Shown: positions 1-59,891 of the stretch, piece after piece
Numbering within the stretch: position 1 is the stretch's first letter
Layout of the letters: each line of letters begins with the position of its first letter
NCBI GenBank assembly: GCA_016868475.1
Contig: VGGU01000008.1
Location: 1 to 59,891 of the forward strand
DNA length: 59,891 nt
Reading direction: 5' to 3'
Source: Bacteroidota bacterium
GTDB taxonomy: Bacteria; Bacteroidota; Bacteroidia; Chitinophagales; Chitinophagaceae
The notes under the pieces: generated by a model
What the model was told of the DNA's origin: nothing
The model's input: only the letters and a program-made list of their open reading frames with translations
The model's database searches: none
Made by a program: the position numbers and the translations under genes

Positions 1-53
1 GTCCGTACAACGGTTTAGCAAACCGGCCCTTTCGGCCACTCAGGCACCTCTCC
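1..53 (-). tRNA. tRNA-Ser (anticodon GCT), cut by the window edge
   Basis: Read on the minus strand from 53, the sequence starts GGAGAGGTGCCTGAGTGG, a typical bacterial tRNA-Ser acceptor and D-arm. It continues into an anticodon stem-loop with GCT at 19-17 (loop TTGCTAA, paired stems CGGT/ACCG). The variable arm, T arm and 3' end lie outside the window, so this is a partial gene. It sits 41 nt downstream of dnaA on the same strand and could share its transcript. Confidence 0.9.
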
Positions 54-94
54 TGGAACAATCCTTTAAAAGGGAGGACAAAATTAAAAAGAAA

Positions 95-1528
95 TTACAT
101 GGCTGCCAACTGGACTTTCTGCTGAAGTTCCAGCACATTTTCACGGAAAATACCATCCGTGTCCATTAAGTCTTTGACCGTCTGACAAGAGTGGATCACA
201 GTAGTATGATCACGTCCCCCGAAATGTTCGCCAATAGTTTTAAGCGAATTTTTCGTGAATGCTTTTGCCAAATACATGGTAATCTGTCGGGCTTGTACAA
301 TTTCGCGCTTGCGTGTTTTTTGAAGCAGCTTATCATAAGGCACATCAAAGTACTCACATACCATCTTTTGGATGGTGTCAATGGTAATTTCTTTACTAGA
401 GGACTTCACAAAATTGCGAAGCACCTTTTTGGCCAGGTCCAGATCTATTTCCTTTCGATTCAAAGAGGACTGAGCCAATAAAGAAATCAAAGCTCCCTCT
501 AGTTCTCGAACATTGTTGTTGATATTGTAAGCAATATACTTGACCACCTCTTTTGGCATTTCCAATCCGTCATTACGCATCTTCTTCTCCAGAATCTCAA
601 TGCGGGTTTCATAGTCAGGCACCTGCAGGTCTGCGCTCAATCCCCAACGAAACCGGCTTAGTAAGCGATCTTGTACGCCTTCCAAATCCTTAGGGGATTT
701 ATCAGAAGTAAGTACCAGTTGTTTCTGAGATTGGTGCAAATGATTGAAAATGGCAAAGAAAGCATCCTGAGAACGTTCTGCTTTTGCAAAAAACTGAACA
801 TCGTCTAAGATCAACACATCGATCAATTGATAAAAATGAATAAAATCATTGATGGCATTATTGCGGCTGTGATCCATGAACTGATTGATAAACTTCTCCG
901 CACTTACATATAAAACTACATTGTTGGGGTGTAATCTCTTTACTTCGTTACCTATGGCTTGTGCCAAGTGTGTTTTTCCCAAACCTGTTCCCCCATAGAT
1001 CACTAGGGGGTTAAAGGAGTTGGCCCCAGGCTTTTCTGCCACAGTTTTGCCCGCACGACGTGCTACCCTGTTGCAATCCCCCTCAATAAAAGCATCAAAA
1101 GTGTAATTGGGGTTGAGCTGGGGGTCGATCTGCATTTTTTTCAGACCGGGAATAACAAAAGGATTCTTTACGGGATTATTAATCACCAATGGAAAATCCA
1201 TTTCGTTGTTTGAAAATGACTTGAACCCTTGTCCGCTAACATCAACGGTCATTGGTTTAGTGCGGCTGCTGCCACTGTCCACCATGATGCGGTATTCCAA
1301 TCTGGCCTCTTTGCCCAATTCGCGTTTAAGTGTTTTGGCTAATAAATTAACGTAATGCTCTTCGAGGTATTCAAAGAAGAATTGGCTGGGAACCTGAATG
1401 ACTAATACATTTTGTTTCAGTGAAACCGGCTGTATGGGTTCGAACCAGGTTTTGAAATGCTGCCACTCCACAATATCCTTGATGATCTTTAAGCAATTTC
1501 CCCAGACTTTTTCCGAGTTCTTATCCAT
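95..1528 (-). CDS. dnaA: Chromosomal replication initiator DnaA
   Basis: DnaA binds 9-bp boxes at oriC, melts the origin as an ATP-dependent AAA+ filament and loads the DnaB helicase. The 477-residue protein has the N-terminal helicase/DiaA-contact domain (about 1-90), a short linker, AAA+ with Walker A GGTGLGKTH at 179-187 and Walker B LILDDVQF near 240, and the C-terminal DNA-binding domain with the signature GGRDHTTVIHS at 437-447. Length and domain order are normal. The ATG at 1528 has no clear Shine-Dalgarno sequence. The upstream 288 bp contain DnaA-box-like sites, which fits autoregulation. Confidence 0.98.
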   Translation of the reverse strand: MDKNSEKVWGNCLKIIKDIVEWQHFKTWFEPIQPVSLKQNVLVIQVPSQFFFEYLEEHYVNLLAKTLKRELGKEARLEYRIMVDSGSSRTKPMTVDVSGQGFKSFSNNEMDFPLVINNPVKNPFVIPGLKKMQIDPQLNPNYTFDAFIEGDCNRVARRAGKTVAEKPGANSFNPLVIYGGTGLGKTHLAQAIGNEVKRLHPNNVVLYVSAEKFINQFMDHSRNNAINDFIHFYQLIDVLILDDVQFFAKAERSQDAFFAIFNHLHQSQKQLVLTSDKSPKDLEGVQDRLLSRFRWGLSADLQVPDYETRIEILEKKMRNDGLEMPKEVVKYIAYNINNNVRELEGALISLLAQSSLNRKEIDLDLAKKVLRNFVKSSSKEITIDTIQKMVCEYFDVPYDKLLQKTRKREIVQARQITMYLAKAFTKNSLKTIGEHFGGRDHTTVIHSCQTVKDLMDTDGIFRENVLELQQKVQLAAM

Positions 1529-1816
1529 CTTTACGTCAATCAGGTTTAGGTCGAGTTAATAAGAGTTATTCACATTTCTACGCAGGTTTCAAAGCTTTTC
1601 CACAATTGTCAATAAAAAAACTTGCGCGGGGGAACGAATATCATTAAACCCCTGCAAACAAAAAAAAATTTGGACTTCTTTTTTGATAAATATTTTTTTA
1701 AAAAACTTATTAAAAAATTTGGAAAATTCAATTCTTCCCCAATAACCTACATGGCTAATGTGGTTTTGAGTAAAAAGGTACATCTTTGTTGCTGTTTCAG
1801 GATAAAAACCTGACCT
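1529..1816. other. Candidate oriC or dnaA regulatory region
   Basis: This 288-bp non-coding stretch lies between divergent dnaA and the FAD oxidoreductase. It has TTATTCACA at 1566-1574 (a full match to TTATNCACA) and TTTTCCACA at 1596-1604 (one mismatch to TTATCCACA). A short GC cluster follows near 1625-1632, then an AT-rich block (about 1655-1733) with a perfect 12-bp direct repeat AAAAAATTTGGA at 1663-1674 and 1712-1723. Boxes, GC cluster and AT block in that order resemble a basal unwinding unit. Two boxes are few, so regulation of dnaA alone is also possible. Confidence 0.45.
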
Positions 1817-3415
1817 ATGCCCCAAACCCTTCAAGTACGTGTAAAGCCTGCAGAAGCAGCCGATGATCTTTTTTTAAAAAAGCTTATTGCGCAACAAAAA
1901 GGGGTACCCATAAGCACTGTCCACGGTTTTACTATTCTAAAAAAGTCAATTGATGCCCGAGGCAGAAATACCTGGGTAAACCTTACTCTTCAGGCTTATG
2001 TCAACGAACCTTTAGAAAAAAGACAGCTTCGTACACTTTTGTTTGAGCATGTTTCCAAATCCACCAGGCAGGTTATTATCATAGGAACCGGGCCCGCTGG
2101 GCTGTTTGCTGCGCTTCGATTAATAGAAGGAGGAATCAAGCCAATTCTTCTTGAAAGAGGTAAAGATGTTAGGGCCAGGCGACGAGATCTGGCAGTTATG
2201 AACCGAGAAGGGATAGTTAACCCTGATAGTAATTATTGTTTTGGAGAGGGAGGCGCCGGAACCTATAGCGACGGAAAGCTTTTTACTCGAAGTCAAAAAA
2301 GAGGTGATGTAAACCGCATACTGGAACTATTTGTTCAATTTGGGGCGGATCAAGATATCTTATATGAATCGCACCCTCATATTGGCACCAACAAACTACC
2401 GCATGTTATTACTCAAATGCGAGAGGCTATTCTCAGTGCGGGCGGCGAAATTCATTTTGAACAGTGTATTAACGAGATTAAGATTTCAGGAGGAAAACTA
2501 ACAGCTGTTTGCACAAAACAAGGAAATTGCTTCTCTGGCGATGCCTATATTTTGGCAACCGGCCACTCTGCTCGAGATATTTTTGAACTACTCCACCGTA
2601 ATAAACTTACTATCGAGGCTAAACCCTTTGCATTGGGAGTAAGAGTAGAGCATTCACAACTGTTGATCGATAGCACACAATATCATTGTAAAACCAGGGA
2701 TCCCTTTCTACCACCCGCTGCCTACACCTGGGTTGAGCAAGTAAACGGAAAAGGAGTTTTTTCCTTTTGTATGTGTCCGGGTGGAATCATTGCACCAGCT
2801 GCTACTGCACCAGGAGAATTGGTTGTCAACGGTTGGAGTCCTTCCAAGCGAAACAATCCTTTTGCCAATAGTGGAATTGTAGTGAGTGTGGACTTGAATG
2901 ATTTAAAAACAAATAATAATCAAGGAGACCCTTTAGCCTTAATGCAGTTTCAACAACAAGTAGAGCAAACAGCATTTAAGGCCGGTGGAGGAAACCTTCA
3001 AGCCCCCGCACAAAGACTGGTGGATTTTTGTGAAAACCGAAACAGTGCAGTGCTTCCCTCCTGCTCTTACTTACCAGGTATTACCTCTGTTAATTTAAAG
3101 GAAGTTCTCCCTTCATTTATTCACAAGAGACTGCAACTGGGTTTTAAACAAGTTGCACAAAAAATGAAATCCTATTATACCAATGAAGCCGTGCTGGTAG
3201 CTACTGAATCAAGAACCTCCTCCCCTGTTCGAATTCCGCGTGATAAAGAAAAACTACATCACCCCCAGCTGGCTACTTTATATCCTTGTGGAGAAGGTGC
3301 GGGATATGCAGGCGGCATTCTAAGTGCAGCCATGGATGGCCAACGAGTTGCCCTGGCTATTCTCCAACAATGGGGATTAGTTACCACTCCTCCCCCTTCG
3401 GTACCCTTGGTGTAG
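1817..3415 (+). CDS. FAD-dependent oxidoreductase (COG2509-like)
   Basis: The 532-residue protein resembles a widespread family of uncharacterised FAD-dependent dehydrogenases. A small N-terminal domain (about 1-85) precedes a Rossmann dinucleotide site GTGPAGLFAALRL at 90-102. The family-typical FGEGGAGTYSDGKL follows at 142-155, and a late glycine-rich FAD contact (GEGAGYAGG) near the C terminus. No substrate is established for this family. The start at 1817 is the ATG just upstream of the conserved N-terminal domain. A CATCTTTG box (one mismatch to TAnnTTTG) about 29 nt upstream may be its promoter. The ABC exporter pair follows 52 bp later on the same strand. Confidence 0.85.
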   Translation: MPQTLQVRVKPAEAADDLFLKKLIAQQKGVPISTVHGFTILKKSIDARGRNTWVNLTLQAYVNEPLEKRQLRTLLFEHVSKSTRQVIIIGTGPAGLFAALRLIEGGIKPILLERGKDVRARRRDLAVMNREGIVNPDSNYCFGEGGAGTYSDGKLFTRSQKRGDVNRILELFVQFGADQDILYESHPHIGTNKLPHVITQMREAILSAGGEIHFEQCINEIKISGGKLTAVCTKQGNCFSGDAYILATGHSARDIFELLHRNKLTIEAKPFALGVRVEHSQLLIDSTQYHCKTRDPFLPPAAYTWVEQVNGKGVFSFCMCPGGIIAPAATAPGELVVNGWSPSKRNNPFANSGIVVSVDLNDLKTNNNQGDPLALMQFQQQVEQTAFKAGGGNLQAPAQRLVDFCENRNSAVLPSCSYLPGITSVNLKEVLPSFIHKRLQLGFKQVAQKMKSYYTNEAVLVATESRTSSPVRIPRDKEKLHHPQLATLYPCGEGAGYAGGILSAAMDGQRVALAILQQWGLVTTPPPSVPLV

Positions 3416-3467
3416 TACAACCTCATAGCAAAACAATTACCTGTAAATTTGGTGGCAACCTACTATT

Positions 3468-4400
3468 ATGGATTCCATTTTATCACTGAAGCATTTAAGA
3501 AAACATTTCGAATCACAGAAAGCTGTGGATGATATAAGCCTTGAAATTGAACGTGGACAGATTTTTGGTCTACTTGGTCCTAACGGAGCGGGAAAAACAA
3601 CCTTAATCCGCATGATCACCGGTATTTTTTACCCTGATCAAGGTGAGGTATTTTTTGACGGCAAAAAGTTTGACCCGCTGGTAGATGTGGCCAAGATTGG
3701 CTACATGCCGGAGGAAAGAGGGCTCTATAAAAAAATGAAAGTGGGAGAACAGGCTTTATACCTGGCTCAACTCAAAGGTCTCAATAAACAAGAAGCAAAG
3801 AAAAAGATAGAAAACTGGTTTGGCAGATTTGGCATGGAAAGCTGGTGGGATAAAAAAGTAGAAGACCTCTCAAAAGGCATGGGACAGAAATTGCAATTTG
3901 TAACCACAGTATTGCACGATCCTAGTTTAATTATTTTGGACGAACCCTTTAGCGGGTTAGATCCCGTCAACAGCAATTTGATCAAAGACGAAATATTCAG
4001 ATTGGCCCAAGGGGGAACCACAATAATTTTCAGCACACATCGAATGGAACAGGTAGAGGAAATCTGTAATCATATTGCCCTTGTCAATAAAGGACAAAAG
4101 ATTCTTGATAGTACGGTACAAGAAGTAAAACAACAATTTAAAAAACATCAATACCTCATTACCGGCGTTGGGTTGGATAAATTAATCATGGAACAGGCTC
4201 CTTTTACTCCAGTAAGCCAAAAAGACAATTCAATGCTTATCCAAATTGCTGCCCAACATAACTCTTCCGCTGTTCTGCGTTTTTTACTGGATCAACAAGT
4301 AGAGATTACCACCTTTCAGGAACAGCTACCCAGCCTGAACGATATATTTATTCAATCGGTAGGAAATACACCCACCGCACGCACATTCGAAAAAAATTAA
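3468..4400 (+). CDS. ABC transporter ATP-binding protein (NatA-like)
   Basis: This 310-residue ATPase should power the adjacent ABC-2 permease. It has Walker A GPNGAGKTT at 37-45, the signature LSKGMGQKLQ at 134-143 (a degenerate LSGGQ, common in NatA-type proteins), Walker B LIILDEPFSGLDP at about 154-166, and an H-loop STHRMEQ. A C-terminal domain of roughly 80 residues follows, as in NatA/YhaQ-type exporters. The permease starts 4 nt after its stop, so the two are almost certainly co-transcribed. The exported substrate is unknown; sodium or a toxic compound is typical for relatives. Confidence 0.92.
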   Translation: MDSILSLKHLRKHFESQKAVDDISLEIERGQIFGLLGPNGAGKTTLIRMITGIFYPDQGEVFFDGKKFDPLVDVAKIGYMPEERGLYKKMKVGEQALYLAQLKGLNKQEAKKKIENWFGRFGMESWWDKKVEDLSKGMGQKLQFVTTVLHDPSLIILDEPFSGLDPVNSNLIKDEIFRLAQGGTTIIFSTHRMEQVEEICNHIALVNKGQKILDSTVQEVKQQFKKHQYLITGVGLDKLIMEQAPFTPVSQKDNSMLIQIAAQHNSSAVLRFLLDQQVEITTFQEQLPSLNDIFIQSVGNTPTARTFEKN

Positions 4401-4404
4401 GCGC

Positions 4405-5676
4405 ATGAAAAAGATTTGGATCATCATAGAAAGAGAATACCTGACCAGAGTTCGGAAAAAAACATTTCTTATTTCTACCCTGCTATTTCCACTTTTGTAT
4501 GTTGCCTTGATCGGCGGAATGGGATTCATTGCTGAAAAAAGCAAAGAAACACTGACCGTTGCAGTGGTAGATTCCTCTGGCTATTTTACCAAGGAGCTTA
4601 TTGAGGCAGAAAATAATATTGACCCAAGTTCTACCTTAGTGCTGGTCACCAATCTTCCACAAGAGAACAAAGAAGAAGAAAACGGATATGATGGATACAT
4701 AGTCATCCCTTCATTGAATTGGAAACAAGGAAACGACTCGCTTATTCTTTCTACCTACAAATCCTATGGCAGTGCTGCAACTGGCGTAGTGGAATCCAAA
4801 CTAAACCGTATTTGGAGGCGTTTGCTAAATGATAGTTTGCAGTTGGATGCAGGTAAGCAAGCGATCCTTGGTCAAAGTAAAATTGGGCTTATTTCAAAAA
4901 ATATTAGTGATCAACAGGCCAATAGCGCAACGGCAGAAGGCATTGGTTATTTCGCAGGATTTTTAGTGTACTTTATTTTACTCATTTATGGATCTCAAGT
5001 AATGATGGGAGTGATGGAGGAAAAAACTAATCGAATAGCCGAAGTGATTGTATCCTCGGTTCGTCCTTTTCAAATGATGTTAGGTAAAATTTTAGGAATT
5101 GGCGCCGTGGCGTTAACGCAGTTTTTGATCTGGATCATTTTTGTTTTTGTGGTATATAATGTGGGCGTTAAATCAGGCACTTCCATGGGATTTATGGCAG
5201 AAGCAGTTGGAGGCATTCAGCGCATGATGGGCTCCGTTAATGTTCCATTAATTCTGGGTTGTTTTGCTTTTTATTTTTTAGGTGGCTTTTTCTTTTATGC
5301 TTCACTCTATGGTGCCATTGGCAGTGCGGTGAACGAGGATATGCGAGAGGCGCAATCATTGAGTTTTCCGGTAACCATGCTGGTTATACTATCCATTGCT
5401 GTTATGACTGCAGCAGTGGCCAACCCTACCGGCCCCATTGCCGTTTGGGGTAGCATCATTCCTTTTTCTTCTCCGATAGTGATGATGGCACGAATTCCCT
5501 ATGGAGTTCCTGGCACTGTGCCTATTTGGCAACTGGGCCTTTCTATGGCACTATTGATTGTTGGCTTTTTAGCAACAGTATGGTTTGCCGGTAAAATTTA
5601 CAGAACAGGAATACTGATGTACGGGAAAAAAATAACCTGGAAAGAAATGATCCGTTGGGCTTTTGCTAAAGGATAA
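4405..5676 (+). CDS. ABC-2 type transporter permease (NatB-like)
   Basis: The 423-residue membrane partner of the upstream ATPase. It has one N-terminal membrane segment (about 20-42), a large extracytoplasmic domain (about 43-180), and five or six C-terminal membrane segments. The stretch MGVMEEKTNRIAEVIVSSVRP after the second membrane segment is typical of the ABC2_membrane_3/NatB group. Its stop codon (5674-5676) directly abuts the stop codon of the convergent FMN enzyme, leaving no space for a terminator. Substrate not predictable. Confidence 0.92.
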   Translation: MKKIWIIIEREYLTRVRKKTFLISTLLFPLLYVALIGGMGFIAEKSKETLTVAVVDSSGYFTKELIEAENNIDPSSTLVLVTNLPQENKEEENGYDGYIVIPSLNWKQGNDSLILSTYKSYGSAATGVVESKLNRIWRRLLNDSLQLDAGKQAILGQSKIGLISKNISDQQANSATAEGIGYFAGFLVYFILLIYGSQVMMGVMEEKTNRIAEVIVSSVRPFQMMLGKILGIGAVALTQFLIWIIFVFVVYNVGVKSGTSMGFMAEAVGGIQRMMGSVNVPLILGCFAFYFLGGFFFYASLYGAIGSAVNEDMREAQSLSFPVTMLVILSIAVMTAAVANPTGPIAVWGSIIPFSSPIVMMARIPYGVPGTVPIWQLGLSMALLIVGFLATVWFAGKIYRTGILMYGKKITWKEMIRWAFAKG

Positions 5677-6639
5677 TCAGGCTTCCACTTTGAAAGGTTT
5701 GTCCCACGCTTCTTGAAACTCGCGCCATATGTCATGGACTATTTGTTGTGCAGGTTTTATTGAATCCAGCAGTGCACTTACTTGACCAATTTCAAGTTCA
5801 CCCTCTTCCAAATTGCCTTCAAACATTCCTTTTTTTGCGCGTCCTTTCCCTAAAAGTTGCTCCAATTCTTCGGATGAGGCTCCGCGCTCTTCCGCCTCTT
5901 TTACCTGCTCAGAAAATTTATTATGTAACAAACGAACCGGAGTCAGTTTTTTCAAACTCAATTGCGTTTCGCCTTCACCTGCTTGTATTATCCGATTCTT
6001 GAAATTAAGATGATTGGAAGCTTCTTCACTGGCCACGAAGCGGGTACCAATTTGTCCGCCCTCTGCGCCCAGGGAAAGGCAAGCATATAACTGACGTCCG
6101 GTTGCTATGCCTCCTGCTGCTATTACGGGTATTTGTACGGCCTTACAAACCGCAGGAATTAATACTAACGTAGTTGTTTCCTCACGACCATTATGCCCGC
6201 CTGCTTCAAACCCTTCTGCAATAACTGCATCACAACCTGCTGCTTCCGCTTTGCGTGCAAATTTGCTAGAGCTCACCACGTGCAACACCTTTATCCCTTT
6301 TGATTTTAGATGAGAAGTCCATGCAACCGGATTACCTGCAGCGGTAATTACAATTGGTACTTTTTCTTCCTCAATAATTTCAATTTGTTGTTGAATCCCT
6401 TTGTATAATAACGGGAGATTTACAGCAAATGGTTTTATTGTTGCTGCCCTGCATTTTTGAATATGTTCTCTGAGTAACTCCGGAGTCATTGAACCAGCCC
6501 CAATTACGCCCAATCCACCACTATTACTTACAGCCGAAGCCAAACGCCACCCACTGGTCCAAATCATACCTGCTTGAATAATGGGATATTCAATACCTAA
6601 TAATTTTGTAACACGATTAGAAAGTGCTTGCATATTCAT
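5677..6639 (-). CDS. FMN-dependent nitronate monooxygenase / FabK-like protein
   Basis: A 320-residue TIM-barrel flavoprotein of the nitronate monooxygenase/enoyl-ACP reductase II family. Visible family motifs are the N-terminal PIIQAGMIWTSG, SNSGGLGVIGAG, the EGFEAGGHNG motif near residue 145, and AAGGIATGRQ plus IGTRFVASEEA for FMN phosphate binding. The sequence alone does not separate nitronate oxidation from FabK-type enoyl-ACP reduction. Two in-frame ATGs (6639 and 6633) are possible. It begins one base after the stop of the nucleotidyltransferase, so the two probably form an operon, although no functional link is obvious. Confidence 0.85.
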   Translation of the reverse strand: MNMQALSNRVTKLLGIEYPIIQAGMIWTSGWRLASAVSNSGGLGVIGAGSMTPELLREHIQKCRAATIKPFAVNLPLLYKGIQQQIEIIEEEKVPIVITAAGNPVAWTSHLKSKGIKVLHVVSSSKFARKAEAAGCDAVIAEGFEAGGHNGREETTTLVLIPAVCKAVQIPVIAAGGIATGRQLYACLSLGAEGGQIGTRFVASEEASNHLNFKNRIIQAGEGETQLSLKKLTPVRLLHNKFSEQVKEAEERGASSEELEQLLGKGRAKKGMFEGNLEEGELEIGQVSALLDSIKPAQQIVHDIWREFQEAWDKPFKVEA

Positions 6640-7629
6640 TTATCCCAGATCGATGCTGGTATTATCGCCTACGTTCAGGGAGCGGGTTTCTCCTCGCAAT
6701 AAGGTATCGCTTCCAATAACAGAATCACTCACTACTATATCTTGCAATGTGGTAAAAGAACCAATAATAGATTCTTTCACTACGCTGGATCTAATGGTAG
6801 TGTTTTCTCCTATAGCCACGTTTGGTCCGATCACCGCATTTTGAATTAAGCATCCAGATCCCACAACAACCGGAGGTATGAATACCGTATTTTCAAATTG
6901 CTCCGAGGGAATTTCACAGGCAAACTTTTTTAACAGTAAGGCATTTGATTCCAAGAGCGTTTCTTTTCTACCGCAATCAAACCAATTATCAACTTTAAAA
7001 GATTTAAGCGGAACGCCCTGCCCAATCATACAATCCAAGGCATCTGTTAAACTATATTCACCGTGCGAACGTATTCCCTGACTGATGTTATTCTCTAAGC
7101 AGCGAAAAAGTAATTCACTTTCTTTTATTCGATAAATTCCTACCAGAGCTAAATTGGACTTTGGAATTTGAGGCTTTTCCACTAAACGTTCTATTAACCC
7201 ATCACTGCCAATCTCTGCTACGCCAAAATCACGGGGGTCCTCCACCTTTCTAAGGCCTATCATTGAATGGGGCTGAGACATAACTGCTTTGACATCATAT
7301 TCACAAATCGTATCCCCTAATACAATAAAGACGTCATCACCCTTGATCAGGTTTCGTGTTAAAAGGATAGCCTGGCCAATACCTTGCCGATCTGTCTGCT
7401 GTACAAAGTGTGCGTTTAGCGTGGGATAGTGTTGTTGAACAAAATCTTCTATTTTTTCGCCTAAATAACCTACTACAAAAATAAAATCTTGGATACCGGC
7501 AGCCTGTAATTGTTCAATTATGATCCCCAATATGGTTTTACCCGCCAGCGGAATCAACGCCTTAGGCTGGGTATAACTGTGAGGGCGTAATTTGGTACCG
7601 GCCCCAGCAACAGGTATAATAGCTTTCAT
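6640..7629 (-). CDS. Sugar-1-phosphate nucleotidyltransferase with C-terminal hexapeptide repeats
   Basis: A 329-residue enzyme of the RmlA/GlmU type that should activate a sugar phosphate with an NTP. The N terminus has the nucleotide-binding MKAIIPVAGAGTKLRPHSYTQ followed by the KALIPLAGK lysine motif. LGDT supplies the metal aspartate and VEKP is conserved. The last 100 residues contain left-handed beta-helix repeats (VIGPNVAIGENTTI and similar). The longest frame starts with GTG at 7638, but the ATG at 7629 begins exactly at the conserved MKAIIPVAG and is chosen. A TACATTCG box at 7645-7638 would give a very short leader. Sugar and nucleotide cannot be assigned. Confidence 0.85.
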   Translation of the reverse strand: MKAIIPVAGAGTKLRPHSYTQPKALIPLAGKTILGIIIEQLQAAGIQDFIFVVGYLGEKIEDFVQQHYPTLNAHFVQQTDRQGIGQAILLTRNLIKGDDVFIVLGDTICEYDVKAVMSQPHSMIGLRKVEDPRDFGVAEIGSDGLIERLVEKPQIPKSNLALVGIYRIKESELLFRCLENNISQGIRSHGEYSLTDALDCMIGQGVPLKSFKVDNWFDCGRKETLLESNALLLKKFACEIPSEQFENTVFIPPVVVGSGCLIQNAVIGPNVAIGENTTIRSSVVKESIIGSFTTLQDIVVSDSVIGSDTLLRGETRSLNVGDNTSIDLG

Positions 7630-7700
7630 GCTTACCACGAATGTAGCTCTTTTGAGGAAAACTTAATTACAATAGTTCATTACCCTTTCTGAAGAGGATG

Positions 7701-7708
7701 TACTTTTG
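7701..7708 (+). promoter_or_regulatory. -7 promoter box of glyA
   Basis: TACTTTTG is a perfect match to the Bacteroidota TAnnTTTG box. No TTTG lies at the usual -33 spacing. Transcription would start near 7712-7713, giving a leader of about 20 nt to the ATG at 7733. The box overlaps the in-frame TTG at 7706, which argues against that upstream start. Confidence 0.6.
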
Positions 7709-7732
7709 TGTAAATTTTTTTTATCCATGGCT

Positions 7733-9010
7733 ATGCAAGACACTGCAATTTTTGATCTGCTCAATTTAGAATTGAAAAGACAGCGTGAAGGAATTGAACT
7801 AATTGCTTCTGAAAATTTCACTTCGCTTTCCGTAATGAGGGCCATGGGCTCAGTGGCCACGAATAAATATGCAGAAGGATATCCCGGAAAAAGATATTAT
7901 GGTGGTTGTGAGGTTGTAGACCAGATTGAATCACTGGCCATTGACCGGTTAAAAAATATTTTCAATGCCAGTTGGGCAAATGTGCAACCTCATAGTGGTG
8001 CTCAAGCAAATACTGCGGTTTTTCTAGCCTGTCTAAAACCTGGCGATAAGATCTTAGGACTTGATTTGAGCATGGGTGGGCATTTGACTCATGGAAGTCC
8101 GGCCAATTTCAGTGGAAAAAATTACCAGACTTTCTTCTATGGTGTGAATCGCGAAACAGGTCTTGTTGATTATGGTCAGCTGGAAGAGGTAGCCAAAAGA
8201 GAAAAACCAAAAATGATTATTTGCGGAGCCTCAGCTTATAGCCGAGATTGGGATTACAAAACAATCCGTGCCATTGCAGATGAAATTGGCGCATTGGTAC
8301 TCGCTGATATAGCACACCCCGCTGGTTTAATTGCTACAGGATTGTTGAACGATCCGCTTTCACATTGTCATATTGTTACTTCCACTACACACAAAACCCT
8401 AAGGGGTCCTCGTGGAGGTATAATAATGCTTAGAAATGATTTTGACAATCCTATGGGAATAAAAGACCCTAAAGGAAACATTCGTTCCATGAGTGCCTTA
8501 TTGGATTTAGCTGTTTTTCCTGGAATGCAAGGCGGACCGCTGGAGCATGTAATTGCTGCCAAAGCCGTGGCATTCGGAGAAATCCTTGATCCGTCTTTTA
8601 AAGAATATGGAAAGCAAGTAATTGCTAATGCACAAGCTATGGCTAAAGCATTTGTAAATAAAGGTTATCACCTGATCAGTGGAGGAACAGATAACCACCT
8701 TATGTTAATTGACCTGCGCAATAAGAACATTACAGGTAAAAAAGCTCAGGAAACTTTGGATAGGGCTCATATTACACTCAATAAGAACGCAGTTCCCTTT
8801 GACGATAAATCCCCTTTTGTTACTTCGGGAATTCGAGTGGGCGTGCCTGCCGTTACCACACGTGGATTAGGCGAAAAGGAAATGGCACATATTACTAACC
8901 TAATCGATCAAGTAATCATGCAGCCAGACAATGAAAGCGTAATTACACAAACACGTGAAGAGGTAAAAGCATTGATGCAACAATTTCCGCTGTACCCGGA
9001 ACTTTCTTAA
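7733..9010 (+). CDS. glyA: Serine hydroxymethyltransferase
   Basis: GlyA interconverts serine and glycine with tetrahydrofolate, supplying glycine and one-carbon units. This PLP enzyme is 425 residues from the ATG at 7733, the usual family length. The conserved start region ([18 protein letters not shown]) is intact and the PLP lysine lies in [14 protein letters not shown] at about residue 221. A second ATG at 7727 is possible. The longer frame from TTG at 7706 would begin inside the promoter box. The stop overlaps the convergent uvrA stop by 4 nt (9007-9010). Confidence 0.97.
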
Positions 9011-11790
9011 ATGGTATTTAGATATTGTGCCGTAAAACTTTTTTTAGCCCTCTTTAATTCCTGCGGGGTACCTGCAAATACAATTTGACCACCTCCCTCT
9101 CCTGCCTCTGGGCCCATGTCGATGATCCAATCAGCGGCATTGAGCAATGTAGTGTTGTGTTCAATAACAACCACAGAATGCCCCTGTTCTATCAGCGCTT
9201 GCAGCGATTGCAACAATTTTCCAACATCGTGAAAATGTAAGCCGGTGGTTGGCTCATCAAAAATGAAGAGTATCTTCTGAGAGGCTTTACGATTACCCAA
9301 AAATGAAGCCAATTTAACACGCTGCGCCTCTCCCCCGGAAAGGGTTGTTGCGGATTGGCCTAACTTGATATATCCTAACCCTACTTCTTGTAAGGGCAAT
9401 AATGCTTTGACCAAGGCCTTTTCACTTGCAAAAAATTCAATAGCCTGGTCCACGCTCATTTCCAACACCTGGAAGATTGACTTTTCTTTGTAAGTAATCT
9501 CCAACACTTCTTCTTTAAATCTTTTACCCCCACAAGATTCGCAGGTCAAATGCACATCAGCTAAAAACTGCATTTCAATTAACTGTTCGCCCTCTCCTTT
9601 ACAAGTATCACAACGACCTCCATCTACATTGAAAGAAAAATGACGAGCCTGCATTCCACGCATTATGCTAAGTGGAAGATTCGCATACAAATCTCGGATG
9701 GCATCATAGGCCTTTATATAAGTAACGGGATTACTTCGGGTGGATTTACCAATGGGATTTTGATCCACCCATTCCAGTTGCGTAATCAGGTCTAAGTCAC
9801 CTCCCAAACTTGAAAAAGCACCGGGCTGCAATGAATAGTCCCCTAAGTGTCTCAGGAGTGCAGGATAAAGAATTTGTTTTACCAAGGTAGTTTTACCACT
9901 ACCGCTCACTCCGCTAATAGCACAAAAAACCTGAAGTGGTATTTGTACATCGATCTGTTTTAGATTATGCTGACGTGCCCCTTTGATTTCAATACAACGT
10001 TTCCAATTGCGAGGTTTACGCTCCATTGCGGCTACCATTTCTCCACGCAGGTATTTTGCCGTTAAGCTGGATTGGTTTAATAAGGAGTGGTAATCACCTT
10101 GAGCTACCACCTCACCACCTAAATGCGAAGCCAAAGGGCCCATATCAATGATATGATCTGCTTGTTGCATGATCATAGCATCATGCTCCACTACAATAAC
10201 AGTATTCCCCAACTCGCGTAATTCTTTCAATACCGTTATTAAATTTTCGGTATCCCTTGGGTGTAACCCAATGGAAGGTTCGTCCAAAATATATAGAGAA
10301 TCAGTCAGGTTACTTCCTAAATGGCGCGTGAGTTGGATTCGTTGACTTTCTCCACCGCTAAGGGTATTGGCCAGCCGATCGAGTGTTAAATAACCTAATC
10401 CTACTTTACATAAAGTAGATAGCCGTGTTCTTAATTCAATAAAAATTCGTGTAGCAATTTTTTGTTCAGCAGCCGATAGCTTGGCAGCTGTGTCGTTCAC
10501 CCAATCCAACAAAACATGAACAGGCATTCTGCAACATTCACCAATATGTTTCTCTAACACTTTTACATACAAAGCCTCCTTCCTTAGCCGGTATCCCTGG
10601 CAGTTTGGACAAGTAGTTCTTCCTCGATATCTACTTAGCAATACTCGAAACTGTACCTTATAAAGATGCGCTTCCACATCTTTAAAAAAGTCATCGATTC
10701 CAAATACACCCTCTCCTCCTTTCCAAAGTGCATTCAATTGCTGAAGAGAGAGTTCTTCAATTGCCCTGTGAATGGGGAAATCAAGTTTCTTAGCCCCTTT
10801 TACAAATTGTTGTCGCCACCAATCCATCTTCTCTCCCTTCCAAGGCGCAACCGCTCCTTCATATACACTCAACTTTTTATTGGGAAGCACCAACTCCTCG
10901 TCGATTCCCAAAACCTGAGAGAACCCTTCACAAGTAGGGCAAGCGCCAAAGGGATTGTTGAAAGAAAATAAAGCAGGAACTGGTTCTTCAAATACAAGCC
11001 CGTCTCTCTCAAATCGATTGGAGAACAACTGCCAGTGCTTTTCATTTTGCAGTAAAGCACAACTTCCCTCTCCCTCACTAAAAGCAGTAGCAATAGAGTC
11101 ACTGATTCGATGCCAGTCGTCTTCATCAAAATCCTTTACAATAATTCGATCAACCAATAAATGTGTGGGATGATATTTTTTTAATTCTCTATCCGTTAGC
11201 TCCAATAACGAATCAATGGTTTGTAGGGGTTCAGGCGAATGGCCCTCCAGGTAAACGCGTGAGAATCCTTTTTGCTGCAGCACATTTAATTCCTGACGCA
11301 AAGAACGCTTAGGTTTAAGATGAAGTGCTGAGCTTATGTAAAGTCTGTCGCCCGGTTGATATTTTTTTATAGCAGCAATCACATCTTCGATATCATCCTT
11401 GCGCACCTCCTGCCCGGATACAGGAGAAATGGTATGCCCCACCCTTGCAAAAAGTAATCTTAGGTAATCATAAATTTCGGTCAGACTACCCACTGTACTT
11501 CTGGGCGTTCGAGTGATAACTTTTTGTTCAATTGCAATAGCAGGACTTAATCCTATTATGGTATCTACTTCGGGCTTATCCATTCGGTTCAAAAACTGTC
11601 GAGCGTAAGAATTTAAACTTTCTGCATAGCGGCGCTGCCCCTCGGCATACAAGGTATCAATGGCCAGGGAAGATTTTCCGGAACCGGACACGCCTGTAAT
11701 CACTACTAATTTGCGACGGGGTATTGCTACTGTCACATTTTTTAAGTTGTGCATTCGTGCACCTTTGATCAAAATAGGTGAAAGGTCCAT
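9007..11790 (-). CDS. uvrA: Excinuclease ABC subunit A
   Basis: UvrA is the damage-sensing ATPase dimer of nucleotide excision repair and hands lesions to UvrB. From the ATG at 11790 the protein is 927 residues. It has two ABC modules, with Walker A GVSGSGKS at 33-40 and GVSGSGKTT at 627-635 and signatures [11 protein letters not shown] and [11 protein letters not shown]. The C-terminal zinc module has CxxC pairs at 727/730 and 750/753, and additional CPTC and CPNC pairs lie in the first half. The longer frame starts with TTG at 11820 and adds a proline/serine-rich extension outside the family. A TACCTTCG box at 11813-11806 fits a promoter for the ATG start. Confidence 0.97.
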
Positions 11791-11898
11791 ACAAGGAGGT
11801 GAGGGCGAAGGTACTGGCAATTAACATTTTTTTGGCGAGGGTATGCTGGGAATTCCCACACAGAACGTTTAGATTCGAAAAACTAAGTATATTTATCA

Positions 11899-11912
11899 TC
11901 CGCAATTGCGGA
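11899..11912. repeat. 14-bp perfect palindrome between uvrA and the sigma factor
   Basis: TCCGCAATTGCGGA reads identically on both strands. It lies in the 226-bp divergent region, 109 bp from the uvrA start and 105 bp from the sigma-factor start. There is no T-run and no loop, so it looks more like a dimeric repressor or activator site than a terminator. The protein that would bind it is unknown. Confidence 0.5.
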
Positions 11913-12016
11913 CAAACCAAACAAACGCCTATCGTTACACTTCTACGCAAACTCGGTCGCTAAACGATCTATTATTGAAAACTCGCTGTTTCCTGACAGC
12001 ACAATGCGTATAAGTT

Positions 12017-12598
12017 ATGCTAGCACTCTCTAAATTGTCAGATCTTGAATTGATCCAGCTTTTCTGTGCGGGTAATCAGCAAGCTATGGAGTCATTGATA
12101 CTCCGCCATAAGGACAAACTCTTTACTTCTATTTATTTCTTGGTTAAAGACAAATACCTGGCTGAGGATATATTTCAAGATGTGTTTATCAAAATAATTG
12201 ATACTGTTCGGGCAGGCCGTTATACGGAAGAGGGGAAATTTCTTCCCTGGGCTATGCGGATTGCACACAACTGCTGCGTAGACCATTTCCGTCGTGTAAA
12301 AAGAAGCCCTGTTATTCGCACTGCAGAAAATCAGGACGTTTTCGAAACCTTGAGTTTTACTGAGGAAAATGCAGAAACCAGAATTATTCGTCAACAAAGG
12401 CAAGAGCGCTTACAAACACTGCTGCAACAATTACCTGAAGACCAGCGGGAAGTAATAATACTACGCCACTATGCGGATATGAGTTTTAAGGAAATTGCCT
12501 CATTGACCAATTGCAGCATCAACACTGCATTAGGAAGAATGCGCTACGGGTTGATCAACCTGCGTAAAATGATGACGCAACGTCAGATCTCTTTGTAA
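12017..12598 (+). CDS. ECF-type RNA polymerase sigma factor
   Basis: A 193-residue sigma-70 family protein of the extracytoplasmic-function class. It has region 2 (about 20-90, with YLAEDIFQDVFIKI for core binding and MRIAHNCCVDHFRR for -10 recognition) and region 4 (about 125-185, with LPEDQREVIILRHYADMSFKEIA and a helix-turn-helix). No anti-sigma gene sits next to it: the following gene is convergent DsbD with a 2-nt gap. Its regulon and signal cannot be inferred. The nearby 14-bp palindrome could control it. Confidence 0.92.
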   Translation: MLALSKLSDLELIQLFCAGNQQAMESLILRHKDKLFTSIYFLVKDKYLAEDIFQDVFIKIIDTVRAGRYTEEGKFLPWAMRIAHNCCVDHFRRVKRSPVIRTAENQDVFETLSFTEENAETRIIRQQRQERLQTLLQQLPEDQREVIILRHYADMSFKEIASLTNCSINTALGRMRYGLINLRKMMTQRQISL

Positions 12599-12600
12599 TC

Positions 12601-14550
12601 CTATTTAGTTTTTTGCGACGCATAAGCCTTAAGCCCACATTGCAACCAATCCAAGAATGCCGCCGGATCAGGGGTGTAAAATTTAGGAAGGTTCAACAAT
12701 TTTTCGTCGGGAGTAAGCATTGCGTATTGCGGCTGCGATGTAGCTCCAAAATTTTGAATCTGAAAACTGGCCCACTTATCTCCAATTGTTTCAATTTGTT
12801 TTTGCGAACCATCCGGCAAAGTAATGATTTGTTGTTCTGCCAAAGGGAGTTTTACACGTTCATCTACATATAGGGAAACAACTATAAAAGCATTTCGCAA
12901 TAAGCTGTCCACTCGAGGGTCCGTCCATACCTTTTCTTCCATTCTTCTACAGTTAACACAAGCCCATCCGGTAAAATCAATTAACACAGGTTTACCAGCC
13001 GCAGCTGCTAATTTCAACGCTTGCGCATAATCGTTGTGCAATGGACTGAATACGGAATGCGCTTTACTTTCTCTTTCATATACGGAATAAGTCAGTGGTG
13101 GCGGAAATCCGCTTATTAAATTCAGTTCTGCATATTTTGTTTTGGTAACACCAGGGGTCAAATACAGCGTGAATAATAAAAAAAACAATAAAAAGGAGTA
13201 ACGAATAATGCTGCGTGTGCCACTCACCCGTTGTTGACCAATACGCAAGATTCCCGATAAATAAAGCGTAATACATGCGCCAATTATAATCCAACTGCCA
13301 ATAAAAATTTCTCTTTTTAGAATGCCCCACTGCTCTACCAAATCGGCATTTGATAAAAATTTAACCGCCAATCCAAGTTCCACAAATCCTAATACAATTT
13401 TTACATCAGTCATCCACCCCCCGGAACGAGGCAAGGATTGCAACCAATTTGGAAATAATGCAAATAGGCCAAAGGGCAATCCTAATGCTAAACCAAATCC
13501 TGCTGCTCCTACAGTCAATGGCCAGGCTCCTTGCTCTGCTACTCCAACCAGCAAGGTTCCCAAAATAGGACCTGTACAGGAAAAGGATACAATGGCCAAA
13601 GTGGAAGCCATGAAAAAAATTCCTCCTACGTTCCCCAGACCGGCGTGGGAGTCAACACGATTGGCAAGTCCGGAGGGAAGTCCTATTTCAAATAAACCAA
13701 AGAAAGAAAGGGCAAACACAACAAAGACCACAAAAAATAAAAGGTTCAACCAAACATTGGTTGAAATATTATTAAATATTTCAGGACTGATGGCATTTCC
13801 GGCCACATGAAATGGCGCAGTCAATAATACATAGATCAATAAAATAAATGTTCCATAAAGCAGCGCATTGGTAATTCCTTCTTGACGAGTAGTTGATTTT
13901 TTAGTAAAAAAAGTTACAGTAACAGGTATCATTGGAAACACACAAGGAGTCAGCAATGCAATCAATCCACCCAACACTCCCAGTAAAAAAATGCTCCATA
14001 AACTTTTTTGAGAAGCACCCTGATCTCCACAGGATGCAAGGGGAGCAGCTAATTGTATACTGGTTCGTTTTATATTTTCTTGTTGCTGCCCTCCTTCTAA
14101 TGCAACTATAAAATCGGTTGCAGTTGCCGGATATATTTCGGCATCACGGCCATATGTAAAAAGCAATTTTCCCTGCAATGCAGCAGGCAGGGTTCCCTTT
14201 ATCTCTATCAAGGCGCTCCAACTGATTTCTCCTTGTTGCCATTCTACTTTCTGTGATAGTACCTCGCTATTGACTCTACTTGTTGGTCCCTTGTGTTTCA
14301 AAGGCTCCAGTAATACAATAGCAGAATCGTTAAACTGAAGTTCCGCTGCCGGAGCGTCAAACACTAATTGCTGCGGCGTATAAATTGTCCATCCTGAGTC
14401 AAGTGTGGTAGTAAAAACTAATCGGTATTGTGCTACGCCTATTTTTTCTGCACCTGCCTTCCATATTGGATTTCCTTCACCTGAGGTTTGTCCAATAGTT
14501 GTCAGAGAATTAAATGACAGCAACCAAAGTAGAACATAACGCAACTGCAT
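12601..14550 (-). CDS. dsbD: Thiol:disulfide interchange protein, DsbD family
   Basis: DsbD carries reducing power from cytoplasmic thioredoxin across the inner membrane to periplasmic thiols. The 649 residues comprise a signal peptide (about 1-20), an N-terminal DsbD-alpha-like domain (about 25-155), an eight-helix membrane domain (about 185-465) with TPCVFPM (Cys203) and SFSCTGP (Cys near 325), and a C-terminal thioredoxin-like domain with WACVNC near 529-534. The N-terminal domain lacks the usual cysteine pair: the matching stretch reads TYGRDAEIYPA. The free-standing homologue 3 nt upstream keeps that pair. It is the last gene of a minus-strand operon. Confidence 0.93.
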   Translation of the reverse strand: MQLRYVLLWLLSFNSLTTIGQTSGEGNPIWKAGAEKIGVAQYRLVFTTTLDSGWTIYTPQQLVFDAPAAELQFNDSAIVLLEPLKHKGPTSRVNSEVLSQKVEWQQGEISWSALIEIKGTLPAALQGKLLFTYGRDAEIYPATATDFIVALEGGQQQENIKRTSIQLAAPLASCGDQGASQKSLWSIFLLGVLGGLIALLTPCVFPMIPVTVTFFTKKSTTRQEGITNALLYGTFILLIYVLLTAPFHVAGNAISPEIFNNISTNVWLNLLFFVVFVVFALSFFGLFEIGLPSGLANRVDSHAGLGNVGGIFFMASTLAIVSFSCTGPILGTLLVGVAEQGAWPLTVGAAGFGLALGLPFGLFALFPNWLQSLPRSGGWMTDVKIVLGFVELGLAVKFLSNADLVEQWGILKREIFIGSWIIIGACITLYLSGILRIGQQRVSGTRSIIRYSFLLFFLLFTLYLTPGVTKTKYAELNLISGFPPPLTYSVYERESKAHSVFSPLHNDYAQALKLAAAAGKPVLIDFTGWACVNCRRMEEKVWTDPRVDSLLRNAFIVVSLYVDERVKLPLAEQQIITLPDGSQKQIETIGDKWASFQIQNFGATSQPQYAMLTPDEKLLNLPKFYTPDPAAFLDWLQCGLKAYASQKTK

Positions 14551-14553
14551 CGG

Positions 14554-15003
14554 TTACTTTAAAGGGATGGTAAAAGGTATTTTCTTGGGTGGAAGACATT
14601 TTTCGTCGTCACAGGTTTGGAATTCAACGGTGCCAGATAAAGCGGTTTTTACCTTTGCCTTCAATTCCACCACCTGAACAAAGCTAACCTGGGTAGAGTA
14701 CTGGTGTGCCGTAACGCCCAGTGTGGCATCTTTGTATCGTTCCATTTTGCCTACTTCACGAATTTTTCCCTTGAATTGAATCAATGGATTTTTATTCCAT
14801 ACAACTTCCGTGGGTATGGCAATGGCATCTGCCGGTTGTTGTTGAGAATAGAGATGCCATCCGGGAGCGATGGATGCTTTCATTACTATTTCAAAAGTTT
14901 TGCTGCCCGTTTGCTTGGCACTAAAGGCCCAGTTTACCGGATTTGGCTGAGCAATAACAACAGTACTCCAACACAAACTAATCAGCCAGGAAATAAATTT
15001 CAT
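14554..15003 (-). CDS. Stand-alone DsbD-alpha-like periplasmic protein
   Basis: A 149-residue protein with a signal peptide (about 1-18) and one domain resembling the N-terminal domain of DsbD. The segment FQTCDDEKCLPPKKIPF (Cys131 and Cys136) corresponds to the redox-active cysteine pair of that domain. GWHLYSQQQPADAIAIP in the first half is also typical. It ends 3 nt before dsbD and starts 10 nt after purQ. I infer that it accepts electrons from the DsbD thioredoxin or membrane domain and passes them to periplasmic targets. Confidence 0.85.
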   Translation of the reverse strand: MKFISWLISLCWSTVVIAQPNPVNWAFSAKQTGSKTFEIVMKASIAPGWHLYSQQQPADAIAIPTEVVWNKNPLIQFKGKIREVGKMERYKDATLGVTAHQYSTQVSFVQVVELKAKVKTALSGTVEFQTCDDEKCLPPKKIPFTIPLK

Positions 15004-15013
15004 GATTACCTTA

Positions 15014-15688
15014 TTATTTAACCAAGGCCTCAGCCATTAATAATTCTTGAAAGATCATCCTTCCATCCATATTACCCAATGCAGCACTGCATGCTCGCTC
15101 AGGATGCGGCATCATGCCAAAAACGTTTCTGCTCTCATTGCAAATGCCTGCTATGTTTAATGCAGACCCATTAGGATTAGCGGCATCAGTAACATCGCCT
15201 TCCTCATTACAATAGGTGAATAGGAGTTGATTATTTTGCTGTAACTGACGCAACAATTCCGGTGAGCCATGGTACCTACCTTCGCCATGCGCAATGGGAA
15301 TTTTATAGATCTTTCCTGCACCATCTTTGATGAACGTGTTTTGACAAACAAACTGTTGATTTGAATTGCGAAGAAGTGCGCCGGGTAACAAGTGCGATTC
15401 ACATAAAATTTGAAACCCATTGCAGACTCCAAAAACCTTGCCTCCTTTTTGTGCAAACGTCACTACAGATTGCATCATGGGACTAAATCGGGCAATGGCA
15501 CCACAACGCAGGTAGTCCCCATAGGAAAAACCACCAGGTAACACTATACAATCTTCTGTGTCAAATGCAGAGAGATCCCGATCCTTATGCCATAGCATGA
15601 TCACCTCCTGCCCTAAGTCCTCTTGCAAAGCGTCACGCATGTCCGCATCGCAATTAGAACCCGGAAATACCACAACACCAAATTTCAT
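15014..15688 (-). CDS. purQ: Phosphoribosylformylglycinamidine synthase, glutaminase subunit
   Basis: PurQ releases ammonia from glutamine for the fourth step of purine synthesis, working with PurL and PurS. The 224-residue class I amidotransferase has the start [12 protein letters not shown], the oxyanion region [15 protein letters not shown], nucleophile Cys89 in GVCNGFQIL, and the His/Glu pair in MMPHPERA near the C terminus. No purL or purS is nearby. A separate PurQ implies the small, multi-subunit PurL form. It lies in an unrelated operon, with a perfect TATCTTTG promoter box just upstream. Confidence 0.96.
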
Positions 15689-15697
15689 AAGTAATTA

Positions 15698-16705
15698 TTA
15701 TAGGAGCCCAAAGATAACCTTTCCACTTGAGCCCGAATACTGATTTAGCAACACAAATAATAAGCTGATCCAGAAAAAAAGGAGCGGAAAGATCCTAAAT
15801 GAGGTGTAGTAATAAAAAGAAGCATGGTAAACGGATAAGGGGATCAATAGCAACGCCCAACCTGAAAAAGGGGATGTTGAAAATAAAGGCATTAAAAAAC
15901 CAATTAGTAAAAGCACAAAGAAAACTGTCCAACCCCGGCGTACCTGTATAAGCATCCTGCGCACTTGCCCCTGGATATGATAGAACCCTATTAAAAAGGG
16001 AAGGAACAAAATAAATAATAAGCCCCCAAACCAGACAGGGGGTGCTGAATCAGGAAATGAAATCGAAAAGGTAAAGAACCCCGTAAAAAGGTCAAGTTGA
16101 TCTGTCCAAAACAATCCAACTAGTAAAAAATAGATGGGAGTAAGCAGACCCAAAAAAGCAATCAGAACTTCTTGGATTTTTATCGGACGCATGATCAGAA
16201 GTGAAAAAACAAACCATAGGGCAAGCCATAAAGAAGGAGGGTAAACAAAAAAACCCAAACCGATGGCTAAACCGCGGTTATAAAGTGGTTTTCGGATATC
16301 GGCAATCGAATGGCTTTCGAACAAGTGTGCGAGCAGAAATAATATCAAAAGATTTATAAATAATGGCGCGCTCCAACTGCTCCAGGCAGGCAGCATGGAT
16401 GTTCCTAATAAATAAGCCATCCCAGGTAAATCAGTGGGACGATTGGTCATACGATGCCGATTAAAAAAATAATTAAGATAAATGGCTTGGAAGACTAAAA
16501 TCAAAAAAGTCAGTGTAGAAAAAACAAGGGGAGAAGCAGGGCTTTGCGGAGCTATCCATTTAGTAAAAAAACTAAACAAGGCCCCTCCTTCATTTTCTAC
16601 CACAGGGATTACTGGTGCTAAAAAAAGTGGGAGCTTTACCACTAATGCAAAAAGTAGCAAGAGTAAGGGGGCATAGGGGGTCTTCTTATAAAATAGCGCA
16701 ATCAA
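15698..16705 (-). CDS. Polytopic membrane protein, resembles DUF6427
   Basis: A 335-residue protein with about ten hydrophobic segments, consistent with an integral inner-membrane protein. It begins MIALFYKKTPYAPLLLLLF and resembles the Bacteroidota family I know as DUF6427, which has no known function; I am only moderately sure of that match. The only usable start is TTG at 16705, because a stop lies just upstream in frame and the next methionine is far inside. It begins 11 nt after the secreted protein stop and ends 9 nt before purQ. Confidence 0.7.
   Translation of the reverse strand: MIALFYKKTPYAPLLLLLFALVVKLPLFLAPVIPVVENEGGALFSFFTKWIAPQSPASPLVFSTLTFLILVFQAIYLNYFFNRHRMTNRPTDLPGMAYLLGTSMLPAWSSWSAPLFINLLILFLLAHLFESHSIADIRKPLYNRGLAIGLGFFVYPPSLWLALWFVFSLLIMRPIKIQEVLIAFLGLLTPIYFLLVGLFWTDQLDLFTGFFTFSISFPDSAPPVWFGGLLFILFLPFLIGFYHIQGQVRRMLIQVRRGWTVFFVLLLIGFLMPLFSTSPFSGWALLLIPLSVYHASFYYYTSFRIFPLLFFWISLLFVLLNQYSGSSGKVIFGLL
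15709..15716 (-). promoter_or_regulatory. -7 promoter box for purQ inside the upstream gene
   Basis: On the minus strand 15716-15709 reads TATCTTTG, a perfect TAnnTTTG match, ending 20 nt before the purQ ATG. It lies in the last codons of the upstream membrane-protein gene, so purQ-dsbD may be transcribed partly on their own. No TTTG stands at the -33 spacing. Confidence 0.45.
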
Positions 16706-16716
16706 AACAACAGGGA

Positions 16717-18252
16717 TTAATTATACTCAACTTTTGCAAAGCAAATATACCCCCTGTAAACGGTTGGGATAATCATTATTCGAGCACTTACTTGTTTTCC
16801 TTTTGCAGGCATAAACTGGTGCCCACTATCCAAATTTTTTAAGGCCGGATTTCTGGCTAATTGACCCTTTGACTGGATGGTAAGATCATTTAACAACTTA
16901 TCTCTCCGTTCTTGCTGATTATATAGCACATGAATTTCGCCACCTGTATTCATCAATTGATAAGACAGTAAATCATCGGTTTCGTCATCAAACTGTGATT
17001 TTTCAATTACCTGGCTCCACTCTAATTCGCCAGCAGGACTAAATGATTGAATTAAAATATTATCAGCATGATACCTGACCGCCTGCTGATTACGGGGCAT
17101 GCTACCCCACCACATTCTGTTTGAGTAGGGCGACGGATAATAATAATTATTCATTCCCCAATATGGTGAGCCATATAAATAATCCCAACGATTCCAAGTA
17201 TTGGCCCTTGAGGTAGTGTAATAAGACTCACTACCAATTAACCATCCACCATCACGCCTGGTAATTAATTGACGAATAAAATAGTCGTTAAAAACCGTTT
17301 TAGTTGTGGCATTTCCTTTGGCTTCCTGTCTGAGTTGATCAGAAAAAGTATGAAACTGTTCTACTTGCGGCATTGAGCTGGACCTGTTATAAACCATTAT
17401 GTAGTAGCCATCAATTCCACCCCTTCGTTCCTTGCTAAAAAGAGAAGTAAGTATGTAGCGATTATGGTAATTGTCAATTTTAATGTGCAGGTTATCTAAC
17501 CAATTACCTGCAATGGATAACCGATACTCCGCCAAGGTGTCCACACCGGGCTTGAGATAAAGTAAAGAGGCATTAGAAATGTTGTCGTTAAAAGTTCGTT
17601 GGAAGCGTGTTAATACAAGGGACCCTTCATTATCTACCTCAATATCCCCTAATTGAACTGTGCGATCCTCAATTGGGATCTGCAACAAGTCTTTCCGAAT
17701 CAAATCCATCTTGTCGTCAAAAAGAAGTGAATTTACCTTGTAAAGCGTCCTGTCTCTTGTGTTAATTTTAATTACTGCGATCTTTCGCTTATCCTCACTT
17801 CCGGTAACGGTATATAAACGATTATCTGTTGCAAATCCTATATGAGTGGTGTCCAATTCAATCAATTCTCCCAGACGCTTACCCATTCTGTCTATCTTGG
17901 CAGCCATACAGAAGATGACGTTTTTCCGTTCGTATTGATAGATCATCCAAACAAATTCGGGATAAGCAAAAAAATCTATGTTGATGATTTTATCAGGATT
18001 GGGCAAATAACCCAGCTCTTCTTTGGCAACCACTTGCATCTCCTCGTCCATTACGGAAATCCAGTTTCGAACACGATTGTTCTTATAGAGTAAAAAATTT
18101 CCCCCTACTCTTCCAATGATATCAAAGTTTAGACGCCTATTGTCGTCCTTTTCGGAATCCGAATAAATAATACGCTGGCCGAACGAGTGTTCGTGTATTA
18201 GCGTTAGCGTCAACACTCCAACCAGGACAAACAATTTTGCTAGTTTTTTCAT
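16717..18252 (-). CDS. Secreted protein of unknown function
   Basis: A 511-residue protein that I do not recognise. It has a clear signal peptide (about 1-25, ending SFGQ) and then repeated short beta-type stretches with DNRL, DNEG and DNYHNR turns, suggestive of a beta-propeller or similar all-beta fold. Residues 344-382 are strikingly rich in Tyr, Trp, Asn, Ser and Pro. It is the first gene of the operon leading to dsbD. A TAACTTTA box (one mismatch to TAnnTTTG) at 18267-18260 would start transcription a few bases before the ATG. It could be periplasmic or outer-membrane attached. Confidence 0.75.
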   Translation of the reverse strand: MKKLAKLFVLVGVLTLTLIHEHSFGQRIIYSDSEKDDNRRLNFDIIGRVGGNFLLYKNNRVRNWISVMDEEMQVVAKEELGYLPNPDKIINIDFFAYPEFVWMIYQYERKNVIFCMAAKIDRMGKRLGELIELDTTHIGFATDNRLYTVTGSEDKRKIAVIKINTRDRTLYKVNSLLFDDKMDLIRKDLLQIPIEDRTVQLGDIEVDNEGSLVLTRFQRTFNDNISNASLLYLKPGVDTLAEYRLSIAGNWLDNLHIKIDNYHNRYILTSLFSKERRGGIDGYYIMVYNRSSSMPQVEQFHTFSDQLRQEAKGNATTKTVFNDYFIRQLITRRDGGWLIGSESYYTTSRANTWNRWDYLYGSPYWGMNNYYYPSPYSNRMWWGSMPRNQQAVRYHADNILIQSFSPAGELEWSQVIEKSQFDDETDDLLSYQLMNTGGEIHVLYNQQERRDKLLNDLTIQSKGQLARNPALKNLDSGHQFMPAKGKQVSARIMIIPTVYRGYICFAKVEYN

Positions 18253-18294
18253 AGCCCTATAAAGTTACCTTGAATTGATTAATAATTTTGCCTA

Positions 18295-18302
18295 TACCTT
18301 TG
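18295..18302 (+). promoter_or_regulatory. -7 promoter box of kup
   Basis: TACCTTTG matches TAnnTTTG exactly, with TTG 17 bp upstream at 18275-18277. The box ends 4 nt before the GTG start codon, so the mRNA would be leaderless. The divergent secreted-protein gene has its own box 27 bp away. Confidence 0.6.
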
Positions 18303-18306
18303 TTAG

Positions 18307-20319
18307 GTGAAAGTTTCGACCAACAAGGTAACTGGCGCCGGCCTACTTGTAGCACTGGGAATCATCTTTGGAGACATCGGCACCTCTCCACTTTACGTTT
18401 TTAACGCAATTATAGACAACCGTATTATTACGGAGGAACTAATTTTAGGCACTTTATCCTGTATTATCTGGACCTTAACACTACAGACCACTTTTAAATA
18501 TGTGCTGTTGGTGCTAAGAGCCGATAATCGCGGGGAGGGTGGAACCTTTGCTTTATACGCACTGGTCAGGAGACGAAAAAAGTGGCTAGTAGTTCCAGCC
18601 ATGATCGGTGGAGCCTCATTGCTGGCCGATGGTATTATCACCCCTCCCATTTCCATTACTTCTGCCATTGAGGGTTTAAAAGAACTGCCTGCACTGGGTA
18701 TTCATGAAGGAAGTAATACCGTTGTCATCATTGTAATTTCTATTTTGGCTTTGTTCTTTTTTCTGCAACAATTTGGTTCCGCCTCGATAGGGCAATTTTT
18801 TGGGCCAGTGATGTTTGTTTGGTTTTCCATGCTATTGGTACTTGGCATAGCACACATTTTTGACAACCTCTCTATTTTCAGAGCAATCAATCCATACTAT
18901 GCCATAGAATTTTTAAGGTCTTACCCTAATGGATTTTGGATTTTAGGGGCTGTTTTTTTATGCACTACTGGCGCAGAAGCCCTTTACAGCGATTTAGGCC
19001 ATTGTGGAAGAAAGAATATCCGTATTTCTTGGATCTATGTAAAACTCTGCTTGCTATTTAACTACCTAGGACAAGGCGCCGCCTTATTGTCACAACAGTA
19101 TCAACTGAACGGCAAAGTCACTAATCTTGTTGATCTTAATGCACCCATCTCTACCGCTATTAAAACCCAACTTCGAATCAATGCATTTTATGACCTAATG
19201 CCCCATTGGTTCATTATTCCCGGAGTTATTATAGCTACAGCTGCAGCCATTATTGCCAGTCAGGCAATGGTGTCCGGAGCATTTACCTTGGTAAGCGAAT
19301 CCATGAGACTGAACCTGTGGCCGAAATTAAAAATCAGATACCCTTCTGAAGAAAAAGGTCAGCTTTTTATTTCGGCAATTAACTTGATGATGTTCTTGGG
19401 ATGCGTTGGGGTGGTTTTATATTTCCGTAAGTCCTCAAATATGGAAGCGGCATATGGACTGGCCATAATAGTTACAATGATCAGCACTACTATTCTTTTT
19501 GCCAACTATTTGGTGTTGCATCGAGTCAAATCCTTCTGGATCTATTTATTTTTGGCTGGTTATTTTATTATAGAAGCCTCCTTTTTGATAGCCTTATTGG
19601 TAAAATTCATGCATGGTGGCTACATCACGCTGTTGATTGGTCTGATCATTTTTGCCGTCATGTTCGTTTGGTTTAAAGCCAGAAAAATTAAAAATCGATA
19701 TATCGAATTTGTTAAGCTTGATCATTATCTGAATAAAATTCAAGAATTGAGTCGTGACGTATCAGTGCCCAAATATGCCACACACTTGATTTACATGACC
19801 AGCGCCAACAACCCTAAGGAGATCGAGCATAAGATTGTCTACTCCATATTGAACCGCAAGCCAAAACGAGCAGACATTTATTGGTTTGTGCATATCGACA
19901 CTATGGACGAACCCTATACTTGTGATTATAAGGTAACCCATATTATTCCAAACGACATTATCCGGATTGATTTCAGATTTGGATTCCGGGTGGAACCTCG
20001 AATTAATCTGATGTTCAGAAAAGTAGTAGAAGATTTAGTTACCAATCAAGAGGTGGCTATTACCAGCCGATATGAGAGTCTACCTCAAAGCAAAGTGGTT
20101 GGAGATTTTCAGTTTATGGTCATGGAAAAATACCTAAGTCAAGACAATGAATTGCCCTTCATTGAAAAAGTGATCATGCAATTCTATTTTTGGTTAAAGG
20201 AGCTAAGCTTATCCGAAGAAAAAGGATTTGGCTTGGATCAAGCAAATGTTTTTGTCGAAAAATTTCCATTGATCGTAGCACCCGTTACCAATCTTAATCT
20301 CAAACGTGTTGATAAGTAA
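18307..20319 (+). CDS. kup: Low-affinity potassium uptake protein Kup
   Basis: Kup is a proton-coupled potassium importer of the inner membrane. The 670-residue protein has the family start GDIGTSPLYVF at about 22-32, around 12 membrane segments to roughly residue 450, and a cytosolic C-terminal domain. The GTG at 18307 is the only plausible start, since the next methionine lies far past the first conserved segment. A perfect -7 box ends 4 nt before it, implying a leaderless mRNA. Two hydrolase genes follow with 3-nt and -1-nt spacing, forming an operon. Confidence 0.95.
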   Translation: MKVSTNKVTGAGLLVALGIIFGDIGTSPLYVFNAIIDNRIITEELILGTLSCIIWTLTLQTTFKYVLLVLRADNRGEGGTFALYALVRRRKKWLVVPAMIGGASLLADGIITPPISITSAIEGLKELPALGIHEGSNTVVIIVISILALFFFLQQFGSASIGQFFGPVMFVWFSMLLVLGIAHIFDNLSIFRAINPYYAIEFLRSYPNGFWILGAVFLCTTGAEALYSDLGHCGRKNIRISWIYVKLCLLFNYLGQGAALLSQQYQLNGKVTNLVDLNAPISTAIKTQLRINAFYDLMPHWFIIPGVIIATAAAIIASQAMVSGAFTLVSESMRLNLWPKLKIRYPSEEKGQLFISAINLMMFLGCVGVVLYFRKSSNMEAAYGLAIIVTMISTTILFANYLVLHRVKSFWIYLFLAGYFIIEASFLIALLVKFMHGGYITLLIGLIIFAVMFVWFKARKIKNRYIEFVKLDHYLNKIQELSRDVSVPKYATHLIYMTSANNPKEIEHKIVYSILNRKPKRADIYWFVHIDTMDEPYTCDYKVTHIIPNDIIRIDFRFGFRVEPRINLMFRKVVEDLVTNQEVAITSRYESLPQSKVVGDFQFMVMEKYLSQDNELPFIEKVIMQFYFWLKELSLSEEKGFGLDQANVFVEKFPLIVAPVTNLNLKRVDK

Positions 20320-20322
20320 GTT

Positions 20323-21114
20323 ATGATACCCACATTCTTGTGGTATATCCTGGGAGCCATCCTCCTGTTTTCCATCTTGGCCTATTTGCTGCAAGAAAAG
20401 TTCATTTTTCGACCTGAAATTTTAAAAGCAGACTTTGCATTTAAATATCAACTACCCTTCAAGGAGTATTTTTTTGACAGTGCCCCTGGAGTGCGGATCA
20501 ATGGATTGCATTTTTATAGAGAAAATCCAAGAGGGTTGATCCTTTATTTTCATGGGAACACCCGAAGCATCAAAGGCTGGGCACGCTATGCAAAGGATTT
20601 TTACCGATACAATTACGATGTGGTGTTGGTTGATTATAGAGGTTTTGGAAAAAGTACAGGTAAACGAAACGAAAAAGAGATGCTCAAGGATATGCAATTT
20701 GTGTATGACCGATTAAGCGAAAAATATCCTGAGGACCATTTGATTATTTACGGTAGAAGTTTAGGAAGCGGGTTTGCTACAAAAATCGCATCGGACAATA
20801 ATCCCCGTTACTTGATATTGGATGCCCCCTACTTCAATTTTAAAAAAGTCATTGAACGATTTTTACCTTTTTTACCGCTAAGATTGGTGCTTCGCTTTCA
20901 TTTAAGAACCGACAAATGGTTGCCACTGGTAAAATGCCACACGTATATCATACATGGAACCCGTGACAAACTGATTCCTATCCGCCATAGTGTTGCTTTG
21001 CAAGCGCAACATCAATTTAAAACAACCCTGATTCGTATAGAAGGTGGCGGTCACAATAATCTACCTTCTTTTGATGAATACCACAATTTTATTCGCGATA
21101 TCCTGAAATACTGA
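20323..21114 (+). CDS. Membrane-anchored alpha/beta hydrolase
   Basis: A 263-residue hydrolase with one N-terminal membrane segment (about 6-23), so the catalytic domain is probably held at the inner membrane. The triad is readable: Ser146 in GRSLGSG, Asp215 in HGTRDKLIP and His244 in GGGHNN. The oxyanion motif is YFHGNTRS. It belongs to the BEM46/ABHD13-like group of unknown substrate. It overlaps its paralogue by one base (TGATG) and follows kup by 3 nt. Confidence 0.85.
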   Translation: MIPTFLWYILGAILLFSILAYLLQEKFIFRPEILKADFAFKYQLPFKEYFFDSAPGVRINGLHFYRENPRGLILYFHGNTRSIKGWARYAKDFYRYNYDVVLVDYRGFGKSTGKRNEKEMLKDMQFVYDRLSEKYPEDHLIIYGRSLGSGFATKIASDNNPRYLILDAPYFNFKKVIERFLPFLPLRLVLRFHLRTDKWLPLVKCHTYIIHGTRDKLIPIRHSVALQAQHQFKTTLIRIEGGGHNNLPSFDEYHNFIRDILKY

Positions 21115-21941
21115 TGCCTCTAAAATATTTCTATACTCATTTCCTCAAGTGGAGAAAACCCATAGGTTGGCTACTACTTCTGTATTTACTAGCCGGGTGG
21201 ATCTTTTATGCCAATCAGGATGCCTTCATCTTTCGAGCCCGTGTTATCCACGCTGATAAAAATGTTGCTATCCAGGCCCCACATAAGGAAATAACCATTC
21301 CCATCAATCAGGAAGATACCTTACACCTGATTAGTTTTATTACCGATAAAGCACCTGCCCGTGGTGTTGTGCTGTATTTCCACGGCAATCGAGAAAATGT
21401 GGAATGGTATGCACCCAAAGCTGATTTATTCACTCAGGAGGGATATGAAGTATTGATGATGGACTACCCGGGCTATGGAAAAAGCAGAGGCGAAATATCG
21501 GAGCAAAAAATCTATCAATGGGCAATCTGGGCCTATCAGTTAGCCAGAAAGCAGTTCTCCTCCAATGAGATTATTATTTATGGTAAGAGTTTGGGTACTG
21601 GCGTTGCCGCTTATCTGGCCTCTGTAAAAGACTGCAGACAGCTAATTCTTGAAACACCTTACACCAATTTTCCAGCAGTATTTTCCTATTACGCCCCCAT
21701 TTATCCCTTTAAAACTTTATTGCAGTTTCAGTTTCCAACTGAACAATTTTTAGAACAGGTAGTGGCCCCTATTCGAATTTTGCATGGCACTAATGATTTT
21801 GTAGTAGCTCACCAACATTCTTTACAATTGGCAAAACACAAAAAAGGCATATCGTTATTGATCATTAAAGGAGGAGCCCACAATAACTTATTTGATTTTC
21901 AATTAACCAGAACAACATTGAAAAAATGGTTATCCCATTGA
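21114..21941 (+). CDS. Membrane-anchored alpha/beta hydrolase (paralogue)
   Basis: A 275-residue paralogue of the preceding gene, with a membrane segment at about 16-33. The triad is Ser159 in GKSLGTG, Asp228 in HGTNDFVV and His256 in GGAHNN, and the oxyanion motif is YFHGNREN. Layout and spacing match the first copy, so the pair arose by tandem duplication, but sequence drift is large enough for separate substrates. Its stop directly abuts the convergent ldcA stop. Confidence 0.85.
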   Translation: MPLKYFYTHFLKWRKPIGWLLLLYLLAGWIFYANQDAFIFRARVIHADKNVAIQAPHKEITIPINQEDTLHLISFITDKAPARGVVLYFHGNRENVEWYAPKADLFTQEGYEVLMMDYPGYGKSRGEISEQKIYQWAIWAYQLARKQFSSNEIIIYGKSLGTGVAAYLASVKDCRQLILETPYTNFPAVFSYYAPIYPFKTLLQFQFPTEQFLEQVVAPIRILHGTNDFVVAHQHSLQLAKHKKGISLLIIKGGAHNNLFDFQLTRTTLKKWLSH

Positions 21942-22847
21942 TTATTCTGCAAGCAACGATCCCGTAGCGTCCACACGCAAACTATAGGTAGCTCCTACTT
22001 TTAAGGCAATATTTCTTTCTGAATGACTTACCGGAAAATCAAAACAAACAGGATAGGAATATTCAGCCACTGCTTCCTGAATTATTGCATAGGCAGATTT
22101 GCCAAATGGCCGTTCCGTATCCTGGCAATTTGTAAAGCCACCCACAATGAGTCCGGCAAGTGACTGCAGTTTTCCACTTCTTTTATATTGGTAAAGCATG
22201 CGATCGATATTGTACAATTGCTCTCCCACGTCCTCGATAAATAGAATTTTTCCGGCAGTGTCCAAATCAGAAGAACTACCAACCAAATGCGCCAACAAAG
22301 CTAAATTGCCCCCCACCAATGTTGCAGTTGCCGTTCCAAATCGGTTAAATGAGTGATCAGGACCTGAACAAGCAGAACTGATTCCTTCCAATACTTCCTT
22401 CAAGGATTGGACATATTCATTTTTCCATCCTTCCCCATTAAAAGCAGTTGCCATAGGGCCGTGCAAAGTAACCACCTGCTGATGACGATGTATATGTGCA
22501 TGCAGTATGGTAATATCGCTATACCCGATGATCCATTTTGGGGATTGAACAAATTTTGTAAAATCAATTTGCTCAATGATACGACCAGTTCCGTAGCCAC
22601 CTCTGCCAAACAAAATTGCTTTCACTGTAGGGTCGTCGAGCATGCGTTGCAAATCGGACAATCGTTCTTGATCTGTTCCCGAAAAATAATTCTGCGAACT
22701 GCCGCCAATAGTTGACCCTTGAATAACCCTGTATCCCCATTGTGCAAGTATTTCAACACAGGTTTGCACCGCAGCAGCAGGTAAATAACCAGCTGGACAA
22801 ACTAACCCTATGGTATCTCCGGGATTTAAGTAATTGGGTGTAATCAT
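21942..22847 (-). CDS. ldcA: LD-carboxypeptidase (peptidase S66)
   Basis: LdcA trims the terminal D-alanine from tetrapeptide muropeptides during peptidoglycan recycling. From the ATG at 22847 the protein is 301 residues, as expected, and opens with the conserved MITPNYLNPGDTIGLVCPAGY. GRGGYGTGRI and the catalytic serine region GYSDITILH are visible. A longer frame to 22922 would run through the metG promoter and lacks homology, so it is rejected. A TACCTTTA box at 22868-22861 is its likely promoter. The symbol covers the S66 family; MccF-like immunity functions cannot be excluded. Confidence 0.88.
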   Translation of the reverse strand: MITPNYLNPGDTIGLVCPAGYLPAAAVQTCVEILAQWGYRVIQGSTIGGSSQNYFSGTDQERLSDLQRMLDDPTVKAILFGRGGYGTGRIIEQIDFTKFVQSPKWIIGYSDITILHAHIHRHQQVVTLHGPMATAFNGEGWKNEYVQSLKEVLEGISSACSGPDHSFNRFGTATATLVGGNLALLAHLVGSSSDLDTAGKILFIEDVGEQLYNIDRMLYQYKRSGKLQSLAGLIVGGFTNCQDTERPFGKSAYAIIQEAVAEYSYPVCFDFPVSHSERNIALKVGATYSLRVDATGSLLAE

Positions 22848-22883
22848 ACAAGGAATACCGTAAAGGTAATGCCTGCATTCTAT

Positions 22884-22914
22884 TTTGGGCAAGCCTTGGT
22901 TTCCGGTATTTTTG
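22884..22914 (+). promoter_or_regulatory. Complete Bacteroidota promoter of metG
   Basis: TTTG at 22884-22887, then exactly 19 bp, then TATTTTTG at 22907-22914: a full match to the TTTG-N19-TAnnTTTG promoter. The box ends 6 nt before the metG ATG, leaving at most a few bases of leader. Confidence 0.75.
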
Positions 22915-22920
22915 CACTGC

Positions 22921-25038
22921 ATGTCTACTCCTAAACGATATTTAGTTACTTCCGCATTACCCTACGCAAACGGGCTAAAACATATTGGACACCTGGCCGG
23001 AGCATATATTCCGGCAGATATCTATGTACGTTATTTACGCGCAGAAAAAAGAGAGGTGGTTTTTGTATGTGGTAGCGACGAGCACGGCACTGCCATTCCC
23101 ATCCAGGCAAAGAAAGAAGGCACAACTCCACAAGAAACAATTGATAAATATCACCAGGCTCTCAAAGAAGATTTTGAGAACCTATCAGTGAGTTTTGATG
23201 TTTACCATAGAACCAGTGAGCCGCTACATCACGAAACAGCCTCAACATTTTTCACCCACTTATTGGAAAAAGGGGCGTTGATTACGCAAGAAAGCGAACA
23301 GTATTTTGATACAGTCTCTAACACATTTTTAGCGGATCGTTACATCAAAGGCACTTGTCCTCATTGTAAAAGCGATAGAGCTTACGGCGATCAATGCGAA
23401 ACCTGTGGGCGCACGCTGAGTCCCGATGAATTAATCAATCCAGTTAGTACACTTAGTGGAGCAACTCTTCAAAAGAAAAAAACAACGCATTGGTATCTTC
23501 CGCTAAACCAACATGAAGAATTTTTAAAAAATTGGATCCTAGGCGAGCATGCCAAGGACTGGCGTCCTACTGTTGTTGGTCAATGCAAAAGTTGGATCGA
23601 AGGGGGCTTGCAACCTCGTGCTGTTACCAGGGATCTGGATTGGGGGGTAAAGATTCCAGACTCCATACTAGGAAGTGCAGGTAAAGTATTATACGTTTGG
23701 TTTGACGCACCTATTGGGTATATCAGTGCAACCAAACAATGGGCCCTTGATCATGGAAAGGACTGGGCTCCTTTCTGGCAAGACAAAGAAACCAAATTGG
23801 TTCATTTTATCGGAAAGGATAATATTGTTTTTCACTGCATCATTTTTCCGGTGATGTTAAAATTGCATGGCTACATTTTACCCGAACAGGTTCCTGCCAA
23901 TGAATTCCTCAACCTCGAAGGAGACAAGATGAGCACCAGCCGTAACTGGAAGCTGGATATGCGAGATTATATCAATGATTTTGTCAAGGCAGAAAATGGA
24001 GGAGGGCAATGTGTAGATATGCTTCGATACTACCTGACACAAATTGCGCCCGAAACAAAAGATAGTGAGTTTATCTGGAAGGGATATCAGGATGCGGTCA
24101 ATAACGAGTTGGTTGCCATCTTTGGTAATTTTGTAAATCGTACCTGGGTACTGAACCATAAACTTTGTAATGGAAAAGTTCCTCACCTCCATCCCGCATT
24201 ATTTGACGAGAGTGAGCATTCCCTTATAAAAGATATTCAGGATGCAGCGGCACATATCGGCGCATTGATCGATCAGTACAAGTTCAGAGATGCTTTGTTT
24301 GAAGTAATGAACCTTGCTCGAAAAGGTAATCAATACATGCAAAAGAAAGCGCCATGGATGCTGGCCAAACAAATAGAAACAGACCCCACTGCACAAAAAC
24401 AGATTGATAATTGTTTGCACTTGTGTTTGCAACTCACTGCAAATCTGACAATACTGTTCAACCCTTTTCTACCTAACACCTCACTTACGCTTTTAAAAAT
24501 GATGAAAGTGGTGGACCGAATGCTAGACTGGGAAAATGCGGGAAGCCTTAAACTATTGAATGTCGGATACCCCCTTAGTGCCCCTCAACTTCTATTCAGA
24601 AAAATTGAAGACACGGAAGTAGCTCAGCAAATTGAAAAACTTCAGCAGGGGAAAATATTGTCCGCTATAACCCCTACCCCTACTGAAAAAAATACTGGTA
24701 CAACCAGCAAACCCATGATTCAATATGAAGATTTTGCAAAATTAGATTTGCGCTCAGGCATTATTCGAAAAGCCGAAAAAGTAGAAAAGGCAGATAAGCT
24801 GCTGAAGTTAGAAGTTGAGTTGCAAGAAGGAATCCGTGTGATTGTAAGTGGAATTGCCGAGCACTATCAACCTGATGAAATAATTGGAAAACAAGTAACC
24901 GTTGTCAGCAACCTGGCCCCTCGAAAAATGAGAGGAATAGAGAGCAACGGGATGATCCTCATGGCAACCGATAAGAACGGGAAACTCCATTTTGTTCAGC
25001 CAGAGAATCCAATCGAGCCCGGTTCACAAATAAGTTAA
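22921..25038 (+). CDS. metG: Methionyl-tRNA synthetase
   Basis: MetG charges initiator and elongator tRNA-Met. The 705-residue class I enzyme has the HIGH motif at 21-24, a zinc knuckle with Cys146, 149, 159 and 162, KMSTS at 336-340 (the KMSKS loop), an anticodon-binding helical domain, and a C-terminal OB-fold tRNA-binding domain (about 600-705) that dimerises related enzymes. The ATG at 22921 is chosen because the longer frame starts with a TTG inside the promoter. The mRNA is probably nearly leaderless. The gene is divergent from ldcA. Confidence 0.97.
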   Translation: MSTPKRYLVTSALPYANGLKHIGHLAGAYIPADIYVRYLRAEKREVVFVCGSDEHGTAIPIQAKKEGTTPQETIDKYHQALKEDFENLSVSFDVYHRTSEPLHHETASTFFTHLLEKGALITQESEQYFDTVSNTFLADRYIKGTCPHCKSDRAYGDQCETCGRTLSPDELINPVSTLSGATLQKKKTTHWYLPLNQHEEFLKNWILGEHAKDWRPTVVGQCKSWIEGGLQPRAVTRDLDWGVKIPDSILGSAGKVLYVWFDAPIGYISATKQWALDHGKDWAPFWQDKETKLVHFIGKDNIVFHCIIFPVMLKLHGYILPEQVPANEFLNLEGDKMSTSRNWKLDMRDYINDFVKAENGGGQCVDMLRYYLTQIAPETKDSEFIWKGYQDAVNNELVAIFGNFVNRTWVLNHKLCNGKVPHLHPALFDESEHSLIKDIQDAAAHIGALIDQYKFRDALFEVMNLARKGNQYMQKKAPWMLAKQIETDPTAQKQIDNCLHLCLQLTANLTILFNPFLPNTSLTLLKMMKVVDRMLDWENAGSLKLLNVGYPLSAPQLLFRKIEDTEVAQQIEKLQQGKILSAITPTPTEKNTGTTSKPMIQYEDFAKLDLRSGIIRKAEKVEKADKLLKLEVELQEGIRVIVSGIAEHYQPDEIIGKQVTVVSNLAPRKMRGIESNGMILMATDKNGKLHFVQPENPIEPGSQIS

Positions 25039-25089
25039 GCAATAAAGTTTTGGGCTCTCGCTAAATGGGTTAACTTAGAATTAGCAAAT

Positions 25090-25105
25090 TAGTTGCATAA
25101 CTAAC
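25090..25105. promoter_or_regulatory. Inverted repeat upstream of the beta-oxidation gene
   Basis: TTAGTT (25090-25095), GCAT, AACTAA (25100-25105) form a perfect 6-bp inverted repeat with a 4-bp centre, ending 9 bp before the ATG at 25115. Its size and place suit an operator for a dimeric regulator, for example one responding to acyl-CoA. This role is inferred only. Confidence 0.4.
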
Positions 25106-25114
25106 TATTTAATT

Positions 25115-27496
25115 ATGAGCCTTCGTTTTATTAAAAAAGTAGCCGTTTTAGGAAGTGGAGTAATGGGTTCGCGCATAGCTTGTCATTTTGCAGGCACAGG
25201 ACATCAGGTGTTGCTATTGGATATTGCCCCAGCCAACTTACCGGCAGATGCCCCTGCCCCACTAAAAAATAAAATAGTAAACGATTCACTTCAGGCAGCC
25301 CTAAAGTCTTCTCCGGCACCTCTGTATGAAAAACACTATTCAAAAAATATACAGACCGGGAATTTTGAAGACAACCTTTCAGACATATCAACAGCTGATT
25401 GGATCATTGAGGTAGTTGTTGAACAATTGGAAATAAAAAAACAATTATTTGAAAAAGTAGAAAAGTATCGCAAACCAGGAACCCTGATTAGTTCAAACAC
25501 ATCCGGTATTCCTATCCATGCCATGCTGGATGGACGGAGTGAAGATTTTAAAAAACATTTTTGCGGAACACACTTTTTTAATCCTCCACGCTATTTACGT
25601 TTATTAGAAATAATACCCACGGCTCACACCAACCCTGACATAGTAGATTTTTTGATGAGCTATGGCGACAAAAAACTGGGCAAAACCACCGTATTGTGCA
25701 AGGACACCCCAGCTTTTATTGCTAACCGTATTGGCGTTTTTAGCATGATGGCTATCATGCATATAAAAGAAAAGCTAAACTTAAGTGTTGATGAAATCGA
25801 TGCACTAACCGGACCCGTTGTTGGCAGACCAAAGTCAGCAACTTTTAGAACAGCAGATGTGGTGGGCATTGATACACTGGTCAAAGTAGCACAAGGAGTG
25901 GTTCAAAATTGTCCTCAAGATGAGTCTAGGCATTTGTTTAAAATACCAGCCTGGCTAGAAAAAATGGTTGCCAATCAATGGCTGGGCGATAAAACCGGAA
26001 AAGGATTTTTTCAGAAAACCAAAACAAAAGAAGGAAAAAAAGAAATCCTTACGCTAGACTTAGAAACACTGGAGTATAAACCAAGGCAAAAACCAAAATT
26101 CCCTTCTCTGGATTCTGCAAAACAATTGGAAGATTTGCCAAGCCGCATTAAACTGTTACACCATGCCAAGGATAAAGCGGGCAATTTTTTCCAACTATTA
26201 CATGCTCATTTATTTTCTTACATAGGACTTCGCATACCAGAAATTAGCGATAAACTTTATCAGGTTGATGATGCAATGAAAACTGGTTTTGGTTGGGAAA
26301 TTGGAGCCTTTGAAACCTGGGACCTATTGGGCGTGAAATCACTGATGAACAGTTTGGAAGAATTTCAACTCCCCGTAGCACCTTGGATTAAGGAAATGGT
26401 GGAAGCAGGAAATCATCAATTTTATAAAACTGAAAATGGTCAACGTTATTGCTATGACCCCCTCTCGCACAGCTACAAAGCACTGCCAGGAGCGGATGAA
26501 TTTTTAATGCTTAGTCACCGTCAAGATAAAACGGTATGGAAAAATGCAAGTTGCAAGCTGGTTGATCTGGGCCACGATGTATTAGGACTGCAGTGGAATA
26601 CAAAAATGGGAAGTATTGGTGGTGAAGTGCTATCTGGTATTCAAACGGCAATTGAAAAAGCAGAAGCCAACTTCAAAGGATTGGTTATTGCCAACGAAGG
26701 CCCTAATTTTTCTGCAGGTGCCAATGTGGGCATGATCTTTATGCTGGCCATTGAGCAAGAATTTGAAGAACTAAATTTAGCTATTCGCTTTTTTCAACAG
26801 ACCATGATGCGTGTACGCTATTCCAATGTACCCGTGGTGGTGGCTCCGCATGGATTAACATTAGGAGGCGGTTGCGAGTTGAATTTACATGCAGACAAGT
26901 GCTTTCCTTCAGCGGAAACCTATGCAGGACTTGTAGAGTTGGGAGTAGGCCTCATTCCCGGAGGAGGTGGCACAAAAGAATTTGTAGTACGGGCTGGTAA
27001 AGAAATGCATATGGACGAACCTGAGATGAATACATTAAAAAACAGGTTCATGACCATTGCAACAGCAAAAGTTGGCACATCTGCTCAAGAAGCTTTTTCA
27101 TTAGGGATATATAGACAAGGCATTGATGAAATTGTTTTGAATCCCAACCGCAGAGTTGCCTATGCTAAACAAGCGGTGCTGCAACTACACCAAGCCGGAT
27201 ACATCCGGCCTCTGGAAGAAACAGCTATACCCGTGTTAGGGCGCGCAGGATTGGGCCCATTGCTTGCAGGAATTCACGCTATGAAAACGGCCGGTTATGC
27301 TACGGATCACGACGCATTAGTGGCTAAAAAATTAGCTTATGTTATGTGTGGAGGTGATTTGAGTGAACCTACTACGGTTGATGAGCAATATTTACTTGAT
27401 CTGGAAAGAGAAGCTTTTCTTTCACTTTGTGGAGAAAAGAAAACTTTGGAAAGAATTCAAAGTGTGTTAACAAGCGGAAGACCTATCCGCAATTAG
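25115..27496 (+). CDS. 3-hydroxyacyl-CoA dehydrogenase / enoyl-CoA hydratase (FadN-like)
   Basis: A 793-residue bifunctional beta-oxidation enzyme. The dehydrogenase half comes first, with the NAD-binding VLGSGVMGSRI around 11-21, SSNTSGIPI and GTHFFNPPRYL. The hydratase/isomerase-like half is C-terminal (about 500-710, with NFSAGANVGM and LGGGCELNLHADKC). This order matches FadN of Bacillus rather than E. coli FadB. Relatives usually sit with a thiolase and an acyl-CoA dehydrogenase; neither is here. The hydratase half needs inspection for its catalytic glutamates. A 6-bp inverted repeat precedes the start. Confidence 0.9.
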   Translation: MSLRFIKKVAVLGSGVMGSRIACHFAGTGHQVLLLDIAPANLPADAPAPLKNKIVNDSLQAALKSSPAPLYEKHYSKNIQTGNFEDNLSDISTADWIIEVVVEQLEIKKQLFEKVEKYRKPGTLISSNTSGIPIHAMLDGRSEDFKKHFCGTHFFNPPRYLRLLEIIPTAHTNPDIVDFLMSYGDKKLGKTTVLCKDTPAFIANRIGVFSMMAIMHIKEKLNLSVDEIDALTGPVVGRPKSATFRTADVVGIDTLVKVAQGVVQNCPQDESRHLFKIPAWLEKMVANQWLGDKTGKGFFQKTKTKEGKKEILTLDLETLEYKPRQKPKFPSLDSAKQLEDLPSRIKLLHHAKDKAGNFFQLLHAHLFSYIGLRIPEISDKLYQVDDAMKTGFGWEIGAFETWDLLGVKSLMNSLEEFQLPVAPWIKEMVEAGNHQFYKTENGQRYCYDPLSHSYKALPGADEFLMLSHRQDKTVWKNASCKLVDLGHDVLGLQWNTKMGSIGGEVLSGIQTAIEKAEANFKGLVIANEGPNFSAGANVGMIFMLAIEQEFEELNLAIRFFQQTMMRVRYSNVPVVVAPHGLTLGGGCELNLHADKCFPSAETYAGLVELGVGLIPGGGGTKEFVVRAGKEMHMDEPEMNTLKNRFMTIATAKVGTSAQEAFSLGIYRQGIDEIVLNPNRRVAYAKQAVLQLHQAGYIRPLEETAIPVLGRAGLGPLLAGIHAMKTAGYATDHDALVAKKLAYVMCGGDLSEPTTVDEQYLLDLEREAFLSLCGEKKTLERIQSVLTSGRPIRN

Positions 27497-27540
27497 GAAT
27501 ATTTCTATAGTGGTATTTAGCAGAGTGCCTGTTATTGCTC

Positions 27541-27571
27541 TTAAAAAAACCTCCCGGATAAAACCGGGAGG
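27541..27571 (-). terminator. Rho-independent terminator of the dcw/ftsZ operon
   Basis: A perfect 8-bp GC-rich stem, CCTCCCGG (27550-27557) and CCGGGAGG (27564-27571), with loop ATAAAA. On the minus strand it is followed by a run of seven T, so it acts on transcripts leaving ftsZ, whose stop is 59 bp away. For plus-strand transcripts there is no T-run. Confidence 0.9.
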
Positions 27572-27629
27572 AACAACTAAAAACAGACCAACTTATGTCA
27601 CTTTGCCATTTTTGGAAAAGTGAGTTTCT

Positions 27630-29492
27630 TTAATCAGGTTTTTCTCCATTTAAGAAACTGTTCAAGCTGCTGATAGGCCCTTGCTTATTGGGATCCTCTT
27701 TTACTTCATAATTACTATAGAAGTTTTCAATCTGAGTTTTGGAATTGTACATTTCCATGTTCTGACGAATGTAGGCAGGAATGGTTTCAAACTCATTATT
27801 GGGATCAGCAGCGTTTACATTAAAGGATAGATTACGAAGTTTCTGTAATCGCTCAGCTGCACGGCGTTGCTGAACTATTGATTCATCTACTTCCGGAAGT
27901 TCCAATGCATCAGCCGGTGTGTTGCGGTGCAACTCAACTAATAAAGGTGTTGGAGGAGCAGGGTCTTCATCTTTCTCCACTAATTTCATTTCAAATAATT
28001 CAGCAACCTCCTCAGCTACCATAGCAACGGGCTTCATTTGAGTATCCTGAGCATTCACTACTACTTCTTCCTCAAAATATATTTGCACGGATTGATCAGC
28101 AGGAGCAGGAGTGGCTATTTCAGGAACAGCTTGCTCTTGTGTGGGCACTTCTGTGTAAATATTCATCGGTCTGGTCAAATAGCCTCCGGAAACAACAGGA
28201 GCAATTGAAGCAGGTTCAGGCATAATGACCGCAGCGGCTAAAAAGCTAGCTTCTGTTTCCCGTATCGGTTTGCTTGAATCTTCATCAATTAATTGGGGAG
28301 CCAACGCTGATGGCAAAGATTCTTCTACAGGAGCAGTTTGCTCAATAGTTGGTGCAGCTGCTGCTGGTGCTGCTTCAGTTGTAATTGCGGAAACTTCTTT
28401 TTCAATTTCAACGTTTGCCTCAGGAGTAACAGGTGCATTAGAAATTTCTGGTTGACCCAGCACCATTACAATTTTTTCCTCCTCCTGAACTTTTGCACGG
28501 ACCGGCGAGGATGGCGTAATTCCATCTTTATGTTCAAAACCGGTTGCAATCAAAGTAATGGCTAATTGCTCACCGAGATTATCGTCATATCCCATTCCTA
28601 AAATCACATCGGTATTTTCACCCGCTCTGGTCAATAATAACTGCTGAATAATTTCCACTTCATCCATGGTATATTCATGTTCCCCACGAGCAGAATTAAT
28701 GTTTATTAAGATCCATTTAGCACCCAGGATATCATTGTCGCTCAGTAAGGGAGAGTTCAAGGCTTCTTCCAAAGCCAGTTGCGCACGATTTTGTCCGGCT
28801 ACAAGAGCATGACCAAGGATGGCTCTTCCTCCATTGCGCATCACTGTGCATACATCAGCAAAGTCAACATTAATTTGACCTGTACTGTTGATTACATCTG
28901 TGATACAACGCGCGGCAGTTGCCAATACATTATCTGCTTTTTCAAATGCTTCTCGCATTTTAAGATTTCCAAATTGATGTCTTAGTTTATCGTTGCTAAT
29001 GATCAACAAGGTGTCTACCTGTGAGCGTAATTGTTTAACTCCTTCCTCTGCTTGTTGCAATCTCTTCTTTCCCTCGTAAGCAAAAGGAGTGGTTACAATA
29101 CCCACAGTGAGTATCCCCATTTCCTTACAAATTTTTGCAATAATGGGAGCCCCCCCTGTGCCTGTACCCCCACCCATACCTGCGGTAACAAACACCATTT
29201 TAGTATTCACTTCAAGAATACGTCTTACTTCCTCGAGCGATTCTTCCGTGGCCTGTCTGCCAATATCAGGATTGGCGCCCGCCCCAAGTCCCTGGGTCAA
29301 TAAGGGACCTAGTTGAATACGGTTAGGAACACCACTGATGGCAAGCGCTTGTGCATCTGTGTTACAAATCACAAAATTGACACCTTCGATGCCTTGGTTA
29401 AACATGTAATTGACAGCGTTGCTTCCGCCACCGCCTACTCCAATCACTTTAATGATGGATGATTTTTCTATTGGAAGATCAAATTGAATCAT
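27630..29492 (-). CDS. ftsZ: Cell division GTPase FtsZ, with long C-terminal region
   Basis: FtsZ polymerises into the division ring. The GTPase core (about 1-325) is intact, with the tubulin signature GGGTGTGG at 107-114 and the T7-loop NVDFADV near 208. At 620 residues it is much longer than the usual 380-500. A linker of about 240 residues rich in Pro, Ala and Glu leads to the conserved peptide IPAYIRQNM at 571-579, which normally binds FtsA. Here it is followed by about 40 further residues instead of ending the protein. It is the last gene of the dcw operon and is followed by a strong terminator. Confidence 0.97.
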   Translation of the reverse strand: MIQFDLPIEKSSIIKVIGVGGGGSNAVNYMFNQGIEGVNFVICNTDAQALAISGVPNRIQLGPLLTQGLGAGANPDIGRQATEESLEEVRRILEVNTKMVFVTAGMGGGTGTGGAPIIAKICKEMGILTVGIVTTPFAYEGKKRLQQAEEGVKQLRSQVDTLLIISNDKLRHQFGNLKMREAFEKADNVLATAARCITDVINSTGQINVDFADVCTVMRNGGRAILGHALVAGQNRAQLALEEALNSPLLSDNDILGAKWILININSARGEHEYTMDEVEIIQQLLLTRAGENTDVILGMGYDDNLGEQLAITLIATGFEHKDGITPSSPVRAKVQEEEKIVMVLGQPEISNAPVTPEANVEIEKEVSAITTEAAPAAAAPTIEQTAPVEESLPSALAPQLIDEDSSKPIRETEASFLAAAVIMPEPASIAPVVSGGYLTRPMNIYTEVPTQEQAVPEIATPAPADQSVQIYFEEEVVVNAQDTQMKPVAMVAEEVAELFEMKLVEKDEDPAPPTPLLVELHRNTPADALELPEVDESIVQQRRAAERLQKLRNLSFNVNAADPNNEFETIPAYIRQNMEMYNSKTQIENFYSNYEVKEDPNKQGPISSLNSFLNGEKPD

Positions 29493-29538
29493 TGAAGTTA
29501 TTTTTCGAATTGTTAATGGGTTAGTTTAGTTGGTTTGT

Positions 29539-30915
29539 TTAGAGATGCCGATCTTCTTCCTCTTTGAAGAGATCAATGATGCGATCTTTAAACTTGCTCC
29601 AAAATCCAGTCAGATTTCTGCGTTTCCGCATTTGTTCTTCATCAATAGAAGTGAGTTCTTCGGTTTCTGCTACTCCACCAGCAGCTGTTTTACGTAATGT
29701 TGTGGGAACATCCACTTTACGATATCCTTTGTCAAACTCCTTACGATTGTGTTCGAAATCGTCATACCCTTTTAAGATCAATCCTATACAGGTGGAGTAA
29801 GTTGGCTTGGATAATTCCTCGATATGGCCAGCAGCTAGATGTTCATTGGGAAAACCAATACGCGCGTTTAATCCGGTAACATACTCTGTTAATTGAATCA
29901 AGTGCTTGAGTTGTGATCCTCCGCCGGTTAACACTATACCTCCGTTCAATGCTTTGTTATCTAATCCCACTTGTTTCAAATGATAAGTAACAAAATCCAT
30001 GATCTCACTCATCCTGGCCTGGATAATATTGGCCAGATTCTTAACGCTGATTTCTTTGGCAGGCATTCCACGCAATCCGGGAATGGTGATATACGCATTC
30101 GATTTTGCTTCATTAGCCAACGCAGATCCAAACTGTACCTTCATTTGTTCTGCTTGAGAGCGCAATACTCCTAATCCAGATTTGATATCATTGGTAATAT
30201 TCTCTCCTGCAAAAGGAATAACGGCCGTGTGTTTTAAAATTCCTTCATTGAATACAGCTAAGTCCGTGGTACCACCACCAATGTCCACGATAGCCACTCC
30301 TGCTTCTAAATCCTCCTGCGCCATAACTGCAGCAGAAGAAGCCAATGGCTGTAACACCAAGTCTTTTGTGTGCAATCCTGCCTTTTCAACACTTCGATTA
30401 ATGTTTCTGATTGCATTTTTATCTCCCGTAATGATATGAAAATTAGCTCCGATTTTCACACCCCCGTATCCAATCGGATTGGCGATATTGGGAATGTTAT
30501 CCACGGTAAATTCCTGAGGAATAACATCAATGATCTGATCGCCAGCCGGAATATAAGTTTTGTACTGATCATCAATCAACTTATCAATTTCATGTTGACA
30601 AACTTCCTCATCGGTGCGATGACGAACCATATCCCCACGCGTTTGTAAGCTTTTAATGTGATGACCGGCAATTCCAACATACACTTCTCCGATTTCAAGA
30701 TTTGGGTTAGACGCAAAACAATTGTCCAATGCAGTGCGAATGGCTTTGATGGTTTCGTCAATGTTGAGCACTTGTCCATGCTTCACACCGTTGGAATTTG
30801 CTTTGCCAAATCCTAAAATTTCGAGTTTACCATACTCGTTTTTACGGCCGGCAATCACAGCGATCTTGGTGGTACCGATGTCCAGACCGACAATGATAGG
30901 GTTTTCGTTGTTCAT
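29539..30915 (-). CDS. ftsA: Cell division protein FtsA
   Basis: FtsA is the actin-like protein that tethers FtsZ to the membrane and recruits later division proteins. The 458 residues include the ATPase phosphate loops GLDIGTTKIAV at the N terminus and VDIGGGTTDLAVF near 211, and LTGGGSQLKH for adenosine binding. The C terminus (GFWSKFKDRIIDLFKEEED) is an amphipathic helix of the membrane-targeting type. It follows ftsQ by 12 nt and precedes ftsZ by 46 nt. Confidence 0.97.
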   Translation of the reverse strand: MNNENPIIVGLDIGTTKIAVIAGRKNEYGKLEILGFGKANSNGVKHGQVLNIDETIKAIRTALDNCFASNPNLEIGEVYVGIAGHHIKSLQTRGDMVRHRTDEEVCQHEIDKLIDDQYKTYIPAGDQIIDVIPQEFTVDNIPNIANPIGYGGVKIGANFHIITGDKNAIRNINRSVEKAGLHTKDLVLQPLASSAAVMAQEDLEAGVAIVDIGGGTTDLAVFNEGILKHTAVIPFAGENITNDIKSGLGVLRSQAEQMKVQFGSALANEAKSNAYITIPGLRGMPAKEISVKNLANIIQARMSEIMDFVTYHLKQVGLDNKALNGGIVLTGGGSQLKHLIQLTEYVTGLNARIGFPNEHLAAGHIEELSKPTYSTCIGLILKGYDDFEHNRKEFDKGYRKVDVPTTLRKTAAGGVAETEELTSIDEEQMRKRRNLTGFWSKFKDRIIDLFKEEEDRHL

Positions 30916-30927
30916 AGGGATGTTGTT

Positions 30928-31917
30928 TTAGTTGTTTATGTTTTTAGGGTGTTGTTGAGGGGTTATCAGAGAATCAAGAGGCAAACTATTTTTCATTTCT
31001 GTAGTTACGGAAAGAGTGTCATCAACTAACAGGGGTTGAAGTGGCTTGGGTAAATAACGAATAGCCGTGTCCAATTCATCCGCACGGGATTGCGCCAATA
31101 ATTGCTCAACACTGCGGCGCAATCGAATAGAATCCACACGCGTTGAGGCCGTATAGGAAGCCACAACTTGATTATTAAATCGCAAATCAATAAAACGGTA
31201 ACGATCAAATCCAGTTTTGACCAATACTTGCTTGTAAAAAAGCATTAGCTTTTTTAATTGTACTTGAAAATCCGGGCCATCCTGCACGCGAATTACATGG
31301 TTGCCAATGATAGGAATCATTTCCCAACTGCCATCCGGTAAATAATCCAACTGCGCCACTTGTGCAGTCCAAAAACTATCCAATACAATTTGCTTAGCCA
31401 TCTCCCCGATTCGTAAATAAAATAAACTATCTCTGTTACGGTTGCCTGAACTATGCGGTAATCCTGTAAATACAGGCACTTTAACAGTACGATGCGAGGC
31501 CAATGGCATTAGTTGTCCTAATTCATCTAGGTACGTGGATGGTTCAGCTTGTATAAAAAGTCTGGCTATTGGTGTTTTTTCAGTGATCTTCACATGTAAA
31601 ACATCCTTGTTGTCAAAATAAAGTTGGGCCTCTCTGATCCATGGATGTTGCATCAATCCTTGTTCTACTTTTCTTAGTTGGAGTGCCGCTAATAATTCCC
31701 CTTTAACACCTGCAGTGTGATGTCTTAATAAATTTTCTACTGAATCCTCATTGAGGAACGAGTCTCCATACTGTCCTTTTATTTCAATTGTGTAGTCCCG
31801 GAAACGAGCTTGATTTCTTCTCCCTATTGCAGCACCTAATAGAAAGATCATGCCCGTTCCGATTCCTGTCCAGAACAGAATAAATAAAATACGTTGTATG
31901 GTTTTCTTTAGTTGCAC
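30928..31917 (-). CDS. ftsQ: Cell division protein FtsQ/DivIB
   Basis: FtsQ links cytoplasmic and periplasmic division proteins. The 329-residue protein has a short cytoplasmic tail, one membrane segment (about 11-30), a POTRA-like region, and a beta domain containing YLDELGQLMPL. Sequence conservation in this family is weak; position between murC and ftsA supports the call. The start is GTG at 31917, inside the end of murC (10-nt overlap), implying translational coupling. Confidence 0.9.
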   Translation of the reverse strand: MQLKKTIQRILFILFWTGIGTGMIFLLGAAIGRRNQARFRDYTIEIKGQYGDSFLNEDSVENLLRHHTAGVKGELLAALQLRKVEQGLMQHPWIREAQLYFDNKDVLHVKITEKTPIARLFIQAEPSTYLDELGQLMPLASHRTVKVPVFTGLPHSSGNRNRDSLFYLRIGEMAKQIVLDSFWTAQVAQLDYLPDGSWEMIPIIGNHVIRVQDGPDFQVQLKKLMLFYKQVLVKTGFDRYRFIDLRFNNQVVASYTASTRVDSIRLRRSVEQLLAQSRADELDTAIRYLPKPLQPLLVDDTLSVTTEMKNSLPLDSLITPQQHPKNINN

Positions 31918-33341
31918 GATGTAATAAAAAGTTGACGCAGTGAGGGTAATAATTGGTCAATATCCCCCGCTCCGGCAGTTATATAAATTCTTTTTTGTTT
32001 TTCATTCAATTTCAAATCATTTGCCACCCATGCAGCCACCTGTTCTTTAGGAAGCAGGGATACTGTCGCATTCTTGATATGGGAGGCTATCAATTCACTA
32101 CTTACCCCTTCCATTGGTGTTTCTCTTGCTGGATAGATGGGCAATAACACAACCTGATCCGCTGTATCCAATGCATCCCCAAAGCCGGCAGCAAGGTCCC
32201 GGGTACGAGAGTACAAATGGGGTTGAAAAAAGATGGTGCAAGGGGTGTTTTCATGAAGTGAGCGAACACCTGCTAATAAAGCGGCTAACTCTGCAGGATG
32301 ATGCGCATAATCATCGATCAACACAGCTTGATCACTTTGCCAAATCAATTCGAATCGTCGTTGCACTCCCTTAAAATTGGCAATGGCCATTTTGATTTTT
32401 TCTGCTTCAATTCCCAACAACCATGCCATTGAAATAGCCGCTACTGCATTTTCAACATTATGCAACCCTCCCATATGTAATTGAAATCCTGTCAACAAGT
32501 CTCCAGCCACCACCACATCAAATTGATAAGCTCCATTTTGCACTTTTAATCCAACCGATCTGCAATCTGCTGTTTCCTCATTCAGGTGGTAACTTAATTG
32601 TTGAGTAGCGGCTAATGAAGCGGCACGGCTTAATCCTTTTTTATAGAGCAATACTCCCTGCGGCGTAACTAACTTACTAAATGAAATGAACGCCTCTTCC
32701 ATCGCTTCCGGTGTTCCATATATATCTAAGTGATCGGGATCCATTGCGGTGATCAATGCAATATGTGGACGTAGTTTTAAAAAACTTCTATCATACTCAT
32801 CGGCTTCTACTACGCAACAATTGGTGGCGCTACCCCAATAGTTTGTTCCATAATTACTAGCGATGCCGCCCAAAAACGCATTGCATCCCATTCCACTTTG
32901 TCTGAGAACATGAGCTATCAGTGTACTGGTAGTAGTTTTTCCATGCGTTCCAGCAATACAGATATTCAACGAACCGTCCGTAATTCGCTGCAACAGTTCA
33001 CTTCTCTTGTAAAGTGTGTACCCGTTATTTTTATACCAATTCAATTCAAGATGCGCAGCGGGGATGGCAGGTGTGTATACTACTAGATCTGCTGTACGGG
33101 ACAACAGCTCTATACTGTCTTCATAATGTATGGACATGCCCGCTTCTTCCAACTGTATCGTAAGCTCCGTGCGTGTTTTATCGTATCCTGTTACCGCTAC
33201 TCCTTTTTCCATAAAAAAGCGAGCTAATGCACTCATGCCAATTCCGCCAATTCCAATAAAGCATACTTCTTTGATACCGGCTACCCCTTCAAAAGGGCGG
33301 GCCAATAAACAAGTATCAAGTATCGGTTTTCTCATATCCAT
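31908..33341 (-). CDS. murC: UDP-N-acetylmuramate--L-alanine ligase
   Basis: MurC adds the first amino acid of the stem peptide. The 477-residue Mur ligase shows the UDP-binding IGIGGIGMSALA at about 29-40, the ATP loop GTHGKTTTS at 131-139, EADEYDRSF, and DYAHHPAE. Two in-frame ATGs (33341 and 33335) are possible; both overlap the end of murG. Confidence 0.97.
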   Translation of the reverse strand: MDMRKPILDTCLLARPFEGVAGIKEVCFIGIGGIGMSALARFFMEKGVAVTGYDKTRTELTIQLEEAGMSIHYEDSIELLSRTADLVVYTPAIPAAHLELNWYKNNGYTLYKRSELLQRITDGSLNICIAGTHGKTTTSTLIAHVLRQSGMGCNAFLGGIASNYGTNYWGSATNCCVVEADEYDRSFLKLRPHIALITAMDPDHLDIYGTPEAMEEAFISFSKLVTPQGVLLYKKGLSRAASLAATQQLSYHLNEETADCRSVGLKVQNGAYQFDVVVAGDLLTGFQLHMGGLHNVENAVAAISMAWLLGIEAEKIKMAIANFKGVQRRFELIWQSDQAVLIDDYAHHPAELAALLAGVRSLHENTPCTIFFQPHLYSRTRDLAAGFGDALDTADQVVLLPIYPARETPMEGVSSELIASHIKNATVSLLPKEQVAAWVANDLKLNEKQKRIYITAGAGDIDQLLPSLRQLFITSCN

Positions 33342-34420
33342 TTCATGATTTCAATGGCAATTCGTTGATCAGCATCTCTTACGCCAAATGTTTTTATGTT
33401 TGTTTGCATCTGCAGTAGTTTGGTTTTGTCCATTATCAAATCAAGTACCACAGCTGTCAATTTTTGTTGCGCCTCCCCATCAGTAACCAACAATGCAGCT
33501 TGTTGCTCAACCAACTGTTTAGCGTTTGCAGTCTGGTGATTCTCTGCTGCCAAGGGAAAGGGTACAAAGACTACAGGCTTTTCCGCCACAGCTAATTCAG
33601 CAACGGTTAATGCACCTGCTCGAGCAACAACCAAATCTGCAGCGGCGTAAGCATATTCCATTTCATTGATAAATGGCCCAATCCAAACTCCTGGGTAGCG
33701 TTGCATCAATTGCCTCAAGCGTAACTCATCATTTTTCCCAGTTTGCCAAATCAATTGAACCCCCACTTTCATTAATTGATCAAGTCCTTGCTCAATGGCT
33801 AAATTGATTGAGCGAGCGCCCAAACTTCCTCCTACTACAAACAAAGTGGGGCTTGCAGGATTTAATCCAAAATGCAAACGACCAGCTTCTGCCGATACGG
33901 TTGACTGCACAATGGAAGGGCGAACCGGATTTCCTGTAAAGCAAATCTTTGCCTGTGTAAAAAATTTTTCCAATCCCCTCACTCCCGCAAAAACCGTTGT
34001 TGCTTTTTTTGCTAATAGTTGGTTTGTTCGGCCTGCAAAGGAATTAGCCTCATGCAAGAAATTTGGAATTCCAATAGCCTGGGCATAGCGCAAAACGGGA
34101 AAACTGGAATATCCTCCAACTCCAAGCACGGCATGTGGGCGAAACTGTTTAAATATTTGTCGTACCTGCCAAAAGCTTTTCAGTAATTTCCATGGCAACC
34201 CAATATTTTTAAGCAATGAACTTCTGTTAAACCCTGCAATGTCCAATCCTATGATGGTATAGCCGGCTTGTGGAACTTTTTCCATTTCCATTTTTCCTTT
34301 TGCGCCAACAAAAAGTAGCTCCAGCGAAGAATCCATTTTTTTTAGGGCACCCGCAATTGCTAATGCCGGAAAAATATGTCCTCCTGTTCCACCTCCTGCT
34401 ATGATCATACGTCTACTCAT
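33332..34420 (-). CDS. murG: Lipid II synthase MurG
   Basis: MurG adds GlcNAc to lipid I on the inner face of the membrane. The 362-residue GT-B glycosyltransferase has GGTGGHIFPALAIA at about 9-22, GVGGYSSFPV, and the donor-binding VARAGALTVAELA. The start overlaps the ftsW stop by 4 nt (ATGA), and its end overlaps murC by 10 nt. Confidence 0.97.
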   Translation of the reverse strand: MSRRMIIAGGGTGGHIFPALAIAGALKKMDSSLELLFVGAKGKMEMEKVPQAGYTIIGLDIAGFNRSSLLKNIGLPWKLLKSFWQVRQIFKQFRPHAVLGVGGYSSFPVLRYAQAIGIPNFLHEANSFAGRTNQLLAKKATTVFAGVRGLEKFFTQAKICFTGNPVRPSIVQSTVSAEAGRLHFGLNPASPTLFVVGGSLGARSINLAIEQGLDQLMKVGVQLIWQTGKNDELRLRQLMQRYPGVWIGPFINEMEYAYAAADLVVARAGALTVAELAVAEKPVVFVPFPLAAENHQTANAKQLVEQQAALLVTDGEAQQKLTAVVLDLIMDKTKLLQMQTNIKTFGVRDADQRIAIEIMKWI

Positions 34421-35697
34421 GCAACTACGCTGTTTGCTTGTTCTTCTTTATTTTTTCCCTCCAACTGCTCCACATTTCTAGCCACACTCAAAATGATGCC
34501 AATGGCCAAACAAGTAAAAATGAAACTACTTCCTCCCATACTCACCAATGGAAGCGTTACCCCCGTAACCGGAAATAAATTGACCGTAACCGCCATATTA
34601 GCAAGTGCCTGAATGACCAGTGTAAAACTTAGTCCAAGTGCCAGAAAAGCACCGAATGCAAAAGGACATCGCTTAAATATGCGAATACATCTATATAAAA
34701 ACACCAAGTAAATAAATACCATGAATGCCCCACCTATCAACCCATATTCCTCAATGATTATAGCATAGATAAAATCGTTGTACGCTTGTGGAAGAAAGTC
34801 TCTGGTGGTGCTGTTTCCGGGTCCAACACCTAATATTCCCCCTTTGGAAACTGCAATTTTTGCCTGATTTACTTGATAAGCGTCCGTATTAATATCTTCA
34901 CTACCATAAATAAAACTTTCCACGCGATTGATCCAGGTATCCACCCTTCGCGTTAAAGCTCCATCCTCTTTTTTTGCAGGCATGACCAAATCTTCGGTCT
35001 CACCTTGTTGATGTTGATACACGGCTGCACCGATCAACATCAAAATCGGAATCATGGCTAAACCGATAGTTAACAACAGATGTTTTGTATTAGCTCTTCC
35101 AATAAATAAAAGCAACAAGCAACTAGCTCCTAATAATAAAGCCGTAGATAAATTAGCAGGGGCTATCAATAAACAAGTAACTACAACCGGCCAAATAACC
35201 ATAAGGTATCCTTGCCGAAAATCCTTGATTAAGTCCTGTCGTTTACTGAGTAAACGTGCCAGATACATAAAGAGAGCTAGCTTTGCAAAATCAGAGGTTT
35301 GAACGGTCATATTGATCAATGGCAATCGAATCCATCGACTTCCCTCATTCATTTTAACTCCAAAAAACAAGGTATAGATCAATAAGGGTATGGCCAGAAG
35401 AAACACAAAGCGAGCGGCTTTGGAATAAAACGTGTAATTAACTAAGTGCGCAAAATAAATGACCAATAAGCCGCCCAGGATAAATGCCACTTGCTTAAAA
35501 AGATAAACTTCCGTGTTCCCTTTATAAAACTTATAAGCTAAGGATCCGGTTGCACTGTATACGGCCAACAATGATACTAAGGTCAATACCACTACCAAGG
35601 CCCAGATTACTTTATCTCCCCGTGTTTTTTGAAGTAACCGGTCGGTAGTAAAACTGTTCCTGAGTTCACCAAGTCTTATGTCCTTTGCTGCTTCCAT
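34417..35697 (-). CDS. ftsW: Peptidoglycan glycosyltransferase FtsW
   Basis: FtsW is the SEDS-family polymerase that joins lipid II at the septum together with FtsI. The 426-residue protein has about ten membrane segments and SEDS features such as LGVGPGNST, FIYAIIIEEYGLIGG and VTGVTLPLVSMGGSS. The N-terminal cytoplasmic tail is about 30 residues. It starts 2 nt after murD and overlaps murG by 4 nt. Confidence 0.96.
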   Translation of the reverse strand: MEAAKDIRLGELRNSFTTDRLLQKTRGDKVIWALVVVLTLVSLLAVYSATGSLAYKFYKGNTEVYLFKQVAFILGGLLVIYFAHLVNYTFYSKAARFVFLLAIPLLIYTLFFGVKMNEGSRWIRLPLINMTVQTSDFAKLALFMYLARLLSKRQDLIKDFRQGYLMVIWPVVVTCLLIAPANLSTALLLGASCLLLLFIGRANTKHLLLTIGLAMIPILMLIGAAVYQHQQGETEDLVMPAKKEDGALTRRVDTWINRVESFIYGSEDINTDAYQVNQAKIAVSKGGILGVGPGNSTTRDFLPQAYNDFIYAIIIEEYGLIGGAFMVFIYLVFLYRCIRIFKRCPFAFGAFLALGLSFTLVIQALANMAVTVNLFPVTGVTLPLVSMGGSSFIFTCLAIGIILSVARNVEQLEGKNKEEQANSVVA

Positions 35698-35699
35698 TA

Positions 35700-37034
35700 T
35701 TATAAATCGCGAACTGCATTTTTAAATTGTTGACCCCGATCTTCGTAGTTTTTGAAAAGATCAAAGCTGGCACAAGCGGGGCTTAACAGCACTGCATCTC
35801 CTTTTGTAGCTAATCGAAAAGCCAACTGCACGGCTTCTGCTGCATCCTGCGTATCCATTAAAACAGGTACTACTCCCGCAAATGCTTCATGAATTTTCTT
35901 AGTGTCTACACCCAAACAAATAATGGCTTTCACTTTTTCTTTTACCCCCTCAACCAGCAATGAATAATCATTCCCTTTATCAACACCTCCTAATATCAAC
36001 ACAGTTGGTCTTGTCATACTCTCAAGCGCATACCAGGTTGAATTGATATTAGTGGCTTTACTGTCGTTAATAAATTCTATACCCCGTACCATGGCCACGT
36101 GTTCCATACGGTGTTCAAGCTGTTCAAAATGCTGAACAGCATCACGAATCTTGTCTTTTCGGATAGTCAATGTTGCAGCGGCAACACAAGCGGCCATCGT
36201 GTTGTACTGATTGTGCTTGCCCTTGAGTGCAAAATCAAAGACACTCATAGACATCACTTCATTACCTGTACGCACGTACATATCTCCATCCTTAATAAAC
36301 CCTCCGTTTGGTACTTCTCTTTTCATGCTAATGGGTAGTTGTGTTGATTGAATAAAAAAGTCATTTATGTGATTTTCAGTAACCGCATCGTCGGCACAAT
36401 AGATAAAATAATCCTCAGGCCTTTGATTGCTGGTTATTCGAAACTTGCTTTTGATATAGTTCAGAAAAACATATTCGTATCGGTCCAAGTGATCCTCTGT
36501 GATATTGGTAAGAATGGCAATGTTGGGTCTGAATGTTTGTATATCATCCAACTGAAAGCTGCTCACCTCTAACACATAGAGCGGTTTAGGATCCAATGCC
36601 ACTTGTCGGGCAAAAGAGTATCCGATATTACCCGCCAAAGCCACATCAAGCCCTCCTCTTTTGCATAATTGATAGACCAATGAGGCCGTAGTGGTTTTGC
36701 CATTGCTACCCGTGATAGCAACAACTTGGCTATCCCCTTTATGGCGATAGGCAAATTCCACTTCACTGATTACGGGTATTCCCTTGGCTCTGATCGCTTT
36801 CATGATCGCCGCATGTTCGGGTATACCCGGACTCTTAACCACTTCATCGGCAGTCAAGATTTTATCCATGCTGTGTACTTCTTCCTCAAAAGGAATCGCT
36901 GCGTCCTCAAGCTCCTTACGATAGTTTTCCTTCAAAGAACTTCCGTCCGATAAAAACACATCATAACCCTTCTGCTTCGCTAGTAGCGCAGCACCTACTC
37001 CACTTTCTCCTCCTCCAACAATGACCTGCTTCAT
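35700..37034 (-). CDS. murD: UDP-N-acetylmuramoyl-L-alanine--D-glutamate ligase
   Basis: MurD adds D-glutamate to the stem peptide. From the ATG at 37034 the protein is 444 residues, starting [20 protein letters not shown]. The ATP loop GSNGKTTT is at 109-116, and HRMEHV and NDSKATN are conserved. The longer frame to 37088 adds 18 residues inside mraY without homology. The chosen start overlaps the mraY stop as ATGA, the pattern of a coupled pair. Confidence 0.97.
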
Positions 37035-38308
37035 CGCAACTTTAATGTTACTATACTCAATACCACCAGTAATACGGTAATGATCCAAAAGCGAGTAACA
37101 ATTTTCACTTCATGAAAACCCTGCACTTGATAATGATGATGCAGTGGCGCCTTGAGGAAAATCCGTTTGCCTTCTCCGTATTTACGTTTAGTATATTTGA
37201 AATATCCTACTTGCAAAATGACACTCAGCGATTCCACCAGGAATACGCCACAGAAAATTGGAATCAACAATTCCTTGTGCACAATAATAGCAAGCGAGGC
37301 AATAATGCCACCCAGCATCAAACTACCCGTGTCACCCATAAATAATTGTGCAGGAAACGAATTGTACCAAAGAAATCCAACGCACGCCCCAATCATGGCA
37401 GCGATGTAAATAGAGAGTTCGCCCAGATTGGGGATATACATGATGTTCAGGTAATCCGCAAAGACCAGGTTACCACTTGCGTAAGCAAAAATTCCCAGCA
37501 ATACGCCAATAAGTGCGGCCGTGCCGGTTGCAAGGCCATCTAATCCATCGGTGAGATTAGCACCATTAGAAACTGCGGTAATGATAAATATCACAATCAA
37601 TAGATACAGCAACCACGTATATGCTCTCCAAGAAGCTGGTAAGAGTTTTGCATAATTGAATTCGTGATTTTTTACAAATGGGATAGTGGTGATGGGTGTT
37701 TTAGTTTCAACGTAATAATGTGTTTTACCATTGAAGGTTTTGGCAAATACGGTTGAATCAGCAGCAGGATTTTTACCACGATACTCTCTCCAGATCACCG
37801 TTTCCGAATTAAAATAAAGCGTAGCTCCTACAGTAAGTCCTAATCCTACTTGCCCCAGTATTTTAAACCAACCCGCTAACCCATCTGCATTTGACTTTTT
37901 ATACTCCTCTCCCTTTTCCTGCGTTAAACGTTTACTTTTCAACTTCAAGTAATCATCGATAAATCCAATACCCCCCATCCAAATAGTACTTACGATCATT
38001 AATTGCACATACACTTTTGTTAAATCAGCAAGTAATAAAGTAGGGATCAATATGGCTAGGATGATAATGATACCTCCCATGGTAGGCGTTCCCTTTTTGC
38101 TGGCCTGTCCTGCCAACCCCTCTTCACGAATACTTTCTCCAACTTGGTGACGTTGTAAAAAGAGAATAAGCTTCTTGCCATATACCAGCGTTATAAAAAG
38201 TGAAAGTAAAATGGCCAGCGCTGTGCGAAACGTGATAAAATCAAAAACACGGCTTCCCGGAAAGCGAATTCCTTCTTCATTTAGCCAATCAAACAGATGA
38301 TAGAGCAT
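37031..38308 (-). CDS. mraY: Phospho-N-acetylmuramoyl-pentapeptide transferase
   Basis: MraY makes lipid I by moving phospho-MurNAc-pentapeptide to undecaprenyl phosphate. The 425-residue protein has ten predicted membrane segments, the metal-binding [24 protein letters not shown], and the C-terminal APLHHHYQ. It is longer than the E. coli protein (360) because of an insertion near residues 175-215. It lies 10 nt after murE; no murF intervenes. Confidence 0.97.
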
Positions 38309-38318
38309 ATTGCTTCTT

Positions 38319-39785
38319 TTACTTATTCAGTTTACTAATCCAGTTTCGAACTGTTTCTCGATCATCAAAATATTCCCTTACTCCTTTTACTTCCTGATAG
38401 GTCTCATGCCCTTTGCCAGCAACTAAAATGATATCCTGCGCGCGAGATAAGACCAGTGCTGTTTTAATTGCTTCTTCTCTATTTAAAATGGGGATATACT
38501 TTTTTTGATCTGCAGCAGGAATGCCTTGTTCCATATCCACTAAAATGGCCGCAGGATCTTCACTTCGTGGATTATCGCTCGTAAAAATCACTCGATCGCT
38601 ATGTGCGCAAACCACAGCAGCCATTAAGGGTCGTTTGGTTTTATCCCGATCTCCTCCACAACCTGTAACCGTAGTAATGAGTTGTTCCGGTTTTCTGAAT
38701 TGCTTGATTGTGCTCAATACATTCAATAATGCATCTGGTGTATGCGCATAGTCAACTATGACCATTATATTTTCAATAGGCGAAGCCATACATTCAAACC
38801 GTCCTGGCGCACCTACCAACTCGCTTAACGTGGTTAACACTGCTGTTTTTTCTAAACCAAGTGCAATTGCTGCAGCATAAACGGCTAAGAGATTGTAGGC
38901 ATTGAAGCTGCCAATTAATCGAAAATGTACTTGTACGTTGTCAACGTCTAATTGCAACCCGGCCAGGCTATTCTCCAGAATCTTGCCTTTGTGCTGAGCC
39001 ATTGTTTTTAGCGCATAGTAAATTTTCTTAGCCGGCGTATCCTGGAGCATTACCTTACCCCGCTTGTCATCTGCGTTGCTTACTGCAAAAGCCTGAGGAC
39101 TCAAATGGTCAAAGAAAGATTTTTTGACCTCTACGTAAGCTTCGAAGGTTTGATGATAATCCAGATGATCATGGGTTATATTACTAAATACACCCCCGGC
39201 AAATTGCAAACCAGCAATTCTGTGTTGATGAATAGCATGAGAACTAACTTCCATGAACACATGTGTACATCCTGCTTGCTTCATTTCACCCAGCAATGAT
39301 TGCAGCGCAATGGGGTCTGGTGTAGTATGTGTGGCGGCAAGGCTAGCTTTTCCAATTCTATTTTCTACCGTACTGATTAAACCACAGGTATATCCATGAT
39401 TTGTAAAAAGTTTATATAACAGAGTGGCTATAGTTGTTTTTCCATTGGTTCCTGTTACGCCTACCACTTTCATAAACGTGCTAGGCTCTCCAAAGAAACA
39501 GGCCGCTAATTTTCCGACTATTGTTGCCGTATTGTTCACCTGCACCCAGGTTGTGGTTGATGCAACATTGGGTTTGTCCTCACACAATATGGCAATGGCA
39601 CCTGCTGCAATGGCCTTTTCAATGAACGTATGTCCGTCCAGTTTTGTTCCTCGAACAGCAATGAATAGTGTTCCTTCTTTCACTTGTCGCGAATCCGTGG
39701 TGATCGAACGGATAATAATATCCGCAGACCCCTGCACTGTTATAGTGCTGATTCCTTGCAACAATTGATTCAGTTTCATATTCAT
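38319..39785 (-). CDS. murE: UDP-MurNAc-tripeptide synthetase MurE (meso-DAP type)
   Basis: MurE adds the third residue of the stem peptide. The 488-residue ligase shows GTNGKTT at 112-118, HTTPDP, and the substrate motif DNPR (in [10 protein letters not shown]) that marks meso-diaminopimelate enzymes, rather than the DDNPR-lacking lysine type. Two ATGs (39785 and 39779) are possible. The gene lies 7 nt from ftsI. Confidence 0.97.
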
Positions 39786-39792
39786 TTTACTA

Positions 39793-41925
39793 TCAACTTA
39801 ACTCCAGCACTATTTGTAAGGGCCTGTCTACGGCAGTCCCTGGTGGAATAGACTGTGTTATTATTTTTCCTTTTCCAATTACTGACACGCGCACACCCAT
39901 ATTTTCCAATAAGAACAAGGCATCTCTTAATGCCATGCCTTTTACATTTGGCATCACCTTATTTCTTATCGGTTGTGCTTTTACTACGGATCTGCCATTT
40001 TCTGCATAAGCCCTGCCCCAATCCTGCTGTTGTAAGGAATCAGTGTATCCTATGGAAAGCGCACGATAAATTTTTTGAATATCAGGAGCATACCCGGCAT
40101 AATAATAAATGGAACTATCCCGCTTTGATTCAACTTTAGAAGCATCTTTTCTTTCTACGTACAGTGCATAAGACTTCAATGCAATTTCCCGGAATACAGG
40201 CGCCGCAACAGTTCCTCCGTAGTGAGAAGCAGCAAAGGGTTTAGTGCGAACCACCACAATACATGAATATTGAGGCCGATCTGCAGGAAAATATCCTACA
40301 AAGGAAGCTTGGTATACACGGTCCTTGTATTTTATTGGCCCATCTGCTACCAATGCAGTACCTGTTTTACCAGCAACTGAAAAAGGCATTCCTTCAAATA
40401 CGCGTCGTGCAGTTCCTTCTGTTGTTACAGCTTCCATTGAAGCTCGCGCGGCAGCAATCACATCAGGCCTGCAAAGTTGACTTTCCAAAATAGTAGGAGT
40501 ATGTTCTTTTAAAACAATTCCTCCTTGTTGAATACGACTCACCAGATAAGGCTTCATCATTGTTCCTTCGTTAGCCACTGCGTTATATAATGTAAGTGTA
40601 TGCAAGGGACTTACCTGAAGAGCATACCCAAAACTCATCCACAGCATATTACCCAATGAGCTGCCCTTTTCATTTAGTGGCGCCATTCGAGGACGCGTTA
40701 CATCGTTCAAGTCAATAGAAGAGCGAGTATCCAATTGATAGCGATGTAAGTACTCTTTTAACTCAGTGGGATTTTTTCCAAAAGCTTTCAAGGCCAACCT
40801 GCTCATGCCAATGTTAGAACTATGAGAAAAACATTCTTGTACGCTTAAAAAAGGTTTTGGAGAACGCTCTGCGTCATAGACAAGTTTAGGGCCCACCATG
40901 GCCTTTCCCGCATTTCCAATTTCCACCTGATCAGAAATTTTACTGGTACCCTTTTCCAAAACAGCTAATAAAGTGGCCAGCTTAATGGTAGAACCCGGCT
41001 CTGTATTTCGTAGGGCATAGTTGTCGTTCTCCCAATAACTACCATCTGAAAGACGGCCTAAATTGGCAATAGATTTAATCTTTCCGGTAGCAGTTTCCAT
41101 AACAATGGCTGTTCCGTACAAGGCTTCACTTTGCAACATCATCCGCATCAATGCTGTTTCGGTTATTTCCTGCAAGCGTAAATCCAAAGTGGTATAAACA
41201 TCTTTGCCATGTTCGGGCTCTGTTTCATAGCCAGCAATAGGAATGGCCGCTCCACCTGCCACAAATCGAACCAACTTCTGTCCCTCTCTTCCACTAAGTA
41301 TGGTATCAAAGCTTTTTTCAATACCTACATTTTGTTTTTTCACTTTTCCATCGCTGGTCAGGTATTCTCTCGATAAACCAATGGTACGTCCAGCTAACAG
41401 TCCAAATGGAACTAAGCGCTTGCTGTTTGTCTCTACGATCACTCCACTTCGATTAGGTCCTAAACGAACCAATGGCAGCGCTCTGAATAATTTATACTGA
41501 GCAAAACTGAGTTTCTTTTTTAGCGGGTAGTACCTGGATTTCTTTCCCCAAGCTTTAACTATATCCTCTCGATAGGCGGTAGCAGACTTATCCTTAAATA
41601 AACCCGATAAGGCCAATGCGAAGGAGTCAATGTTCTCTTTGAATCGTTTTCCTTTTTTCTCTCTCAAGCCGTCTGCACAGAAATCTAAATAAATATCAAA
41701 AGTGGGAATAGACGTACTAAGAAATTGTCCATCCTCACTATAGATGGTTCCCCGTTGGGCATCGAGTGTAACAAAGCGCTGATGAAGACTATCACTCATC
41801 TTACGCCAATAGTCTCCTTCAAACCGCTGAATATAAAATGCCCTGCCCATCACCAGCCCTCCTAAAAGGGTTAGTCCAATGAATGAGATATACACTCTCC
41901 ACAATATGTCCCGTTTTACTTCCAC
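39793..41925 (-). CDS. ftsI: Penicillin-binding protein FtsI with PASTA domain
   Basis: The septal transpeptidase that cross-links peptidoglycan during division. The 710 residues include a membrane anchor (about 12-32), a dimerisation region, and the transpeptidase with Ser312 in STIK, SSN at 369-371 and KTG at 520-522. One PASTA domain closes the protein (about 655-710, MPNVKGMALRDALFLLENMG). The PASTA domain makes it look like SpoVD/PBP2X more than E. coli FtsI. The start is GTG at 41925. Confidence 0.95.
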   Translation of the reverse strand: MEVKRDILWRVYISFIGLTLLGGLVMGRAFYIQRFEGDYWRKMSDSLHQRFVTLDAQRGTIYSEDGQFLSTSIPTFDIYLDFCADGLREKKGKRFKENIDSFALALSGLFKDKSATAYREDIVKAWGKKSRYYPLKKKLSFAQYKLFRALPLVRLGPNRSGVIVETNSKRLVPFGLLAGRTIGLSREYLTSDGKVKKQNVGIEKSFDTILSGREGQKLVRFVAGGAAIPIAGYETEPEHGKDVYTTLDLRLQEITETALMRMMLQSEALYGTAIVMETATGKIKSIANLGRLSDGSYWENDNYALRNTEPGSTIKLATLLAVLEKGTSKISDQVEIGNAGKAMVGPKLVYDAERSPKPFLSVQECFSHSSNIGMSRLALKAFGKNPTELKEYLHRYQLDTRSSIDLNDVTRPRMAPLNEKGSSLGNMLWMSFGYALQVSPLHTLTLYNAVANEGTMMKPYLVSRIQQGGIVLKEHTPTILESQLCRPDVIAAARASMEAVTTEGTARRVFEGMPFSVAGKTGTALVADGPIKYKDRVYQASFVGYFPADRPQYSCIVVVRTKPFAASHYGGTVAAPVFREIALKSYALYVERKDASKVESKRDSSIYYYAGYAPDIQKIYRALSIGYTDSLQQQDWGRAYAENGRSVVKAQPIRNKVMPNVKGMALRDALFLLENMGVRVSVIGKGKIITQSIPPGTAVDRPLQIVLELS

Positions 41926-41931
41926 TTTTTT

Positions 41932-42270
41932 TTATTCAGCTTTTGATTGACTACTGTCTACCAATATTGTTGGGGGTACAATCAACTCCTTCAATCCCAA
42001 AGGCTCAACGGCCCTCATTAACTCACTTTGCTTGCTACTTGCAATCAGTTCGCCCTTTATTGTTTTATACTCATAACTCAACTCCTTCACCGCTCGCTCT
42101 GTTTTATTGATATCTCGGATAGTTTTATTGGCATGATGTCCGTTATAGATATAGCAAACAGCTAAGAAGGATAGAAACAATAAAAATGGAACCTGCTGCA
42201 CAATGGAATGGTAATTCAGCAAGCGTTTCCAGTTTGATTTATTGTTGTCTATTTTTTTTTCTGTTGTCAT
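41932..42270 (-). CDS. ftsL: FtsL-like cell division protein
   Basis: A 112-residue bitopic protein: cytoplasmic tail (about 1-25), one membrane segment (about 26-46) and a short coiled-coil-like periplasmic helix (about 50-85). This is the FtsL layout, and the gene sits at the ftsL position between rsmH and ftsI. Sequence identity to proteobacterial FtsL is not expected; it fits the Bacteroidota FtsL-like family. Confidence 0.85.
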   Translation of the reverse strand: MTTEKKIDNNKSNWKRLLNYHSIVQQVPFLLFLSFLAVCYIYNGHHANKTIRDINKTERAVKELSYEYKTIKGELIASSKQSELMRAVEPLGLKELIVPPTILVDSSQSKAE

Positions 42271-42288
42271 GTTATACGTTATCGATAC

Positions 42289-43194
42289 TCAACATTTTTC
42301 TGCAACCCGAAGCTTTGCACTACGGGAGCGAGGATTTTGCAGTTGCTCCTCTTCACTGGCCACCAACGGTTTTTTATACGTCAATTTCCATTGTTGTTGC
42401 ACTGGAGCAGAAATAAAAGGATTGTCAGGTAATTCCTCCAATGAACCCCGTTTAAAAAATTGTTTAACCACTCGATCTTCTCCTGAATGAAAAGTGATAA
42501 TCGCAGCGCGTCCGCCAGTTTTGATAATAGCAGGCAATTGCGTCAATAGCTCTTGAAGTGCTCCCATCTCATCATTGACCACTATTCGTAAGGCTTGAAA
42601 TACCTGGGCAAAGTATTTGTTTGGATTTCCTTTTACTGCTTCGTGCAGGGCTTGTTTAAATCCCTCTATGGTTTGTAGTGATTGCGATTGTCTTACTTGT
42701 ACTATGGTTCGTGCCAGTGTTTTTGCATTGGTCACTTCCCCATACTTTTCAAAGAGTTTATGCAGTGCCTGCTCGCTGTAGGTTTCCACGATTTCATAGG
42801 CTGTAAGGGATAAACGACAATCCATTCGCATATCCAACGCAGCGTCATATCGAGTTGAAAACCCGCGCTCCCCTGCATCAAGTTGATGGCTGCTAACTCC
42901 AAGATCCGCTAACAACCCATCCACTTCTTTGATCTTGTGCAGGCGAAGAAATCGTTGCACATGTCGGAAGTTTTCAGGCACAAACAACAACCTTTCATCC
43001 GAGGGAAGATTTCTGCGGGCGTCTTCATCCTGGTCAAAGGCAATCAATTTGCCGGTGGGTCCTAGCTTTTCAAGAATAGCTTTTGCATGTCCACCACCGC
43101 CAAAAGTGCAATCCACATACACGCCATCAGGTTGGATGTTAAGTGCTTCAATTACTTCGCGGAGCAGAACGGGTATGTGATACGCTGACTGCAC
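42289..43194 (-). CDS. rsmH: 16S rRNA m4C1402 methyltransferase
   Basis: RsmH (MraW) methylates C1402 of 16S rRNA using S-adenosylmethionine. The 301-residue protein has the SAM-binding VDCTFGGGGHAKAIL at about 23-37, LADLGVSSHQLD, and ITFHSGEDRVVK. The family motif FHSLEDR reads FHSGEDR here. The start is GTG at 43194. It lies 9 nt after mraZ. Confidence 0.96.
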   Translation of the reverse strand: MQSAYHIPVLLREVIEALNIQPDGVYVDCTFGGGGHAKAILEKLGPTGKLIAFDQDEDARRNLPSDERLLFVPENFRHVQRFLRLHKIKEVDGLLADLGVSSHQLDAGERGFSTRYDAALDMRMDCRLSLTAYEIVETYSEQALHKLFEKYGEVTNAKTLARTIVQVRQSQSLQTIEGFKQALHEAVKGNPNKYFAQVFQALRIVVNDEMGALQELLTQLPAIIKTGGRAAIITFHSGEDRVVKQFFKRGSLEELPDNPFISAPVQQQWKLTYKKPLVASEEEQLQNPRSRSAKLRVAEKC

Positions 43195-43203
43195 CGTTTA
43201 CTA

Positions 43204-43662
43204 TCAATTCAAGTTTCCACCTCCCATCACATCCTTTCCCAAATCACTGAAAGCATCAGAAGAAAAGGAGTCAAAGAACTTTTTGTACTTATTACTATCC
43301 CAGATTTCCATTTTGTTGCCGGCAGCTGCAATGACAATGTCTTTTTCAAGTCCAGCATATGCCTTTAAGTTTGGCGGAAGCAGAATTCTTCCAGCCGTGT
43401 CTGGTTCCACAAACGTGGCTCCATTTAAAAAAGCTCTTCTGAATTCGCGTTGTTTTGGGTTAAATTCATTCAGACCCTTAATTTTCTCAAAGAGAGGTTC
43501 CCACTCTTTTAAAGTGTAAAGCGCCAAGCACTGTTCAAAACCACGGTTGATCACAAAACGGTTCAATTCCTCTTCAGCCACCTGCCTCTTAAAACCGGCA
43601 GGAAGCAGAAAGCGACCCTTTGCGTCCAACGTAGCCTCAAATTCTCCAAGGAAACCTATCAT
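43204..43662 (-). CDS. mraZ: Transcriptional regulator MraZ
   Basis: MraZ is the first gene of the dcw cluster and represses it in E. coli. The 152-residue protein has two SpoVT/AbrB-like halves with GEFEATLDAKGRFLLPAGFK near the N terminus and TAGRILLPPNLKAYAGL in the second half. No regular array of TGGG boxes is visible upstream, so autoregulation by the E. coli mechanism is not supported. A CAAAATAA stretch on the plus strand (TTATTTTG on the minus) at 43700-43707 is a weak -7 candidate. Confidence 0.95.
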   Translation of the reverse strand: MIGFLGEFEATLDAKGRFLLPAGFKRQVAEEELNRFVINRGFEQCLALYTLKEWEPLFEKIKGLNEFNPKQREFRRAFLNGATFVEPDTAGRILLPPNLKAYAGLEKDIVIAAAGNKMEIWDSNKYKKFFDSFSSDAFSDLGKDVMGGGNLN

Positions 43663-43839
43663 TATCAGCGATTTGAATAGTTTTTTTTAATTATTGACAC
43701 AAAATAACACTTTTTCCCACCTTGGACCCGCTTTTACATATTCTATATTTATCCCCAATACGTAACAAGCTGAAATCCTTTGTAGCAAAGGGTTTCATCA
43801 GGTGGGAATATATTATCCCAATTTTAGATGTTAATTACC

Positions 43840-43858
43840 TGTGGATAGCTGTGGATAA
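43840..43858 (-). promoter_or_regulatory. Pair of DnaA boxes between mraZ and queA
   Basis: TGTGGATAA at 43850-43858 is the exact complement of the consensus box TTATCCACA. TGTGGATAG at 43840-43848 has one mismatch. They are 10 bp apart in the same orientation, about one helical turn. TTATCCCCA at 43749-43757 and TTATTGACA at 43691-43699 are weaker relatives. The whole 258-bp region is non-coding and otherwise holds only the queA and mraZ promoters. Confidence 0.6.
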
Positions 43859-43891
43859 GCAGTGCCTGACCCAAAAAATGCCAATTTTTAC

Positions 43892-43899
43892 GACCTTTG
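43892..43899 (+). promoter_or_regulatory. Likely -7 promoter box of queA
   Basis: GACCTTTG has one mismatch to TAnnTTTG and ends 21 nt before the queA ATG. The in-frame TTG at 43897 lies inside it, which supports the ATG at 43921 as the start. Confidence 0.45.
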
Positions 43900-43920
43900 C
43901 AGCCCACAACAGTTAGTTGT

Positions 43921-45138
43921 ATGAGTGATAATCCCCGCAATCTGCAGATTGCAGCTTTTGATTACCCGCTACCCGCGGAAAAAATTGCAGCTTATCCCTT
44001 GGAGAATAGGGATCAGTCTCGTTTGTTGCAATTCAAGAATAAACAAATTTCAGACCATTACTTTTGTGAGTTGCCCAATGAAATTCCCTCCAATGCATGG
44101 CTTGTTTTCAATGAAACCAAAGTAGTTCCAGCCAGATTGATTTTTGAAAAAAATACAGGAGGTCGCATTGAAGTATTTTGCCTAGAACCCGCGGCCGAAT
44201 TGGGAGATATGCACCAAGCGCTTTCCCATACACAAACTGTTATGATCCATTGTCTGGTAGGAGGTGCTTCTAAATGGAAAAAAGGAACAGTGCTTAGGCA
44301 GGAAAAAGAGGGTATTCAATTGTATGCAGAGCTAAAAACAAAGGAGCAAGATTCATTTGTGCTTTCTTTTTCCTGGCAATCTGCGTACCATACGTTTGCT
44401 GAAATACTAACCGTTTTTGGTCAAACACCATTGCCCCCTTACTTAAAAAGAGAGGTTGTTGCAGCAGATGCATCTCGATACCAAACCGTGTATGCAACAA
44501 AAGAAGGTTCGGTAGCAGCACCCACTGCGGGCTTACACTTTACACCGGCAATCATGCAAGAGTTAGACAAGCGTTCAATAGTCAAAACACAAGTGATTTT
44601 ACATGTGGGAGCCGGAACGTTTAAGCCAGTCAAAGCCTTAACACTATCGGATCATCAGATGCATTATGAGTGGATAGAAGTATCTCTGGAATTTTTAAAA
44701 ACCTGGCAATCACGTGTGCATCAACCTTTGATAGCAGTGGGAACCACCTCATTGCGAACAGTAGAGTCCTTGTATTGGATAGGCGTGAAAATAATGAATA
44801 CGCAGGCGGATTCAGTTCCTACATTATCACAATGGGAACCCTATCAACTGGATGCAGGGTCCATTTCTGTTCAAGAAGCATTGGCTAATCTCATTCAATG
44901 GATGGAAGTAAAAAAACTAGATCGGCTTGTTACACAAACTGGTTTATTGATTGCACCCGGTTATACTATCAAAACCTGTAGTGGTCTAATTACCAATTTT
45001 CATCAGCCCCGTTCTACTTTACTACTATTAATTGCTGCGTTGGTTGGCGAAGATTGGAAAAAAATATATAGCTATGCGCTGGAAAATAACTATCGCTTTT
45101 TAAGCTATGGAGATAGCAGTTTGCTTTGGAAAAGTTAA
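43921..45138 (+). CDS. queA: S-adenosylmethionine:tRNA ribosyltransferase-isomerase
   Basis: QueA builds epoxyqueuosine on tRNA from 7-aminomethyl-7-deazaguanine and the ribosyl group of SAM. The 405-residue protein has FDYPLPAEKIAAYPLENRDQ near the start, LVFNETKVVPARL, SVAAPTAGLHFT, and LHVGAGTFKPV. It is longer than the usual 340-350. The ATG at 43921 is preferred over TTG at 43897. Its stop lies 4 nt from the convergent kinase gene. Confidence 0.95.
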   Translation: MSDNPRNLQIAAFDYPLPAEKIAAYPLENRDQSRLLQFKNKQISDHYFCELPNEIPSNAWLVFNETKVVPARLIFEKNTGGRIEVFCLEPAAELGDMHQALSHTQTVMIHCLVGGASKWKKGTVLRQEKEGIQLYAELKTKEQDSFVLSFSWQSAYHTFAEILTVFGQTPLPPYLKREVVAADASRYQTVYATKEGSVAAPTAGLHFTPAIMQELDKRSIVKTQVILHVGAGTFKPVKALTLSDHQMHYEWIEVSLEFLKTWQSRVHQPLIAVGTTSLRTVESLYWIGVKIMNTQADSVPTLSQWEPYQLDAGSISVQEALANLIQWMEVKKLDRLVTQTGLLIAPGYTIKTCSGLITNFHQPRSTLLLLIAALVGEDWKKIYSYALENNYRFLSYGDSSLLWKS

Positions 45139-45142
45139 CCTA

Positions 45143-46492
45143 TCACTTAGTCAATTGCAAGGGCAACTCTAGAATAAAGGTGCTGCCACTACCAACGGTG
45201 CTGTCCGCATGTATTTTTCCACCCATGGCCTCAGTGACACTTTTCACATAACTAAGTCCAAGACCAAATCCTTTTACATTGTGACGGTTACCGGTATGCG
45301 CTCTGTAAAATTTCTCAAATATTCGTTTTAAGGTATCTCGATTCATCCCTATGCCATTGTCTTCTATACGGAGCTGGATATAACGGCCCTTATCATTTGT
45401 TTCAATCTGTATTAAAGGAGGTACTTGCTCCTTGGCATATTTAATAGCATTGTCTATCAAATTAGTAAGCAAATTGAAAAGATGAACCTCGTCCGCTACT
45501 ATTTTGTCGTTGGGTGCCTTAAAGAATAAGTTGATATGTCCTCCGGTGTGATCGAGTTGTAACTTAAAATTATCTACAACGTTTTGTATTATGGAATGAA
45601 CGGCAATGGGTTTTAAATTTAGCTGCACCTCACCCTTATCGAGTTGTGAAGCCTTTAAAATAGTTTCCACCTGTTTATTCATTCGCAGATTTTCTTCCTT
45701 GATAATATCACTGAAGTAGCGCATTTTATGTTGATTCTGAATAACCTTTTCATTTTGCATGGCGTCTACCGCTAAGGAAATGGTGGCTAGGGGCGTTTTA
45801 AATTCGTGCGTCATGTTGTTAATGAAATCGGTTTTCATTTCTCCGATCTTTTTCTGCCGAATCATGGTGCGAATAGTAAAATAAAAAACAGCTAGAATAG
45901 CTAGGGTAAATAAAATTGAAGCGGCAATATTCCAGCGTAATGAACGAAGCACAATATCCTTGATTCCCGGAACCGCCACAAAGAGTAGCTCATTGACCCC
46001 AATAGCTTCTCCCATAAGACCTGTTGAAGCAGGTTGTCGCAAGCCTCGTATGGTAAAATAATTATGGATGGTATCCTCAAATACCTGAAAAAATCGTGGA
46101 GAGGTTTTTTCAAAAAGATTATTTCCGAGAGGACCCAGTGTAGCAATTCCAAATTCAAAAGAAACGCCCTTCAGCTCAAATTGCCGAAAGGCCTTTTCAA
46201 AACGTTTCTGTATATCGGCGCTGGTGTGCCTGCTTGCCACAGTTGGTGCAACAAAAAAATCCCAGCCCATCCCTTCAATTAGCCCCCTTTTTTTAAGCGT
46301 AGTACCCGGAGTGTATGAGTTAGGAAGATCCACAAGTTGCTCTGCAACCAACATTGCCGCTTCCCCTACCCGATGCTTGATCTGTTCTTCACGTAATAAA
46401 ACCATGTTCTTGATCCAGGAAACCTGAATAAGAATGATCCCCATTAAAGAAAGACTGATGAGCAGGGTGATAGGAGCAAATACTTTTTTCAC
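45143..46492 (-). CDS. Sensor histidine kinase without adjacent response regulator
   Basis: A 449-residue membrane kinase. Membrane segments at about 7-26 and 187-207 enclose a 160-residue periplasmic sensor domain. The dimerisation/phosphoacceptor box NNMTHEFKTPLATI contains His229. The catalytic part has NAIKYAKE, EDNGIGM and GFGLGLSYVKSV. The start is GTG at 46492, needed to keep the first membrane segment. The layout resembles RprX-type kinases of Bacteroidota, but no regulator gene is nearby. The atpC terminator separates it from the ATP synthase genes. Confidence 0.92.
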   Translation of the reverse strand: MKKVFAPITLLISLSLMGIILIQVSWIKNMVLLREEQIKHRVGEAAMLVAEQLVDLPNSYTPGTTLKKRGLIEGMGWDFFVAPTVASRHTSADIQKRFEKAFRQFELKGVSFEFGIATLGPLGNNLFEKTSPRFFQVFEDTIHNYFTIRGLRQPASTGLMGEAIGVNELLFVAVPGIKDIVLRSLRWNIAASILFTLAILAVFYFTIRTMIRQKKIGEMKTDFINNMTHEFKTPLATISLAVDAMQNEKVIQNQHKMRYFSDIIKEENLRMNKQVETILKASQLDKGEVQLNLKPIAVHSIIQNVVDNFKLQLDHTGGHINLFFKAPNDKIVADEVHLFNLLTNLIDNAIKYAKEQVPPLIQIETNDKGRYIQLRIEDNGIGMNRDTLKRIFEKFYRAHTGNRHNVKGFGLGLSYVKSVTEAMGGKIHADSTVGSGSTFILELPLQLTK

Positions 46493-46564
46493 AAGGAATA
46501 AAAATACAACCTCTAGAAGCAGTGATCGAAAATATTATCGGGCATTCACATTTATTTAACGTAC

Positions 46565-46593
46565 AAAAAAACCCTTGTTTTTCAACAAGGGTT
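46565..46593 (-). terminator. Rho-independent terminator of atpDC
   Basis: A perfect 10-bp inverted repeat AACCCTTGTT (46570-46579) and AACAAGGGTT (46584-46593), with loop TTTC. On the minus strand it is followed by a T-run (46571-46565). It stands 23 bp past the atpC stop and 73 bp before the kinase start. Confidence 0.9.
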
Positions 46594-46615
46594 CGCAAAT
46601 TCAATACAGTTTTTA

Positions 46616-46870
46616 TTATAACTCCGATCCGCCTTCTACCAATACCGTAACGCGGTTATTTAACACTTCCACAAATCCGCCCTGGATGGAAAATCGAGCC
46701 AGATCATTTTGCTTATCACGCAGTACTTTAATGGTTCCTGCTTGAAGGGCGCTAATTAACGGAGCATGCTTTTCCAACACTTCAAATGATCCAGTGAGAC
46801 CCGGCATTTGCACGCCATAGGCATCGCCACTAAATAATTTTTTTTCAGGTGTCAGAATCTCAACTGTCAT
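46616..46870 (-). CDS. atpC: ATP synthase epsilon subunit, short form
   Basis: The 84-residue protein covers only the N-terminal beta-sandwich that binds the gamma subunit and c-ring (MTVEILTPEKKLFSGDAYGVQMPGL in two parts, then FEVLEKHAPLISAL). The two-helix C-terminal domain that inhibits ATP hydrolysis in E. coli and Bacillus, about 50 more residues, is absent. No frameshifted remnant follows before the terminator. It starts 11 nt after atpD. Confidence 0.95.
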   Translation of the reverse strand: MTVEILTPEKKLFSGDAYGVQMPGLTGSFEVLEKHAPLISALQAGTIKVLRDKQNDLARFSIQGGFVEVLNNRVTVLVEGGSEL

Positions 46871-46881
46871 ATCCGTTCAGT

Positions 46882-48396
<1,515 letters not shown>

Positions 48397-48429
48397 TCAG
48401 GGTTAGATTAACCCCGCGATTTCAGGCCG

Positions 48430-48437
48430 CAAAGGTA
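48430..48437 (-). promoter_or_regulatory. -7 promoter box of atpDC
   Basis: On the minus strand 48437-48430 reads TACCTTTG, a perfect TAnnTTTG match. Transcription would start near 48426, leaving a leader of about 45 nt. No TTTG is found at the -33 spacing. Confidence 0.6.
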
Positions 48438-48517
48438 GGGGCAGGAAGGGAAAAAATGAAAAGAAAAATTGACAAAAACTGACGTATTGAAATCACGATT
48501 GGCAGGGCCCGCTTTCC

Positions 48518-48525
48518 TACATTTG
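48518..48525 (+). promoter_or_regulatory. -7 promoter box of the acyltransferase-like gene
   Basis: TACATTTG matches TAnnTTTG exactly and ends 4 nt before the ATG at 48530, implying a leaderless mRNA. ATTG at 48498-48501 is 16 bp upstream, a poor -33 fit. Confidence 0.6.
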
Positions 48526-48529
48526 CCTC

Positions 48530-49693
48530 ATGCGATTGCGGGAGATAATAAATCGAAGAGACCAGGCGGATTTTTTAAAAGTTAATGTAACCCTGTTCCA
48601 GGGCGATCCTAACTACATTCGTCCATTAGACAAAGATGTAAATGAAGTGTTTGACCCGGCGCTTAACAAGGCTTTTCGGTTTGGGGAGGCCATTCGCTGG
48701 GTGCTGGAAGATCAACAAGGGAATTTAATTGGACGAATTGCAGCATTTGTCAATAAAAAGTATCGGACAAAAGGCGATCGGTTTCCAGTTGGAGGAATAG
48801 GATTTTTTGATTGCATAGAGAGCCAGGCAGCGGCTAACCTGCTATTTGATACAGCAAAGGAATGGTTGGTTTCAAAAGGGATGGGTGCTATGGATGGCCC
48901 TATCAATTTTGGAGAAAGGGACCGATGGTGGGGATTAATCGTGGAAGGGTTCCAACCTCCCCTTTATTGCATGAGTTATAGTAAACCTTACTATCGTGGC
49001 CTTTTTGAAGGGTATGGATTTAAGCCTTTCTTTTATCAATATTGTTATGGATTGGATCCCACCAAAGAAGTAAGTCAAAAACTAAATGAGCGTCATGCGT
49101 TAGTTAAACTAGATCCAGGTTTCAAAGCGGTGCATATCACAAAAAAAGCATTGGACAAGTTTGCTGTTGACTTTTCAGTAATATACAATAGTGCCTGGGC
49201 AGGACATGGCGGACTAAAGGAGATCAACAAGGATCTTGCCTTAGCCATGTTTAGAAAAATGAAGCCTGTGATGGACGAAAAAATTGTATGGTTTGCCTAT
49301 TATCATGATCAGCCCATAGGATTTTTTATAAATATTCCGGACCTGAATCAGTGGTTCAAATACCTAAATGGTCAGTTTGGGTTGTTGAGTAAACTTAAAT
49401 TTTTATGGATCAGGTGGACAAAGCCCAACAGACGATTTACGGGAATTATTTTTGGCGTTGTACCCGAGTTTCAGAAGAAGGGAATTGATGCGTTCATGAT
49501 CAATGAGGCCAAGTTTGTTGTGCAGGCCTTACATAAATATAATTATTACGAACTACAGTGGATTGGCGATTTTCATCCAAAAATGATCAATGTTGCAACA
49601 GGGCTTGGAGACACCTACATGACCAGGCAGCTGATTACTTGGCGTTATCAATTTGACCCTACGTTGCCTTTTGAAAGACATCCAATTTTATAA
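48530..49693 (+). CDS. GNAT-fold acyltransferase-like protein (YghO-like)
   Basis: A 387-residue protein resembling the YghO/N-acyltransferase group. The family hallmark MDGPINFGERDRWWGL is at about 123-138, and the C-terminal half has GNAT-like stretches (GIIFGVVPEFQKKGIDAFMI, with the acyl-CoA-binding pattern). No substrate is established for this group. It has its own promoter box and precedes dnaX by 37 bp. Confidence 0.75.
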   Translation: MRLREIINRRDQADFLKVNVTLFQGDPNYIRPLDKDVNEVFDPALNKAFRFGEAIRWVLEDQQGNLIGRIAAFVNKKYRTKGDRFPVGGIGFFDCIESQAAANLLFDTAKEWLVSKGMGAMDGPINFGERDRWWGLIVEGFQPPLYCMSYSKPYYRGLFEGYGFKPFFYQYCYGLDPTKEVSQKLNERHALVKLDPGFKAVHITKKALDKFAVDFSVIYNSAWAGHGGLKEINKDLALAMFRKMKPVMDEKIVWFAYYHDQPIGFFINIPDLNQWFKYLNGQFGLLSKLKFLWIRWTKPNRRFTGIIFGVVPEFQKKGIDAFMINEAKFVVQALHKYNYYELQWIGDFHPKMINVATGLGDTYMTRQLITWRYQFDPTLPFERHPIL

Positions 49694-49730
49694 CCGCTTA
49701 TTTGACTGTTGAGTTTCTTATCTTGCGAAC

Positions 49731-51509
49731 ATGGATCGTTTTATAGTTTCTGCCCGTAAGTACAGGCCACAGCTGTTTGATTCGGTTGTGGGACAGGAGC
49801 ATGTTACCACCACATTAAAAAATGCAATTCGAAATCAGCAACTGGCACATGCATTTTTATTTTGCGGACCTCGAGGAGTAGGTAAGACCACCTGTGCACG
49901 TATTATGGCCAAAACCATCAACTGCCAGAATCCCACCAAAGAGGGTGAAGCATGTGATCAATGTAGTAGCTGTGTGTCTTTTAGAGAGGGTGGTTCTATC
50001 AATTATTTTGAACTGGATGCCGCTTCTAATAACTCGGTGGATGATATACGCGCGCTTACCGAACAGGTTAGATTTACGCCGCAAGGAGGTAGATACAAAG
50101 TATATGTGATTGACGAGGTTCACATGCTATCTACGCCTGCTTTTAATGCATTTTTAAAAACATTAGAAGAGCCCCCGCCCTACGCTATTTTTATTCTGGC
50201 CACTACAGAAAAACATAAGATACTTCCTACTATTCTCAGTAGATGTCAAATTTTTGACTTTAAAAGAATAACCACTGCAGATACCGTAGCGCATCTTGAA
50301 GGCATTTGCATAAAAGAAAAAATCAAGGCAGAGAAACCCGCTTTACAGGCTATTGCTCAAAAAAGTGAAGGGTGCATGCGTGATGCCCTTAGTTTACTGG
50401 ATAAAATTGTCAGTTTCACCAATGGATCGGTGGACTACACACAAACAGTTGAGCACTTAAATATTTTGGATGAAGATTATTATTTCCGCTTCATTCATTG
50501 TCTGCAAACGCAGGATCTTGCGCAGGCCCTTTTATTGTACGACCAAATCAATCAAAAAGGATTTGAAGGCGATTTATTTATCAATGGTATGGCAGAGTTT
50601 GCACGAAACTTACTGGTTTGTCAGGATGCAAAAGCCGTAGCTTTATTGGATGTGGTAGAGTCCTTCAAAGACAAATACAAGGAAACGGCAAAAGCCTGTT
50701 CAACCGCTGTGCTGGTTAGCTTGTTGAATATATTGAATGAAGCAGAACTAAATTATAAGGCCGCTCGCAATAAAAGATTGTTTGTAGAGCTGATGCTCAT
50801 TAAAATCTGTTACTTGGAACAGGCCCTGCGCATTACCTCAGGAGATTCAACTCTCTCAAAAAAAAAAGTAGTTGAATCCCCCATCGGATTTAGAGTCAGT
50901 CCCATTCTTCCTTATTCTCCAAAATCTGCTACAAAATCTGTAGCTCCCGCTCCCGTAAATCCAATAAAATCTCCTGCTGTGAGTGCCAAATTGGTGATAG
51001 AAACACCGATTGAGCCAATTCACTCTGCGCCCAATGATAAAAAAGGCCAACCCGGCTCTCCAAAGCTCAGCGCCCTATCCAAAATCAGAGAGCAATTCAA
51101 GCAAACCGGTGGATCTGGATCAGTAGAGGAAAAACAGCTCGAAGAATCATCTTTACAAAAGGCTTGGCAGCTTTACACTCAAGAACTTAAAGATTTAAAA
51201 AATCCGGCTGCTCAACCTTTTGAATCGGCAAGCTTGCGCATTATTGATGCTATCAGTTTTGAAGTAATAACGGCCAATAATATTGAACAGCGGTTTATAG
51301 AACAAGAACGAAATAAACTATACGCATTCTTAAAAGAGAGATTAGCAAATAAAAATCTCCAGTTTAATGTAATTACCGATGAACAAAAAGGGACCCTCAT
51401 TTCCGCTGAGGGAACATTGAGTTCCAAAGAGCGTTATCAGGAGCTGATTAAACAATATCCGCTGATCCAGGAGTTGAAAGAACGATTGAAGCTTGACCTG
51501 GATTACTAA
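49731..51509 (+). CDS. dnaX: DNA polymerase III tau (and probably gamma) subunit
   Basis: The clamp-loader ATPase. The 592-residue tau form has Walker A GPRGVGKTT at 46-54, a zinc site with Cys65, 75, 78 and 81, VIDEVHMLS, and the sensor SRC arginine region. Domains I-III end near residue 370. Codons 376-379 contain a run of ten A (50858-50867); one extra A gives KKKSS-stop and one missing A gives KKK-stop, so a gamma form of about 380 residues is likely. The rest (380-592) is a low-complexity linker and a tau-specific domain. Confidence 0.97.
   Translation: MDRFIVSARKYRPQLFDSVVGQEHVTTTLKNAIRNQQLAHAFLFCGPRGVGKTTCARIMAKTINCQNPTKEGEACDQCSSCVSFREGGSINYFELDAASNNSVDDIRALTEQVRFTPQGGRYKVYVIDEVHMLSTPAFNAFLKTLEEPPPYAIFILATTEKHKILPTILSRCQIFDFKRITTADTVAHLEGICIKEKIKAEKPALQAIAQKSEGCMRDALSLLDKIVSFTNGSVDYTQTVEHLNILDEDYYFRFIHCLQTQDLAQALLLYDQINQKGFEGDLFINGMAEFARNLLVCQDAKAVALLDVVESFKDKYKETAKACSTAVLVSLLNILNEAELNYKAARNKRLFVELMLIKICYLEQALRITSGDSTLSKKKVVESPIGFRVSPILPYSPKSATKSVAPAPVNPIKSPAVSAKLVIETPIEPIHSAPNDKKGQPGSPKLSALSKIREQFKQTGGSGSVEEKQLEESSLQKAWQLYTQELKDLKNPAAQPFESASLRIIDAISFEVITANNIEQRFIEQERNKLYAFLKERLANKNLQFNVITDEQKGTLISAEGTLSSKERYQELIKQYPLIQELKERLKLDLDY
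50858..50867 (+). promoter_or_regulatory. A10 slippage or frameshift site in dnaX
   Basis: Ten consecutive A in frame TCA AAA AAA AAA GTA. Both alternate frames stop within three codons of the tract. AGGAG at 50840-50844, 13 nt upstream, could act as an internal Shine-Dalgarno stimulator as in E. coli. The position is directly after the clamp-loader core, where gamma ends in other bacteria. Confidence 0.7.
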
Positions 51510-51551
51510 TCCCTTATTTTATCTTAATTTCGACCCAAAATTTAGTAGGGA

Positions 51552-53168
51552 ATGGCCGAAGTGATCCTCATGCCGAGACTTAGTGACACGATGACCGAAG
51601 GCGTTATCGCTGCCTGGCATAAAAAGGTTGGAGACCGAGTAAAAAAAGGCGATCTGCTCGCAGAAGTAGAAACAGATAAAGCCACCATGGAACTCGAAAG
51701 CTACAAAGATGGAATACTCTTGCATCTTGGTGGCAATAAAGGATCCAAAATTCAGGTTAATGACTTGTTGGCTATTATTGGAAATGAAGGCGAGGATATT
51801 TCTTCCTTGCTGAATACTTCCGTTGCAGCAACCCCAATGCCTTCCTCTGTAACACCAAGTGCACCTGCTACTACAGCTACTGTTTCCCCTGCTTTAAACA
51901 GCGCACTGGATTTATCAAAAATGGATGAAGTGGTTTTGATGCCAAGGCTGAGCGACACGATGGAAGTGGGCGTAATTGCCGGCTGGCATAAGCAAATAGG
52001 CGACACTGTTAAAAAAGGAGAAGTACTTGCCGATATAGAAACAGACAAAGCAACCTTGGAATTGGAGAGCTACAAAAATGGCACGCTTCTTTTTATCGGT
52101 GCTGAAAAAGGCCAAAAGATTCCTGTAAACGGCTTGCTTTGTGTGATAGGCGAAAAAGATAAGGTGGATTTGGAATCTATAGTGGCGGCATCTAAAGCCG
52201 GCACTACCGCACCAGCAGTTGTAACAACAACAAGTTTGCCTACTCCTGAAGTTTCACCCGCAGCACCGTCAATAGCAGCAACTGCTTCAATTGCTACAGC
52301 TGACGGAAGAATAAAAGCCTCTCCATTGGCCAAGAAAATTGCACAGGATAAGGGAGTAGATCTTTCCTCGCTACAGGGTAGTGGCGATGGAGGTAGAATA
52401 ATAAAAGCAGATCTGGACAATGTTCAAATAGGTGGACAATCCTCGGCCATAACTAGTTCAGCAACCGCCTATACGGGACAAACTAAGGAGGGATATACCG
52501 ATACGGCTAACTCACAAATGCGTGGTGTGATTGCTCGTCGGTTGGCTGAAAGCAAATTTTCTGCTCCCCATTTTTATCTCAAGATGGAGATAAATATGGA
52601 CCAGACTATTGCTGCCCGAACACAATTAAATGAAGTAAGCCCTGTAAAGGTTAGTTTCAACGATTTTGTAATTAAAGCAGTTGCATTAGCTCTTCGTCAA
52701 CATCCAGCAGTAAACGCTTCCTGGCTTGGCGATAAGATCAGAAGATATCACCATGTGCATGTTGGTGTTGCCGTTGCCATAGAAGATGGACTTATAGTCC
52801 CGGTGGTACGGTTTGCAGATAATAAAACTTTACCTCAAATAGCTGCAGAGGCAAAGGAACTTGCCGCCAAGGCCAAGAGCAAAAAATTACAACCCAACGA
52901 ATTCACGGGAAATACTTTCACCATCTCTAACTTGGGCATGATGGATATTGATGAATTTACCGCCATCATCAATCCGCCAGACAGTTGCATTTTGGCCGTG
53001 GGTCGTATCAGCGAAAAAGTAATTCGTAAAGCCGAGGGATTTGCCGTTACACAAGTCATGAAAGTAACATTGAGCTGCGATCATCGTAGTGTGGATGGAG
53101 CATCCGGAGCTGCGTTTTTGCAAACTGTTAAGAAATTCTTGGAAAACCCAATTCAACTTTTTCTTTAA
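51552..53168 (+). CDS. pdhC: Pyruvate dehydrogenase E2 (dihydrolipoamide acetyltransferase)
   Basis: E2 forms the core of the complex and moves acetyl groups to CoA. The 538 residues contain two lipoyl domains (lipoyl lysines Lys43 and Lys166, both in ETDKAT), Ala/Pro/Thr-rich linkers, an E3-binding domain (about 253-295, SPLAKKIAQDKGVDLSSLQG), and the catalytic domain with His511 in HRSVDG. E1 and E3 genes are not adjacent. A TAATTTCG box about 25 nt upstream and AGGGA just before the ATG are visible. A branched-chain or oxoglutarate E2 is less likely given two lipoyl domains. Confidence 0.93.
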   Translation: MAEVILMPRLSDTMTEGVIAAWHKKVGDRVKKGDLLAEVETDKATMELESYKDGILLHLGGNKGSKIQVNDLLAIIGNEGEDISSLLNTSVAATPMPSSVTPSAPATTATVSPALNSALDLSKMDEVVLMPRLSDTMEVGVIAGWHKQIGDTVKKGEVLADIETDKATLELESYKNGTLLFIGAEKGQKIPVNGLLCVIGEKDKVDLESIVAASKAGTTAPAVVTTTSLPTPEVSPAAPSIAATASIATADGRIKASPLAKKIAQDKGVDLSSLQGSGDGGRIIKADLDNVQIGGQSSAITSSATAYTGQTKEGYTDTANSQMRGVIARRLAESKFSAPHFYLKMEINMDQTIAARTQLNEVSPVKVSFNDFVIKAVALALRQHPAVNASWLGDKIRRYHHVHVGVAVAIEDGLIVPVVRFADNKTLPQIAAEAKELAAKAKSKKLQPNEFTGNTFTISNLGMMDIDEFTAIINPPDSCILAVGRISEKVIRKAEGFAVTQVMKVTLSCDHRSVDGASGAAFLQTVKKFLENPIQLFL

Positions 53169-53172
53169 AGAT

Positions 53173-53185
53173 TACTACGGTAGTA
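53173..53185. repeat. Short inverted repeat between pdhC and the CoA-binding gene
   Basis: TACTAC, G, GTAGTA form a 6-bp inverted repeat with a single central base, in the 30-bp gap between the genes. No T-run follows, so it is not an intrinsic terminator. It may be chance. Confidence 0.3.
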
Positions 53186-53198
53186 GGACTTAACTAAT

Positions 53199-53567
53199 AT
53201 GCGTATCTCAAGATCTACTCTTGTTTTAGGCGCTTCAGCAAAGGAATATAGGTATAGTAATCAAGCTATCAAAGACCTCCAATTTTATCAACATCCAGTT
53301 TATGCCATTGGAACTCGTAAAGGCCTAGTAGGCAAGACTCCGATTGAAACAGCATTGATCTATCCTACCGAACTGCACACGGTTACTTTATATCTCTCCC
53401 CTGAGAAACAAAAACCTTATTACAATTACCTGTTACAATTGCATCCAAAGCGAATCATTTTCAATCCGGGTACAGAAAACAAAGAGCTCCAACTGTTGGC
53501 CCAAAAAGCAGGAATTGCAACAATGGAAGCTTGTACATTGGTCCTGCTCCGAACTGGCCAGTATTAA
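53199..53567 (+). CDS. Small CoA-binding-domain protein
   Basis: A 122-residue single-domain protein of the CoA_binding_2 type (Rossmann-like, related to the succinyl-CoA synthetase alpha N-terminal domain). It shows TLVLGASAKEYRYSNQAIKD at the start, VYAIGTRKGLVGKTP, and IIFNPGTENKEL. Homologues are widespread, and their function is not established. It lies 30 bp after pdhC and may share its transcript. Confidence 0.85.
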   Translation: MRISRSTLVLGASAKEYRYSNQAIKDLQFYQHPVYAIGTRKGLVGKTPIETALIYPTELHTVTLYLSPEKQKPYYNYLLQLHPKRIIFNPGTENKELQLLAQKAGIATMEACTLVLLRTGQY

Positions 53568-53676
53568 ATCCGGGAAGTAGTCCATTCACCACCCTTTGCA
53601 CAGACTGTGTATATCTTATTGCATACTCAGTCAATAAAGATTGATTAAGCGAGTAAATTAGAGAAACCGCTAAAAG

Positions 53677-54150
53677 ATGCAATGGAGAAAATTCAACGGC
53701 GATCCTGTGGAACTTCCCATTTTTGAAGCCGTAAAAGCCGCTATTATCAGAGAAACAAAACTTGGATACCGTTTAAAGGTTTGTATTGGCTCCGATTCTC
53801 AAGTAAAAGGAAAAGAAACAGAGTTTGCAACGGTAATTGTATTTCTTCGAGAGGGACAAGGTGGATTTATGTTTATCCATAATGAAAAAACTCGTCATTC
53901 TTTTACCATCAAAGAGAGACTGTTGACTGAAGTATCTAAGAGTATCGAAGTGGCATATATGCTGTGTTCGCTCTTTACACAGTACGATGTTGATATGGAA
54001 GTGCACGCTGATATCAATACCAATCCCCAATTCAAAAGTAATGATGCCCTGCGTGAAGCCATGGGTTATATCCTGGGAATGGGTTTTGCGTTCAAGGCAA
54101 AACCGGAGGCCTTTGCCAGCACCAGTTGTGCAAACAAAATGGTAACCTAA
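53677..54150 (+). CDS. YkuK-like (DUF458) RNase H-fold protein
   Basis: A 157-residue protein of the YkuK/DUF458 family, predicted to have an RNase H-like fold. Acidic residues in IGSDSQ, the KETEFATVIVF strand and EVHADINTN match the family. Function is not known. It has 109 bp of upstream sequence without an obvious promoter box, and its stop overlaps the convergent engB stop by 4 nt. Confidence 0.85.
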   Translation: MQWRKFNGDPVELPIFEAVKAAIIRETKLGYRLKVCIGSDSQVKGKETEFATVIVFLREGQGGFMFIHNEKTRHSFTIKERLLTEVSKSIEVAYMLCSLFTQYDVDMEVHADINTNPQFKSNDALREAMGYILGMGFAFKAKPEAFASTSCANKMVT

Positions 54151-54776
54151 CGTCTTTTGCCCTTTGATTGATGTAGGCTGCGTATGTAACGCAACAATTC
54201 AATTCGACCTTCTTTTGCAACAGAAGAGGTTAGAAAAATTGGTGGGAGAACTTCCCACTCTTCAAGCAAACGACTGGAAAACAAAGCCAGGTTTCGTTGA
54301 GTGGCACCTGGTTTATTCTTATCGGTTTTTGTAAAAACAAGACTGAATGGAACCTGCCACTCTCCCAATTGACGAATAAATTCAAGGTCTATAGCCTGAG
54401 GGCTGTGTCTGCTGTCTATTAAAACAAATAAATTTTGCAGGTTCTCTCTTTTTCGAATATACGACTCGATCATATTTCCCCAATTACGCCTTGCTTTTTG
54501 AGAAACAGTAGCCGCATATCCATATCCAGGTAAATCAACCAAATACCATTTTGTTTTATCGGTATCCATTACCTCAAAATGATTAATCAAACGAGTTTTA
54601 CCAGGTGTAGCAGAAGTTTTGGCCAACTTTGCCGCACCCGTTAATAAATTGATCAAAGAAGATTTGCCTACATTACTTCTGCCAATAAATGCATATTCTG
54701 GTTTATCGGCAATGGGGCATTGCTTATGCGTTTCACTGCTGATCAGGTACTTGGCTTGTAAAGTAGGTTCCTTCAT
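54147..54776 (-). CDS. engB: Ribosome biogenesis GTPase EngB/YsxC
   Basis: EngB is an essential small GTPase for 50S subunit assembly. From the ATG at 54776 the protein is 209 residues. G1 GRSNVGKSS, G2 switch SATPGKT, G3 DLPGYG, G4 TKTDK and G5 SS are all visible. Longer starts (ATG at 54803 or 54797, TTG at 54815) add residues outside the family, so the shorter one is chosen with moderate confidence. It is divergent from ubiE. Confidence 0.95.
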   Translation of the reverse strand: MKEPTLQAKYLISSETHKQCPIADKPEYAFIGRSNVGKSSLINLLTGAAKLAKTSATPGKTRLINHFEVMDTDKTKWYLVDLPGYGYAATVSQKARRNWGNMIESYIRKRENLQNLFVLIDSRHSPQAIDLEFIRQLGEWQVPFSLVFTKTDKNKPGATQRNLALFSSRLLEEWEVLPPIFLTSSVAKEGRIELLRYIRSLHQSKGKRR

Positions 54777-54841
54777 TTGAATACACGAAGTAACCATTTT
54801 CATTGCAATCAACAAGGAATCAAGTTCTGCACGGCTCCTCG

Positions 54842-54849
54842 TACATTTG
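54842..54849 (+). promoter_or_regulatory. -7 promoter box of ubiE/menG
   Basis: TACATTTG is a perfect TAnnTTTG match ending 4 nt before the ATG at 54854, implying a leaderless mRNA. The same octamer and spacing occur before the gene at 48530. Confidence 0.6.
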
Positions 54850-54853
54850 CGAA

Positions 54854-55594
54854 ATGCCGCTACCCCACGACCCTATTACACCCGAGCAACATTCGGTATT
54901 GCCCAAAAAAAAGCAAGTAGCCAACATGTTTGACCGGATTGCGGGCAGGTACGATTTCATGAATCGTCTTCTTTCAGGCCAAATTGATCGACATTGGAGA
55001 AAAGCAGCCTTGCGAAAACTTAAAGCAAAGCAACCAAAATACATCTTGGATGTAGCCACGGGAACTGCAGATTTTGCACTCATGGCCTCTGCTATGTATA
55101 AAGAGGCAAGTATTACGGGTATTGATATTTCCTCAGGCATGCTGGCAGAAGGAAGAAAAAAAATTTTACGCAAAGGCCTCCAATCAACTATTGAGCTGCA
55201 GGAGGGTGATGCCGAAACAATAAATGCCCCGGCTAACACGTTTGATGCTGTAACGGTAGCTTTCGGTGTCAGAAATTTTGAAAATTTACTGGCAGGACTT
55301 TCCGAGATGCATCGTGTACTTAAACCTGATGGACAAGTTTTGATCCTCGAATTTTCAACCCCACGAAACCCGTTGATTCGTTTTTTTTATAACACGTATA
55401 TGAAACGAATAGCTCCGATCTTGGCAAAAATATTTGGAACGGATCATCATGCCTATACCTATCTTAATCGTTCCAGCAATGCTTTTCCTGACAGAGAGCA
55501 CTTTATTTATTTACTCAAAGAAGCCGGCTACACAAACGCCTCTTTTCAACCCCTGACATTTGGAATATGTTGCATCTATACCGCCAGCAAATAA
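54854..55594 (+). CDS. ubiE: Menaquinone/ubiquinone C-methyltransferase
   Basis: This SAM-dependent methyltransferase does the last step of menaquinone synthesis; Bacteroidota use menaquinone, so menG is the functional equivalent name. The 246-residue protein has MFDRIAGRYDFMNRLLSGQIDRHWR in two conserved pieces, VATGTADFAL for SAM binding, and VAFGVRNFENL. The ATG at 54854 is preferred over TTG at 54803, which lies upstream of the promoter box. The last 28 bp overlap porT. Confidence 0.95.
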   Translation: MPLPHDPITPEQHSVLPKKKQVANMFDRIAGRYDFMNRLLSGQIDRHWRKAALRKLKAKQPKYILDVATGTADFALMASAMYKEASITGIDISSGMLAEGRKKILRKGLQSTIELQEGDAETINAPANTFDAVTVAFGVRNFENLLAGLSEMHRVLKPDGQVLILEFSTPRNPLIRFFYNTYMKRIAPILAKIFGTDHHAYTYLNRSSNAFPDREHFIYLLKEAGYTNASFQPLTFGICCIYTASK

Positions 55595-56310
55595 TTAGCA
55601 TCGCCATAGGCATAACATCACTGTTTGTACAAACAGCCACGGCGCAGTACAGCCCAAGCAGGATAGAATTGAATTTGAGCGAACATGACAGTAAGCCCTA
55701 TTATTTTGGTATTACCATAGGGGGAAATAGCTCGCGCTTTCATACCAGTTTTCACCCTGCTTTTTTACGATCCGACAGTGTATTAGTGGCAGAGCCCAAC
55801 AATACCGGTGGCGCTTCATTAGGGCTATCTGCAACCGTTAGAATATCCGACCGTTTTCAATTTCGCTTTAATCCCCAATTGTTTTTTGTAGACCGAAGCA
55901 TTAAATATGTTTTACGTTATCCGGATCCCGCATCCTACAACCAAACAGAAGTAGTAAAGAAAGTGGAATCGGTTACTATGTCATTCCCCGTGCATGTTAA
56001 ATTTCAAAGTGATCGAATTGGGAATTTTAGAGTCTACACACTAGCAGGCATTAAGGGAGATATTGACATGGCCAGCAATGCAAGAGCCAAACGAGCCGAA
56101 CAGCTTGTTAAAATTGAAAAAAATGACTGGGGTCCTGAATTTGGCATTGGTTTCAATTTTTTCTTTCCCACTTTTATTTTCTCTCCGGAAATTAAAATCA
56201 GTAATGGGGTCCGGAACATTCATTCACGCGACCAGGATTTACGATTCTCCAACGTCATTGACCGAATTCAAAGTCGGATGATAGTATTTTCTATCCATCT
56301 GGAGGGCTAG
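55567..56310 (+). CDS. porT: Type IX secretion protein PorT/SprT
   Basis: PorT is an outer-membrane protein needed for type IX secretion in Bacteroidota. The 247-residue protein has a signal peptide (about 1-26, ending ATAQY) and a predicted eight-strand beta-barrel with alternating hydrophobic strands (YYFGITIGGNSSRF, FRFNPQLFFVD, FGIGFNFFFPTF). Neighbourhood next to ubiE is typical for sprT/porT. The ATG overlaps ubiE by 28 bp, and a GACATTTG box (one mismatch) ends 4 nt before it, so it may have its own leaderless transcript. No other type IX genes are present. Confidence 0.85.
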   Translation: MLHLYRQQIISIAIGITSLFVQTATAQYSPSRIELNLSEHDSKPYYFGITIGGNSSRFHTSFHPAFLRSDSVLVAEPNNTGGASLGLSATVRISDRFQFRFNPQLFFVDRSIKYVLRYPDPASYNQTEVVKKVESVTMSFPVHVKFQSDRIGNFRVYTLAGIKGDIDMASNARAKRAEQLVKIEKNDWGPEFGIGFNFFFPTFIFSPEIKISNGVRNIHSRDQDLRFSNVIDRIQSRMIVFSIHLEG

Positions 56311-56392
56311 CCAAACCAAGTCCTGAGTATTGCACAAAAGGAACGGCTATTTTTCTGCTTGACTATTTCTATGCCGTTGCCTATACTCGTGC

Positions 56393-57925
56393 ATGTTTGT
56401 GACTACCTATGGAAGTGCTTTGATTGGCATTGAAGCTAAAAAAATACATATTGAAGTAAACTGGTTATTAACCGGCAAGGCTTCCACCCTAGTGGGACTA
56501 CCAGATAGCGCCATAAGAGAAAGTTTAGAACGTATCGAAAGCGCTTTTAAAACCAATGGTTATAAATTTCCCCGAACCAAGTTGGTAATCAATCTGGCGC
56601 CTGCAGATATTCGAAAAAGCGGAACGGCTTTTGATCTTCCAATTGCCATTGGGATTTTAGCAGCATCAGGTCAACTAAAAAAAGTGGAAGACCTGCAAAA
56701 ATATTTGCTGATGGGAGAATTGGCATTGGATGGCAGTATTCGATCTATACGGGGAGCATTACCCATTGCGCTCCAAGCAAAAAAAGATGGTTTTGCAGGA
56801 GTTATTTTACCTGCTGAAAATATTGCAGAAGCCAGCTTAATTCAATCCATTGATATTATTGGCGCGTCACATCTCAATGAAATTGTGGCCCTATTTAGTG
56901 AACAGCTTGAAATAAAAACCATAGTAAAAGAATACAAGCCTCCCGAAAAGGAAAAAATATTTTCCACTGCCGAAATAAAAGAAACCGTTATTGGGCAGGA
57001 GCTAGCAAAAAGAGCATTGGAAATTGCCGCAGCGGGCGGACATCACCTACTTCTCTATGGGGCACCGGGAGCCGGCAAAACGATGCTGGCAAGACGTTTA
57101 TCGCTTTTGCTTCCCGCCTTATCCTATCCGGAGGCCATAGAAACCATCCTTATTCACTCTGTAACCGGGCATGGTATTCATCCACAATTATTAACAGGAA
57201 AACGGCCCTTTCGCGATCCGCATCATTCTATTTCAGATGCCGGCATGATTGGCGGTGGTCGCAATCTGCAACCCGGAGAAATTTCGCTAGCGCATCATGG
57301 CGTATTATTTCTGGACGAACTACCCGAGTTCAAGCGAAATGTTCTGGAAGCACTTCGTCAGCCATTGGAGGAAAGATGTATTGTTTTAGCCAGAGCCGGA
57401 CACACTTGTCATTATCCTTGTTCATTTTTACTGGTGGCAGCAATGAATCCCTGCCCTTGTGGATATCACGGACATCCCACCATTGCTTGCTCTTGCACAA
57501 CAGGGATGATTCAACGATACAAACATCGAATTTCGGGTCCATTATTGGATCGAATCGATTTGCATGTGGAAGTAAAACCGTTAGGAGCAAATGAATTGAT
57601 TCAACCGGTAAACGCCGATAATAACAACTTACTCTCCACCTTGGATAAAATAAAAAAAGCAAGAGAGGCGCAGGCCATACGTTGGAAAACAATTCCTCAT
57701 TATTATTGTAATGCCCAAGCCAATGGACAATTGATACGTAGTACATCAACAATAGAAAAGGAAGGCTTAATTATCTTAGAGAAAGCAGCTATTAAATTTG
57801 GCTATTCAGCCCGCGTACTGGACAGACTGCTAAAAGTGGCCAGGACCATTGCAGACCTGGATCAACAAGCCACCATATTACCCGCTCATTTTGCAGAAGC
57901 TATTCAGTTCAGAAACATCGTTTAA
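56393..57925 (+). CDS. comM: ComM/YifB-like AAA+ ATPase (Mg-chelatase family)
   Basis: ComM is a hexameric helicase that promotes branch migration during natural transformation. The 510 residues comprise an N-terminal Lon-protease-like S5 fold (about 1-170), AAA+ with Walker A GAPGAGKTM at 223-231 and Walker B FLDELPEF, a zinc-type cysteine cluster (NPCPCGYHGHPTIACSC) and a C-terminal Mg-chelatase domain. Length is normal. Presence does not prove competence. Confidence 0.94.
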   Translation: MFVTTYGSALIGIEAKKIHIEVNWLLTGKASTLVGLPDSAIRESLERIESAFKTNGYKFPRTKLVINLAPADIRKSGTAFDLPIAIGILAASGQLKKVEDLQKYLLMGELALDGSIRSIRGALPIALQAKKDGFAGVILPAENIAEASLIQSIDIIGASHLNEIVALFSEQLEIKTIVKEYKPPEKEKIFSTAEIKETVIGQELAKRALEIAAAGGHHLLLYGAPGAGKTMLARRLSLLLPALSYPEAIETILIHSVTGHGIHPQLLTGKRPFRDPHHSISDAGMIGGGRNLQPGEISLAHHGVLFLDELPEFKRNVLEALRQPLEERCIVLARAGHTCHYPCSFLLVAAMNPCPCGYHGHPTIACSCTTGMIQRYKHRISGPLLDRIDLHVEVKPLGANELIQPVNADNNNLLSTLDKIKKAREAQAIRWKTIPHYYCNAQANGQLIRSTSTIEKEGLIILEKAAIKFGYSARVLDRLLKVARTIADLDQQATILPAHFAEAIQFRNIV

Positions 57926-57994
57926 ATGTTATTTACCTGAAGACAAAATGATCTCATCAATTTAAACGACTTTTGCCTAAAGAGAATAGCCGAT

Positions 57995-59785
57995 ATGAAC
58001 ATTTTATTTAGATATTTAAAACCCCATCGCTGGTTGGTTAGCCTGGTGCTGATTCTGTCGGCAACCAATATTGGGTTTTCACTTTTTGATCCCATCATTT
58101 TTGGAAAATTGGTCAATCTGGCCAATCATTTTGCTCAACACCGAGATCAATATACTCATCAAAGATTCTTTTTTTCTTTTACCGCAACACCGCACTATGG
58201 AGTACTAGCTTTACTGTTGGCTTCTGTTTCCGTAGCCATGATCAGTAGAATTGCAAAAGCATTTCAGGATTATACATTAAATCTGGTTACGCAAAAATTA
58301 GGGGCTGCTGTTTTTACAGAGGGCCTTCAGCATGCCATGAAATTGCCTTTTCGAGAGTTTGAGGATGCACGTAGTGGAGAAACCCTAAGCATACTTCAAA
58401 AAGTGCGTGTAGACATAGAGCGCCTAGTATCTTCCTTTATCAATATTTTATTTCCTGTGCTTATTGGGGTAGTATTTGTAGCCATCTATGCCACAGCCAT
58501 TGACTGGCGTTTACCATTTTTTTACTTTGGCGGTATTTTTTTTCTAGTCTATTTTTCAAATAAGTTTAGCCAAAAGGTTAAAGTAATTCAGAAAAAAATT
58601 ATAACTCAAACAACTGCTTTGGCCGGTGCTACTACTGAATCTCTCCGTAATATTGAGTTGGTCAAAAGCTTGGGGTTAACCGAGCAGGAAGTAGCCCGAC
58701 TCAACCGAAACACGTTCAAGATTTTAGGACTGGAGCTCACTAAAGTCAAAAAAATCAGAAGCATTAGTTTTTTGCAAGGAACTTTTGTAAATACACTTCG
58801 GCAGATTATTCTATTCATGCTCCTTTTTTTGGTGTTTAAAGACCAAATGAATGCAGGTCAGTTAGTAACCATGCAGATCTTTTCCTTTTTTGTATTTGGA
58901 CCCTTGCAAGAAATTGGCAATATCATTCTAACCTATCGGGAGGCTCAAACTTCGCTGGAGAATTTTGAACTACTAATGGGAAAAGCTCCGGAAGCTATTC
59001 CTGCCAATCCTTCACCCTTGGGAAAAATTGAAAAACTGGCTTTTGCATCTGTGAGTTTTCAGCACCCCACTGCACTTCATAAAGCCCTTAACGGAATTAG
59101 TTTTACCGTTAATGCAGGAGAAACCATTGCCTTTGCAGGTCCTTCTGGCTCCGGCAAAACAACTATGATGAAACTTCTGGTGGGCCTGTATCGACCAGAC
59201 AGTGGTCAAATTCTTTATAATGGTTTAGATGAAAATAGTATCCACTTTGAGGACTTGCGTAATCAAATAGGATTTGTAACACAAGACACACAACTATTTT
59301 CGGGCACCATTCGCGAAAACTTATTCTTTGTAAACCCACAGGCTACGGAAGCCATGTTATTGGAGGTAATACAAAAAGCATCCTGTCAAAGTTTACTTCA
59401 TCGTGCAGAAAATGGGTTGGACACTATGATTGGTGAGGGGGGATTAAAACTATCTGGCGGAGAAAAACAGCGCCTGTCAATAGCAAGAGCATTGCTTCGA
59501 GAACCCAAACTGTTGCTATTCGATGAAGCTACTTCGGCTTTAGACTCTCTAACCGAAGAGGAGATTACTTCAACCATTAGAGAAATTTCAAAAGCAGGCA
59601 CGCAGATAACCATCCTGATTGCTCATCGATTATCTACAATCATGCACGCAGATCGTATTTACGTTTTGGAAAAGGGCGAAATTGTAGAAACTGGTAAACA
59701 CGAGGAGCTACTGGCAGAAAAAGGACTCTATTATGCCATGTGGCGGCAGCAGATCGGAGAGCGCAAGCAGCCCGTTATTACCTAG
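57995..59785 (+). CDS. ABC transporter, fused permease and ATPase (MsbA-like)
   Basis: A 596-residue half-transporter that probably dimerises. Six membrane segments occupy about 10-320, followed by an ATPase with Walker A GPSGSGKTT at 382-390, signature LSGGEKQRLSIARALL near 494, Walker B LLLFDEATSALDS, and an H-loop AHRLS. Lipid or drug export is typical for this family; LPS flipping by MsbA is possible but unproven. A GACTTTTG box about 20 nt upstream is a candidate promoter. Confidence 0.93.
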   Translation: MNILFRYLKPHRWLVSLVLILSATNIGFSLFDPIIFGKLVNLANHFAQHRDQYTHQRFFFSFTATPHYGVLALLLASVSVAMISRIAKAFQDYTLNLVTQKLGAAVFTEGLQHAMKLPFREFEDARSGETLSILQKVRVDIERLVSSFINILFPVLIGVVFVAIYATAIDWRLPFFYFGGIFFLVYFSNKFSQKVKVIQKKIITQTTALAGATTESLRNIELVKSLGLTEQEVARLNRNTFKILGLELTKVKKIRSISFLQGTFVNTLRQIILFMLLFLVFKDQMNAGQLVTMQIFSFFVFGPLQEIGNIILTYREAQTSLENFELLMGKAPEAIPANPSPLGKIEKLAFASVSFQHPTALHKALNGISFTVNAGETIAFAGPSGSGKTTMMKLLVGLYRPDSGQILYNGLDENSIHFEDLRNQIGFVTQDTQLFSGTIRENLFFVNPQATEAMLLEVIQKASCQSLLHRAENGLDTMIGEGGLKLSGGEKQRLSIARALLREPKLLLFDEATSALDSLTEEEITSTIREISKAGTQITILIAHRLSTIMHADRIYVLEKGEIVETGKHEELLAEKGLYYAMWRQQIGERKQPVIT

Positions 59786-59793
59786 TTAATCCT

Positions 59794-59891
59794 TTACTTC
59801 CAAACAAATGGCACCATTACACGCAATGAAAGTGTACGTCCTCTATTGAATACACCCATTAGTCCATTAGCTCCATTTTCTGCCGTATATT
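59794..59891 (-). CDS. C-terminal fragment of a probable outer-membrane barrel protein
   Basis: An open minus-strand frame enters from the right edge and ends at a TAA at 59796-59794. The last residues read RTLSLRVMVPFVWK. Alternating hydrophobic residues and an aromatic near the very end are typical of the last strand of an outer-membrane beta-barrel. Only about 31 codons are visible, so the family is a guess. It converges on the ABC transporter with 8 nt between stops. Confidence 0.5.
   Translation of the reverse strand, partial: YTAENGANGLMGVFNRGRTLSLRVMVPFVWK

Follow-up and report, generated by a model that had tools for sequence, protein, structure and literature searches.

The dnaX gene of Thermus thermophilus is reportedly subject to transcriptional slippage on a run of nine A, as described by Larsen et al. 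in 2000. Accounts of this gene describe transcriptional slippage at A9 together with stops in the other reading frames (PMC1088944, PMC5009743). For Escherichia coli dnaX, a −1 programmed ribosomal frameshift at A_AAA_AAG is described, with an upstream Shine-Dalgarno (SD) sequence and a downstream stem-loop (PMC3711429, PMC5009743), and the question of why E. coli keeps gamma has been described as long controversial (PMC5009743). A further arrangement was reported by Antonov et al. (2013), who described a GeneTack cluster of 17 two-ORF dnaX genes from 12 genera, in which recoding is required for tau; nine of the 17 genes carry 10 A, transcriptional slippage was proposed, and opposite shift directions among genes of the same function were regarded as a mark of transcriptional slippage (PMC3711429).

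Here, the dnaX gene found in a 59,891-nucleotide stretch of Bacteroidota DNA (the window) was analysed together with its relatives and compared with these systems.

Materials and Methods

In the genus of the window organism, dnaX was found in 41 of the 42 genomes searched, one match being partial, and 40 loci, including that of the window, reach the site of interest. In the family, 139 of 147 genomes gave a match, and of the 138 that remain once the window's own genome is set aside, 99 were taken, some of them for short frames or matches. In the order, 117 of 119 genomes matched, 98 of which lie outside the family; the order loci used from outside the family were the 11 best-scoring ones, 30 taken mostly for short or odd frames, and five others. 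The class gave matches in 146 of 148 genomes, and all 141 from outside the order were taken, 137 of which reach the site. In the phylum, 116 of 118 genomes matched, and the set contains only six loci from outside the class.

From the 360 dnaX loci thus collected, 19 duplicate sequences and six loci ending before the site were removed, giving 335 loci for counting; the best 80 named dnaX relatives are not part of this number. The unselected samples are the class draw (137 loci) and the genus (40 loci) only. Many of the genomes are draft or metagenome assemblies, where the run length may be off by one.

Results

The gene for the gamma/tau subunit of DNA polymerase III was located at positions 49731–51509 of the forward strand, on the basis of the open reading frame, NCBIfam and the Pfam clamp-loader domains, with the unshifted frame encoding a tau product of 592 amino acids. 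In NCBIfam, the product matched the gamma/tau family PRK14971 over residues 1–591 (E = 2.7e-206; 687.1 bits at a cut-off of 685) and the dnaX_nterm family TIGR02397 (E = 1.7e-131; 438.7 bits at a cut-off of 250). The best 80 named relatives of the window dnaX are from Bacteroidota, many of them from Chitinophagaceae metagenome assemblies, the nearest being 93% identical, and the window thus probably belongs to Chitinophagaceae.

Domain III (Pfam PF12169), the last domain common to gamma and tau, spans residues 242–364 (50454–50822, forward strand). About 12 codons downstream of its end, the candidate slippage tract, an uninterrupted run of ten A, occupies positions 50858–50867 of the forward strand, where it is read in the tau frame as TCA AAA AAA AAA GTA, with the run starting at the third base of TCA. 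One added A, or a −1 ribosomal shift, leads to a hidden TGA at 50873–50875 (forward strand), so that the predicted product of 381 amino acids would end in SKKKSS, the TGA being two codons further on than KKK; one lost A, or two added, leads at once to a hidden TAG at 50869–50871 (forward strand), with a predicted product of 379 amino acids ending in SKKK. The part specific to tau lies 3′ of the slip site at 50876–51509 (forward strand) and was assigned from the PRK14971 match and from homologous parts in the loci of reversed design described below. The window gene thereby shows two sequence features of a Thermus-type site, namely about nine or more uninterrupted A in the tau frame and near stops in both other frames.

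The original prediction, made from the letters of the window, had placed ten A at exactly 50858–50867, after the clamp-loader core, and had derived KKKSS plus TGA from one inserted A, KKK plus TAG from one deleted A, and product ends at about residues 379–381; sequence and Pfam analysis confirmed the position, and the shifted reading confirmed the products. It had also named the tract as the longest A run noticed in any coding region of the window, and a list of all runs of seven or more bases revealed the A10 to be longer than every other run of any base. Only two other runs of nine bases are present in the window, at 1660–1668 and 42252–42260 (A9 and T9). In the whole genome (1.74 Mb in 107 contigs), ten or more A occur on either strand at four places, and inspection of the open reading frames at these places revealed only dnaX and one other gene as convincing coding regions. 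This other gene, which we take to be metF-like, carries its run at G000:C16:22261-22270 (locus L065, approximately 1501–1510), and the peptide there reads VFKKKTDG.

The tract was found to be widely conserved. It comprises nine or more A in 300 of the 335 loci, eight A in four and fewer in 31. All loci with nine or more A are from Bacteroidia (300/329), the six loci from outside the class having none; of the remaining class loci, four have eight A and 25 have fewer, at least two of the latter being cut by contig ends. Nine or more A were also present in 120 of the 137 loci of the even class draw outside the window's order, in 126 of 149 clusters when one locus was taken per cluster of 80% protein identity, and in 39 of the 40 same-genus loci covering the site. 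Over the rest of these 335 loci, only 16 A9+ and 15 T9+ runs were counted in 1,040,439 bases, so that the occurrence of the tract at this site is beyond chance.

The length of the run is kept irrespective of how it is read. A9+ runs were found in codon phases 0, 1 and 2 in 103, 109 and 88 loci, respectively, and in phase 2, 88 of the 94 runs of six or more A reach a length of nine or longer. In 30 tau-default genes, i.e. genes in which the unshifted frame encodes tau, AAG forms the last codon of the run, and in 29 of them the A of the preceding codon restores a length of nine to ten. The run persists even in loci whose peptide reads EKK or VKK in place of KKK. Among the lysine codons of the first 187 tau-default genes, 6551 are AAA and 2283 are AAG.

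Single loci depart from this pattern. The sole same-genus exception, L069 (genome G024), reads AAA AAG AAA with the hidden −1 stop still in place, and the interruption reflects a natural loss or else a mistake in the assembly. In L114 (genome G118, same family), an in-frame A_AAA_AAG replaces the long run and the −1 stop is kept; this locus may have moved towards an E. coli-like site. L110 (genome G170) has an A9, and its reading frame is apparently broken upstream in a draft contig, leaving it unclassified. L107 (A8) and similar single cases are possible assembly errors. In 26 loci without the tract, a search for substitute poly-T or other runs revealed none longer than eight within 700 bases, apart from an A10 downstream in L192. 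The loci with short runs, including L069, suggest that gamma is dispensable or otherwise made in some lineages.

The hidden stops were analysed in the 236 tau-default loci, where the expectation was obtained by resampling synonymous codons for the same peptide. In the frame reached by one added A, which is equivalent to a −1 ribosomal shift, a stop occurs within five codons in 230 of the 236 genes, at an expectation of 46.5% (z = 18.7) and a rate of 32.5% at other gene positions. In the frame reached by one lost A, a stop within ten codons is present in 218 of the 236 (expected 63.0%, z = 11.2; elsewhere 46.9%) and within five codons in 140 of the 236 (expected 46.0%). The amino acids kept at the site account for some of the effect and lift the synonymous expectation above the background. 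Restricting the count to cluster representatives gave 86 of 88 for the added-A stop within five codons and 80 of 88 for the lost-A stop within ten. Short open stretches are maintained in both shifted frames, more strictly in the added-A frame. The check on relatives put forward with the original prediction, namely that tract and hidden stops be kept, was thus borne out in the same genus for the tract and across the tau-default loci for the stops, both shifted frames lying above the synonymous expectation.

In 67 of the 335 loci, the design is reversed: the unshifted frame meets its stop no more than 11 codons after the tract, another frame is open, and tau would require a shift (gamma-default). 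The shift needed is one added A in 59 loci and one lost A in eight. Homology to the tau C-terminal part was found in 62 of the 67, in all 62 in the predicted shifted frame, and five gave no match. Four of these five belong to genus g190 (L232, L233, L236 and L438), where an A9 lies further downstream than usual, only the added-A frame is open and a tau C-terminal part could not be recognised; since this match is absent, the g190 loci were counted as reversed with an unsure class. In the loci requiring one added A, the third frame is also short, with stops within 13 codons in 57 of 59.

Reversed genes make up 39 of the 137 loci drawn from the class, at least 19 of the 98 from the order beyond the family, four of the 100 examined from the family beyond the genus, and none of the 40 from the genus. 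Thirteen genera with several loci contain a reversed gene; seven are uniform (two to six species each) and six are mixed with tau-default genes. Draft-assembly errors as a general cause of the reversed design were discarded given the seven uniform genera. On a FastTree tree of dnaX, parsimony gave 35 design changes, a count that tree error can inflate, compared with a mean of 60.9 and a minimum of 53 for shuffled labels; this implies that the design is partly inherited and often reversed. In the mixed genus g104, L283, L285 and L444 have A11 and are tau-default, and L284 has A12 and is gamma-default, with similar flanks and a difference of one A. The mixed genera g188, g125 and g140 have A10 runs of the same length, and the frame is set by the flanking sequence.

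Potential stimulatory signals of ribosomal frameshifting were sought around the tract. AGGAG is present at 50840–50844 (forward strand) and ends 13 nt before the tract, as originally pointed out, and the same word is found upstream of the tract in the near relatives L004, L006 and L007; a generally conserved element, however, was not revealed, with SD words of four or more bases in 13 of 128 cluster representatives versus 8.5% at control positions. For SD-like 5-mers, an excess was seen upstream (14 of 304 loci, 4.6%, versus 1.2% in the control). Ribosomes of Bacteroidia sequester the anti-SD and are reported not to recognise SD sequences (PMC9976891), and with the 4-mers unenriched, AGGAG was set aside as a stimulator.

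The window also has a 9-bp inverted repeat at 50844–50878 (forward strand; arms 50844–50852 and 50870–50878) with the A tract in the loop and a fold z of −2.27. The stem spanning the tract has only 5 bp in the nearest relative, L004, and a stem of at least 9 bp spans the tract in three of 251 loci at an expectation of about 0.8, so that this hairpin was rejected as a functional element. Both AGGAG and the 9-bp stem are probably incidental features of the window. Downstream of the tract, 55-nt windows of 128 representatives were not above other gene windows in structure (mean z −0.08), and no stem-loop was apparent by this measure; windows upstream of the tract are slightly more structured (mean z −0.44). 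An in-frame A_AAA_AAG is missing from the window tract, where TCA AAA AAA AAA GTA offers A_AAA_AAA only.

Discussion

The tract is most likely a programmed RNA-polymerase slippage site that splits the output of dnaX into tau and a short gamma. In the proposed mechanism, RNA polymerase would slip on the A run and release transcripts whose A count lies above or below that of the gene. Tau would come from transcripts that keep the templated number of A or gain a multiple of three; those one A longer or shorter would soon meet a stop in the shifted frame and give a gamma of 379–381 amino acids, which would end right after clamp-loader domain III and join the clamp loader. That slippage takes place in the window organism, that RNA polymerase and not the ribosome is chiefly responsible and that gamma enters the clamp loader is what we infer from the conserved architecture of the site. 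The original reading of the tract as a putative gamma-making slippage site is supported; as to the two parallels it had drawn, the Thermus-type transcriptional model fits the site better and the E. coli-type ribosomal model less well.

Gamma could also result from −1 ribosomal frameshifting on the A_AAA_AAA within the tract, in an E. coli-like manner and perhaps aided by AGGAG. Such a model would also predict the stronger keeping of the added-A stop, which lies in the −1 frame, and the heptamer is in frame in every A9+ run, so that ribosomes may contribute; the AGGAG shared with L004, L006 and L007, the excess of 5-mer SD words (14/304 versus 1.2%) and the E. coli-like A_AAA_AAG with its kept −1 stop in L114, where the long run is gone, point the same way. 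As the main mechanism, however, ribosomal frameshifting appears unlikely, because nine or more A are kept in all phases although an A_AAA_AAR heptamer needs only six to eight in phases 1 and 2, because eight reversed loci require one A less, an outcome beyond the reach of a −1 ribosomal shift, and because the third frame is kept short in the reversed loci requiring one A more (57/59). An excess of downstream structure (mean z −0.08) and of 4-mer SD words (13/128 versus 8.5%) is also missing, and ribosomes of Bacteroidia are reported to be blind to SD sequences (PMC9976891). The similar run length in all phases, together with both shift directions and the lack of a general SD element or hairpin, favours slippage of RNA polymerase.

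If the tract were a phase-variation site at the DNA level, replication slippage would toggle the gene between tau-default and gamma-default; the design changes on the dnaX tree (at least 35, versus a shuffled mean of 60.9 and minimum of 53), the mixed state of six of 13 multi-locus genera and the single-A difference within g104 are in line with this. Yet seven of the 13 genera are uniform, and g188, g125 and g140 share an A10 of identical length with the frame set by the flanks, which argues against switching by tract length. Tau is presumably essential, and a pure off state would not be expected to last without slippage to supply both products; we therefore regard phase variation as very unlikely. 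Even more improbable, to the point of being hardly tenable, is a plain lysine-rich linker in an A-rich gene with hidden stops that arose by chance. Lysine codons are indeed mostly AAA (6551 versus 2283 AAG) and the run can be interrupted, as in L069 and L114, but a linker of this kind does not account for A9+ at the site in 300 of 335 loci against 16 in 1,040,439 bases elsewhere, for a run that persists with an EKK or VKK peptide, or for hidden stops over the synonymous expectation (z = 18.7).

Slippage of RNA polymerase at this site may extend beyond the window organism. On balance, we favour a class-wide setting, in which polymerase slippage on a single A9–A12 run, kept in most Bacteroidia, would determine the gamma:tau ratio of the clamp loader. 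Slippage would be the only route to tau in at least 19 of 98 genomes (order outside the family) to 39 of 137 genomes (class outside the order), and the design would have switched repeatedly because roughly balanced slippage would make both designs workable. If this is true, an RNA-polymerase error governs the make-up of the replication machinery in a large bacterial class, and many of its members depend on this error for tau. The loci would then offer many natural variants for asking why gamma is kept: shifts in either direction, runs in every codon phase, sister species that differ by one A, and losses. Annotation pipelines may label the reversed dnaX genes as broken.

Comparison with Known Systems

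A class-wide slippage of dnaX in Bacteroidota was not found in the literature searched, and the species of Antonov et al. (2013) may include some Bacteroidota. The two-ORF dnaX genes described there correspond to the reversed design of 67 of the 335 loci, from which the window gene differs in being tau-default (PMC3711429). With E. coli dnaX as described, the window shares the gene and the predicted outcome, a gamma from within the tau frame; it differs in that a heptamer with stimulators serves in E. coli, whereas a long homopolymer without generally conserved stimulators is present here. The closest likeness is to Thermus thermophilus as described, in which tau is likewise encoded in one open frame with an A9–A10 run and stops in both other frames, gamma being the slipped product. 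The difference is that slippage and both products have been measured in Thermus, in another phylum, while the present case is drawn from comparative sequence analysis. With both designs already in print, for Thermus and by Antonov et al. (2013), the window gene belongs to the Thermus kind.
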